Shown: positions 1 to 49,251 of the stretch, piece after piece
Layout of the letters: each line of letters starts with the position of its first letter
Position numbering within the stretch: the first letter of the stretch is position 1
NCBI GenBank assembly: GCA_021772935.1
Contig: JAJFLA010000011.1
Span: 1 to 49,251, forward strand
Direction: 5' to 3'
From: Gammaproteobacteria bacterium
Lineage (GTDB): Bacteria > Pseudomonadota > Gammaproteobacteria > Xanthomonadales > SZUA-36
DNA length: 49,251 bases
Program-made: the position numbers and the translations under genes
The notes under the pieces: generated by a model
What the model was told of the DNA's origin: nothing
The model's database searches: none
The model's input: only the letters and a program-made list of their open reading frames with translations

Positions 1-213
1 GGACGTGCGGCGCGATTGTCAAGATGTTGCACGTCAATAACCCTTAACGGTATATCGCGATAGAGCACAAGGAGGTGCGGCGCGATTGTCAAGATGTTGC
101 ACGGCAATAAACCTAAACGGTATATCGCGATAGAGCACAAGGAGGTGCGGCGCGATTGTCAAGATGTTGCACGGCAATAAACCTAAACGGTATATCGCGA
201 TAGAGCACATGGA
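1..213. repeat. Tandem array of 70-bp repeats (three units)
   Basis: Three consecutive units with a 70-base period are visible: GTGCGGCGCGATTGTCAAG begins at 5, 75 and 145. Each unit runs through a second GTTGCAC arm, an ..AATAA..ACGG stretch and TATATCGCGATAGAGCACA. Units 2 and 3 are almost identical and unit 1 differs at a few bases, so the array expanded recently. GTGC and GCAC at the two ends of the 28-base core can pair. The TCGCGATAGAGCACA segment recurs at 20290 and 20358, tying this array to the one next to uvrA. The array begins at the window edge, so its true length is unknown. There are no unique spacers, so it is not a CRISPR array. Short reading frames across it are consequences of the repeat. 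Confidence 0.9.
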
Positions 214-228
214 CAAGGTGAGAGAAGG

Positions 229-309
229 TGAGAGAAGGTGAGACCAGGAACTGGTCGAGAGGCTGGCCTGGGCCACCAGGAACTGGTCGAGAAGCTGGCC
301 TGGGCCAAG
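229..309. repeat. Hairpin repeat, two-unit copy (intergenic)
   Basis: After three short GAGAAGGT-type steps, two copies of a 29-base unit (246-274 and 278-306) follow, joined by ACC and closed by AAG. Each unit carries GGTCGAGA then GCTGGCCTGGGCC. The start of each unit forms a hairpin: GACCAG-GAA-CTGGTC at 242-256 and ACCAG-GAA-CTGGT at 275-287. Matching units lie at 20379-20419 and 20555-20624, and a diverged copy with the same spacing lies inside uvrA (19404-19484, minus strand). The function is unknown. Pairing kept despite different bases argues for selection on, or copying as, a folded element. Confidence 0.85.
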
Positions 310-547
310 TGCGGCGCGATTACCTGGTAAATACTCGGTCCATCAACCACCAATACATCACCGCTGGCGTCCCCAAGACTAATAACGAAGTAGCCGTTTG
401 GCTAGCGGCCCTGTCGTCGAAACCCGCCATATTTATGGCATTTCAGGGTTAGGCTACTGACAATAAGCTGGTCAAAAGGCGTTGTCGCTGTACACTATTT
501 AACGCTTCGGGTAACGTTCCAGCATCATATTAAGGCAAGTTTTTTAA
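310..547. other. Intergenic stretch upstream of murL
   Basis: It begins with a truncated start of the 70-bp repeat core (GTGCGGCGCGATTACC from 309) that diverges after about 15 bases. A compact stem-loop, GCCAT-ATTT-ATGGC (426-439), is flanked by AACCC (421-425) and GGGTT (446-450), possibly the terminator or end of an older transcript. AAGG at 532-535, about 12 bases before the murL ATG, is a weak ribosome binding site. I see no convincing sigma-70 promoter pair and no gene. Confidence 0.5.
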
Positions 548-1933
548 ATGGCAGGCAATAGATACAAAAACAAACAGGCCAACTGTTTCAGCTTTACTGG
601 CTGTCACTATGATGCTGCAAGCGGTGTTGCGACGCTTTCGTATGATGTTGATGGTCGCGCACTGCAAGAAACAATAACTTTTCCATGGGCTCCATGGCCG
701 GTAGATGCGTCGCGGCAGGCGGCATTTTTCCAGGCACTGGAATTGCTACACCTGATTGCTGGCATCAGTTATTACAAAGCGGGTCTGGCGCAGCGTATTG
801 ATCCGGGGGATAGCAGAATCGACGAAACCCTGGCCGGTTTTCTGAATGAGTTATATGTGCAAGGCCTGGGAGAATTTGCCTATATCAATCAGCTGGACTT
901 GTCTGGCAAAATAAACTTTGAAGTCAATATTGACCGAGCACCAGGAGCAAAGGGCTTGGACCAGGCCACCCTGCCAACCGGTTCCCGGCCTCACTCTCTC
1001 GACCTGCCCGAACGTGCATTGGTGGCCATGGGTGGTGGCAAGGACAGTCTGGTTTGCCTGCAGATACTTCGAGACGCAGGTGTCGAGGTTCAACCAGTTT
1101 GTGTTGGTGGTTCAGCTTTGATTGGTGATACCGTTAAAGTGGCAGGTTTGCCTCTGATATGTATTCAACGTGAATTATCAACCGAACTCGCCGTGATGAA
1201 TGCAAGTGGTGCCTGGAATGGCCATGTACCTGTAACAGCAATAAACTCCGCCATTTTGTTGTGTGCAGGTTTGTTGTTCGGTCACCGCTATATCGTATTT
1301 GCAAATGAGTCTTCAGCTAATGAGGCAACGCTAAAAAATGATGATGGCATAGAAATAAACCATCAGTACAGTAAAAGCCTTGCTTTCGAACAAGCCTTTC
1401 GTACAGTCATTGCTCAACACGTCTCAAGCGGTATCGAATATTTTTCTCTACTACGGCCTTTTAGTGAAATTGCTATCACTCGTCAGTTTGCGGAAATGTC
1501 AGAGTTTCACACTGTATTTTCGAGCTGTAATCGCAACTTTCACCAGGATGGTTCGCATATTGAGGGTCGCTGGTGTCAGGCTTGTCCCAAGTGTCGGTTT
1601 GCAGCTCTGGCGCTGGCAGTATTTTTGTCTCCGCCGCAATTGATTGCAATTCAGGGTGCAGACTTGCTGGACCAGGAACAACAATTGCAAGGCTTTAAGG
1701 CCTTGTGCGGACTTGGAGAGCACAAGCCATTTGAATGTGTGGGCAGTATTGCCGAAAGTCGGGCAGCGATAAAGTTTTTGGCGATTAGCCCCCACTGGCG
1801 GCATAAATATGTCATCAGTGTGCTGGCTCAGCACCCGGAGATCAGACAAAGTGGTGAGCTTGAGTTACAAGCTGATTCGAAAGCACAGCATTGTATTCCA
1901 ACTAAAGTAATGGCCAAGTTAAATGCATTTTAG
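548..1933 (+). CDS. murL: UDP-MurNAc-L-Ala-L-Glu epimerase MurL
   Basis: 461 residues. MurL is known from Xanthomonas: it uses ATP to epimerise the terminal L-Glu of UDP-MurNAc-L-Ala-L-Glu to D-Glu, replacing the MurI/D-Glu-specific MurD route in cytoplasmic peptidoglycan synthesis. The sequence shows a PP-loop-like nucleotide-binding motif GGGKDS at residues 162-167 after a hydrophobic strand (ALVAM), a Cys-rich RWCQACPKCRF segment near residue 345, and the family's usual length of about 450. The decisive context is the next gene, which overlaps it by 11 bases and is a divergent MurD with MurD2 features; murL-murD2 is the known pair. The family assignment is from memory of the Xanthomonas pair, without a search. 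A generic PP-loop ATPase is the alternative. Confidence 0.82.
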   Translation: MAGNRYKNKQANCFSFTGCHYDAASGVATLSYDVDGRALQETITFPWAPWPVDASRQAAFFQALELLHLIAGISYYKAGLAQRIDPGDSRIDETLAGFLNELYVQGLGEFAYINQLDLSGKINFEVNIDRAPGAKGLDQATLPTGSRPHSLDLPERALVAMGGGKDSLVCLQILRDAGVEVQPVCVGGSALIGDTVKVAGLPLICIQRELSTELAVMNASGAWNGHVPVTAINSAILLCAGLLFGHRYIVFANESSANEATLKNDDGIEINHQYSKSLAFEQAFRTVIAQHVSSGIEYFSLLRPFSEIAITRQFAEMSEFHTVFSSCNRNFHQDGSHIEGRWCQACPKCRFAALALAVFLSPPQLIAIQGADLLDQEQQLQGFKALCGLGEHKPFECVGSIAESRAAIKFLAISPHWRHKYVISVLAQHPEIRQSGELELQADSKAQHCIPTKVMAKLNAF

Positions 1934-3308
1934 TGACCTGGAAAATGCCCGTGTGGCCATTCTTGGTATGGGCAGAGAGGGTCAGGCCGTGTGGCGTCAG
2001 CTACGCAAGCGTTACCCATACAAACGATTATATTTATTTGCGGAGTCCGCCATCGCCGAAGGATTTGCACAGGACATTAACGCAGCAGTGGACCTATGCC
2101 ATGTTGGCCCATTCGATGTTGCAAGACTGCAGCAATTTGAAGTGCTGGTGCGCTCCGCCGGAATCAGCCCATACTGTCCCGAATTACAACAGCTTCGCTC
2201 GTTGGGTCTGCAGTTTACAACTGCAAGTAATCTTTGGTTCGCAGAAAACCCCGATGTAAAAACCATTTGTATAAGCGGCACCATGGGTAAAAGTACAACG
2301 GCCGCCCTGACTGCTCATTTGCTAAGCAGCGCGGGTGTCAAGACCTGTCTTGCCGGAAATATTGGCAGACCAATGCTGGATTGTGAAGATGAAGAAGCAG
2401 ATTGGTGGGTAATCGAGCTTTCCAGTTATCAGGTTTCAGACCTTGAGGCAAAGCCGGATATTGCCGTGTTGCTGAATCTCAGCGAGGAACACATCGACTG
2501 GCATCAAGACGTGGAACACTACAGGTCAGATAAACTTAGACTGGCTCAGTTGGTCGATGGTGGCTGTTTAATTGCCAATTTTGCTGATGATGTGCTGACT
2601 GAAAGGCTTAAAAACCTCCCCAAAGTTAACTGGTTTAATCAGGTCGGCAAATGGCAGGCTGCCACAGACGGTGTTTATCGTCAGTCCGGCGAACCCGGTC
2701 AGCGGCGCCTTACTGAACATGGGGCATCCAGTATTAGTCAAAGCTATGTTGCTGCGCCGGCCGCACTGCCTGGTGAGCACAATATGCAGAACCTTGCAGC
2801 GGCGCTGACCGTGGTTGACGCTCTGGGTATGAATGTCCCTTGTTTGGATGAAGTGTTGTCAGCTTTTACCGGTCTTCCGCATAGGCTGCAGTTTATCGGT
2901 GAAAAGGCGGGGATCCGTTATGTCAATGACAGTATTTCAACAACACCGGTGTCGGTTGCGGCGGCTTTGCAAACCCTTGATCACAAGAACGTGGTGTTAC
3001 TTTTGGGTGGGATGGACAGGGGGCTGGACTGGAGTGATTTTGCTGAAGGCCTTTTAAACCACATGCCATACGCCGTTATTACCGTGCCGGATAATGGCCC
3101 GAAAATTTTGGATCGTTTGAAAGCGGCTGGGGTTCAGTGCGCAAGTGGTTTACATACGGTGGGTTGCTTAATGGATGCGGTGGTCCTCGCACAAACACTG
3201 GTGCCTGAAAACGGCTGTATTTTATTATCTCCCGGTGCACCCAGCTTTCCACACTTTCAGGATTTTGAGGATCGGGGTAATCAATTTAAAACGTATGCGG
3301 GATTTTAG
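1923..3308 (+). CDS. murD2: UDP-MurNAc-L-alanine--L-glutamate ligase MurD2
   Basis: 461 residues, Mur ligase family. It would add L-Glu to UDP-MurNAc-L-Ala with ATP; MurL then inverts the Glu. Domain 1 has a Rossmann-like ILGMGREGQA start (13-22). The central ATPase has GTMGKSTT (119-126, where classical MurD has GTNGKS) and an NLSEEHIDWH segment. The C-terminal domain shows NDSISTTPVS, LLLGGMDRG and LLSPGAPSFPHFQDFEDRG, all at Mur ligase positions but differing from standard MurD (NDSKATN, GGKDKG). The start overlaps murL by 11 bases, so translation is probably coupled. An ordinary D-Glu-adding MurD is the alternative; the neighbouring murL and the altered motifs make MurD2 likelier. Confidence 0.82.
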   Translation: MHFSDLENARVAILGMGREGQAVWRQLRKRYPYKRLYLFAESAIAEGFAQDINAAVDLCHVGPFDVARLQQFEVLVRSAGISPYCPELQQLRSLGLQFTTASNLWFAENPDVKTICISGTMGKSTTAALTAHLLSSAGVKTCLAGNIGRPMLDCEDEEADWWVIELSSYQVSDLEAKPDIAVLLNLSEEHIDWHQDVEHYRSDKLRLAQLVDGGCLIANFADDVLTERLKNLPKVNWFNQVGKWQAATDGVYRQSGEPGQRRLTEHGASSISQSYVAAPAALPGEHNMQNLAAALTVVDALGMNVPCLDEVLSAFTGLPHRLQFIGEKAGIRYVNDSISTTPVSVAAALQTLDHKNVVLLLGGMDRGLDWSDFAEGLLNHMPYAVITVPDNGPKILDRLKAAGVQCASGLHTVGCLMDAVVLAQTLVPENGCILLSPGAPSFPHFQDFEDRGNQFKTYAGF

Positions 3309-3338
3309 TCAGCGCCTGGACATTGAAAAAAGTACGTT

Positions 3339-3432
3339 TAGCACCCATAAAAAAGGCCGCGGGACAGGGGTGAGGAGTGCAATACCCTTTTGGCATGAGG
3401 GAGAGACCAATTGCCCGCGGCCCCTTGTGCTA
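3339..3432. other. Long palindromic element, candidate structured RNA
   Basis: TAGCAC (3339-3344) pairs with GTGCTA (3427-3432), and inside it GGCCGCGGG (3355-3363) pairs perfectly with CCCGCGGCC (3414-3422). They enclose about 50 bases with G-rich and pyrimidine-rich runs (AGGGGT, ACCCTT) that could form an inner stem. It lies in the 185-base gap between murD2 and the cyclophilin gene, ending about 60 bases before that start codon. No U-run follows, so it is not a standard terminator. It could be a leader RNA, a processed sRNA or a miniature mobile element; I do not recognise the family. Confidence 0.55.
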
Positions 3433-3493
3433 CATAGACACCAGGTTTAAGAAAATAGTTTCAAATACTTTGTTAATTGCATGGAGTTGTAAC

Positions 3494-4009
3494 ATGACAG
3501 ATACATCCAATGAGATTTTGGCGGAAATCAATACCAGTAAAGGTGTTATTCATTTTCGTCTGTACCCGCAGCATGCTCCGGTTACGGTAGCCAGTTTTGT
3601 TAATCTGGCAAAGCGAGGATATTACGATGGCCTTAGTTTTCACCGGGTCATTGACAATTTCATGATCCAGGGCGGTTGTCCGCTTGGGTCGGGTACCGGC
3701 GGTCCCGGCTATCAATTCGAGGATGAGTGTACGCCAGAACTAAGACACGATGCCCCTGGCAAACTTTCGATGGCGAACGCGGGTCCCGGTACCAATGGGA
3801 GTCAGTTTTTTATTACTCATGTAGAAACACCCTGGTTGGATGGCAAGCACACGGTATTTGGCAGTGTCATTTCAGCTGATGACCAGGTAGTGATTAATGC
3901 GGTGGCGGGTGACGATGACCTCATCTCCGTTAAAATAACGGGTGGTGACGACTTGCTTGAGCAACAAGCAGTTCGTGTGTCTGAATGGAATACAAAGCTG
4001 GGTAACTGA
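3494..4009 (+). CDS. Cyclophilin-type peptidyl-prolyl cis-trans isomerase (PpiB-like)
   Basis: 171 residues with no signal peptide, hence cytoplasmic. It would catalyse proline cis-trans isomerisation during folding. Cyclophilin core motifs are clear: [13 protein letters not shown] (49-61; Arg51, Phe56 and Gln59 at catalytic positions), [16 protein letters not shown], and [10 protein letters not shown]. The ATG at 3494 is chosen because GGAG at 3483-3486 gives normal spacing and the protein then begins at the usual point; an in-frame extension to 3377 would run through the palindromic element. It faces ispB, with a shared stem-loop between them. No operon partner is evident. Confidence 0.92.
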
Positions 4010-4050
4010 TTATTGCTGAGCGGGAGTTTCAGAGTTTTTTGTGATTGTTG

Positions 4051-4078
4051 AATGGGTGGTCATTATTGCCCACCCATT
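4051..4078. terminator. Stem-loop between convergent ppi and ispB
   Basis: AATGGGTGG (4051-4059) pairs perfectly with CCACCCATT (4070-4078) around a 10-base loop. It sits between two convergent genes and touches the ispB stop codon. Neither strand has a strong U-tract, so it may act as a weak bidirectional terminator or as a 3-prime stabiliser. Confidence 0.5.
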
Positions 4079-5085
4079 TAGCGGTCACGACTAACGCTGT
4101 AATCAGCCAGTTGTTCAAGCGCGGTTAGCCATGGTGATCCTGGAACTACCCCGATAGCCTGTCGGGCTTCAAGCGCACACGCATTGGCGATCGCCATTGC
4201 TGAATCCAATGAATCGGTTTTTTCGATGATAGTAAGGATTGGTTGCAGGTTATCCACAACACCGTTGCGTATGGCTGCATCCAGCAGCGCCCGCTCTTTT
4301 TCATTGCATCTTTCACGGGCAATAATCAGCGGTAAGGTTGGTTTGCCTTCTGCCAAATCATCACCGGCATTTTTCCCCATGGTGCCGACCTCACCCGTGT
4401 AATCCAGTACATCGTCTGCAATCTGGAAAGCCGCTCCCAGGCGGTTACCGTATATTGCCAGTGCTTCCTCTATCTCCGGTGGTTGAGCGCTGATAATGGC
4501 TGCCAATCGGCAGGCGGCCTCAAACAGCTTGGCGGTTTTGTTCTCAATGACTTGCATATAGCGCTGCTGAGTGACTTCAGGATCACCCATGTTCAAAAGC
4601 TGTTGTACCTCACCTTCTGCAATGGTGTTGGTCGTGTTGGCCAATACCTCCATGATGCGCATCGAGTCGAGATCCACCATCATTTGGAAACTTCTGGAAT
4701 ACAAAAAATCCCCCACCAACACACTGGCCGCGTTTCCCCACACGGCGTGAGCGCTTCGTTGACCACGTCGCAGGTCGGATTCATCTACCACATCATCATG
4801 CAACAGCGTGGCGGTATGGATAAATTCAATAATGGCTGCAAGCAGTATGTGATCCTTGCCCTTGTAGTCACAGGCGTGGGCACAAAGGGTCAGCAGCATT
4901 GGACGTAGCCGCTTACCGCCGCTGGAAACAATGTAGTTAGCGATCTGATTGATCAGGACTACATCAGATTGCAGGCTGTCGTGGATACAGGTATCCACCC
5001 TCTTCATGTCAGACGCACTCAGCGAAATAATTTGTTCAAGTGGAGACAATGCGTTTGTCAGGGTTGATTCGGGACTAAATGTCAT
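4078..5085 (-). CDS. ispB: Octaprenyl/polyprenyl diphosphate synthase IspB
   Basis: 335 residues, trans-isoprenyl diphosphate synthase. It elongates farnesyl diphosphate with isopentenyl diphosphate to make the quinone side chain. The first Asp-rich motif DDVVDESDLRRG starts at residue 97 and the second, DDVLD, is at 224-228. GGKRLRP near 57-63 and IEFIHTATLLHDD are closely IspB-like. It is slightly longer than E. coli IspB (about 323) at the N-terminus. On the minus strand a TATAAT-like -10 lies at 5109-5114. ispB is normally divergent from rplU; here its divergent neighbour is an MFS gene (see findings). Confidence 0.95.
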   Translation of the reverse strand: MTFSPESTLTNALSPLEQIISLSASDMKRVDTCIHDSLQSDVVLINQIANYIVSSGGKRLRPMLLTLCAHACDYKGKDHILLAAIIEFIHTATLLHDDVVDESDLRRGQRSAHAVWGNAASVLVGDFLYSRSFQMMVDLDSMRIMEVLANTTNTIAEGEVQQLLNMGDPEVTQQRYMQVIENKTAKLFEAACRLAAIISAQPPEIEEALAIYGNRLGAAFQIADDVLDYTGEVGTMGKNAGDDLAEGKPTLPLIIARERCNEKERALLDAAIRNGVVDNLQPILTIIEKTDSLDSAMAIANACALEARQAIGVVPGSPWLTALEQLADYSVSRDR

Positions 5086-5209
5086 ATGGATACTCTGCTG
5101 TTTTAGCGATTATAAATGATTGTGATCGGGGCAATGACAATTCTCATGAATTATTAGTGTATGCACCATATACTGTGCTGCCATTCAGGTTTCCTTAAGG
5201 AATTTACAT

Positions 5210-6376
5210 TTGTTCGGTCAATTAGACTCAGTAGAACTGCGTACAGGATTAACGCTTGCAGGTGTTATTGCTTTTCGTATGCTTGGCTTGTTCATGATTT
5301 TGCCGGTCTTTATGTTGCTGGCGGTCGACATGCCTGGGTTCACCCCGTTCAAAGCCGGCCTGGCCATTGGTATTTATGGTCTGACCCAAGCGCTATTACA
5401 ACAGCCATTTGGGAAATTATCTGACCGTTTTGGTCGTCGGCCCATCATGTTGCTTGGGCTTGCCCTGTTTGCTGTGGGTGGCGTCGTCGCGGCCATGGCG
5501 GGTTCGATGGAAATGTTAATGGCGGGTCGGGCTTTGCAGGGTTGCGGTGCCATTGCAGGGGTCGCATTGGCGTTTGCTGCCGACCACACGCGCCCGCAAA
5601 ATCGAAGTGTGATCATGGCCATTATAGGTATGGGCATCGGCGCTTCATTCCTGTTGTCTATGATGATTGCGGTACCACTGGCCACCCTATTAGGTTTGAG
5701 TGGTTTGTTCTGGTTGACGGCTGCATTGGGCGTGGTGGGGATGCTATTGGTTTTCAGCTTGCCAGCACCACAGGTAGAAAGAGAAGAAATCCTACAGGAA
5801 TCAGAGAGCTCCACTATTGTTTGGCTGTTCGCTTTTTCGGTATTCTTATTGCACGCAGTTATGACTTTGTTGTTCGTGGTTTTACCGGGAATGCTGGTTA
5901 GTCAGTTTGGTTTTGAACTTGAATATCACTGGCGTATTTATGTTCCATCCATGTTGGGGTCGGTGATATTGGTATTTCCATTGTTGAGATGGATGACTGT
6001 CAACGGACAGGAAGTCCGGGTGATGCCAATGGCCTTCCTAACCCTGGGTGGAGCATTGATTTTGATGTCTTTCGGTGGGTCAATAGCAACAATAATTGTA
6101 TTTTCCCTGGCTTTTTTTCTAGCGTTCAATCTGCTGGAAGCAGCGATGCCATCCATGGTCAGCAAACTGACTGGAACAACCGGTCGGGGAAAAAAAATGG
6201 GTTTGTACACAACATTTCAATTTTTGGGTGCATTTACGGGCGGTATGGGTGGCGGATGGTTGCTGGGATTTATTGGTGATGCTGTGACTTTGAGTGTGGC
6301 TGGCTCGTTCTGCACGTTGTGGGCCATCGCTATGCTGCTGTGGTTAAGGGCTGTCAATAACAGACGGCAAACTTGA
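5210..6376 (+). CDS. MFS transporter, YajR-like
   Basis: 388 residues of mostly membrane helices (about 12). RMLGLFMILPVFML is in helix 1 and the MFS motif A, GKLSDRFGRRP, is in the helix 2-3 loop. GRALQGCGAIAG and NRSVIMAIIGMGIG also match YajR-type exporters, and AFNLLEAAMPSMVSK lies in the second half. It lacks the C-terminal soluble YAM domain of E. coli YajR. The substrate is unknown. The start is TTG at 5210, supported by AAGGA at 5197-5201 with 8-base spacing. ssb follows 70 bases downstream, the usual MFS-ssb order, but uvrA, its usual divergent partner, is 11 kb away. Confidence 0.88.
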   Translation: MFGQLDSVELRTGLTLAGVIAFRMLGLFMILPVFMLLAVDMPGFTPFKAGLAIGIYGLTQALLQQPFGKLSDRFGRRPIMLLGLALFAVGGVVAAMAGSMEMLMAGRALQGCGAIAGVALAFAADHTRPQNRSVIMAIIGMGIGASFLLSMMIAVPLATLLGLSGLFWLTAALGVVGMLLVFSLPAPQVEREEILQESESSTIVWLFAFSVFLLHAVMTLLFVVLPGMLVSQFGFELEYHWRIYVPSMLGSVILVFPLLRWMTVNGQEVRVMPMAFLTLGGALILMSFGGSIATIIVFSLAFFLAFNLLEAAMPSMVSKLTGTTGRGKKMGLYTTFQFLGAFTGGMGGGWLLGFIGDAVTLSVAGSFCTLWAIAMLLWLRAVNNRRQT

Positions 6377-6446
6377 CGGTATATGCTACACTTTAAGGTC
6401 TGAATTTGAACTGCGGAGCAGGACTTCGTATAGCTGGAGATTATAG

Positions 6447-6911
6447 ATGGCAAGAGGCGTAAATAAAGTAATTCTGGTGGGGAATCTGGGTAAAGACCCG
6501 GATATGAAATACACCGCTAGCGGTGCTGCAATCGCAAATATAACGGTGGCCACTTCTGAGAGTTGGAGTGACAAACAAACCGGCGAAAAACAGGAGAAAA
6601 CCGAATGGCACCGGGTGGTATTTTTCAGGCGCTTGGCAGAAATCGTCGGTGAATATCTACGTAAAGGATCACAGGTTTATATCGAAGGTAAACTTCAAAC
6701 CCGTAAGTGGCAGGATCAAAACGGGCAAGATCGGTACACAACTGAAATCGTAGCCAACGAAATGCAGATGTTGGGTGGTCGTAGTGAAGGTGCTGGTAAT
6801 CGTCCGCAGCAGGGTAGCGGTGGTGGCTTTCGTAATAACCCATCAACTCAGCAAGCGGAAACCAAGCCTCAATCCGATAACAATTTTGCTGACGACGATA
6901 TCCCATTCTGA
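6447..6911 (+). CDS. ssb: Single-stranded DNA-binding protein
   Basis: 154 residues. It coats single-stranded DNA in replication, repair and recombination. The OB-fold occupies about 1-110 ([18 protein letters not shown] start; EWHRVVFF strand; [11 protein letters not shown]). A Gly/Gln/Ser-rich linker follows, and the acidic tip DDDIPF is the docking site for partner proteins. Length and termini are typical of gammaproteobacterial SSB. It sits between the MFS gene and the rhamnose operon. Confidence 0.97.
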
Positions 6912-7012
6912 AGATCCTCGCCCATTAGAAATGGCGGTTTACAATCGCCCTGGTATCGCGAGTCAGATTGGTAATAACCGATACTAAATAATAGCTGAAG
7001 GTAATGCACTCG

Positions 7013-7903
7013 ATGGCACAGAAAAGAAAAGGCATCATCCTTGCCGGGGGAAGTGGTACCCGCTTATATCCAATAACCCAGGTTATTAGTAAACAACTGT
7101 TACCCGTGTATGACAAACCGATGATTTATTATCCGCTGTCTACACTGATGCAAGCAGGTATTCGAGAAATACTGGTCATTACCACGCCGCATGAACAAAT
7201 TCTTTTCAAGCAGTTGTTGGGTGATGGTAGTCAGTGGGGTATCCAGATTTCATTTGCAGTACAGAAAAAGCCAGATGGCTTAGCACAGGCTTTCATCATT
7301 GGTGAAGACTTTCTGGCAGGTAGTCCTTCCTGCCTTATTCTCGGCGATAATATTTTTCATGGCAGTGGGCTTCAAGGGTTACTTGCGCGCTGTATGCATC
7401 GAGCAGATGGAGGCACAGTGTTCGGTTACTGGGTACGTGATCCGAAACGTTATGGTGTGGTTGAATTTGATGACAAAATGCGTGTGCTTAGCCTGGAAGA
7501 AAAACCATCACAGCCGCGTTCAAACTATGCTGTTACCGGGCTTTATTTCTACGATGAGCGAGCCAGTCAGTTTGCTCATGAATTGCAGCCATCGTCCCGG
7601 GGCGAGCTAGAAATTACCGATTTAAACCGTAGGTTTCTAGAAGATGGCAGCCTGCATCTTGAACGACTGGGCCGTGGTTATGCATGGCTTGATACAGGTA
7701 CCCACGAGTCGTTACAACAGGCATCCAGTTTTATCGAAACGATAGAAGCACGCCAAGGACTCAAAGTAGCCTGTCCGGAGGAAATTGCTTTTTTGAATGG
7801 GTGGATTGATCAAGAACAAGTGTTGGCACTTGCAGAACCGCTGCGCAGCAGCGGATATGGTGAATATCTGGTGCAAGTATTGACGCGAGGGCCAGACGGT
7901 TGA
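7013..7903 (+). CDS. rmlA: Glucose-1-phosphate thymidylyltransferase RmlA
   Basis: 296 residues from this start. It makes dTDP-glucose from dTTP and glucose-1-phosphate, the first step to dTDP-L-rhamnose. [16 protein letters not shown] at the N-terminus is the nucleotidyltransferase signature. [47 protein letters not shown] and WLDTGTH follow in the family order. GAAGG at 6997-7001 is 11 bases before this ATG but only 2 before an in-frame ATG at 7004, so 7013 is preferred. Its stop overlaps the TTG start of rmlC by 4 bases. First gene of a five-gene overlapping operon. Confidence 0.96.
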
Positions 7904-8457
7904 AGGTCCTGGAAACGGGCCTTGTTGGTGTCGTCGTGATAGAACCTCAAGTGCACGGTGATGAAAGAGGCTTCTTTCAGGAAAGCTGGAAAATCAGTAG
8001 CTATGGTAATCATGGATTACCCGTTGCTTTTGCGCAGGCCAATATTTCACGCTCCGCCAAGGGTGTTTTACGCGGTTTGCACTACCAGTTTCGTCAACCA
8101 CAGGGCAAGTTGGTGTCAGTACTCGAAGGTCGTATTTTTGATGTGGCAGTGGACATACGTCATGACTCAACCACATTTGCACAATGGGTGGGTGTGGAGC
8201 TCAGTGCAGATAACCACCGTCAGCTTTTCATCCCGGAAGGCTTTGCCCATGGATTCCTGGTATTGAGTGCTTCTGCACTTTTTCATTACCACTGTACTAC
8301 CGAGTACGCACCGCAATACGATGCAGCGGTTGCATGGAATGACCCGGATATTGCGGTGCAATGGCCTTGTCAACCGGAAGCGGTTTCTGCGAAAGATATC
8401 GATGCACCGTTCTTACGTGACGTGCCAGTTGAACGCTTGCCGGGATTCGAGAAATGA
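7900..8457 (+). CDS. rmlC: dTDP-4-dehydrorhamnose 3,5-epimerase RmlC
   Basis: 185 residues, cupin fold. It epimerises C3 and C5 of dTDP-4-keto-6-deoxyglucose. [17 protein letters not shown] (His61, the expected catalytic base), [19 protein letters not shown] and [12 protein letters not shown] are all family motifs. The TTG start at 7900 forms a TTGA overlap with the rmlA stop, and the gene ends in an ATGA overlap with rmlD, so translation is coupled on both sides. Confidence 0.95.
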
Positions 8458-9371
8458 ACATTTTGCTGACTGGTGCGGCCGGCCAGCTCGGAAGCGAATT
8501 GATCCCACTGTTGTCCAGACTCGGCAATGTGACCGCCACCGATCGTAGCAAACCGGTGTTGTTGGTTGAGAACTGGGTGGGGTTGGATATCAGCGATGCA
8601 GGCAAACTGGAAATTTTGCTGAACCGTTTGCAACCTGAATTGATCATCAATGCAGCAGCCTATACTGCAGTGGACCATGCTGAGGCGAATCCGGATACAG
8701 CGTTTGCAGTCAATGCAACACTGCCAGGCAGTCTGGCACGATGGGTGAAACGAAACGATGCCCACCTGATTCATTATTCCACCGACTATATTTTTGATGG
8801 CAGTTCTGCCCGGCCATACCGCGAGATGGATGTGCCGAATCCGCAAAATGTTTACGGCGACAGCAAGTTGGCTGGTGAACGCGCCATTGAAGCCAGCGGT
8901 TGTAAACATGCTATTTTGCGTACCTCTTGGGTATATTCGTCACATGGGAAAAACTTCGTGCTGAGTATGTTGGAGTTGGCGCGTAAGGGCCTGTTACTTA
9001 AAGTCGTGGATGATCAGCGAGGCTGCCCAACATGGGCTCGCAATCTGGCGCTTGCCAGTAGTACGGTTGTCGAAAATTGGCAAAATCCGGCAGGTGAGAA
9101 TGCCAATGGGGTCTTTCACTACTGTGATAATCAGACACTCAGTTGGTATGATTTTGCTCGTATGATATTTAAATTTGCAGTCAAAGCAGGTTTGCTTGAT
9201 AAGGTGCCCGACCTGATGCCGGTGCCAAGTTCACAGTTTCCGCAACCAGCTACACGGCCCAAATGGTCGGTGCTTGACACAAGCCGGATTGACGAGGTTT
9301 TTAAGATTCAACCTGCCTCCTGTGATCAGTCTGTGCAAGCTGTTATTAGTGAGATTGGAGCAAGAGAATAA
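8454..9371 (+). CDS. rmlD: dTDP-4-dehydrorhamnose reductase RmlD
   Basis: 305 residues, short-chain dehydrogenase fold. It reduces dTDP-4-keto-L-rhamnose to dTDP-L-rhamnose. The dinucleotide loop GAAGQLGSE is at 7-15, NAAAYTAVD at 66-74, STDYIFDG at 109-116 and the catalytic YxxxK (Tyr134, Lys138) in VYGDSKLAGE. The ATGA overlap with rmlC indicates coupled translation. rmlB, the 4,6-dehydratase that would supply its pathway, is not in this operon or window. Confidence 0.95.
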   Translation: MNILLTGAAGQLGSELIPLLSRLGNVTATDRSKPVLLVENWVGLDISDAGKLEILLNRLQPELIINAAAYTAVDHAEANPDTAFAVNATLPGSLARWVKRNDAHLIHYSTDYIFDGSSARPYREMDVPNPQNVYGDSKLAGERAIEASGCKHAILRTSWVYSSHGKNFVLSMLELARKGLLLKVVDDQRGCPTWARNLALASSTVVENWQNPAGENANGVFHYCDNQTLSWYDFARMIFKFAVKAGLLDKVPDLMPVPSSQFPQPATRPKWSVLDTSRIDEVFKIQPASCDQSVQAVISEIGARE

Positions 9372-9375
9372 AATT

Positions 9376-10824
9376 ATGACTCAGACTGATACGCATCCCC
9401 CATTGATTCCTGTCATTCTTTCAGGTGGTGCCGGCACTCGCCTGTGGCCGGTGTCCCGGCGGGCTCATCCCAAGCCATTTATGGAATTGGTTGATGGCGA
9501 GACCTTGGCAGAGAAAACCTGGTTGAGGGCAAAAGCAGTTGCCGGCAATGCGCCCATAATTACAGTGACGAGTCGCGATTATTATTTTTATACGCGTGAC
9601 TTGTACGCACGCTTGCCTGACGGATCTGGTAATGAACGTTTTCTGCTCGAACCGATGGGGCGAAATACCGCACCAGCAATTGCACTGGCCGCCATGTGTG
9701 TACGGGACAATGTGGGTGAGCATGCACTCATGTTGGTGATGCCAGCCGATCACTTGATCGAAGATTTGCGTAATTTCGAAGCAGCTGTAAGTGAAGCAAC
9801 CCAGCTTGCCGGTAACGGTCACCTGGTAACCTTTGGTATTCACCCAACGCATGCCGAGACCGGTTATGGTTATATCCGCCAGGGTGAAGCCTTAACGATG
9901 AGTGGTGGTTACCGGGTGGCTGAGTTTGTTGAAAAACCTGATGAGGAGACTGCAAAAAAGTACCTTGCGTCAGGTGAGTATCACTGGAATTCTGGCATGT
10001 TCTGCTTTCAGGCGGGTAAGTTTCTTGAATCATTACATCGTCACGCACCGGATGTCCACGCAGCAGCCACCCGCGTATGGGAGGCAACGGACAAGTCACA
10101 GGATCCGGTTGAGTTCCCGCCTGAGCTATTCAGTGAATGCCCCGCTATTTCCATTGATTATGCCGTCATGGAGCAAGCTGATAATACGGCGGTTGTGGTC
10201 AGCGAATTTGGTTGGAGTGACATAGGTTCATGGAAGGCGATTAGTGAGTTATATGAATCCGATCAGAGCGGTAACCGCATTAGCGGCAAGGCCATCATGG
10301 TGGATTCCAAAGACTGTTTCATTCAGGGTGGAGAGCGTATCGTTGCGGCCGTGGGTGTAAAGGATCTGGTTATTGTCGATACAGGTGACGCGGTGCTAGT
10401 GGCTGATCTTAATCATGCTCAAGACGTCAAAGAGGTGGTCATGCAACTGGCGGAGTTGAAGCATGAAGCCATTGTATTTCATAAAACAGTTCACCGACCC
10501 TGGGGTAGCTTTACCATTTTGGAAGACGCTGATGATTGCAAAGTGAAGCGACTGGTGATCAAACCGGGCCAAGTGCTATCTCTGCAACTTCATCATCGAA
10601 GGGCAGAGCACTGGACAGTTATACAAGGTGTGGCAAAGGTTCGCCTAGGTGACGAAGAGTTCTTGCTGGAGGCTAACCAGTCCACATTTATCCCAACTGA
10701 AACCCTGCATCGACTTGAGAACCCGGGTGAAAAAGACGTACACCTGATTGAAGTTCAAACCGGCGATTATTTTGGTGAAGATGATATTGAACGTCTTGAG
10801 GACATATACGGAAGAGTAAAATGA
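9376..10824 (+). CDS. manC: Mannose-1-phosphate guanylyltransferase / mannose-6-phosphate isomerase
   Basis: 482 residues, type II bifunctional enzyme (ManC/AlgA/CpsB family). The N-terminal guanylyltransferase makes GDP-mannose, with SGGAGTRLWPVSR at 16-28, FVEKPDEETA and WNSGMF. The C-terminal cupin is the phosphomannose isomerase, with QLHHRRAEHW at about 404-413. The ATG at 9376 is used because the signature then sits about 15 residues in; an upstream in-frame start at 9274 lies inside rmlD. It is 4 bases from rmlD and overlaps the next gene by ATGA. Having rhamnose and GDP-mannose precursors together suggests an exopolysaccharide or O-antigen supply operon. Confidence 0.94.
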   Translation: MTQTDTHPPLIPVILSGGAGTRLWPVSRRAHPKPFMELVDGETLAEKTWLRAKAVAGNAPIITVTSRDYYFYTRDLYARLPDGSGNERFLLEPMGRNTAPAIALAAMCVRDNVGEHALMLVMPADHLIEDLRNFEAAVSEATQLAGNGHLVTFGIHPTHAETGYGYIRQGEALTMSGGYRVAEFVEKPDEETAKKYLASGEYHWNSGMFCFQAGKFLESLHRHAPDVHAAATRVWEATDKSQDPVEFPPELFSECPAISIDYAVMEQADNTAVVVSEFGWSDIGSWKAISELYESDQSGNRISGKAIMVDSKDCFIQGGERIVAAVGVKDLVIVDTGDAVLVADLNHAQDVKEVVMQLAELKHEAIVFHKTVHRPWGSFTILEDADDCKVKRLVIKPGQVLSLQLHHRRAEHWTVIQGVAKVRLGDEEFLLEANQSTFIPTETLHRLENPGEKDVHLIEVQTGDYFGEDDIERLEDIYGRVK

Positions 10825-11768
10825 TGTCTTTCAGTGTTTGCTTTCCGAGGTGCTTATCTGCTTTTGTGTTTGTTCTGGTGACGGGCAGTAGCCTTTTTGC
10901 GTTGCCATTGGTGGCTGATCAAACGGTCGTCTCAGACCTACAAACGCAACACCATCAGCAGGCCATTGAGGCGTGGAGGGTTAGTCGGCATGAAAGCCTG
11001 ACACGGCCTGATGGCTGGTTGACACTGGTCGGGCTCGAATGGCTTAAGGAAGGAGTGAACCGGGTTGGTAGCGCAGCGGATAATGACATTCAGTTGGCGG
11101 GTGGCCCGGCATACTGGGGTCGTGTGTCCCTGCAAAACAACCAGCTACGCTTTACAAATCTTGATAATGAAAGCGTGAGAATTAATAACGAGGTTTTAGC
11201 GCAGGTTGAATTGGTTCCGGACACCGAAGGCAAGCCCACGTTAGTGACCAGCGGAGCATTAAGCTTTTATGCTATTTTCAGAGAGTCGTATGCGCTACGT
11301 ATCAAGGATTCACAGGCGAAAACACTACTGAACTTCAAAGGTGTAGATAACTACGCCATTAACACGGCATGGCGTATTGAAGGCCGACTTGTTCTGGCAG
11401 CGGAGGGCGAAGGCATAGAAATTGCCAATGTGCTGGGACAGATCAGTGAATCACCGGTGTTTGGCACTTTCGAGTTTGACATGAATGGTAAAACCCTTAG
11501 TTTGCTAGGCTTGGGGTCTGAGGGTTCTGAGGATATTTGGTTTATTTTTGCTGACCGAACCAACGGTCATGGTAGCTACGGGGCAGGGCGGTTTTTGTAC
11601 AGTGAAGGTATGCCGAAGAATGGTCGTTTGACGGTTGATTTTAACAAAGCCTATAACCCACCTTGTGCATTCAACGCTTACTCCACTTGTCCATTGCCGC
11701 CAAAACAGAATCGTTTGGACTTATTTGTGACGGCTGGCGAAAAAGAGTTTCATCCAAATTCTGGTTAG
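10821..11768 (+). CDS. DUF1684 family protein, probably exported
   Basis: 315 residues. A hydrophobic segment at about 11-32 (LSAFVFVLVTGSSLFALPLV) is a probable signal peptide. The body matches the DUF1684 pattern: EAWRVSRHESLTRPDGWLTLVGLEWLKEG near the N-terminus, then a beta-rich region. The C-terminal signature is DFNKAYNPPCAFNAYSTCPLPPKQNRL with two conserved cysteines. The biochemical function is unknown. The ATGA overlap with manC makes it the last gene of the sugar-nucleotide operon, although a role in polysaccharide metabolism is only inference from position. Confidence 0.85.
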   Translation: MMSFSVCFPRCLSAFVFVLVTGSSLFALPLVADQTVVSDLQTQHHQQAIEAWRVSRHESLTRPDGWLTLVGLEWLKEGVNRVGSAADNDIQLAGGPAYWGRVSLQNNQLRFTNLDNESVRINNEVLAQVELVPDTEGKPTLVTSGALSFYAIFRESYALRIKDSQAKTLLNFKGVDNYAINTAWRIEGRLVLAAEGEGIEIANVLGQISESPVFGTFEFDMNGKTLSLLGLGSEGSEDIWFIFADRTNGHGSYGAGRFLYSEGMPKNGRLTVDFNKAYNPPCAFNAYSTCPLPPKQNRLDLFVTAGEKEFHPNSG

Positions 11769-11950
11769 ATTGAGTTGCGTGTTCGATTACTTTTTTCTAT
11801 GGCTTGCATGTTTTTTGTGCTTTCAGCATTCGCAAGGCGTCGTTTAATAATTTTTTTGCGCAACACGTTAAACAAAGCCAACCAGACCGATGCGAATAAT
11901 GGTGTGGTGTCAATCAAAGCACCATTGATATCGGTTTTATAGGTGTTCAT
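11765..11950 (-). CDS. Small hypothetical protein (61 aa)
   Basis: No family recognised. A good ribosome binding site (AGGAG in ACAGGAGTGCGAAAAT) lies 9 bases before the ATG, which supports translation. The protein has a central hydrophobic or amphipathic stretch (TPLFASVWLALFNVL) followed by a basic cluster (RKKIIKRR), as in small membrane-associated proteins. Its stop overlaps the end of the convergent DUF1684 gene. It lies 158 bases downstream of pspC on the same strand, so it could be read through from the psp promoter. Confidence 0.5.
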   Translation of the reverse strand: MNTYKTDINGALIDTTPLFASVWLALFNVLRKKIIKRRLANAESTKNMQAIEKSNRTRNSI

Positions 11951-12108
11951 ATTTTCGCACTCCTGTTGTTTGTTCTGAGCAGTTTCCTGTTGTGTTATTA
12001 GTAAAGACCATCCAGGTACAATTAAGTTGACGCATTAAGAGCCCATTTCGTTACTTTGCGACGCGATAAATACTCGTTTTATCGCAATCAGGCTTTTATG
12101 GTGTTTAT

Positions 12109-12504
12109 TTAGCGTGAGCTTCGACCCAGTTCACGGTCCATCTCGAATTCGCGTGAAGTGACGTAAGCCTCCATTTTCTGTAGCCGTAAATCCAGTTCCC
12201 GGAAACGATGGCTAAGATTACTGAATACATCAGTTGGGGCCATGCTCACGCTACGCCAGAATTTTTCCTGACTTTCATCCTTGTACAAATCTTGTGGTTT
12301 GACTGGAAGAATGACAGTCAGAATGATGTACGCTGGCAGCATGAATGGGAAAAAGAACATGGTACATACTGCCGCGATAAGACGTAAACCTTTCCGGTTA
12401 AGCCCAAAATAATCTGCCAGACCGGCAAAAACACCCGCCAAAATGGCATTGTCCTTGTCGCGATAAAGCCGGTGTGGATTTCTTCGTTCGTACAGATCAC
12501 TCAT
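12109..12504 (-). CDS. pspC: Phage shock protein C (PspC domain)
   Basis: 131 residues. The N-terminal PspC domain has a short soluble start (RNPHRLYRDKDNAILAGVFAGLADYFGLN), then a long hydrophobic helix (LIAAVCTMFFFPFMLPAYIILTVILPV) at about 41-67. A coiled-coil-like tail with heptads (FRELDLRLQKMEAYVTS) resembles E. coli PspC. PspC senses envelope stress with PspB and releases PspA. Its start overlaps the pspB stop by 8 bases. Confidence 0.93.
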   Translation of the reverse strand: MSDLYERRNPHRLYRDKDNAILAGVFAGLADYFGLNRKGLRLIAAVCTMFFFPFMLPAYIILTVILPVKPQDLYKDESQEKFWRSVSMAPTDVFSNLSHRFRELDLRLQKMEAYVTSREFEMDRELGRSSR

Positions 12505-12718
12505 GGCGTTGTCTCCATGTGGGCGATTCGATATCCAGAATACGCTCTAGTGTCTGGATGCGATCTTCCATTTTTTTGGTGGATTCCCACACATCTGTCA
12601 ACATTTTTTCATCTTCAGGCGTCAACCCTTTGGACGTTTTCATCTTGGTGATGTAATGAAATATGATCCATAGTGGTGCACAGACTGTTAACAATAGAAC
12701 AGGAATGAGCTCAGACAT
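12497..12718 (-). CDS. pspB: Phage shock protein B
   Basis: 73 residues. An N-terminal transmembrane helix (LIPVLLLTVCAPLWIIFHYI, 4-23) is followed by a cytoplasmic helix with KGLTPEDEKMLTDVWESTKKMEDRIQTLERILD, the typical PspB coiled coil. It partners PspC in envelope-stress sensing at the inner membrane. It overlaps pspA and pspC by 8 bases each. Confidence 0.93.
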   Translation of the reverse strand: MSELIPVLLLTVCAPLWIIFHYITKMKTSKGLTPEDEKMLTDVWESTKKMEDRIQTLERILDIESPTWRQRHE

Positions 12719-13421
12719 CTTTTTTCTCCTGCTTAGCCTTGACGATTTTTTCGGCCTTGTTGGATGTACTTATTTTCGCTTTTAACGCCTCAAGCGCGTC
12801 TTCGACCCGGCCGTCACCTTCGAGGCCGTCAATTGCATCTGCCAGGCCTCTACGCCGTCCAATGTTCAGAGACTCGCCTTGTGCTTCGACACGGTCAATA
12901 CGCTGCTCGGCGTTTTCGAATCGAAAAAGCATTTCGTCAATCGCGTCATCATGTATGTGTTTGCGTGCTGCCAGTTGTGATGTTGCAGTTTTATGGCGTA
13001 TGACGATGCTGCGTTGCCGGGTTTTCGCGTCAGTTAACTTACTCTGCAACTGCGTAATGTCCGAATTGAATTTTTCCAGTTGCTGGTCTAGCATTTTCGT
13101 TTCACGCTGGGTTTGCTCAGCTTCATCAGCCAGCGTCTGCTTTTCAGCTAGTGCTGCCCGCGCCAAATCTTCTCGGCCCTGGCGAACTGCCAGTTCTGCG
13201 CGTTGGGCCCAGCCTTCTTGTTCACGTTCAAGGAACTCCGCATAGCGTTGTTGTTCTTTCCTATCGGCGATACATTTGGCAGCAGAAGAGCGGATTTCCA
13301 CCAGCGTATCTTCCATTTCCTGGATCATCAAACGGATAATTTTCTCTGGATCCTCGGCTTTTTCCAGTAAGGAATTGATATTGGCGTTGATAATATCGGT
13401 GAATCTGGAAAAGATACTCAT
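12711..13421 (-). CDS. pspA: Phage shock protein A
   Basis: 236 residues, PspA/IM30/Vipp1 family. It is almost entirely coiled coil, with the N-terminal amphipathic start MSIFSRFTDIINANINSLL that binds membranes and the family motif AEDPEKIIRLMIQEMEDTL. In E. coli PspA both stabilises the inner membrane and inhibits the activator PspF. It is the first gene of pspABC and is driven by the sigma-54 site at 13460-13475. No pspF lies in the divergent position, which is occupied by an FKBP gene. Confidence 0.95.
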   Translation of the reverse strand: MSIFSRFTDIINANINSLLEKAEDPEKIIRLMIQEMEDTLVEIRSSAAKCIADRKEQQRYAEFLEREQEGWAQRAELAVRQGREDLARAALAEKQTLADEAEQTQRETKMLDQQLEKFNSDITQLQSKLTDAKTRQRSIVIRHKTATSQLAARKHIHDDAIDEMLFRFENAEQRIDRVEAQGESLNIGRRRGLADAIDGLEGDGRVEDALEALKAKISTSNKAEKIVKAKQEKKDV

Positions 13422-13459
13422 TGCTTATGCTCCTGCATTTTGTGCTGTAGCTGTATTAA

Positions 13460-13475
13460 TGCATGCTTCGTGCCA
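13460..13475 (-). promoter_or_regulatory. Sigma-54 promoter of pspABC
   Basis: On the minus strand the sequence reads TGGCACGAAGCATGCA, matching TGGCACG-N4-TTGCW at every consensus position except one (A for the first T of TTGC). GG and GC keep the required spacing. It lies about 40 bases before the pspA ATG. Psp operons are classically RpoN/PspF-controlled, so the site and the genes support each other. Confidence 0.85.
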
Positions 13476-13737
13476 AAACCTTGTCAGTTTATAACCAGTT
13501 GATAATAAAGTATAATTTTATAAGGTATAAAATTTTTGTGTTAGTTTTGTCTTATCGGGTGGCCAAATTTACCAACAGGTGGCTGAACTTGAATGTGTTT
13601 ACATAGTCTACTTGGCGGTACTTAAAAAAATTGATGCGGTATTAGGCATGACATATCTAAGGCTGCTCATGTAGAATAGCCCACCTTTATTGACCAGCAA
13701 TGGGCTGGCAAACAGAAATCTTCTGGAGGAATACTCA
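13476..13737. other. Intergenic region between psp promoter and FKBP gene
   Basis: A very A+T-rich run at about 13500-13540 (AATAAAGTATAATTTTATAAGG and nearby) lies upstream of the sigma-54 site, where PspF and IHF sites would be expected; I cannot name a specific site. Nearer the FKBP gene, TAGAAT at about 13673 could be a -10, without a clear -35. No gene is seen. Confidence 0.4.
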
Positions 13738-14418
13738 ATGCGATCCAGACTCGCGCTAACAATTTTAATCATGCTGGTTTCCGGCTCTGTCCTGGCTCAG
13801 GACGTAAACACGGAAAAAGGCAAACTCAGCTATGCAGTTGGTTGGGACATTGGTGCTGATATCAAACGACGTAGCACCGAGTTTGACGTGGAATCTCTTA
13901 TTGCCGCCGTACGTGACGTCGTGGCTGATAAAGAGCCTCAGGTCAGCACCGAAGAAATGCGGACACTGTTGACTGCGCTTCAGGAAAAAGTACGTGCGGA
14001 ACAAGTTGAACAATTTCGCGCATTATCTGAAGAAAACCAGGCCAAGAGCGAGGCGTTTCTTCTGGCCAATAAATCCAAAACCGGAATCGTTGCACTTCCC
14101 AGCGGTGTTCAGTATCGCATTATTGAAGAAGGTGAAGGCGCTCGTCCTGGATTGGAAAGCAAGGTTATTGTTCATTACCGTGGCTCCAAGCTGGACGGAC
14201 GTGAATTCGACAGCTCATTCGCTCGAGGAACTCCAGAAGAGTTTACAGTTAATGCTGTTCTGAAGGGCTGGCAGGAAGTGCTACCCCTGATGAAGTCAGG
14301 TTCGACCTGGCAGATATTTGTTCCACCTGAGCTGGCATTTGGCACTCGCGGCAACCCACCGGTTGGTCCGAATGAAGCTTTGCAGTTTGATCTCAAATTG
14401 ATTGAAATCCTGCAGTAA
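13738..14418 (+). CDS. Secreted FKBP-type peptidyl-prolyl isomerase (FkpA/Mip-like)
   Basis: 226 residues. The signal peptide is MRSRLALTILIMLVSGSVLA, with predicted cleavage before QDV, so it is probably periplasmic. The helical FKBP-N dimerisation domain (about 25-115; KLSYAVGWDIGADIKRR) is followed by the FKBP catalytic domain (VIVHYRGSKLDGREFDSSFARGTPEEF, GWQEVLPLMKSGSTWQIFVPPELAFG). GGAGG at 13724-13728 supports the ATG at 13738 over an upstream frame start at 13690. A strong terminator follows, so it is monocistronic. Confidence 0.92.
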   Translation: MRSRLALTILIMLVSGSVLAQDVNTEKGKLSYAVGWDIGADIKRRSTEFDVESLIAAVRDVVADKEPQVSTEEMRTLLTALQEKVRAEQVEQFRALSEENQAKSEAFLLANKSKTGIVALPSGVQYRIIEEGEGARPGLESKVIVHYRGSKLDGREFDSSFARGTPEEFTVNAVLKGWQEVLPLMKSGSTWQIFVPPELAFGTRGNPPVGPNEALQFDLKLIEILQ

Positions 14419-14424
14419 TACTGT

Positions 14425-14458
14425 AAAGCCGGGCCGCTTTTGTGGCCCGGCTTTCTTA
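14425..14458 (+). terminator. Rho-independent terminator after the FKBP gene
   Basis: AAAGCCGGGCC (14425-14435) pairs with GGCCCGGCTTT (14444-14454) around GCTTTTGT, followed by CTT. This strong G+C stem begins six bases after the stop codon. Confidence 0.9.
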
Positions 14459-14553
14459 CCGAATGATCAAGCGTTATCACCAAGCCGTTTGTCTTGGCGT
14501 TGGTGTCAGTAAGGCCCGTTCACACCTTTCAGGTTCTGGTACTATGTTGAGAT

Positions 14554-15192
14554 ATGCCATCTGAATTATACGATATCCTGGTTAGTGCTGTTTCACCCTT
14601 TGACCAGGGTGTGTCTACCCTTAAGCTCAATGTATTACGCAACCCCGGTGAAAGTGCATTACGTCCTAAGCGAACTGCGGCAGTACTGGTGCCCATCCTG
14701 GACAAACCTGAACCAGAGGTAGTGTTAACAGTGCGCTCCGAGCTTTTGCAGCAGCACCCTGGTCAAGTCAGTTTTCCCGGTGGCTCAGTTGACCGTACAG
14801 ACCGCTCAGCGATCTCTACTGCCTTACGCGAGGCGGAAGAAGAGATTGGCCTGGATTTCTCACAAGTATCACCGATTGGTTTTCTTGATCGTTTGGATAC
14901 GATTTCAGATTATAGGGTATTGCCAGTCGTTGGACTGGTTCGACCATCATTTGTCTGGAAACCTGACTATAGTGAAGTATCCGAAGTATTTACTGTGCCG
15001 TTGAAATTGGCGGTTAATCATGATGAATATTCCCATGAAAAAGTGACGCGTGATGGGCGGTCAGTATTGGTTTCCTCGCTGCATTGGCAAGGGCACAGGA
15101 TATGGGGCATCACCGCCGCTATTTTATTGAACCTCGGCAGTCGCATGAAAAAACAATACAGTGAAATTTCCGGATCTGATCCCTTGATGTAG
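14554..15192 (+). CDS. nudL: Nudix hydrolase, CoA pyrophosphatase type (NudL-like)
   Basis: 212 residues. The upstream CoA-family signature EVVLTVRSELLQQHPGQVSFPGG runs into the Nudix box GGSVDRTDRSAISTALREAEEEIGL, closely like E. coli NudL. It probably cleaves the pyrophosphate of CoA and acyl-CoA derivatives. DYRVLPVVGLV after the box is also family-like. The sulfurtransferase gene follows within 25 bases, suggesting co-transcription. Confidence 0.9.
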   Translation: MPSELYDILVSAVSPFDQGVSTLKLNVLRNPGESALRPKRTAAVLVPILDKPEPEVVLTVRSELLQQHPGQVSFPGGSVDRTDRSAISTALREAEEEIGLDFSQVSPIGFLDRLDTISDYRVLPVVGLVRPSFVWKPDYSEVSEVFTVPLKLAVNHDEYSHEKVTRDGRSVLVSSLHWQGHRIWGITAAILLNLGSRMKKQYSEISGSDPLM

Positions 15193-15216
15193 CAAACTTT
15201 GAAGCTGATTCTTGAT

Positions 15217-16062
15217 ATGACGAAAAACATTTTATTTTCTGCACAAGAATTACATACGGCACAGCAAAACAAAGAGTGCATCGTTGTTGATTGTCGGTTT
15301 GTACTGGACGATCGCGATGCTGGCTATGAAGACTACCTCGAATCACACATTCCCGGTGCAGTTTATGCTCACCTGGATGATGACCTTGCTGGTCCTTTAA
15401 GTCGTAGTAACGGACGCCACCCACTACCGGACGCGGATAAATTTGCGTTGTTTCTAAGTCGTTCAGGCTGGCAGCCTGGGCTCCGGCTGGTTGCTTATGA
15501 TGATGCTGGAGGTGCCATTGCTGCCCGATTATGGTGGTTGATGAAATATTTTGGACATGATTGCGCTGCCTTGCTTGATGGCGGAATTCCTGCGTGGTGG
15601 ACAGCCGGGTATGGGCTTGAAAGTGGGCGAGCATCTGCTGTCAGTCGACCGGTTACCAATTTCAAAGCTTGTAATGACCTGGTGATGTCCACTTCAGAAA
15701 TTATTGAGCGTTTGGGTGGGAATGGGATTGTGTTGGCTGATGCACGTGTCACTGACCGTTTTAAAGGTAAAATAGAGCCTATTGACGCTGTGGCTGGTCA
15801 TATACCAGGTTCAGTCAATTATCCTTACAGTATCAACCTCTGCCAGGACGGCAGGTTTAAAACGGTGGAAGACGTTCGTAACGGGTTGCTGAACCTGTTG
15901 ACAGGACGTGAAGCAAAAGACCTGGTACAGATGTGTGGTTCAGGGGTTACCGCCTGTCACAATATATTTGCGGCCGAACTGGCTGGGCTGAAAGGCTCAA
16001 AATTATATGTGGGTTCATGGAGTGAATGGATTAAGGATCCATCCCGGCCTGTGGCACCCTGA
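15217..16062 (+). CDS. sseA: Rhodanese-family sulfurtransferase (3-mercaptopyruvate type)
   Basis: 281 residues with two rhodanese domains. The first is inactive (DCRFVLDDRDAGYEDYLESHIPGAVYAHLDDDLAG). The second carries the active-site loop MCGSGVTAC, with Cys240 as catalytic cysteine; the CGSGVT form is typical of 3-mercaptopyruvate rather than thiosulfate sulfurtransferases. It transfers sulfane sulfur to acceptors such as cyanide or thiols. The ATG at 15217 is preferred to a TTG 18 bases earlier; neither has a strong ribosome binding site. The exact acceptor is not shown by sequence. Confidence 0.88.
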   Translation: MTKNILFSAQELHTAQQNKECIVVDCRFVLDDRDAGYEDYLESHIPGAVYAHLDDDLAGPLSRSNGRHPLPDADKFALFLSRSGWQPGLRLVAYDDAGGAIAARLWWLMKYFGHDCAALLDGGIPAWWTAGYGLESGRASAVSRPVTNFKACNDLVMSTSEIIERLGGNGIVLADARVTDRFKGKIEPIDAVAGHIPGSVNYPYSINLCQDGRFKTVEDVRNGLLNLLTGREAKDLVQMCGSGVTACHNIFAAELAGLKGSKLYVGSWSEWIKDPSRPVAP

Positions 16063-16104
16063 TACCAGTACTCCTTCAAGGGACCTTCATCAGTTGTGAA
16101 CAAT

Positions 16105-16860
16105 TCAGTTTTTGCTTTTTAGTTTAGCCACCAAAGAATGCAAAACGGCCTGTGTTTCATCTGAGAACCACGTATCAACGAATGATGCCACGCTGGCAGC
16201 GGTATTGTTGGCGAATTCCTGTTTAAAATGCGCGCGCGCAATAGCCCGGTTGCCAAGCATCGAAAGTTGGGGAAGCGATAGCAATTCTTCACACCATTGA
16301 ATGGCGTGTTGAATGGTTTCTTCATAACCCGTTTCCAGGGCATCAACAAAGCCTGTTTTAAATGCAGTCTCCGGGTCAATCATTGTGCCGGCAACCAGCA
16401 TGTGTTCCGCGACCCTCGGGCCTACCAATCTGACCATGGCGTTTTGCAATGTCTGGGGAATAATCAAACCCACCCGGGTTTCGTTTAAACCTATAAGATA
16501 TCCGCCACGACTCATCACCCTGTAGTCGCTGACCATACACATGACTGCGCCTCCCGCTGGAGCATGACCGGTGATTGCTGTAGCTATTGGTACCGGCGAA
16601 CAAGCGATAGTTTCCAATAATTGAAAGAATGCGCTCCAGAAAACAGTCATGTCATCACGACCAAGCTGAATCAATTCAACAACGTCCAGACCAGCACAAA
16701 ATACACCACACCGACCGGATATAACCACAGCACTGGATTCAGCCGTCGCTGTATTCAGAGATTGAGTCAACAGTTTGACCAGTTCGAGGTTAAGTGCGTT
16801 TACCGGTAGTCGTGCCAGGCATATTTCCCGCACTTTACCGTGATTAATGATTTCAAGCAT
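16105..16860 (-). CDS. Enoyl-CoA hydratase/isomerase family protein
   Basis: 251 residues, crotonase fold. GRCGVFCAGLDVVEL forms the first oxyanion-hole region and ITGHAPAGGAVMCMVSDYRVM the second. YLIGLNETRVGLIIP closely resembles mitochondrial delta3,delta2-enoyl-CoA isomerase (ECI1), where NET supplies the probable catalytic Glu. It probably shifts double bonds in unsaturated fatty acyl-CoA beta-oxidation. It stands alone on the minus strand, convergent with sseA. Confidence 0.85.
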   Translation of the reverse strand: MLEIINHGKVREICLARLPVNALNLELVKLLTQSLNTATAESSAVVISGRCGVFCAGLDVVELIQLGRDDMTVFWSAFFQLLETIACSPVPIATAITGHAPAGGAVMCMVSDYRVMSRGGYLIGLNETRVGLIIPQTLQNAMVRLVGPRVAEHMLVAGTMIDPETAFKTGFVDALETGYEETIQHAIQWCEELLSLPQLSMLGNRAIARAHFKQEFANNTAASVASFVDTWFSDETQAVLHSLVAKLKSKN

Positions 16861-16934
16861 ATTGGTTCCTGTTCAGGATCAATTCAGTGTGAATAGGGCA
16901 GACTTTAAACCAGTCAATTGAAAGGTGCTATAAA

Positions 16935-17246
16935 GTGACCCGAATACCTCTTGTTTTATTGCTTGGTTTATCCATGCTCATCAGTTTCCCTGTGCAAGCT
17001 GCCAAGCCGGATTGGCATCAACACAAAAAGCACAACGGGTATAGTTACCAACACATTGGCGGTCACTATTGTCTACATGGTGGTCGCCGTTATGCGTGCA
17101 AAAATGGCCGTCAACATCACTATCGTGGACAAACACAATTTTATACGGTCCCACTTGTGAGGCCTGGTACCCGGTATGGCTATTCAGCCAGTGGCAAGGT
17201 GATTGTGTATCAACCTTATTCCTTAATAAACCATCGCAACCGATGA
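16935..17246 (+). CDS. Small secreted His/Tyr-rich protein
   Basis: 103 residues, GTG start with AAAGG 9 bases upstream. The signal peptide is MTRIPLVLLLGLSMLISFPVQA, with predicted cleavage before AKP. The mature part has HQHKKHNGYSY, HIGGHYCLHGGRRYACKNGRQHHYR: many His, Arg and Tyr residues and two cysteines that could form a disulfide. A role in metal binding or at the envelope is only a guess from composition. I do not recognise a family. Confidence 0.65.
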   Translation: MTRIPLVLLLGLSMLISFPVQAAKPDWHQHKKHNGYSYQHIGGHYCLHGGRRYACKNGRQHHYRGQTQFYTVPLVRPGTRYGYSASGKVIVYQPYSLINHRNR

Positions 17247-17265
17247 TGAACAATTGTCGCTTTTC

Positions 17266-20202
17266 TCAGGCGGATTTTTTATTCATGGAATTGTATCGAT
17301 CAAAAAGTTTCGTCAGAAAATGACCGGTATGTGATCCGGGTGTTAAAGCCAACTGCTCAGGTGTGCCGGTTGCAATGATTTCACCGCCACGATCACCACC
17401 TTCCGGGCCAAGGTCTATGACCCAGTCAGCTGTTTTGATGACATCCAGATTATGTTCAATGACCACCACGGTATTGCCATGATCGCGCAAGCGATGCAAT
17501 ACCTGTAGCAACTGCCTGATGTCGTGAAAGTGTAATCCGGTGGTGGGTTCATCCAGTATATACAGTGTCTGTCCGGTATCGCGTTTGGACAGCTCCTTGG
17601 CCAATTTGATTCGCTGTGCCTCACCACCGGACAGAGTGGTGGCACTTTGGCCGAGCGTTATATAGGAAAGGCCGACATCCATTAGTGTTTGTAGCTTGCG
17701 TGCCACCACCGGTACAGGTGCAAAAAATTCCAGCGCGACTTCAACAGTCATACCCAATACTTCGTGAATGTTCTTGCCTTTGTAGTGAACCCCAAGAGAT
17801 TCACGGTTATAACGTTTGCCATGACACACATCGCACGATACATAGATATCCGGCAAAAAATGCATCTCGACGCGGATCAAGCCGTCGCCCTGACAAGCTT
17901 CGCAGCGACCACCCTTGACATTGAAACTGAAGCGCCCGGGTTTGTAGCCGCGGGAACGTGCTTCATGGGTACCCGCAAACAATTCGCGTATCGGTGTGAA
18001 TAAGCCAGTATAAGTGGCAGGGTTGGAACGGGGTGTACGACCAATCGGTGATTGGTCTATATCTACGACTTTATCGAACAGGTGTAGATTGCTTACGCCC
18101 TCATAGGGTGCTGGTTGAGTACTGGCATCGTACAATTCCTTGGCTGCCAAGCGGTGCAGGGTGTCATTAATGAGGGTTGACTTACCCGAGCCAGAAACCC
18201 CAGTCACACACGTAAACAGGCTGGCAGGGATTTCGAGAGTAACCTTTTTAAGATTATTGCCAGAGGCACCTATCAGTTTGAAGACCCGTTGCGGATCGAT
18301 TGCTGTGCGCTTTGTTGGAATTTCGATTTCCATTCTGCCGGAAAGATATTTACCGGTCAGCGTAGCATCACTGTTGACCAGATCTTCCGGTTTGCCATTA
18401 AAAACAACCTCACCACCATGTATACCCGCACCTGGACCCATGTCAACGACGTGGTCTGCCATGCGGATGGCTTCTTCATCGTGTTCCACGACAATGACCG
18501 TGTTGCCGATGTCACGTAACCGTATCAAGGTAGAGAGCAGACGCTCATTGTCGCGCTGGTGAAGACCGATTGATGGCTCATCGAGTATATACATCACACC
18601 AACCAGACCGGCACCGATTTGACTTGCGAGGCGGATACGCTGTGCTTCACCTCCGGACAAGGTACCGGCTTTGCGGTCAAGCGTCAGGTAATCCAGGCCG
18701 ACATTGACCAAAAATTGCAATCGTTGATGCACTTCTTTAACAATTTTTGCGGCAATCTCCCCTTTATTGCCACCTAAACTCAGCTCACTGAAAAAATTCA
18801 GACAGCGCAAAATTGGCCATGCGGTAACCGTTGGCAAGTTGGTGTCTGCTACGAACACGTGTCTGGCTTGTAGGTTCAAGCGCTGGCCATGGCATTCGGT
18901 GCACGGTTTCATGGATATGTATTTAGATAATTCTTCCCGCACAATGCGCGCATCGGTCTCGCGGAAACGTCGCTCTAGATTTGGAATCACACCGGCAAAC
19001 GGGTGTTGTCGCTTCTGTGTGCCACGCTCACCGAAATAGGTAAACTCTATGATCTCGTCTCCACTGCCGTACAGGATGATGTCACGGTGTTTTTTGCTTA
19101 ACTGTTCGAATGGGACTTCAATGTCGAAATTGTAATGTGCCGACAAGGCTTTAATAATCTGAAAATAATAAGCGTTGCGTCGATCCCAGCCCCGTACAGC
19201 ACCACCAGCCAGGCTCACATGAGGGTTACTGACAACACGTTCCGGATCAAAAAATTGGGCCACGCCAAGGCCATCGCAACTTGGGCAGGCACCATTTGGG
19301 TTGTTGAAAGAGAACATGCGTGGCTCGACTTCTTGCAAGCTATAATCACATTGAAGACAAGAATAACGTGAGCTTAGTAATGTCTCTTTGGTTGCAACGG
19401 ATTCTTGGCCCAGGGCACCTTCTCGACCGCTTTCAGGTGACTTACGCCTGTCTTTCGACAGGTTCCCGGTGTCACCGTCTCTCAGTTCCTCCATTGGTGA
19501 TAATAAAGCGAGGCCATCGGATAATAACAAAGCGGTTTCAAATGATTCGGCCAAGCGTTGTTTCAGGTCGGGCCGAACTTTGAACCGGTCAATGACAACT
19601 TCAATAGTATGATTCCGGCGCAGCTCAAGAGTAGGTACTTCATCAACTGGGTATATGTTACCGTCGACACGAACACGGACATAACCCTGTGCCCGTAATT
19701 CATCAAATAGCAACGCATGTTCACCCTTCCGGTCACGCACGACCGGCGCCATCAGCATCATTTTTGTGCCTTCAGGAAGCGCCATGACCTGATCAACCAT
19801 CTGACTGATGGTCTGGGCTTCAAGCGGCTGCCTGTGATCAGGACAGCAAGGTGTACCTACGCGAGCGAACAGTAGTCGTAAGTAGTCATAAATTTCAGTA
19901 ATCGTACCAACCGTAGACCGTGGGTTATGCGATGTGGACTTCTGCTCGATTGAAATGGCAGGCGAAAGACCTTCGATATGATCGACATCCGGTTTTTCCA
20001 TCACTGATAGAAACTGGCGTGCATAGGCCGAAAGTGATTCTACGTAACGGCGCTGGCCTTCCGCGTAAATGGTGTCAAAAGCCAGTGATGACTTACCGGA
20101 ACCTGAAAGGCCAGTAACCACAATCAATTTGTCCCGTGGAAGGTCAAGGTCAATATTGGCCAGATTGTGAGTGCGGGCACCGCGTATTTTGATGGTTTTC
20201 AT
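17266..20202 (-). CDS. uvrA: Excinuclease ABC subunit A, with a repeat-encoded insertion
   Basis: 978 residues from [15 protein letters not shown]. coli UvrA is 940. It is the damage-sensing ATPase of nucleotide excision repair. Walker A is GLSGSGKSS at 31-39, with zinc finger pairs CLQCDYS..CPSC and [29 protein letters not shown] and VMYILDEPS belong to the first ABC module, and [10 protein letters not shown] and ALSGG-type [13 protein letters not shown] to the second. About 29 residues are extra between LALLSPMEE and LLSSRYSC (roughly residues 240-268), just before zinc finger 1, and most are encoded by a copy of the intergenic hairpin repeat (19404-19484). The frame stays open and all motifs persist, so the protein is probably functional. 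A TTG start at 20226 is possible but less family-like. Confidence 0.95.
19404..19484 (-). repeat. Hairpin repeat copy inserted in frame in uvrA
   Basis: Read on the uvrA strand, this 81-base stretch aligns without gaps to the two-unit intergenic copy at 229-309, with 63 of 81 bases identical by my count. The same 29-base unit, ACC joint and terminal AAG are kept. The end GGTCGAGAAGGTGCCCTGGG matches the single-unit copy at 20395-20419 with one difference in 25 bases. 81 is 27 codons, so the frame is preserved. It encodes a charged, probably disordered segment with Arg, Lys, Asp and Gly. Stem pairing is partly lost: 4 of 6 and 3 of 5 pairs remain. Confidence 0.85.
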
Positions 20203-20282
20203 TAAAACTGCCGAAACGATTTGCAACCACCTACTATACCCCCCTTTCGAAATAATAGTAGCGTGTTATGCACAGGATGTGC

Positions 20283-20447
20283 GGTACTTCGCGATAGAGC
20301 ACAGGGATGTGCGACGCGAAGCGTCTCAGTCTCGCACGGCAAATAATGACGGTACTTCGCGATAGAGCACAGGGACAAGGTGAGACCGGGTACCGGTCGA
20401 GAAGGTGGCCTGGGCCAAGTGCGACGCGAAGCGTCTCAGTCTCGCAC
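20283..20447. repeat. Composite repeat array upstream of uvrA
   Basis: GGTACTTCGCGATAGAGCAC begins at 20283 and again at 20351, a 68-base period. The first is followed by a 29-base palindromic core (20309-20337) with GTGCGA/TCGCAC ends and an inner GACGC-GAA-GCGTC stem. The second is followed by a one-unit hairpin repeat (20379-20419; GACCGG-GTA-CCGGTC) and then another copy of the 29-base core (20419-20447). The order of modules mirrors 1-330, with different stem bases. It lies between uvrA (-) and rplU (+), upstream of both. Confidence 0.85.
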
Positions 20448-20496
20448 AGCATTGATGATCTCGCACGGCATTCAAAGTCTCACACAGCATAAATTA
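20440..20496. repeat. Three 19-bp direct repeats
   Basis: TCTCGCACAGCATTGATGA, TCTCGCACGGCATTCAAAG and TCTCACACAGCATAAATTA follow one another at 20440, 20459 and 20478 with exact 19-base spacing. They extend the right arm of the preceding palindromic core, as if that arm had been copied by slippage. Confidence 0.75.
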
Positions 20497-20546
20497 TGAA
20501 CGGTATGGTTCTACCCCGATCTCACGGACATTCAGGTGGGAGAAGG

Positions 20547-20624
20547 TGAGAGAAGGCGAGACCGTGAAACGGTCGATAGGCTGGCTTGGGCCACCGTGAA
20601 ACGGTCGAGAGGCTGGCCTGGGCC
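20547..20624. repeat. Hairpin repeat, second two-unit copy
   Basis: Same structure as 229-309: 29-base units at 20564-20592 and 20596-20624 with an ACC joint. The stems are GACCGT-GAA-ACGGTC (20560-20574) and ACCGT-GAA-ACGGT (20593-20605). The distal GGCTGGCCTGGGCC is identical to the copy near position 260, whereas both arms of the stem have changed together. Confidence 0.85.
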
Positions 20625-20754
20625 GGTTTCACTTTCTCGATGTTAACGGAGGTCACAGAGACAGTTACCCGTATTGGCGCTGAGGTGGGGCGGTTTTCAA
20701 ATATGGCCATATTCAAAACGATTAAAATACATTAGGTTTTTCCGTTAATGGAGG

Positions 20755-20783
20755 TTGACCGCCCCCCATAAAACCGCTAATAT
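20755..20783 (+). promoter_or_regulatory. Sigma-70 promoter of rplU-rpmA
   Basis: TTGACC (20755-20760) and TAATAT (20778-20783) are separated by 17 bases. This places the start near 20790 and leaves a leader of about 37 bases containing a small GCCC-TTTTGTA-GGGC stem just before the ribosome binding site. Confidence 0.8.
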
Positions 20784-20826
20784 TCTCGCCCTTTTGTAGG
20801 GCTCTTTGAACCTGGAGCGATTTACC

Positions 20827-21222
20827 ATGTACGCAGTATTTGCAACCGGTGGAAAGCAGTATCGTGCTGTCACCGGAGATATCTTGAAAATTGAAAAACT
20901 TAACGCTGAAAAAGGCACCACGGTTGAGCTTGACCAGGTGTTGATGGTGGGTGAGGGCGAAGATGTAAAAATCGGCTCACCTTATCTGAAAGGCGGCAAG
21001 GTTACGGCTACGGTCGTTGATCATGGTCGTGGGGATAAGATTCGGATTCTTAAATTCAAACGTCGTAAACACCATATGAAAAGAATGGGTCATCGGCAGG
21101 ATTTCACCCGGATCGAAATCACTGGGATTGCTGCTTCAGCACCTAAAAAGAAGGTTTCCAAAGCCAAGGCTGCAAAGCCGAAAGCTGCGAAGCCGAAAGT
21201 TGAAGCTAAAAGCGAAGCTTAA
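20827..21222 (+). CDS. rplU: 50S ribosomal protein L21
   Basis: 131 residues. [18 protein letters not shown] and [18 protein letters not shown] are L21 hallmarks; it binds 23S rRNA. A Lys/Ala-rich C-terminal tail ([20 protein letters not shown]) makes it about 28 residues longer than E. coli L21. GGAG at 20814-20817 with 9-base spacing fixes the ATG at 20827. rpmA follows 18 bases downstream. Confidence 0.97.
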
Positions 21223-21240
21223 TAGAAGAGGAATTGAACC

Positions 21241-21504
21241 ATGGCACATAAGAAAGCAGGCGGTAGTACGCGCAACGGTCGCGATTCAAACCCCAAGTAT
21301 CTTGGTGTAAAACGTTACGGTGGTGAATCTGTCCTCGCAGGTAATATTCTGGTCCGTCAACGTGGCACCCAGTTTCACGCTGGTGAGAATGTGGGCATCG
21401 GTCGTGACCACACACTGTTTGCCTTGAGTGAAGGCAAGGTGAAGTTTCAGAAGCGTGGATTACCTAAACGTAGGTTTGTCAGCGTGGAGACGTCAGAAGC
21501 CTGA
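21241..21504 (+). CDS. rpmA: 50S ribosomal protein L27
   Basis: 87 residues. [25 protein letters not shown] is the typical N-terminus that reaches the peptidyl transferase centre. [16 protein letters not shown] and GRDHTLFAL also match. A terminator and a REP-like palindrome separate it from obg. Confidence 0.98.
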
Positions 21505-21514
21505 AGAATATGGG

Positions 21515-21539
21515 GTCAGGTTCAATGCTTGAGCCTGAC
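21515..21539. repeat. REP-like palindrome
   Basis: GTCAGGTTCAA-TGC-TTGAGCCTGAC forms an 11-pair stem with one G-T pair and a 3-base loop, preceded by TGGG. The GGGGTCAGG..CCTGAC style resembles REP palindromes associated with RAYT transposases in gammaproteobacteria. That family link is from memory. No RAYT gene is in the window. Confidence 0.6.
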
Positions 21540-21550
21540 TTCACTTTTTA

Positions 21551-21577
21551 AAAACCCTGCTTTGGCAGGGTTTTTTT
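21551..21577 (+). terminator. Rho-independent terminator after rpmA
   Basis: AAACCCTGC (21552-21560) pairs with GCAGGGTTT (21565-21573) around TTTG and is followed by a T-run to 21577. Confidence 0.92.
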
Positions 21578-21803
21578 ATGGGTACTACACCAGAGAGTCT
21601 CTGAATAAGTCTATAGCCTCGCTCTACGGAGCTTGCAGGCTGATTCGCACTCAGTGTTGTTGCATTTTGACAGGCCCCGGTCTGTCGTCAAAACAGCGCC
21701 TTGATTACAAACCAGCCTGTAGGCCAGCGGGGCCATAAATTTATTCGGAGACTCCCCAGGTCTCCACGCATGTATGATGTAAGTCGCAGAGGATTGACCC
21801 ACT
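21578..21803. other. Hairpin-rich leader region of obg
   Basis: No gene. Two clear stems are present: TTTTGAC (21665-21671) with GTCAAAA (21687-21693), with GACAG/CTGTC nested inside, and GGAGAC (21747-21752) with GTCTCC (21760-21765). TATGAT at about 21774 could be a -10. GAGGA at about 21790 is the obg ribosome binding site. Confidence 0.45.
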
Positions 21804-22859
21804 ATGAAATTTGTTGATGAAGCATCCATTCATATCACCGCAGGAAAGGGCGGTGACGGCTCAGCATCATTTCGCAGGGAAAAGTATATCCAGTATGGTG
21901 GACCTGACGGTGGTGATGGTGGGCATGGCGGTAGTGTGTTTTTGGAAGGTGATTCCGGCCTGAATACACTGGTGGATTTTCGTCATAGGCGTATTTATAA
22001 GGCACAAAACGGTGTGCAGGGTAAGGGCCAGGAAAAATACGGAAAAAAAGGTGAGGATATTTACATCCGTGTGCCGTTGGGGACAGTGGTAACTGATGGA
22101 CTTAACGAAGTAGCCCTCGGGGATGTACTTGAACATGGTCAGCACTTGCTCGTCGCTCGTGGTGGTCGTGGTGGATTGGGTAATGTGCACTTCAAAAGCT
22201 CGACCAACCGGGCACCACGTAAATTTACGCCGGGCCAGGCGGGTGAAGATATCCAGCTACACTTGGAAATGAAGGTGTTGGCAGACATTGGTTTGCTGGG
22301 CTTCCCTAATGCTGGCAAATCAACCTTGATCAGTACGGTTTCAGCCGCTCGTCCGAAGGTTGCGGACTATCCTTTCACGACCTTGTATCCGAACCTGGGT
22401 GTGGTGCGAGTTGGTATAGACAGCAGTTTTGTGATCGCGGACGTGCCGGGCTTGATTGAAGGCGCTGCAGAAGGCGCTGGTCTGGGTGTGCAATTTCTCA
22501 AGCATTTGCAGAGAACACGGTTGTTATTGCATTTGGTGGATATTGCGCCGCTGGATGAAATGCCCCCCGAGCATGCCGTGCGTAAACTGGAGCAGGAACT
22601 GGTGAATTTTGACAGCAGTCTTGGCGAAAAACCACGCTGGCTGGTATTTACCAAAACAGATGTTCTTGATCGGGTGGAGGCAGAGAAAATTACGACGCGT
22701 GTTGTCAAAGATTTGAATTGGACCGCACCGTGGTTCATGATTTCTTCAGTTACTCGCAGTGGTACTGATGACCTGGTGCAAAGTGTTGGGCGGGCACTGG
22801 ATGAGATGAAAGAGCTTGAATTAGAACAGCAAGAACAGCGGAGGCCTGATATAGGCTAG
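21804..22859 (+). CDS. obgE: GTPase ObgE/CgtA
   Basis: 351 residues. The Gly-rich Obg fold is at 1-158 (GGDGSASFRREKY, GGPDGGDGGHGG, ARGGRGGLGN). The GTPase domain has G1 GFPNAGKS (166-173), switch region DYPFTT, G3 DVPGLIEGA and G4 in TKTD. It binds the 50S subunit and links ribosome assembly to growth and the stringent response. It follows rplU-rpmA in the usual order. Confidence 0.97.
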   Translation: MKFVDEASIHITAGKGGDGSASFRREKYIQYGGPDGGDGGHGGSVFLEGDSGLNTLVDFRHRRIYKAQNGVQGKGQEKYGKKGEDIYIRVPLGTVVTDGLNEVALGDVLEHGQHLLVARGGRGGLGNVHFKSSTNRAPRKFTPGQAGEDIQLHLEMKVLADIGLLGFPNAGKSTLISTVSAARPKVADYPFTTLYPNLGVVRVGIDSSFVIADVPGLIEGAAEGAGLGVQFLKHLQRTRLLLHLVDIAPLDEMPPEHAVRKLEQELVNFDSSLGEKPRWLVFTKTDVLDRVEAEKITTRVVKDLNWTAPWFMISSVTRSGTDDLVQSVGRALDEMKELELEQQEQRRPDIG

Positions 22860-22961
22860 TAAGGTCTCAGGTCCGGTTTTTATTAAAACTACGGGGCTCG
22901 AACAAATTATTTGCAAAAAAAATTTAAACTGAGTCCTTTAGTGCTGCCTTTGTTTGGACAT

Positions 22962-22991
22962 AAAAAAGCCCCGCAGCTGGCAGGGCTTTTT
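22962..22991. terminator. Bidirectional terminator between obgE and rpsT
   Basis: AAAAAGCCC (22963-22971) pairs with GGGCTTTTT (22983-22991). A- and T-runs on the two sides serve both convergent genes. Confidence 0.85.
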
Positions 22992-23042
22992 AGTAATCTT
23001 TTAGCAGGGCTCAATTCACGCCAAGCGAATCAAACCCGGTGA

Positions 23043-23303
23043 TTACATTTTACGAACGTGATTGTTCATACGTGATTTATGACGTGCAGCTTTGTTGCGG
23101 TGCATCAGGCCTTTGGATACTGACCGGTCAATGGCAGGTACAGCAGCCTTATAGGCTGTTTCAGCTGCACTTTTATCGCCGGATTCAATTGCCGCGAGCA
23201 CTTTTTTGATCGTTGTACGCACGTGCGAGCGTTGGCCGGCATTACGCAAACGATGTTTTTCGGCCTGACGTGCACGCTTGCGTGCTGATAGACTGTTAGC
23301 CAA
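23043..23303 (-). CDS. rpsT: 30S ribosomal protein S20
   Basis: 86 residues starting ANSLSARKRARQAEKHRLRN after the initiator. The start is TTG at 23303-23301, with GGAG 7 bases upstream on the minus strand; an upstream in-frame ATG would give a non-family extension. E. coli rpsT also starts with UUG, which is needed there for autogenous repression by S20, so the rare start may be functionally conserved. It is divergent from murJ. Confidence 0.96.
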   Translation of the reverse strand: MANSLSARKRARQAEKHRLRNAGQRSHVRTTIKKVLAAIESGDKSAAETAYKAAVPAIDRSVSKGLMHRNKAARHKSRMNNHVRKM

Positions 23304-23343
23304 GGTAAATCTCCATAAATACTGGTTCAGAATATAGCCGCGT

Positions 23344-23372
23344 AGTATCTTAGTTTTTCTTCGCTGGGTCAA
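23344..23372 (-). promoter_or_regulatory. Sigma-70 promoter of rpsT
   Basis: On the minus strand, TTGACC (23372-23367), a 17-base spacer and GATACT (23349-23344) are followed by a G+C-rich ACGCGGC discriminator, as in growth-rate and ppGpp-controlled promoters. Confidence 0.75.
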
Positions 23373-23436
23373 TCATTTAACAGGTAAATTGCATGATTAT
23401 TTTTGCATTAAGGCAAGCATTAGGGTTTAGCTGGGT

Positions 23437-24996
23437 ATGAAACTGTTGAAATCGACTGCAACGGTCGGAAGTGCGACCATTCTTTCCCGAATTCTCGGGT
23501 TTGTTCGTGATGTCGTGTTGGCTAAAATATTCGGCGCCAGCAGTGAGACGGATGCCTTTTTTCTGGCTTTCAGAATACCCAATTTTATGCGTCGTCTGTT
23601 TGCCGAGGGATCTTTCTCATTGGCGTTTGTACCGGTTTTGTCAGAATACAAGGCTGCGGGTGATCGGCGGGCTTTACGTGATCTGATTGATCACGTTACC
23701 GGCACTCTGGCGGCTATATTGCTAGTCATTTCCTCAGTTGGAATATTCGCTGCACCACTGGTTCTGTCGATATTCGCACCCGGATGGCTGATGGATGATC
23801 GACCGGAGTTTAACCTGTCTGCCGGGATGCTGAGGATAACTTTCCCTTACATCATGCTGATTTCTCTAACCGCGCTGGCCGGTGGAATTCTTAATACTTT
23901 TGAACGCTTTCTTATCCCGGCATTAACCCCGGTGCTACTCAACCTTTCCCTGATCGCGGCAGCACTGTTACTTGCGGATCAACTGGAAGTACCGGTCACA
24001 GCTCTCGCTTGGGGCGTTTTGGCGGCAGGCTGTGCACAATTACTGTTACAGATTCCGGCACTGATGCGGATGGGCTTGATGCCGCGACCACGTTGGGGAT
24101 GGCGACACTCAGGTGTGCGCCGTATCTTGAAATTGATGATCCCGACATTGTTTGGTTCTTCGGTGGCACAGGTTAATTTGCTGTTCGATAGTATCATCGC
24201 CACATTTCTGGTAACTGGTAGCGTTTCCTGGTTGTACTACTCCGACCGTTTACTGGAATTTCCGTTGGGTGTTTTGGGTATCGCGTTGGCCACCGTTATT
24301 CTGCCTAACCTTTCGCAAAAACACGCACAGGCCAACCCGGCCGAGTTTTCAGCGACACTTGACTGGGCGTTGCGCCTGGCAGTGATAATCACAGTGCCAG
24401 CCGCAGTTGGATTGATCATACTGGCCGGGCCTATTCTGATTACATTGTTCCAGTACGATGCATTCCAGCCAGATGATGTGCGCATGTCAGCCTACAGCCT
24501 GGTCGCGTATTCCGTCGGTTTGCCAGCATTTATAGCCGTCAAGGTGTTGGCGCCAGGCTATTACGCCCGGCAGGATACCCGCACACCGGTCAAGATCGCG
24601 ATTGTAGCCATGGTGACAAATATGGCCTTTAACTTGTTATTCGTCGGTTTACTTTTGCACAAGGGATTTGCAGGTCCGCATGCTGGTCTGGCACTGGCCA
24701 GTTCGATGGCGGCCTATCTGAATGCTATCTTGCTCTTTCGTGGGCTCAGGAAGGATCATGTGTATGTGCCGGAGCGCGGTTGGATCAGGCTGTGCGTAAC
24801 CGTAATACTGGGGTCTGTAACGATGGCTGCACTATTATTATTCATGACTCACGATACCAATAGTTGGCTTCAGGCGGACGCGATTTTGAGGGTAAAGAAT
24901 CTTGCCTTGAGCATCACTTTTGGCATCGTTATTTATATTTTTACGTGCATGATAGTGGGTCTTAAAAAACACGACCTGGTACGTGGTGCACATTGA
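23437..24996 (+). CDS. murJ: Lipid II flippase MurJ
   Basis: 519 residues with about 14 hydrophobic helices, MOP superfamily. The N-terminus MKLLKSTATVGSATILSRILGFVRDVVLAKIFGAS and the FRIPNFMRRLFAEGSFSLAFVP loop are MurJ signatures, with the Arg residues that coordinate lipid II. It moves lipid II across the inner membrane. With murL-murD2 it is the third peptidoglycan gene in the window, though not linked to them. Confidence 0.96.
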   Translation: MKLLKSTATVGSATILSRILGFVRDVVLAKIFGASSETDAFFLAFRIPNFMRRLFAEGSFSLAFVPVLSEYKAAGDRRALRDLIDHVTGTLAAILLVISSVGIFAAPLVLSIFAPGWLMDDRPEFNLSAGMLRITFPYIMLISLTALAGGILNTFERFLIPALTPVLLNLSLIAAALLLADQLEVPVTALAWGVLAAGCAQLLLQIPALMRMGLMPRPRWGWRHSGVRRILKLMIPTLFGSSVAQVNLLFDSIIATFLVTGSVSWLYYSDRLLEFPLGVLGIALATVILPNLSQKHAQANPAEFSATLDWALRLAVIITVPAAVGLIILAGPILITLFQYDAFQPDDVRMSAYSLVAYSVGLPAFIAVKVLAPGYYARQDTRTPVKIAIVAMVTNMAFNLLFVGLLLHKGFAGPHAGLALASSMAAYLNAILLFRGLRKDHVYVPERGWIRLCVTVILGSVTMAALLLFMTHDTNSWLQADAILRVKNLALSITFGIVIYIFTCMIVGLKKHDLVRGAH

Positions 24997-25026
24997 TACA
25001 AATTTACCTGCTGGAGTGCCCATGGC

Positions 25027-25035
25027 TGTTATAAT
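25027..25035 (+). promoter_or_regulatory. Extended -10 promoter before ribF
   Basis: TGTTATAAT is a perfect TGnTATAAT extended -10 and needs no strong -35, which is indeed absent. The start would be near 25042, giving a very short leader and no clear Shine-Dalgarno before the ribF ATG. Confidence 0.55.
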
Positions 25036-25060
25036 TCGCTGCTTTGTGGTCTGACATTTT

Positions 25061-25990
25061 ATGCAGGTAATCAGAGACAATCCTGGCAGGCAGTTGCTGC
25101 AATCTTCGGTCGTAACTATTGGCAATTTTGATGGCTTGCACTTAGGGCATCAGGCGTTAATCCAACGTTGTAAGGTTCTGGCTGATGGGAAGCGTCCGAT
25201 TGCAGTCGTGACATTCGAGCCATTACCACAAGTTTGGTTCAGATCAGATGCTGCGCCGGCCCGTCTGATGTCTGTACGCCAGAAGTTGGATTACCTTGCA
25301 GATGAAGGCATAAGTCTCGTCTGGATGATGCGGTTTAATCAGGTTTTGGCGGACATGAGCGCTGATTCATTTGTGCAAACGGTTCTTGTAAAGACTTTGA
25401 CAGCTAATGATGTGGTGGTCGGCAAAGATTTCCATTATGGCAAGGGCCGACAAGGTGATACGGATTCACTTCGTCTGTCCGGCGAGAAGCTGGGCTTTGG
25501 CTTGAATATCGTTCCAATGCTTGATGTTGACGGTCAACGAGCTTCCAGTACCAGCGTGCGCGATTGTCTTGCGAGAGGGGATCTGGAACAGGCAAGACAC
25601 TTGCTGGGCAGACCTTTTCGAATGGCGGGCAGGGTGGTGAGAGGCCGTCAATTAGGCCGCCAGTTGGGTTATCCAACTGCTAATATTCGTCTGGCAGCGT
25701 TGCCCAGCCCGTTAATGGGTATTTTCGCGATAAGGGCTCGCTGGGGCAGTAGTGGTTGGCGTGATGGTGTAGCGAATCTTGGAACGCGTCCGGCTGTGGG
25801 TGGGGAAGGTTTCCTGCTTGAAGCCCACTTGTTTGATTTTGAGGGCAGTCTGTATGGTCTGAGGCTGGAAGTAGAATTTGTAAAGAAGCTCCGCGATGAA
25901 GCAAACTTTGAAGAAATTGGTGATCTCATTGTGCAAATGCGGGAAGATGAACGGCAGGCACGGCATTGCCTGGCATTAACTGAAAACTGA
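25061..25990 (+). CDS. ribF: Bifunctional riboflavin kinase / FAD synthetase
   Basis: 309 residues. The N-terminal FMN adenylyltransferase has TIGNFDGLHLGHQALIQR (19-36). The C-terminal riboflavin kinase has GRQLGYPTANIRL and the NLGTRPAVGG and LEAHLFDFEGSLYG motifs. It makes FMN then FAD. First gene of the ribF-ileS-lspA-ispH series. Confidence 0.96.
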   Translation: MQVIRDNPGRQLLQSSVVTIGNFDGLHLGHQALIQRCKVLADGKRPIAVVTFEPLPQVWFRSDAAPARLMSVRQKLDYLADEGISLVWMMRFNQVLADMSADSFVQTVLVKTLTANDVVVGKDFHYGKGRQGDTDSLRLSGEKLGFGLNIVPMLDVDGQRASSTSVRDCLARGDLEQARHLLGRPFRMAGRVVRGRQLGRQLGYPTANIRLAALPSPLMGIFAIRARWGSSGWRDGVANLGTRPAVGGEGFLLEAHLFDFEGSLYGLRLEVEFVKKLRDEANFEEIGDLIVQMREDERQARHCLALTEN

Positions 25991-26014
25991 TAGACGAAAA
26001 AAGCAAAGATTAGT

Positions 26015-28825
26015 ATGGAATACAAAGACACAATCAATCTGCCATATACCGCTTTCCCGATGAAAGCCAACCTGGCCAACCGTGAACCGCAAATGCTGAA
26101 GCAATGGGAAGAAAGCGGTCTATATGAACGGATCCAGGCGCATACGGCCGAGCGGCCCTCATTTATCCTGCACGATGGCCCACCGTATGCCAATGGCGAA
26201 ATTCATACCGGTCACGCGGTTAACAAAATCTTGAAGGACATGGTGGTCAAGTCACGTTTACTGGCGGGATTTAAATCCCCTTATGTGCCGGGCTGGGACT
26301 GTCATGGTTTGCCAATCGAATTACAGGTTGAAAAGAAGGTCGGCAAGGTTGGTCGTAAAGTGGATGCCCGCACGTTCAGGCAAAAATGCCGACAATATGC
26401 TGATCGTCAGATTAGTCTACAACGAGAAGGATTTAAGCGTCTGGGTGTGCTGGCTAAATGGGACGATCCATATGCCACGAACAAGTTCACCTATGAAGCC
26501 AACATGGTTCGCGCGTTGGCAAAAATCATTGAAGCGGGTCATCTGGACCAAGGTGTTAAACCGGTTAACTGGTGTTTTGATTGTGGCTCGGCGCTGGCCG
26601 AAGCCGAAATTGAATATCAGGATAAAACCTCACCTGCGGTTGATGTGTTGTTTAGTGCAGTCGACAAAAAGGCAATACTCGGGGCTTTTTCGGTTGCTGC
26701 CATAAACGCTGATGTCGGCATCCCAATATGGACCACCACGCCCTGGACCTTACCGGCCAACGAAGCTGTAGCCCTGAATGCAGAACTGGATTATGTACTG
26801 GTCAAAGGCCGATGGCGGGGGCAAGACCTGGCAGTCGTGCTGGCAGCGGACCTGAAAGATGCGGTTGCCAGTCGCATTGGTTTGGATAGTGTTGAAGTGT
26901 TGGGTAGCTGCAAAGGTGCAGCTCTGGAAAACCAGTTGTTACACCACCCCTTTTATGACCGGCAGGTACCCGTAATCCTGGCTGAACATGTGACGACGGA
27001 TGCGGGCACCGGAGCTGTACATACCGCACCAGGACATGGTGATGATGATTTCCGTGTTGGCAAATTATACGACTTACCAATTACCAGCCCTGTGGCTGCA
27101 AATGGTCTTTATCTGCCTGATACAGAATTGTTTGCTGGCAAGTTTGTTTGGAGTGCCAACGCCGACATTGTTGAATTAATGCAAAACAAACGGGTGTTAC
27201 TACACCATGAAGCATTTTTGCACAGTTACCCACATTGCTGGCGGCATAAGTCACCCACCGCATTCAGGGTTACACCACAATGGTTTATCGACATGGATAA
27301 AGCTGGCCTGCGTACACGCGCACTGGCGGCCATTAAAGATATACGCTGGGTACCGGCTTGGGGTGAGGAGCGCATCAGTGGAATGATAGAAGGGCGCCCT
27401 GACTGGTGTATTTCCAGACAGAGGACCTGGGGTGTGCCGATTACGCTTTTTGTTCACCGAACCAGTGAAGAACGACATCCGGATACTGGTGCATTGATGC
27501 ATAAGGCTGCAGATCTGATCGAAGAATTTGGTATTGATTGCTGGTATGAAGATGATATTTACCAACGATTGGGTGTTGATGAGTCTGAATATGTGCAAGT
27601 CGCGGACATACTTGATGTGTGGTTCGACTCTGGTGTCAGTCATCATTGTGTGTTGGATGAGCGTGATGAGTTACGCCGTCCTGCCGATGTCTACCTGGAA
27701 GGTTCGGATCAGCATAGAGGCTGGTTCCAATCTTCATTGTTGACCTCGATTGCCATGCATGGTGAAGCGCCATACAAGCAGGTCCTGACGCATGGTTTTG
27801 TGGTGGATTCTGATGGCAAAAAAATGTCCAAGTCATTGGGCAATGTACTGGCGCCACAAAAAATCATGAATTCTCTGGGTGCTGATGTGCTTAGGCTATG
27901 GGTTGCCGCAGCGGATTATCGTGGGGAAATGTCGATCTCTGATGAAATTCTTAAACGGGTTTCAGATGCATACCGTCGCATTCGTAATACGGCACGGTTT
28001 CTGTTGGGTAACCTCGATGGTTTTGTGCCAGCAGATGCGCTCACAGCAGATCAATTGCTACCTTTTGATCGCTGGGCGGTGGCACGTGCGTTACAGATTC
28101 AAAATGAAATCAGCCAGGCGTACGATGACTACCAGTTCATGCAGGTCTATCAAAAGGTAAACAATTATTGTGCTTTGGAATTGAGTGCGATTTATCTGAA
28201 CGTCCTGAAGGATCGTCTTTACACCACGGGTAAAGACAGCTTGGCACGTCGCTCTGCTCAAACAGCCATGTACCACATACTGGAAAGTCTGGTTCGCTGG
28301 ATTGCGCCGGTATTAAGCTATACCGCTGAAGAAATTTGGGTATTGATGCCGGGTGACAGGCCAGACAGTGTCTTGATGAGCCAGTGGTATGAGGGCCTGT
28401 TTAGCCTTGACGATGGGCTTTATGATGAGTTGTTTTGGCAGGAAACTACGGCACTGATTAATACCGTGAACGAAGCTATTGAGCCTTTACGGAGGGATAA
28501 AGTTATTCGCGGGTCCCTGGAAGCGACGGTGCGTATTCAGCCTGTTAACGAAGAACGCCGTGAGTTTCTGGAAAAATGGGGTGATGAATTACGTTTTATA
28601 TTGATCGTATCAGAAGCGACAATAGAAACTGCTGGTGCCTGTGCGCCTGCAAATGGCTACGAGACACCGGATTATCGGGTCTGGATTGAAAAGAACAGCA
28701 ACAATAAGTGTGTACGTTGCTGGCATCAGCGTGAAGATGTGGGTCAGTCAAACGAGCACCCGGAGCTGTGTTCACGTTGTATCGAAAATGTTGTGGGTGC
28801 TGGGGAACAGCGCAGGATCGCTTGA
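26015..28825 (+). CDS. ileS: Isoleucyl-tRNA synthetase
   Basis: 936 residues, class I synthetase. The HIGH-type motif is HTGH at 64-67 and the KMSKS loop is at 603-607. The editing domain has [15 protein letters not shown] and [16 protein letters not shown]. The C-terminal zinc finger has Cys899, Cys902, Cys919 and Cys922. It charges tRNA-Ile and edits Val. Length and zinc finger match the E. coli-type enzyme. lspA starts one base after its stop. Confidence 0.98.
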
Positions 28826-28826
28826 A

Positions 28827-29357
28827 ATGAATCTGCAATCACTAAAACTTCACGATCTGTTTCGCAACAAACGAGCATTTGCCTGGCTGTTGATGTCTGC
28901 ACTGATCGTCATTCTGGACCTGTGGACCAAAGGTCTGGCTACAGAGTCCCTCACTTTGTACCGACCGGTAGAGTTGACTTCCTGGCTGAATATGACGCTT
29001 GCACATAATTATGGTGCTGCCTTCAGTTTTCTGAGTGATGCGGGTGGCTGGCAACGTTGGCTATTTACGACTCTTGCGTTGTTGGTAACGCTGGTGTTAA
29101 TCGTCTGGTTGCTGCGTTTGCCTTCAAGTGAAAAACTGACGGCAGTAGCGCTTGGTTTTATCATTGGTGGCGCTGTTGGCAACCTGATCGACCGAATAAT
29201 TAACGGGTATGTCGTAGATTTTATAGATGTTTATTATCATGATTGGCACTGGCCGGCGTTTAATCTGGCCGATTCAGCAATCACCGGTGGCGTGATATTG
29301 TTATTGATTGATGGGTTTTTTTTGGCAAAGTCAACAAAGCGGTCCGTGGTTGATTAA
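28827..29357 (+). CDS. lspA: Lipoprotein signal peptidase (SPase II)
   Basis: 176 residues with four membrane helices. The conserved motifs are [11 protein letters not shown] (61-71), GNLIDR (118-123), VVDFID (129-134) and FNLADS (145-150), which hold the catalytic aspartates. It cleaves the signal peptide of diacylglyceryl-prolipoproteins. The ATG at 28827 is preferred (AGGA 10 bases upstream, within ileS); an upstream frame extension lies inside ileS. Its stop and the ispH ATG overlap by one base. Confidence 0.96.
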
Positions 29358-30298
29358 TGGATGTCTATCTGGCTAATCCGCGCGGCTTTTGTGCTGGTGT
29401 CGACCGGGCGATAGAAATTGTTGAGCGCGCACTGGAGCTTTTTGGTGCACCTATTTACGTGCGACATGAAGTCGTGCATAACCGTTTTGTGGTGGATCGA
29501 CTGACTGGATTAGGGGCGGTATTCGTCGAAGAGTTGGACGACGTACCGGATAATGCCATCGTAATTTTCAGTGCTCATGGTGTATCTCAAAAGGTACGTG
29601 AGGCTGGTACACAACGTGGTCTGAAAGTTTTTGATGCGACCTGCCCACTGGTTACCAAAGTTCATCTGGAGGTCGCCAGACATTGTAAGGCCGGACGCGA
29701 TGCAGTGTTGATAGGACACGCGGGTCATCCGGAAGTGGAGGGTACGTTGGGGCAGTGGTTCAAAACCCCACCACGGGATAACCGGATATACCTGGTCGAG
29801 TCCCCTGAAGATGTTGCCTTGTTGAAAGTTACTTATCCGGAAGAGCTGGCGTTCGTGACGCAAACGACCTTATCGGTTGATGATACAAAGAGTGTAATTG
29901 CAGCCTTGCAGCAAAAGTTTCCAGCCATCGTCGGGCCCAAGCATGACGACATCTGCTACGCCACGCAAAACCGTCAGGATGCAGTAAAGGCGTTGGCCCA
30001 GGACGCTGATCTGTTGCTGGTGGTGGGCTCGGTTAACAGTTCAAACTCCAACCGCTTGCGCGAACTTGCAGAGAAGCGAGGTGTTTCCGCCTACCTGATT
30101 GACGGCGCTGAGGACATCAAGCCTGAATGGTTAATCAATGCTAAACGAGTGGTAGTAACGGCGGGCGCGTCAGCACCGGAGAGCCTGGTCGCAGGTGTCA
30201 TAGAACAGCTTCGTCAGAAGGCATCGGTCAGTGTCACTGAATTTGAAGGTGTGGCTGAGCACATGGAATTTGCATTGCCCAAAGAATTACGTAACTAA
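29357..30298 (+). CDS. ispH: 4-hydroxy-3-methylbut-2-enyl diphosphate reductase
   Basis: 313 residues. The last enzyme of the MEP pathway, forming IPP and DMAPP with a [4Fe-4S] cluster held by Cys12 (RGFCAGV), Cys96 (DATCPLV) and Cys200 ([11 protein letters not shown]). HPEVEGT carries the catalytic Glu. It directly follows lspA; the fkpB gene that lies between them in E. coli and Pseudomonas is absent. Confidence 0.97.
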
Positions 30299-30331
30299 TG
30301 CTGCTTCAATATGCGGCTGGGCCAGCATCTT

Positions 30332-30751
30332 TCAGCGACCATTCCAGCACTTCATCAAACTGATATTCTTGGTGCTGATACTTCTGGCCCCGCTCTGATC
30401 CATAGACATGCTGCCACAAGGGTCTGCAAGCTGTGCACCCAGTGGGATGGCCATCGCGACATAGCTCTGCCCCTGGGTATTTGGTGAACGATAAGTGAGC
30501 TGGTAGTGCTGTTGTTCAGAGGTCGGTTTGCACAGATTGGTATCGTAACTTCCCCGGCTGGCATTGATGCGTTCCTGACACATAGAGGCCTGTAGTAACA
30601 TCCTGATGGCTTCGGTGCGGTGTACTCTCAGCATGTAACTACGATAGCTAGCCATGGCCATAGCGAGCAGTATGCTCATTACGGCCATAACGATGACCAG
30701 TTCGATCAATGTAACGCCATGGCATGAGATTGATTTTGGTTTGGGCATCAT
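30332..30751 (-). CDS. pilE: Type IV minor pilin PilE-like
   Basis: 139 residues. The class III leader MMPKPKSISCHG precedes VTLIELVIVMAVMSILLAMA, with Glu at mature position 5, the prepilin peptidase site and assembly helix. The C-terminal region has cysteines in ..CQERI, NLCKP, DPCG and MKCW. It is the last gene of the pilVWXE series and lies next to ispH, as in Pseudomonas. Start 30751 follows the pilX stop; a TTG further upstream lies within pilX. Confidence 0.85.
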   Translation of the reverse strand: MMPKPKSISCHGVTLIELVIVMAVMSILLAMAMASYRSYMLRVHRTEAIRMLLQASMCQERINASRGSYDTNLCKPTSEQQHYQLTYRSPNTQGQSYVAMAIPLGAQLADPCGSMSMDQSGARSISTKNISLMKCWNGR

Positions 30752-30756
30752 GTTTG

Positions 30757-31428
30757 TCAGCGAAGTTCCTGCCAGGCAAGGCGTCCGCAAGGTGCTGCTG
30801 GTTCTGAACCGGGACAGGTGCCTGACATATCAGTTTTGCGCAGTTGAGAGGCGCCAATGGCAGGCCAGGACCGTACGACCGTACTTTCAATCACGGAAAC
30901 AACCGCATTGGTCCAGCCGCTACCGCGCGCCAGTATTCGATACCAAACCTGCAAATCCGTAGTACCGTTTTCGGTGGGTGGCATTGCATGAACAACTTCA
31001 ATCATCCATACCGGTGGGTTGATACTGTTACGGGAGATGTTGGCAATCCGGGCACCCGTCAAGGGGTCAATACCTGCCTCATGCCCGTGCTGCATCCACC
31101 AGGAGAGACTCTCGAATTCCGGATGAGGTGGCAGGTCCCCCATCGCATGAATAGTTAAACCTTCACAAGGTTCTGTGCAGTTTTCCGGCGCTGGTCCATC
31201 CATCTCAAGCAACCAGTTTTCTGCCCAGGAAAGTGTCGATAATGCAGATTGTTTGGCGCGTTCTGTTTCCTGAAAGTTGGCAGCCAATTTGGCTTGCAAT
31301 ATGGCATCAGTGGAGGCGGATAAGCCTAGCAGGGTCAGGGCCGTCAAGAAAATCAGGCAAAGTAGCAATACCATGCCAGTTTGAGTCATAACGACATTGT
31401 TCTGGCTCCTGAAACAATCGGTGTTCAT
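30757..31428 (-). CDS. pilX: Type IV pilus assembly protein PilX-like
   Basis: 223 residues. The N-terminal hydrophobic segment TGMVLLLCLIFLTALTLLGLSA is PilX-like, without the Glu-5 motif. Then come ILQAKLAANFQETERAKQSALSTLSWAENWLL, typical of PilX, and a C-terminal Cys-containing globular part. Minor pseudopilins of this kind prime pilus assembly. The start overlaps the pilW stop as ATGA. Confidence 0.83.
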   Translation of the reverse strand: MNTDCFRSQNNVVMTQTGMVLLLCLIFLTALTLLGLSASTDAILQAKLAANFQETERAKQSALSTLSWAENWLLEMDGPAPENCTEPCEGLTIHAMGDLPPHPEFESLSWWMQHGHEAGIDPLTGARIANISRNSINPPVWMIEVVHAMPPTENGTTDLQVWYRILARGSGWTNAVVSVIESTVVRSWPAIGASQLRKTDMSGTCPGSEPAAPCGRLAWQELR

Positions 31429-32177
31429 TTCAACCTGCCGCGGATTGCAGTTGTCAACGAACTTATCCTGCGTAAATGGCCGTCTGCGGGCGTGGTAATC
31501 GCTTCATCAAGCAATGTGATTTGTTCGCTGGAAGCTTCATCGAATGCTTGTTGTGTAGACAGTAATAAGGCGACTTTTACTGCCCGAATATTACGTTCCT
31601 GCTGCCATGCCTGTCCGGTTACCCAGCGATCAGCAATATTGTCGCTATTTTGATCTTCTGCGTATAAAACCTGCATGGAGTCCACGGATTCGATCAGGCC
31701 AAAATTATTGATTTGAGTTTTTAGCCTGGAAGCATCTGGTCCATAACGACAAGTTAAGGTCAGGTTGTTGCTTGTGTTCACGCGAAAACGGGCCTGTAGC
31801 AAATAATATTGAGGCTGGCCACCGCTATCTTTGACAATATTTTCCTTGCCATAACAGTTGTATCTGGACCAACGTTGTAGACCTAATTGGTCCCCCAACA
31901 ACAAACTGCCGTTTTGGGTTTCTTCCGTCAAAGCAGGCAGCTCTGATTGTTTATTCCATGGCTCAGGTTGATAACCAGCCTGGGCGATATAGGTCGTCAA
32001 CACGTCATGCGCATAACGGCTGGACGTTTCTAACTGGCTTTGGCTCAACTGCAAGCGGTAAGCCGAAACACTTCCAGCCAGCAATTGGACGATCCCGGAG
32101 ATTAGCAAGCTTGACAAAAATACAGCAATCATCACTTCCATCAATGTGAAGCCATAGTGACTCTTATATGTCGACAT
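31425..32177 (-). CDS. pilW: Type IV pilus assembly protein PilW-like
   Basis: 250 residues starting MSTYKSHYG, then FTLMEVMIAVFLSSLLISGI, the prepilin helix with Glu at +5. The long beta-rich C-terminal domain fits PilW. The start at 32177 lies one base after the pilV stop; a longer in-frame start at 32240 would lie inside pilV. Confidence 0.86.
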   Translation of the reverse strand: MSTYKSHYGFTLMEVMIAVFLSSLLISGIVQLLAGSVSAYRLQLSQSQLETSSRYAHDVLTTYIAQAGYQPEPWNKQSELPALTEETQNGSLLLGDQLGLQRWSRYNCYGKENIVKDSGGQPQYYLLQARFRVNTSNNLTLTCRYGPDASRLKTQINNFGLIESVDSMQVLYAEDQNSDNIADRWVTGQAWQQERNIRAVKVALLLSTQQAFDEASSEQITLLDEAITTPADGHLRRISSLTTAIRGRLK

Positions 32178-32178
32178 G

Positions 32179-32718
32179 TCAGGATATTTCCAGCGCAAAC
32201 CGGTACTGGTTTGAACCATTGGCTTCGGTACTCTGGCCATTCCAGAATATTTTAATCACCAGGGGACCGGCACCGTCACATTGACTGTTTCCCTCGACAC
32301 CGTCCTGTGGCGTCTCATCGTGGCAGACCAGCCCCCTGGCATTTGGGATGCTATCGGCAAGTTCAAGTTGCCAAAGCCTAAAATCGTAGTCAGCCTGTTG
32401 TTCAGGTGTGCATTGACCCTCGCGATTGCAAATTTGTGTAATGGTTTCCGGTGGATTCAGATAGTGGTGCAAACCACCCGGATTCAAGCGAATTTGTTCA
32501 GCCAGACTGGCCGCTGCCATGGCTGCAATGCCTTCCCGTTGTGCCTGAGCAGAGCCAATAATGCTGGATAGCAACAAGGCAGCGAAACCTGCCAGACCCA
32601 GGGAAAATACCGTGCCAGCAATGAGAACTTCCAGCAAACTGAAGCCAGGGCTGCCAGGTTTGCGTACATCGGTTTTTAACCACTTCTTTTTTGTACAGAT
32701 TTTTTGTAGTACCAACAC
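32179..32718 (-). CDS. pilV: Type IV pilus modification protein PilV-like
   Basis: 179 residues. A leader ending in SPG precedes FSLLEVLIAGTVFSLGLAGF, the prepilin helix with Glu at +5. AMAAASLAEQIRLNPGG follows, as in PilV. The start is GTG, with AGAGGA 9 bases upstream. First gene of the minor pilin operon; fimT/fimU and pilY1 are not present. Confidence 0.84.
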   Translation of the reverse strand: MLVLQKICTKKKWLKTDVRKPGSPGFSLLEVLIAGTVFSLGLAGFAALLLSSIIGSAQAQREGIAAMAAASLAEQIRLNPGGLHHYLNPPETITQICNREGQCTPEQQADYDFRLWQLELADSIPNARGLVCHDETPQDGVEGNSQCDGAGPLVIKIFWNGQSTEANGSNQYRFALEIS

Positions 32719-32860
32719 GAGTTTCCGTCCTCTTGCTTGAGGTGTTGTAGATGTTGGTATATTTTCCGGTCACGAGTACGAATTCGATAGAGCAAACTGC
32801 GGTTAAGCATTGTCAGCAATGGCTGAGCTTTTTGTAGGCAGATGCCGTCCAACGACGTTG

Positions 32861-32889
32861 TTGTCGCAGGGTGATGATTTGCATATACT
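32861..32889 (+). promoter_or_regulatory. Promoter of tRNA-Thr
   Basis: TTGTCG (32861-32866), a 17-base spacer and TATACT (32884-32889) are followed by G+C-rich GCCGCCC, a discriminator typical of stable RNA promoters. The tRNA starts 15 bases later. Confidence 0.75.
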
Positions 32890-32903
32890 TGCCGCCCTTC
32901 GGA

Positions 32904-32979
32904 GCCGACATAGCTCAGTTGGTAGAGCGGCGCATTCGTAATGCGTAGGTCAGAGGTTCGAATCCTCTTGTCGGCACCA
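32904..32979 (+). tRNA. tRNA-Thr (anticodon CGT)
   Basis: A 76-base cloverleaf. The acceptor GCCGACA pairs with TGTCGGC, the D-arm is AGCTCAGTTGGTAGAGC, and the anticodon stem GCGCA/TGCGT has loop TTCGTAA (CGT reads ACG). The T-arm is AGAGGTTCGAATCCTCT and CCA is encoded. It could be an integration site for the A+T-rich region that follows, but I see no duplicated 3-prime end downstream. Confidence 0.97.
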
Positions 32980-33094
32980 TAAAATCAAGGTGCTTACCGG
33001 GTACATAGGTAACAGTTTATCCGATCCCCTGTGTCAGGATAGTTGTCGCATCAACGTACTATTCTGTTTTTCGTAGCGATAACTTGAGGACGAT

Positions 33095-33200
33095 ATGACC
33101 AAGCCATATTCGGTGGCCTTTAAGCAAAAAAATGGTTCAACGACTTACTGGGAAGAATGCTGTTAGTGCGGTTTTCCTGTTCACGTACAAATCAAACTGA
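33095..33200 (+). pseudogene. Remnant of an IS transposase orfA, frameshifted and truncated
   Basis: ATG at 33095 with GAGGA upstream encodes MTKPYSVAFKQK, then the frame shifts by one base at a run of seven A (33126-33132). It continues as MVQRLTGKNAVSAV before losing similarity and stopping at 33200. YS.AFKQKMVQRLTG.NAVSA is the start of a helix-turn-helix transposase OrfA found in many gammaproteobacteria (from memory). CTGACCATTTCCACA and ACTGACCACTACC just after it (33197-33232) look like IS-end sequence. It is a decayed fragment. Confidence 0.6.
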
Positions 33201-33277
33201 CCATTTCCACACTTATACTGACCACTACCTCCGTCGTGATAAGATTTCATCTATCAACAGCTATCAAAGAGGGTGGG

Positions 33278-33613
33278 ATGAACAATCGAGAAGCGCTGGC
33301 TACCAATATCAAGTTATTCATGAAACGGGCTGATATTCGGTCACAAGCCCAATTCGCGAGGGTTGCCGGAGTTTCGCAAACTCAAATCGGCAACATTCTT
33401 GGCCAGAGGAAAGCTGCTTCAATTGATCTGGTAGAACGTCTGGCTGCTGGCCTCGGTTGTGAACCGTGGTTGTTACTTGCACCGGTTGCTTTGGTGAAAG
33501 AGTATGGAGGTGAGGATTTCGCCCCTTTGGTGTATAACTATTTGAGATTGAACCAAAAGGATCAGGATGCTGTTTGGGACTTGGCACACGACCTCAATCA
33601 GGACAAAACATAA
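33278..33613 (+). CDS. XRE-family HTH transcriptional regulator
   Basis: 111 residues. The helix-turn-helix region is at about 8-65: SQAQFARVAGVSQTQIGNILGQRKAASIDLVERLAAGLG, with the Cro/C1-type recognition helix VSQTQIGNIL. A short C-terminal helical part follows. It is probably a DNA-binding repressor; its target is unknown. The ATG at 33278 follows GAGG. Two palindromes CACTATAGTG lie about 120 and 260 bases downstream and are possible operators. The position beside a tRNA and an IS remnant suggests a horizontally acquired region. Confidence 0.85.
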   Translation: MNNREALATNIKLFMKRADIRSQAQFARVAGVSQTQIGNILGQRKAASIDLVERLAAGLGCEPWLLLAPVALVKEYGGEDFAPLVYNYLRLNQKDQDAVWDLAHDLNQDKT

Positions 33614-33727
33614 ATTACCCTGCGAATTAAAAAACCTTACTCAAATCACATCGATCTTAGGGAAAGGTTCAGTAAAAGTAGTGAATAAAAAAATGCAATA
33701 TGATTTTGACAACAATAGTGTCTATAT

Positions 33728-33744
33728 TCAGCACTATAGTGATT
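33728..33744. promoter_or_regulatory. Palindromic operator candidate 1
   Basis: TCAGCACTATAGTGATT contains the perfect 10-base palindrome CACTATAGTG. The whole 17 bases are repeated in inverted orientation at 33871-33887. It may bind the upstream XRE regulator (inference from position and symmetry). Confidence 0.5.
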
Positions 33745-33870
33745 GTTTATAAGACCTTCTTAAACGCCCATGTTTTGATCTTATTGTGCAGATTCAAGTA
33801 AATAGTTTTTAGACGTAAACCAAATTCAAAGCAAGATGCTCTCAAAAGTCAGTTTTATATTGATCAGTTT

Positions 33871-33887
33871 AATCACTATAGTGCTGA
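33871..33887. promoter_or_regulatory. Palindromic operator candidate 2
   Basis: AATCACTATAGTGCTGA is the exact reverse complement of 33728-33744. The centres are 143 bases apart, a spacing that could support DNA looping. Alternatively both are the terminal inverted repeats of a small non-coding element of about 160 bp. Confidence 0.5.
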
Positions 33888-34233
33888 TTCATCTGGTATA
33901 TCCTATAAATTCAACCAATTAGATTATTGACGGCTCTAGGCGACTGGAGTGATAATACTGTGAAAACTGCAAGCGCACACCAGTACGCTCATAAAAACAG
34001 GTAGTTAAAATGTCGTTTAGCACCGCTGTGAAACAGAAGGTAACCAAGATTCTCAAGAAAGATCGTTGGTAAACGGTAGATGTTCTGATGTGTCTCGGAC
34101 ACTGGCTTGAATAAAGGACTTGTCATGCTTTTAAATCCTGCGAGTTTTGGTTCTTTCAATTTACCTGATACCGTGATACCTCCAAACCTTATTCTAATAT
34201 CTATGCCGCCCGCAAGACAGGCAAGGATCTAAC

Positions 34234-35421
34234 ATGAAGACCTGGTATCTGGTTCTACTGCTCGTGTTTTGTTCCAACACCAGTTGGGCAGATTTTTCGA
34301 GAACTGGAGTGGGGGTACATCCACGGTTCAGAGCCCCCAATGAACCCTTCATAGTTGAGATCAGAGGTGAATGGCCTACTGATTGCCATCCGGGTGAACA
34401 GAAGCCAGTCATCAGTGAATACACCGGCGATACCGCGCTCATTGAGTTCGAAACCATCGTGGAACATGTCACTTGCAACGACGTGGTGACTTCTTATCGC
34501 GTTTTGGTTGATATGAGTGATGTGATTGGTAGTGTGGTCGGAGAGTTTTTTGGTATTGACCTTACCATTCGTTTTGGTGATGCCGAGACAGAGCATTTTG
34601 TGACCACGTTCTGTGGTGAGTGTGGCGATCCGGTTCCACCTCCGCGGGATGTAAAGCCAGAGTCAGGATTATATTTTAATGAGGAAATGGATAAACAAGG
34701 ATTAATACTGGCCCGTCAAAATCAAAGGATGGGAGTTTACCCACTGATTTACGATGTATCCGGCAGTAGTGAATGGCTAATTGGTGGTGGCGGTATTGTT
34801 GAGGATGTTTTCTTCGCTGAACTTTACGAGTTAACCGGGGGGCAGTGCCTTGGCTGTCTACCACCTGATGAACCAACTCAGATGGATGTTGTTGGGAAGA
34901 TATCCATGCTGATGGATAGCGAAGGGCTTATTCAGGTGAAGGTCAACGATGGTTTGTTCAAGCCATATCAGCCATTAGTGTTTGGGTATGGGGAATTTCA
35001 AGTAGTGGGCGTCAGCGAAAACACTGTATTCAATATTCCAGACCTGTCTGGACGTTGGGCATTTGTGGATGACAACAGTGACTCCCGGCGTGTGCTTTTG
35101 ACTGATCCACCCTCATCTATACTTCCGTTGGTTTTTGATGTCACCTTAAGAAGCAATATTGACCCGCCGCTCCCAGTGGTAACTCCACCTCCAACTGAAT
35201 CCATTCTGTATTCAGTTCTGAACATGGAAGGTGAACAAGTTGCACAGATGCTTTGCGGGTACAGTGATGGAATGGTCTGTGACCTGAAAATCCCGGAAAT
35301 GAATAATTTTGATGATTGGTATAGCGTCAATTTATTATCACCGGAAAGAATGATTATGACTGATATGGCTCCAACTGAAGGATTTGCTTCTGGGACAGGA
35401 ACTGCTGTTCGTATCGACTAA
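34234..35421 (+). CDS. Secreted protein of unknown function, paralogue A
   Basis: 395 residues. Signal peptide MKTWYLVLLLVFCSNTSWA, then a Cys-containing N-terminal domain (about 20-125; PTDCHPGEQKP, HVTCNDV, FCGECGDP). The central domain begins SGLYFNEEMDKQGLILARQN and continues YPLIYDVSGSSEWLIGGGG, then TGGQCLGCLPP. This resembles the GLWWNP.ESGWGL..Q..LF...FVYD..G.PTWY type of module seen in secreted proteins of Xanthomonadales-like bacteria (from memory). A Pro-rich linker (PPLPVVTPPPTES) leads to a C-terminal part. The function is unknown. Twenty bases separate it from its paralogue. Confidence 0.75.
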   Translation: MKTWYLVLLLVFCSNTSWADFSRTGVGVHPRFRAPNEPFIVEIRGEWPTDCHPGEQKPVISEYTGDTALIEFETIVEHVTCNDVVTSYRVLVDMSDVIGSVVGEFFGIDLTIRFGDAETEHFVTTFCGECGDPVPPPRDVKPESGLYFNEEMDKQGLILARQNQRMGVYPLIYDVSGSSEWLIGGGGIVEDVFFAELYELTGGQCLGCLPPDEPTQMDVVGKISMLMDSEGLIQVKVNDGLFKPYQPLVFGYGEFQVVGVSENTVFNIPDLSGRWAFVDDNSDSRRVLLTDPPSSILPLVFDVTLRSNIDPPLPVVTPPPTESILYSVLNMEGEQVAQMLCGYSDGMVCDLKIPEMNNFDDWYSVNLLSPERMIMTDMAPTEGFASGTGTAVRID

Positions 35422-35441
35422 AAACCATGGCGTGAATTGAA

Positions 35442-36650
35442 ATGAAAATTCGAAATCTATTTCTGCTATTGGCATTGTGTTTCAATACCTGTTGGTCAGA
35501 TTTTTCCGATACGCAGATATGGTTACATCCTCTTTTCCCTTCACTTAATCCATATATCATTGAGATGACCGGTGAATGGCCTTCCGATTGTCATCCGGGT
35601 GAGCAAAAACCACTTATTCGTGAATACACTGGCGATTCTGTCCTTATCGAATTTGAGATTATCACTGACCACATCACCTGCAATGAGGTAGCAACTCCTT
35701 ATCGTGTCTTGGTGGATATAAGTGATGTGATTGAAGATGTAGAGGGAAACTTTGGTGAAATCGAAATCACCGTTCGTTTCGATGGGGCAGAGTCCAAAAA
35801 TGTATTTCTTCTGACGTGCAATGTCTGCTCTCCGTCACCACCGGGGCCACACATAAAACCCGAAGCCGGACTGTATTTTAATGAGGAAATGGATAAACAA
35901 GGATTAATTCTGGCCCGACAAAATGACAGGATGGGGGTTTACCCATTGATTTACGATGAATCTGGCAGTAGTGAATGGTTGATTGGCGGTGGCGGGATCG
36001 TTGAAGATGTTTTCTTTGCAGAACTTGTTGAGTTTACCGGAGGTCAGTGTCTTGGCTGTTTACCGCCAGCTGAATCACCGCAGGTGGGTGTTGTTGGCAA
36101 GATATCCATGTTGATGGATAGCGAAGGGCTGATTCAGGTGAAAGTCAACGATGGGTTGTTTGTGGAATATAAGCCGTTAGTGTTTGGGTATGGGGATTTA
36201 GATATCAGCGGTTCCCTTATTAATGCCAGTAGTCCAGACCTTTCTGGCCGCTGGGCATTTTCTAAGGTTGGTTTTGATGACGTTGTTGCTACGTTGCCAT
36301 CGGCACCAATATTGCCCTTTGTGTTTGATATTGTCTTAAAGTGGGCTGGTCTTGAACCCGGAACCCCTGTTCCCCCTGATGTAACCACTGTCCCGGTACA
36401 ACCCTCAAGTGCCATGTTCTCTATAAGAGACATTGATGGTGAAGAGGTCGCGGAAATGTTTTGTGGCTTTGTAGTTGATAACTTTGTTGTTGATGAAATG
36501 GTCTGTCACGTGAGTAACCCCGGCATTAATGAAGGGGATACACTGTTCGCAGTCAAACTGTTATCGCTTGAGAGGCTGAGTTTTGACTGGGTAGGCCCCA
36601 CTATTCCTGAATTTGGTCGCAATACAGGTATAGCTGTTCGTATCGACTAA
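35442..36650 (+). CDS. Secreted protein of unknown function, paralogue B
   Basis: 402 residues. Signal peptide MKIRNLFLLLALCFNTCWS, then the same layout as paralogue A. Blocks such as GEWPSDCHPGEQKP, YFNEEMDKQGLILARQN, SGSSEWLIGGGGIVEDVFFAEL and VGKISMLMDSEGLIQVKVND are near-identical between the two, while the C-terminal thirds differ. At DNA level 35 bases around 35875 match paralogue A exactly, so duplication was recent or gene conversion continues. Function unknown. Confidence 0.75.
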   Translation: MKIRNLFLLLALCFNTCWSDFSDTQIWLHPLFPSLNPYIIEMTGEWPSDCHPGEQKPLIREYTGDSVLIEFEIITDHITCNEVATPYRVLVDISDVIEDVEGNFGEIEITVRFDGAESKNVFLLTCNVCSPSPPGPHIKPEAGLYFNEEMDKQGLILARQNDRMGVYPLIYDESGSSEWLIGGGGIVEDVFFAELVEFTGGQCLGCLPPAESPQVGVVGKISMLMDSEGLIQVKVNDGLFVEYKPLVFGYGDLDISGSLINASSPDLSGRWAFSKVGFDDVVATLPSAPILPFVFDIVLKWAGLEPGTPVPPDVTTVPVQPSSAMFSIRDIDGEEVAEMFCGFVVDNFVVDEMVCHVSNPGINEGDTLFAVKLLSLERLSFDWVGPTIPEFGRNTGIAVRID

Positions 36651-36713
36651 AGAAATACGCGTTGAATAAGGCTCTTAAGCAAGCAAAGTTCAATATATCG
36701 GAGCGAAGCTACC

Positions 36714-37616
36714 ATGAGATACCAGTTCCTGATTTTGGTTTTGATCATTTTGTCAGCTATCCCCGGCCAGTCAGCGCAGGCGGGATGGCAACCCTTTGCT
36801 CTCACCAACGGTTTTATTGTCATTGATGTTGAAATTAATGGCCAAGCTGCCAGAGCAATATTGGATAGTGGTGCTTCTTTCAATATGATCCGCAGTGATT
36901 TTGTTGAGAAACACGGACAAGCGTTCAAACTATCAAATAAGATCAATGCACAGGGCATTTACGGTAAGAAAAGACTACAGGTTTATAGCGGTATTCCCAT
37001 TCAGTTATTTGGTCTTGACCTCGTGCTCAATGACGTCGCAGAAGGCTTGGAGTTTGGCCCCGAGCTGTTGTTTGGTGGTGGTTTTTTTAAGGATGTTATT
37101 GTGCAAATCGATTACCCCGGTTCACGTATCCGCCTTCTCGGTAAAAAAGCGGTCGATATGAAACAGCATGCGAATGTACCGATGAAACGAGCAAGGGGAA
37201 GTCGATTCCCAGCGATCCAGGTCGAAGCAAATAATGCAAATGTCTGGCTGATACTTGATACCGGCAATTCTGCCGGGATATTGATCAAACGTGGTTTTGC
37301 CATCGAAAATGGATGGTTAAATGATAAATCGGATGTTTCTGAACAAGTTAGTGTTGGGGTTTTTGAGTCTTCCAAGACAGAAAAATTTCACCTGGATGCC
37401 TTTAAGGTTGGTCCATATGAGCTGGATAACGTAATGGTGTCTGTACCAATGCAAGGTCAAGTGGCAAATATTGGCAAGCATGACAATAGGAGTGCAATAG
37501 GAACACACCTCAAGTCAGGGGTACAAACAAAAGGAATCATTGGCTACGATATTCTGAAGCATTTTATTGTCACGATTGATTACATGGCGTACAAGGTGAA
37601 TTTATACGCACCTTGA
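36714..37616 (+). CDS. Retropepsin-like aspartyl protease family protein, exported
   Basis: 300 residues. Signal peptide MRYQFLILVLIILSAIPGQSAQA. There are two aspartyl protease-like halves with ILDSGASFNMI (about residues 49-59) and ILDTGNSAGILI (about residues 181-192), each followed by the hydrophobic Gly-containing segments of the fold (FGGGFFKDVIVQIDYPGSRIRLL; IIGYDILKHFIVTIDYMAYKVNL). Two DxG motifs in one chain suggest an intramolecular pseudo-dimer. It is probably periplasmic. It lies 63 bases after paralogue B, on the same strand, and may process those proteins (inference). Confidence 0.8.
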   Translation: MRYQFLILVLIILSAIPGQSAQAGWQPFALTNGFIVIDVEINGQAARAILDSGASFNMIRSDFVEKHGQAFKLSNKINAQGIYGKKRLQVYSGIPIQLFGLDLVLNDVAEGLEFGPELLFGGGFFKDVIVQIDYPGSRIRLLGKKAVDMKQHANVPMKRARGSRFPAIQVEANNANVWLILDTGNSAGILIKRGFAIENGWLNDKSDVSEQVSVGVFESSKTEKFHLDAFKVGPYELDNVMVSVPMQGQVANIGKHDNRSAIGTHLKSGVQTKGIIGYDILKHFIVTIDYMAYKVNLYAP

Positions 37617-37766
37617 TCATACGGATAAAAAAGCCTACCGGCATTTGATGGTGCTGTTGGGTCAACTTGAGTGTGTACAAGGGAAGCTTGTGCTTACCCA
37701 GATTCCTGGTCATTGATTGCTCGCTGTGTAATGCAGAAAAGGGTCGGCTGACTTCCTTCCCACTCT

Positions 37767-38081
37767 TTACTCATCAGGTGCAATAATTAACCTCATTCCG
37801 TCATGCTTGGCCTGTAGCCGCAGTTGACAGCTCAATCTCGAGTTTTCTTGTCTGGTATCAAATACCTCAAGTAAGTCTTGCTCATCGGGGTCTGTTGGTG
37901 GAAATTTATCCAGCCATTCAGCGTCAAGGTACACGTGGCAGGTGCCGCAAGAGCATAATCCACCACAAATTGCAGCAACACCCCATTCGTGTTTCCGCAG
38001 GACTTCCATCAAGCTGTCGCCTTCCCGAGACTGAATTTCATGGACCTGATTGTCCAGGTCTTGCACAAAAATATTGATCAA
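37767..38081 (-). CDS. [2Fe-2S] ferredoxin
   Basis: 104 residues. Adrenodoxin-type cluster-binding motif CGGLCSCGTCHVYL with a distal Cys in RLSCQL. The acidic DPDEQDLLEVFD helix is the usual partner-docking region. I choose TTG at 38081 because AAGGA lies 6 bases upstream and the protein then has the normal ferredoxin length; ATGs at 38114 and further up would add a non-family extension. It probably carries electrons for a redox partner that is not in the window. Confidence 0.88.
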   Translation of the reverse strand: MINIFVQDLDNQVHEIQSREGDSLMEVLRKHEWGVAAICGGLCSCGTCHVYLDAEWLDKFPPTDPDEQDLLEVFDTRQENSRLSCQLRLQAKHDGMRLIIAPDE

Positions 38082-38354
38082 AATAATTCCTTCCTGATTA
38101 AAATTTGATGTCATCAAACTTGGCTGGTCACTAAGCAACATCAGCAGTAACTCACTGTTACGGACACCAGGGCGATGTTTACGACGGCTTTTGACAAGCA
38201 TCATATTGCTTGCTGAATAATTGTTTAAAGAGAATAAAGCACACTGGTTGGATCACATCGTGATTGCCGAGTGTAATTATATTTGTTTATGCGCTGGAAT
38301 GGGGGTAAATTGCGTGAAAACTACAAAATAAAGATGAGTGATGGAGTCAGGTCA

Positions 38355-38582
38355 ATGCCAAGCCAAAAAATAGCAAATCAGGAAACCACTCACCTGGTAT
38401 CGATGGCCAATGATATTGCGGCCAATCTTGGTTTCCTGGCAGATGCCGATGAGCGTATCGCAGATCATCTCAATCGTTTTTGGGCACCGCGTATGCGTGA
38501 GCTTTTAATTGAATATGTAGCAAGCGATGGTCGGGGCTTGTCTGCAGCAGTGTTGCCAGCACTGGAAAAGTTGCAGGAGTAA
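38355..38582 (+). CDS. fdsD: Formate dehydrogenase delta subunit (FdsD-like)
   Basis: 75 residues. LVSMANDIAANLGFLADADERIADHLNRFWAPRMRELL is the typical FdsD helix pair. FdsD accompanies soluble NAD-dependent molybdenum formate dehydrogenases and helps their assembly. The catalytic subunits fdsG, fdsB and fdsA are not in the window. GGAG at 38343-38346 supports this ATG over earlier in-frame starts. Its TAA overlaps the mobA ATG by one base, so it is tied to molybdenum cofactor genes. Confidence 0.8.
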   Translation: MPSQKIANQETTHLVSMANDIAANLGFLADADERIADHLNRFWAPRMRELLIEYVASDGRGLSAAVLPALEKLQE

Positions 38583-39202
38583 TGCAAATTAAAAAGCCGG
38601 CTGGTGTCATACTTGCTGGCGGGCAGTCCAGTCGCATGGGGGTCGCCCGTAAAGCCTTGCTTGAGCTTAAGGGTCGGTCTTTAATCGCGCATGTTATTGA
38701 TCGTTTACAAGCGGGTTTAGAGCCGTTGCTGATCAGCTGTGAAAGCAAAACTAATGAACTGGAAGGTTTTGGTTTACCGTTGGTTGCCGATCTTATGCCA
38801 GGTTTTCGTGGACCGTTGATGGGTCTGTATTCCGCACTTCAATACCTGGCTGACAAGGGCCAAAATAATGGCCTGGTTCTATGTCCATGTGATGCCCCCT
38901 TCATACCGGCCAATTTCATTCAAATATTACTTGAAGCAGCTCAGGGTGAAACAAAGCCGGTGGTGGTAATTTCCTATCAGGAGGAGTTGCAGCCAACGTT
39001 TTCGTTGTGGCACAACGATCACCTGCCAGTGATCAAACAGGCGGTCGTCAATCAGGGTATGGGTGGTCTTAAACAGGTATTGGCGTCGCTGCCATACGCC
39101 GTGGTTGACTGGGCTGCCACTGAGCCACCACCATTTTATAATGTCAATACACCTGCTGAGTTAAAAACTGCAGCGGCATGGCTTGACCATCCCATGGCAT
39201 AA
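38582..39202 (+). CDS. mobA: Molybdenum cofactor guanylyltransferase
   Basis: 206 residues. VILAGGQSSRMG at 9-20 is the nucleotide-binding loop, followed by ALLELKGRSLIAHVIDRL, GFRGPLMGLYSAL and LCPCDAPFIP (the usual motif is CDTPFLP). It attaches GMP to molybdopterin to form the bis-MGD cofactor used by formate dehydrogenases and related enzymes. Translation is coupled to fdsD. Confidence 0.92.
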   Translation: MQIKKPAGVILAGGQSSRMGVARKALLELKGRSLIAHVIDRLQAGLEPLLISCESKTNELEGFGLPLVADLMPGFRGPLMGLYSALQYLADKGQNNGLVLCPCDAPFIPANFIQILLEAAQGETKPVVVISYQEELQPTFSLWHNDHLPVIKQAVVNQGMGGLKQVLASLPYAVVDWAATEPPPFYNVNTPAELKTAAAWLDHPMA

Positions 39203-39249
39203 ATGGATGATGATGAAAGATTTATGCCCATTTCAAAAGGTACAGTACA

Positions 39250-39774
39250 TTGCACAAAGACGCAGAATTCATACCACTTAATATTGCCATTCTTACACTG
39301 TCGGATTCACGGACATTCGAGACCGATACATCTGGCCAGGTTCTGGAAGATTCGTTAAAAGCCGCAGGCCACAAGCTTGCGGCGCGCGAACTGTGCAAGG
39401 ATGAAATTTACACCAGTCGCGCCATTGTCTCCGGCTGGATTGCGGACGTGGGTGTCGATGTTATTATTTCGACAGGGGGCACCGGTTTGACCCGGCGTGA
39501 CTCCACACCTGAAGCATTAAAACCATTGTTTGACCAAAGCATTGAAGGATTTGGCGAGTTGTTTCGCCAGCTTTCGTGGCAGGAAATTGGTACGTCCACC
39601 ATACAGTCAAGGGCGGTAGCTGGTCTGGCCAACCAGACCTTGGTTTTTTGTTTGCCCGGGTCAACTGGTGCTTGTCGCACCGGCTGGAATGGTATTTTAA
39701 AAGAGCAACTGGATAGTCGGCACAGACCCTGCAATTTCGCTGCGCAGACACGTTCTGGCGAGCACTTGTTGTGA
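39250..39774 (+). CDS. moaB: Molybdenum cofactor biosynthesis protein MoaB/MogA
   Basis: 174 residues. [37 protein letters not shown] and [15 protein letters not shown] are the MoaB motifs for molybdopterin adenylylation. The start is TTG at 39250, with AAGG 9 bases upstream. It ends in a GTGA overlap with moeA, so the pair is co-translated. Confidence 0.92.
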
Positions 39775-40961
39775 GCATGATCAGTGTTGATGAGGCGCTT
39801 GAACGTCTTCGAAGCAGTAATCGGGTTCTGGTTGATACTGAAACGATTGACTTGAGAGACAGCCTTGGCCGTGTGTTGGCGGCTGACATCGTGTCTGCTG
39901 TCAATGTGCCACCGGCAGACAACAGCGCCATGGATGGTTATGCCTTGCGCTGCGAGGATTGGCCAGGGCCGGATCATGCACTGGAAATCAGCCAGAGAAT
40001 TACTGCGGGTACACCACCTGTGCCACTCCAGCAAGGCACGGCGGCACGTATTTTCACCGGTGCAGAAATCCCGCCGGGGGCTGATGTTGTAGTCATGCAG
40101 GAAAATTGTAAAACAGACGGCCGGTGCGTGTGGATCAATGCTATACGTGAAGTGGGTGGCAATATTCGGCCAAAGGGTCAGGATGTTAGACATGGGGCAA
40201 TCGTTCTGAACGCTGGTCATCGCTTAAGGGCACAGGATATGGGGATGATTGCATCGCTCGGTATCGCCCGGATAGCGGTGTTGCGGCGATTGAAAGTGGC
40301 CATCATTTCAACCGGTGAGGAACTGGTTGAGCCAGGTAACAAGGCAGGTCCTGGTCAGATTTACAATTCAAACAGGTACCTGCTTGAGGCATTGTTAAAA
40401 AATTGGGGTTTTGAGGTGATGGACTTCGGAATAACAGCGGATGACCCCAAAATCATAAGTGATGTCATGAGTGAAGCCAGCCGCAAAACAGACGCCATCA
40501 TCACTACGGGTGGTGTTTCAGTAGGCGAGGAAGATCACGTCAAAGCGGTGGTTGAATCGCTTGGTCGAATCGAACTCTGGCGGGTTGCCATCAAACCGGG
40601 CAAACCCTTTGCTTTTGGCGAAGTACTGGGTACGCCATTTCTGGGCCTGCCTGGCAATCCAGTTTCTGCATTCGTGACCGCCCTGGTCATGGTACGGCCA
40701 TTTTTATTTGACTGTCAGGGTGTCAGCCATGCTGATATCGTTCCGCTCCGGCAAATAGCACTATTTGATAAAAAGGGTAGTGCCCGGCAGGAGTATCTGC
40801 GTACCCGCTCAGGTTCCAATGGCGTTGAAATTTTCGAGCAACAAAGTAGTGGTGTTTTGTACTCAACCACGTGGGGGGATGGCATGGTGGTGCAAAGAGC
40901 CGGCGAAGATATTACAAAGGGCAGTATGGTGGATGTTATTCCATACGTACTGTTCAATTAA
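39771..40961 (+). CDS. moeA: Molybdopterin molybdenumtransferase MoeA
   Basis: 396 residues, GTG start. [14 protein letters not shown] (about residues 44-57) is the MoeA signature. [52 protein letters not shown] and [11 protein letters not shown] follow in family order. It inserts molybdate into adenylylated molybdopterin. Confidence 0.96.
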
Positions 40962-40985
40962 TCCCTGAGTTGAGGAGACCTGCCA

Positions 40986-41891
40986 TTGGACACGGTATTT
41001 GCCAGTTTACCTGAAGACCTGGTCATTCTTGACGGTGGTATGGGCCAGGAACTAATCAATCGGAAAGCCTCAGGGCAGGGTGTATTGTGGTCGGCGAAGG
41101 CCCTGTTTGACTGCCCCGAAGCGGTAATGGCAGTGCATGAGGACTATATTCGTGCCGGTGCCGATGTGATCACGACCAACTCCTACGCCTGTATACGCAA
41201 TAATTTTGAACCAGAAGGTTTAGCAGACCGTCTCGGTGAAATGAATCGCCTGGCTGCCGAACTGGCACAACGTGCAAGGGATACCTGTGGTAAACCTGTA
41301 TTGATAGCGGGTTCGATGGGGCCTCAGCATGGCAGTTACCGTCCTGACCTGGTGGGTTCATACGAAGAAACCGTTGATTTATACAGCGAGCAGGCTGAAT
41401 TCCTGGCGCCACATGTGGATTTTTTCATCTGTGAAACCTTGTCCTGTCTGATAGAAGCGCGTGCTGCAGTGATTGCTGCAAAGCACAGTGGTAAACCGGT
41501 TTGGCTGTCGTGGTCAATTGAGGATTCGGGGGTTGCGAATTTACGCAGTGGTGAACCCATCAGGGACGCATGGAAAGATGTTGCCGACAGGGGTGTCAGT
41601 GCGGTCTTGCTCAATTGCTCGCCACCGGAGGCCATCAGTAAAGTGTTACCGGAACTAGCTTCTATGTGTGATATTCCCGTGGGTGCCTATGCCAACGCTT
41701 TTACACCGATACCGTACAAATGGGATTTCCATGGTAACGAATCCATCCCTGCATCAAGGAAAGATGTCACACCGCAGGTATATTTAGAGCATGCCTCCAA
41801 ATGGGTTTCCGCGGGAGCGCGAATTATTGGTGGTTGTTGCGAAGTCGGGCCTGCGCATATTGCGGAATTAAACCGTCTCAGAATCCGATAA
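40986..41891 (+). CDS. Homocysteine S-methyltransferase family protein
   Basis: 301 residues, TTG start with GAGGAG upstream. ILDGGMGQELINR at the N-terminus, ADVITTNSYACIRNNF, the zinc-binding Cys in VLLNCS and the CC pair in RIIGGCCEVGP are the family features. Relatives use S-methylmethionine (MmuM) or other methyl donors; the donor cannot be read from sequence. It follows moeA by 24 bases but is probably functionally separate. Confidence 0.88.
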   Translation: MDTVFASLPEDLVILDGGMGQELINRKASGQGVLWSAKALFDCPEAVMAVHEDYIRAGADVITTNSYACIRNNFEPEGLADRLGEMNRLAAELAQRARDTCGKPVLIAGSMGPQHGSYRPDLVGSYEETVDLYSEQAEFLAPHVDFFICETLSCLIEARAAVIAAKHSGKPVWLSWSIEDSGVANLRSGEPIRDAWKDVADRGVSAVLLNCSPPEAISKVLPELASMCDIPVGAYANAFTPIPYKWDFHGNESIPASRKDVTPQVYLEHASKWVSAGARIIGGCCEVGPAHIAELNRLRIR

Positions 41892-41941
41892 TCCCTGTTT
41901 TTCAGCCTTTTGTTAAATATATCTGCCCATGAGTGAGATGT

Positions 41942-42061
41942 GATGTAGCTGTTTCAGGTGGGGAACCGGTGAAACTTACTCATGATAGTCACCCAGCGTT
42001 GTCTCCCGTTGAAGATCGGTCGGTATACACCTCAACTCGTGGTGGTGTTGTCAGTACCTGG
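41942..42061 (+). pseudogene. Fragment of a TolB/PD40-like beta-propeller protein
   Basis: DVAVSGGEPVKLTHDSHPALSP followed by DRSVYTSTRGGVVSTW reads as one blade of a PD40/WD40-like propeller (GGEP..LT.D..PALSPDG..VY.S.RGG). The reading frame continues to 42286 without further similarity. There is no start with a good ribosome binding site and no other blades, so it is probably a relic. The remaining 41892-42309 shows no gene. Confidence 0.45.
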
Positions 42062-42309
42062 CTGACTGCCAACAACAAAAAGCAGGTGCCACCTCTTCTC
42101 GCAACCATAGGCCATAACATGGTAGGTTTGTATGTGGCGCTGTTTTTATTGTTGTTTTGGGTTACGATTGAATCAACAAAAAACAGTGTTCCAGGAATTG
42201 TCGTATTGTGTTGCTGGTTGGGGCCGCCGGAGTGGGCCAACAGCTCAGGATGGAGGGGGGTCGTAGCAAGCGCTTTTCCTGGTTAAATGAACCAGGATGG
42301 GCATACACA

Positions 42310-42363
42310 ATGAATAATAATACTGTGATGGCGCAATGGCTTAGGCCTTGGGATAAACCGTGA
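42310..42363 (+). CDS. Possible 17-residue leader peptide overlapping the kinase start
   Basis: ATG at 42310, with AGGATGGG about 12 bases upstream, encodes [17 protein letters not shown] and stops in a GTGA overlap with the kinase gene. Two Trp codons are near its end. Such a short overlapping frame could couple kinase translation to ribosome progress. It may also be chance. Confidence 0.3.
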
Positions 42364-45300
42364 AGAACCCATATTCGCTGTCCTTGAGGCTATGGTTGCC
42401 TGCTCTGCTGTCTGGCACATTCTTTATAATTCTCTCATTCACGATTTGGCAAACCTACCGGGATTATGAAGCAGAGTTGGTTTCTTCCAGCTTGGGTTTT
42501 GTGACGCATGATCTAACACTGCTGCAGCGTGAGATAGACAGCGAGTTCCGCAACAACTCAATCGATGAAATTCAACAAGCAATTGACCAGAGAGGTGTTG
42601 GCACACAATATAAAGTATTGGTGGTTAGCGATGATCTGGGTCATATTTTGCATGCCAGTGATCAAGAATTGACTGGATTGCAAGCCAGCCAGGTGCTGCC
42701 AGGCTTTGAGATACAACAAGTTGCCCAGCTACAGCGTGATAAGCGAGCTGATTTTCACTTTGATGCGGACGGTTCACGGATTGTCGCCTATCTACCGCTG
42801 GCGATGGTACGTCACGGCGTGGAAACGAACCTAAGCGGCGGTGGCCTGTTGTTTGCTATTTACGACTTGCGTGCTGATCAGGAGAATATCTGGGACCAGG
42901 TATGGCGTGCTCATCTGCCAATATGGTTGTTAATGGGTTTTGTATTGCTTGTTTTGATGGCTTTTTTTTACTTTTTTATCAATCGTCCAATTCAGCATTT
43001 AGCTGCTATGACACGTGCGTTTATCCGAGGTGAAGCGGGTGTGATTAGCCATATTGGCGGTCGTGGTGAGTTTGCCAGCCTGAGTACCGCGTTCAACGAT
43101 ATGAGCACCCAAATCGGTAACCGGTTCGAGCAACGCAAGCAAGCTGAGGTTGCGCTACGTGAAAGCGAGCAGCGCTACCGCGACCTGTATGAGAAAGCAC
43201 CGGTTGGCTATCTGTCCGTGGGTGTTGACTTTGTTATTCGCCGTTGCAACGGTTTACTCTGCGATATGCTGGGATACTCGCGGGAGCAGCTGACTGGTAA
43301 GCCCATCTATGATTTGCACATGGACTCGGCAACCGGCACAGAGGTTGGCCAGCAGGTTTTTCAGCGTTTCCTGGCGGGTGAAGAAATTATTGCTGATGAG
43401 GTGCGTGTCAAGCGTGCGGACGGCGCATTCATATGGACTGAAGTGACGGTGAGGCCCTCCTGGGACGTTGAAGGCAAGGTTGTGCAAATACACGCCATGA
43501 TGGTGGATATCACCCAGAAAAAACAAGCGGAAGAGGCAAGATATGTAAGTGAAAACCGATTGACATTATTGGTTAATACGCTGCCCCATGGCCTTCAGGA
43601 GAGTGATTTGGATGGGGTCATTACATTCAGCAATGTCGCCCACCACCGTATTCTGGGCATGGGCCCTGGTACCTTAATTGGTCGTCATATCTGGGATTTT
43701 CAGCCGGATGAAGATGCCAGGCAATCCATGATTGACATCATGGCACAACTGATTTCGGAACGCCCACCACCCAAATGCGCCATCTTAAACAACCTGACCA
43801 GTGATGGCCGGGAGCTGGTGCTGGAATATACCTGGGATTATTTACTTGATTCCAACGGTGAACTCAGTGGGTTTATCTCTCTGATTTCCGATATTACCGA
43901 GCAACAAGAAGCTGAAGAAAAACTGAGAGAAAGTCAGGAGAAATTCTCAAAAGCTTTTCACTCCCACCCCACACCAATGCAGATTTTGAACCTGGCAACC
44001 GGTCAAAGACTGGAGATCAACAAGCGTTGTCTTGAGATGTACGAAGTTGAGAGTATTGAAGACCTGAATGAGAGTATTTTTACCAAGAACATTTGGGTCA
44101 ACTCCAGTGCACAATCGGATTCGGTTCAACAGTTATTAAAAAATGGAGTACTTGATAACTACCCAATAGAAATATTTTCCAAATCCGGGGAGGTCAAACA
44201 TCTGCAGGCCAATGCATCTATGCTTGAAATTGGTGATGGTAAATCGGCAATTATTTCTTATATCGACATCACCGAGCGCAAGCGTGCAGAAACGGAACTC
44301 CAAAACCATCATGATCAGTTAGAGGAAACCGTCCAGAAGCGTACAATACAATTGACCGAAGCCCAGCAACGCCTGGAAGCCGTCAACCAGGCTTTACGGG
44401 AAAGCGAATCACAGTTTAAAAATGCAGCCCATATCGCCCAACTCGGTCATTGGTATGCCGATCTGGTTAATAATGAGTACACCACCATTTCAGAAGAGTA
44501 TGCAAGCATCCATGGTTACACGGTGGATGAACTCATGCAGCGCTACCGCAACATAAAAGTTGATCTTGAAACGGTACACCCAGAAGATCGCGCAGATGTC
44601 AGTGCAATTTATGAACAGGAAGATGACGCTGAATTAGAATTTCGAATTATTAACAGAAATGGAAATATTCGTCACATACGAGAATTTTACCAGGGGGTTT
44701 TTAATGACGATGGCTTGTTGGTAGCAGAAAAGGGTAGCTTGCAGGACATTACCGAGAGAAAGCAGGCAGAACAAGAATTGCGTACAGCCATGGAAGCTGC
44801 AGAAGAGGCCAATAAGGCAAAAAGCACCTTTTTGGCTAATATGAGCCACGAAATCCGTACGCCCATGAATGCAATCATTGGTCTCACCCACGTACTACAA
44901 CGGGCGGAACCCAGTCCAGAGCAAGCGCAACAGCTTGCCAAGATCGAAACTTCTGGTGGTCATCTGCTGGCTATCATCAGTGACATTCTGGATATCTCAA
45001 AGATAGAAGCCGGTAAGCTTGTTCTGGAACGGTCGACCTTCGATCTGGATGAAATTCTTACTTACATTCAATCGTTCCTGTTGGAACAAACCGGCTCCAG
45101 AGACGTGACCATAGAGGTGGATCGAAACCAGGTGTCGCGTTGGTTGTGTGGTGACCCAGTGCGTTTGCGTCAAGCGCTACTTAACTACGCCAGTAATGCC
45201 GTCAAGTTTACACAGCGGGGTGCGATTTCGTTATGTGCTACAACACTTGAAGAACACGGTGATGATGTGCTGGTGCGTTTTGAGGTAAAGGATACAGGTC

Positions 45301-46370
45301 TTGGTATCGAAGCCGAAGCATTGTCCGGACTGTTTGGGGTTTTTGAGCAGGCCGATGCGTCTACCACCCGCAAACATGGTGGTACCGGTTTGGGTTTGGC
45401 CATTACCCGGCGCCTGGCACTACTGATGGGTGGTGAGGTGGGGGTTGAGAGCGAGTTGGGTCAGGGCAGTACCTTTTGGTTCACCGCCCTGCTTTGCCGT
45501 GCTGATGATGTAGAAATCGCTGAGCAATCCACGCAGGTGACTGATAACAAGGATATATTAATAAGTCGTTATGCGGGTTCACGAGTCCTGTTGGTTGAGG
45601 ATAACGCCATCAACCGTGAGGTCGCTGTGTCACTGTTGAAAGGTGAAGGCATCGTCATGGACACGGCTGAAAATGGTCGGGAGGCCATGGAGAGAATCCG
45701 CAATGGCGTGTATGATCTTATTCTGATGGATGTACAGATGCCAGAAATGGATGGTCTGGAGGCGACGCGTGCGATTCGTTCACAGGCCATTCGCTCAGTC
45801 ACTAATGAGGCAATTCCAATTTTGGCGATGACCGCCAACGTGTTTGCGGAAGATCGTCAAGCTTGCCTGGAGGCTGGTATGAATGACTTTGTTGCCAAGC
45901 CGGTAGAACCTGAAAAATTGTTTACAACGATCGCAAAATGGCTGCCAGAGAGAAATGATGTGGATGTAGTAGAAACGTCAGTACCCACCGCCTCAGCCGA
46001 GGCCAAATCTGAACCGGAAATTTATGACAGTCCGGTAGACCCTTCAGCGTTGGCGGAAATATTTGGTGATGATGCTATCGCACAGCATAATATTTTGCGT
46101 AAGTTCGTTGACCAAACGGACGCCATCATAACGGACTTGGAGCTTGCGACGAGTCAGCGGGATATAGAGCAAGTAACCTTCCACGCCCACAAAATGAAGT
46201 CTTCGGCCCGTACGGTGGGAGCCAACGAGTTGGCAGATTTGTGCGAGGCCTCTGAGGCTGCCGGTAAAAAGGGCGACTGGACCACGATCGACAAATTATC
46301 CATACAGCTGAGACCTGCCATGGACCGGGTGAAGGATTGCATAAAGCTGAGGTACAACGAGGACACTTAA
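42360..46370 (+). CDS. Multi-PAS hybrid sensor histidine kinase with REC and Hpt domains
   Basis: 1336 residues, GTG start. The first membrane helix is at about 12-33, a periplasmic sensor at about 34-183, the second helix at about 186-207 ([20 protein letters not shown]), and HAMP to about 262. Four PAS-type domains span about 270-800 (ends marked by [34 protein letters not shown]). HisKA has [15 protein letters not shown] with His830. The ATPase has [16 protein letters not shown] and GTGLGLAI. The receiver domain from about 1076 has Asp1124 in [11 protein letters not shown], and the Hpt domain has His1277 in HAHKMKS. A full internal phosphorelay is present, and the signal is unknown. The next kinase starts two bases after its stop. 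Confidence 0.93.
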
Positions 46371-46371
46371 A

Positions 46372-49251
46372 GTGTCAAAAACGTTCCGCGTTTTGATCAT
46401 AGATGACTCGGAGAAAGACACCCTCCTGATCGGAGGCGCACTGAAAAAGCAGTGGCCTGCGCTCGAATTAGTACGAATAGATAATGCAGCAGAGTTACAT
46501 GCGGCGATCACGCAGCAAACCTGGGATTGTGTTCTTTGCGACATAAAAATACCGGGGTTTGGTGCAAATGCCGCACTGAAAATACTCAAGAAAAGTGAGT
46601 TCCACCTGCCCTTTGTTGTTATTTCCGGTGTTGCAAAAGCAGTAGATGCAATCACGCTACTGAGAAACGGGGCGCATGATTTTGTTGATAAAAATGACCT
46701 TGGCCGGCTCATACCTGCGGTAGAGAGGGGTATGCGGGTTGTGGATAGCTCGAGACGGCGAAAGGAAGCTGAGAGCCGTTTGAAACAAAGTGAAGCCGGT
46801 TTTCGCACAATATTTGAACACGCGCCTGACTTGATGTTCCTGTTCGAACGTAAAAAAGACGGTGTGTTTATTGATGGTAATCGGCAAGTAGAGAAATTAA
46901 CTGGCTACTCGATCAAAGAGTTAGTTGGGCAACCGCTTGTCGACTCCGGTCTTATTCAGCAAGACAGTTTAGGTCTCGTAACGGAGCTTTTGACCAAGGT
47001 AAAGGGGAGCTCTACACGTCGTTCCATAGATATAACACTGGTTCACCGCAACGGTAAACATATCCCCATTGAATTCAAAACAGTGCCCATGGTCTACGGC
47101 GATGAGAATGTAGAATTGGGTATCGCTCGTGACATAAGTAAAAGATTGGAAATACAGCAAGCTTTGAAAAGTTTGGCAGACACTTTTTCTGTGATCACCG
47201 GTAAAGAATTTTTCAACAATGTGGGGCTTCACATATTGAATTCGCTTGATGCGGACTATGTTTTGATCGGAGAATTCAGAAAAGACGGGAATTACCTGAA
47301 TGTTATCGGTGGTAGTGCAAAGCAGCAACCGCTGGAACTGCCTTTTGTATATGAATGTGTTGGGTCGCCTTGTGAGCACTTGGCTGGACGGGACTTTTGC
47401 TGTTATCCATCTGGCGTGCAGGCACTGTTTCCAAGCGACCATCTATTAGTTGAGATGAATGTAGAAGCGTATATGGGTTACCCTCTGTTTAACAGGTTGG
47501 GAGAGCCTGTTGGCCTGATCGCAGTGATGCATAGTAAACCCATTGAAAACACCCAGGATGCTGAGGCTCTGTTGCAGATATTTTCGGACAGGGTTGCGGT
47601 CGAAATTGAGCGCGAACAGGTTGAGGTAGCGCTAAAACAGAATCAGGCGACTCTCGTTGAGACCAGCAATATGGCAAAAGTAGGCGGCTGGGCGCTTGAT
47701 CCAAAAACACTTGAATTTACCTGGACCGAACAGACCTTCCATATCCATGAACTTCCGTTAGGTAAGCCGCCGAGTCTGGAAAAGGCGAAAGGTTTTTACC
47801 ATCCAGATGATCGTGTAAAAATGGCTGCGGTTTTGCGGAGAGCACTTGAGCAGGGTGAGCCCTGGGATGCAGAGTTCCGCCTGATCACGGCCAAGGGCAG
47901 ACAGCTGTGGACCCATTCATTTGGTAAACCCATCGTGGTGGATGGCAAGACGGTCAAGCTGACTGGGGCCATCCAGGACATCACCCAACGTAGGCTGGCT
48001 GAACAGGAACTGCAGCGGTATGAATTCATCGTCTCGAATTCAGCTGACATGCTGGCCATGCTTGATCAAAATTACGTCTACCGTGCCGTCAACACGGAGT
48101 ATGTAAAGGCATTTGGTAAAACTGCAGGTGATTTTCTGGGGAAGAGTGCGAGGGAAATATTTGGTGAGGAGAAATTTAAAACTGTCATCAAACCAAATGC
48201 CGAGCGATGCATGAAGGGTCAACAAGTCCGTTTCAATGGCTGGTCTGATTTTCCAGCAACCGAAAAAAAATACATGGATGTCTCCTACACTCCTTATTTT
48301 GAAGAGGGTCCCATCGCTTCGGGATTTATCGTCGCTGCTCGGGATATCACGGATTTGAAGCTGGCAAACCGTTTTGCCAAGGCTCTCGAGGATTCCTTAA
48401 ACGAAATTTATATCTTTGATAGCGAGACTTTACATTTTCTCGATGTAAATATGGGTGCGCGGGTCAACCTTGGCTACTCGCTGGAAGAATTACGGTGTTT
48501 GACCCCGGCGGATTTGAAACCGGATTTCACTATTGATTCCTTTGCTGAGGTGCTTGAGCCCTTACGCTCTGGTGATCGGCAGAAACTGGTCTTCACAACC
48601 CGTCATCGCCGCAAAGATGATTCTACTTACCCAGTTGAAGTAAATCTCCAGTTAGTGGATGAAAATCCACCAGTTTTTGTCGCGATTATCGTAGACATTT
48701 CTGAGCGTGAGGAGATGGGGGCTGAGTTGCACAAACTGGCGCAAGCGGTAGAGCAAAGTCCGGAAAACATCATTATTACCGATGTTGACGCCAGGATTGA
48801 GTACGTTAACCAGGCTTTTGTACGTACGACGGGTTGGAGTCGGGCTGCTGTAAGAGGTAAAAACCCAAGCATACTAAAATCTGGTAAGACTCCGTCCACA
48901 ACCTATAAGAGTATGTGGCGTGCATTGCTTCGGGGCCGTACATGGAAAGGCGAACTGTACAATAAACGCAAGGATGGCAGCGAGTTTGTTGAAATGGCAC
49001 ATATCGCACCGCTCAAGCAGGCTGATGGTGAAGTTACTCACTACCTTGCGGTGAAGCAAGATATCACCGAGCAGAAAATTCTCAGCGAAGAACTGGATCA
49101 GCACCGCCACCACCTCGAACAACTGGTGGAAGAACGCACCTCGCAGTTAACCGAAGCACGAGCAGTAGCAGAATCAGCCAATTATGCCAAGAGCACTTTT
49201 CTGGCCAATATGAGTCACGAAATCCGTACCCCGATGAGCGCCATCATTGGT
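46372..49251 (+). CDS. REC-PAS-GAF multi-sensor histidine kinase (runs off window end)
   Basis: 960 codons are open to the last base. GTG at 46372 encodes SKTFRVLIIDDSEKD, so the protein begins with a receiver domain (Asp57 in WDCVLCDIKIPGF). A PAS domain follows (about 145-265). A GAF domain (about 270-420) has the cysteine-bearing SPCEHLAGRDFCCYP stretch and GYPLFNRLGEPVGLIAVM. Four further PAS-type domains (ending near ITQRRLAEQ, ITDLKLAN, ISEREEM and ITEQKIL) lead to a coiled coil and HisKA with [10 protein letters not shown], His949. No membrane helix is seen, so it is probably cytoplasmic. Directly after the membrane kinase, its receiver could accept phosphate from that kinase's Hpt domain (inference). 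Confidence 0.92.
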   Translation, partial: MSKTFRVLIIDDSEKDTLLIGGALKKQWPALELVRIDNAAELHAAITQQTWDCVLCDIKIPGFGANAALKILKKSEFHLPFVVISGVAKAVDAITLLRNGAHDFVDKNDLGRLIPAVERGMRVVDSSRRRKEAESRLKQSEAGFRTIFEHAPDLMFLFERKKDGVFIDGNRQVEKLTGYSIKELVGQPLVDSGLIQQDSLGLVTELLTKVKGSSTRRSIDITLVHRNGKHIPIEFKTVPMVYGDENVELGIARDISKRLEIQQALKSLADTFSVITGKEFFNNVGLHILNSLDADYVLIGEFRKDGNYLNVIGGSAKQQPLELPFVYECVGSPCEHLAGRDFCCYPSGVQALFPSDHLLVEMNVEAYMGYPLFNRLGEPVGLIAVMHSKPIENTQDAEALLQIFSDRVAVEIEREQVEVALKQNQATLVETSNMAKVGGWALDPKTLEFTWTEQTFHIHELPLGKPPSLEKAKGFYHPDDRVKMAAVLRRALEQGEPWDAEFRLITAKGRQLWTHSFGKPIVVDGKTVKLTGAIQDITQRRLAEQELQRYEFIVSNSADMLAMLDQNYVYRAVNTEYVKAFGKTAGDFLGKSAREIFGEEKFKTVIKPNAERCMKGQQVRFNGWSDFPATEKKYMDVSYTPYFEEGPIASGFIVAARDITDLKLANRFAKALEDSLNEIYIFDSETLHFLDVNMGARVNLGYSLEELRCLTPADLKPDFTIDSFAEVLEPLRSGDRQKLVFTTRHRRKDDSTYPVEVNLQLVDENPPVFVAIIVDISEREEMGAELHKLAQAVEQSPENIIITDVDARIEYVNQAFVRTTGWSRAAVRGKNPSILKSGKTPSTTYKSMWRALLRGRTWKGELYNKRKDGSEFVEMAHIAPLKQADGEVTHYLAVKQDITEQKILSEELDQHRHHLEQLVEERTSQLTEARAVAESANYAKSTFLANMSHEIRTPMSAIIG

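Follow-up and report, generated by a model that had tools for sequence, protein, structure and literature searches.

The GTAG and CGTC REPs, short palindromic and mostly intergenic repeats, are also found inside ORFs of several bacteria, repair genes included, where some of them encode residues (Di Nocera et al., 2013; PMC3733652). According to the legend of its Figure 7, REPs interrupt the uvrA gene of Thioalkalivibrio and the two uvrA genes of O. terrae, and the accessible parts of its text place DnaE2 genes among the REP targets and some REPs within palindromes. Thioalkalivibrio is a gammaproteobacterium. The kind of event described below, gammaproteobacterial uvrA included, is therefore already known, and a preliminary description of the present locus, which was aware of nothing described for UvrA in gammaproteobacteria, was mistaken on this point. 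RPEs, palindromic elements of 100-150 bp in Rickettsia and Wolbachia, are dispersed and lie in frame in unrelated genes, and the passages available report their residues in solvent-exposed areas (PMC3767692, PMC10969869). The QMITEs of Coxiella, a dispersed family in a gammaproteobacterium, measure 150-400 bp, carry terminal inverted and direct repeats, and overlap ORFs, sometimes in-frame in hypothetical proteins (PMC5896051, accessible parts). A literature word search, outside which most subscription papers lie, retrieved no paper on the repeat that we describe here. As far as these searches go, the repeat family, its two-hairpin unit of 14 codons and its target are new.

The window, the whole stretch of 49,251 nucleotides that was analysed, is contig C3 (49 kb) of a draft genome of 3.96 Mb in 56 contigs (G000). 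Its reverse strand carries a uvrA gene of 978 aa (17266-20202; NF001503, 1534.5 bits, cut-off 1147), intact apart from an insert in frame at codons 238-265. This insert (19407-19490, reverse strand) was recognized from similarity, from the covariance model R1 and from UvrA lengths as an 84-nt element in a 42+10+32 form; the A at its junction can be assigned to either end. An ungapped match of 63/81 between 19404-19484 and an intergenic repeat at 229-309 had been reported beforehand, and the reverse complement of the former gives exactly this count. The best ungapped window score of an unrelated stretch is 40/81 (at 6557), and the other high scores, 58 (20547), 41 (20371) and 41 (955), are repeat copies. 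A 25-base part said to differ by a single base from 20395-20419 was recovered by blastn as 96% identity over 26 nt at 20394-20419. Within G000 the 81-base stretch matches C45:2179-2257 (E 2.0e-12), C22:25172-25250 (3.8e-12) and C3:229-309 (3.8e-12) by blastn, and R1, built without the uvrA copy, detects that copy at E 1.3e-10. Both scores are far above chance genome-wide, and the proposal of a dispersed repeat in frame inside uvrA is borne out. Its extent had to be revised: intergenic sites and UvrA lengths give 84 nt and 28 codons in place of 81 nt and 27 codons, the earlier span missing 6 nt of the 5' end of the element and including about 3 nt of flank. Aligned with the 84-nt intergenic form at C45, the insert is identical at 64/85 positions; it starts at gene nt 712, just after ATGG.

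Comparison of UvrA among relatives, which the preliminary description had proposed, shows the segment in none of those that could be judged. Of 40 relatives, 29 were fetched and aligned, one of which (L038) was unusable, the wrong frame having been taken; in two further genus members, G001 and G002, UvrA is split over contigs and could not be judged for the insert. All 28 usable relatives, 7 of them from the same genus, are free of it, and no case was seen of relatives that lack the repeat and share the segment; genus members that do carry the repeat also lack the segment. From a common anchor UvrA has 971 residues here and 943 in G003 and G007. An insertion of about 29 residues had been estimated relative to E. 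coli; the insertion stands, and with these genus relatives as reference its size is 28. At the insert site GGATG is found in the UvrA genes of four of the seven genus relatives, while three differ. Loop length varies within the genus, with up to about 10 extra residues in G004, G005, G006 and G009 that are not matched by the model, and the rest of the gene has 87-91% residue identity to the genus relatives. The insert follows the UvrA interaction domain (130-235) and precedes the first zinc-binding cysteines; against solved chains it maps between residues 254 and 259 of 2r6f, and it probably forms an exposed linker.

The uvrA copy folds no better than its shuffles (z -0.99, against -2.98 for the copy at 229-309), which identifies it as a decayed hairpin copy. 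Outside the insert, differences from G004 amount to 10.7, 4.8 and 53.8% at codon positions 1, 2 and 3, whereas the differences between insert and repeat are spread evenly over the three positions (7, 8 and 6). Strong purifying selection acts on the gene outside the insert; within the insert there is no sign of any. Given this codon-position bias in the gene but not in the insert, the inserted peptide looks tolerated rather than functional, as judged from the sequence. Assuming that the repeat evolves at the silent rate, the insertion would be younger than the split from G004.

Size and target of the repeat were read from intergenic sites. Empty sites of contexts A and C hold 2 nt (AT or AG), while filled sites hold 44 nt at five loci of context A and three of context C, and the longer filled sites of these contexts hold 54 nt (one locus), 86 nt (four) or 96 nt (one), so that the net insertion is 42, 52, 84 or 94 nt. 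Context B yielded no empty site. The 42-nt unit corresponds to 14 codons, and modules of 10 and 32 nt build the 52-, 84- and 94-nt forms. The insertion junction at these sites is GG(A)|TG, as displayed by the empty site of context A (CACAGGGATGTGCGACGCGA, 20300-20319, forward strand), and no target duplication longer than 1 bp was found between empty and filled sites. Judged by eye, both A and C have their target within the loop of a short inverted repeat (GCACA..TGTGC and GTTCA..TGAAC, respectively). Over the whole set of units the target is less sharply defined; among 90 units, tandem units included, GG stands directly upstream of 50 and TG downstream of 31. A second repeat family (GTGCGGCGCGATTG..TTGCACGG.., TATATCGCGATAGAGCAC), partly tandem, is present at 1-330 and 20250-20500 of the window, and the 42-nt unit occupies the loop between the GCACA and TGTGC arms of the inverted repeat in this family.

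Each unit has two hairpins, a 6-bp stem with a 3-nt loop followed by a 5-bp stem with a 2-nt loop. Covariation supports this structure. Among 93 distinct aligned rows, both sides change in 10 of 11 pairs (106 cells, against 22.5 when shuffled) and the covariation score is 0.384, against at most 0.077 when slid; this alignment (A2) had been adjusted to the structure of the model itself, with the fifth pair of the second stem added by the analyst, and its result is thereby favoured. In the first alignment, with 14 independently aligned rows, the covariation score lies above all 500 shuffles, and changes on both sides occur at two pairs only, a number equalled by 107 of the 500 shuffles.

R1 (43 nt, 14 rows; E-values rough) includes among its rows the copy in Pgi, whose own R1 score is therefore not independent, and one hand-made composite of two neighbouring units (C39hyb). 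Its search of G000 gave 53 matches at E <=1e-4, the uvrA copy among them. At the same threshold it gave none in the genus member G009 and one in G007, which indicates that the model does not respond to coding sequence at random. Several of the G000 copies are close to contig ends. Three intergenic copies lie on the forward strand of the window: the 94-nt form (42+10+10+32) at 213-307, delimited by empty/filled-site comparison and by sequence, which had served as the reference of the preliminary description; a 42-nt form at 20375-20417 (R1 E 8.7e-26), which counts as a filled site; and a two-unit copy at 20541-20625, with R1 matches at 20551-20593 and 20594-20625 and a preceding 10-nt module read from the sequence. 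The gene downstream of the last is presumably rplU. A single unit on the reverse strand (957-999; 38.9 bits, E 6.5e-13) lies in frame and antisense within a murL-type gene (UDP-MurNAc-L-Ala-L-Glu epimerase; 548-1933, forward strand), which has no Pfam match and scores 501.6 bits with NF041275, below the cut-off of 700. Rfam has no match at the repeats; the only Rfam match of the window at the gathering threshold is a tRNA gene at 32904-32976.

Open frames were examined at 47 of 67 R1 matches in G000, the other 20 being mostly 32-nt second units and matches of fewer than 20 positions. Pgi is longer by 14 residues, which are absent in all nine genus relatives, and G004 and G005 read GGATG at this place. 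PepA also has 14 additional residues, absent in eight of nine genus relatives, and G004 has 13 residues of other sequence there. Four of seven genus relatives are 14 residues shorter in the murL-type gene of the window, and the other three have loops of other lengths. An antisense copy in a DUF1249 gene (E 2.6e-5) adds 14 residues that are absent in four of five relatives; in G001 the loop is of other sequence and longer (L205), 28 residues beyond the shortest relatives. A glycosyltransferase carries an in-frame copy in a loop of variable length. R1 did not match the other-sequence inserts in PepA of G004 (L160) and DUF1249 of G001, which may represent either loop hot spots or fully decayed copies.

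In G003, G001 and G008, 64 of 117 model matches were examined. DnaE2 of G008 is longer by 14 residues, as is that of G005 at the same site, and 13 other aligned genomes lack the insert. Both copies score with the model (29.6 bits in G005); they lie at L460 1788-1837 (G005) and L362 1009-1051 (G008). The common site runs contrary to the prediction of random insertion, and may reflect inheritance, transfer or a hot spot. In G003, a Y1-type transposase has 14 additional residues at GGA|TG, absent in all nine homologues of other genomes whose sequence spans this position; the insert is also present in a further copy of the gene in G003, which contains one in-frame stop. A DUF222/HNH gene is longer by 15 residues, absent in all six aligned. 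A perfect, unmutated unit is found in hsdM of the MAG SJ336, the only copy flanked on either side by 200 or more open codons among 84 near-consensus units in the 80 stretches listed. That the same peptide should occur in other proteins had been suggested beforehand, and it is found in Pgi (PQSGREGGLGH), in UvrA and in HsdM (PGTGREAGLGH). Seven coding copies other than that in uvrA differ from the consensus unit at 0 to 10 of 43 positions each, and their pooled differences, which include variation internal to the family, are 12, 18 and 16 over the codon positions. Long stop-free frames through repeats that were judged by eye to be shadow frames or to precede the start were not counted (e.g., G005 C75, G003 C28:170655, C55 and C70), and an NTP-transferase-like loop at C52:181259 (E 0.0143), C54:47969 and C36:22025 were too weak to claim. 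At L122 1581-1623 (G000 C31:74280-74322) a 194-residue frame that resembles a VOC-type protein ends within a unit, which supplies its final residues and its stop.

The unit can be read without a stop in five of its six frames; the exception, on the sense strand, has TGA. Since 42 and 84 are also multiples of three, an inserted copy lengthens the reading frame by 14 or 28 codons and keeps the gene readable. The coding copies use both open sense frames, in UvrA one per half, as well as antisense frames.

The repeat is REP-like in the wide sense, being composed of stem-loops with very short loops in a range of about 20-40 bp, with a unit of 42 nt, and being dispersed and mostly intergenic. It resembles the GTAG and CGTC REPs in these features, in the residues that some copies encode, in having uvrA and DnaE2 among its targets, and in entering palindromes, as reported for some REP families in the accessible parts of PMC3733652. 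In contrast to these REPs, it has two unlike hairpins per unit, a 42-nt insertion, modules of 10 and 32 nt, and the target GG(A)|TG. Its consensus (93 full-length rows, 78 distinct) has GTGA ahead of the first stem, rather than GTAG or one of the variants listed in PMC3733652, and CGTC is at neither end of the consensus unit. GTAG REPs are associated with RAYTs (REPtrons); no adjacent RAYT was found for the present repeat, in genomes that are partly incomplete and with a profile (PF01797) that misses a longer Y1-type gene. Like RPEs, with which it was compared by published description, the repeat is palindromic and lies in frame in several unrelated genes whose orthologues elsewhere lack it; it is, however, only 42 or 84 bp and occurs in uncultured Gammaproteobacteria. 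It shares with QMITEs the dispersal in a gammaproteobacterium and the overlap with ORFs, but neither terminal inverted nor direct repeats are present in its unit. MITEs are likewise a poor match, the duplication being at most 1 bp and no terminal inverted repeat being visible by eye in aligned units.

R1 matches number 1 to 72 in each of nine of ten genus genomes. The exact unit pattern occurs in at least 105 stretches. The 80 stretches listed belong to 28 MAG series, of which 27 carry the label Gammaproteobacteria or that of a group within it; among the matches listed are six comparison genomes (G001, G003, G005, G006 and G008 of the genus, G011 of the family). One perfect-scoring unit (L303) comes from a MAG with the label Halobacteria archaeon, whose contig may have been mis-binned. 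The exact pattern was not found in viral contigs, and blastn gave no match to the repeat in plasmids and phages.

Several transposases were considered as mobilisers. PF01797 Y1 transposases are present in 9 of 15 genomes, but their copy number does not follow that of the repeat; they are absent in G001 (88% complete, 24 R1 matches) and G008 (77% complete, 19 matches). Around 18 PF01797 genes no model match was better than E 0.012, in genomes partly incomplete and with a profile that misses a longer Y1-type gene. This longer transposase of G003 is itself a target and has no flanking repeats, and around 30 of its loci strong matches were found only inside the gene. IS91-type (Y2) transposases give 16 matches in G007, which has one repeat match, and none in G001, which has 24; Y2 elements are therefore read as targets or carriers. 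Units lie inside or beside Y2 remnants in G000 (C39, C46), G003 (C23, C25, C47, C64) and L289. Those in IS91-type genes or remnants include L386, L390 and L406 (G003) and L289 (MAG CSMAG_2845), L289 and L390 being classed as Y2 by eye. In L406 and L289, from different genomes, the unit is at the same position (before MTWA), and the transposon may thus transfer the repeat from one genome to another. None of these searches identified a mobilising enzyme; neither Y1 nor Y2 showed adjacency or a copy-number link, in genomes partly incomplete.

We are confident that the uvrA insert is a dispersed, non-autonomous, REP-like repeat that was inserted in frame. The loop is of variable length in the genus (G004, G005, G006 and G009) and the copy is well diverged at 64/85, as would be expected if a G+C-rich UvrA loop merely happened to resemble the repeat. 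Such a coincidence is scarcely conceivable and is refuted by three observations: the length of the insert equals that of the 84-nt intergenic form exactly, the scores are E ~4e-12 by blastn and 1.3e-10 by R1, and events of 14 residues caused by the same repeat recur in Pgi, PepA, DnaE2 and a transposase. An assembly artefact, or acquisition of the gene with its insert, might be suspected in a 56-contig draft with several copies near contig ends. Similarity of the uvrA copy to its nearest long copies reaches only 75-80%, which excludes a misjoin of identical repeats, and the insert is in frame, within a 49-kb contig and in a gene 87-91% residue-identical to its genus relatives; we consider this explanation very remote.

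It has been speculated that REPs in repair genes have a selected effect (PMC3733652, accessible parts). In the present case, the inserts in UvrA and DnaE2 would alter repair or mutation rates and would have been selected. Both gene classes figure in that paper, and the repeat that enters them here lacks GTAG and CGTC ends; the DnaE2 insert is shared by G005 and G008. The inserts are, however, without codon-position bias, and unrelated genes carry them as well, which makes domestication improbable. For the repeat as an in-frame insertion that is merely tolerated, the following course may be proposed. Insertions would fall widely over the genome; those that break a protein would be lost, and those in permissive loops would persist as near-neutral passengers. 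The hairpins, the target and the lack of duplication might suggest an HUH-type transposase, which could conceivably move the repeat in trans. It is also possible, although we regard it as rather unlikely, that the repeat represents an undescribed two-hairpin mobile family of uncultured Gammaproteobacteria whose 42- and 84-bp lengths are kept at multiples of three since copies that pass through genes survive, and which repeatedly enters DNA-repair genes as frame-neutral 14-codon inserts at GG(A)|TG.

The matching empty sites show that insertion of a bacterial hairpin repeat into conserved genes can leave their proteins readable. The analysis ties this tolerance to a 42-nt unit, and supplies a likely target site. 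With the genes and their relatives, a set is available outside Rickettsia for measuring how old such insertions are, what becomes of them and what effect they have. From the 14-residue motif (KVRPGTGREAGLGH, together with its other frames) annotators can label these segments as repeat-derived and not as part of a domain.
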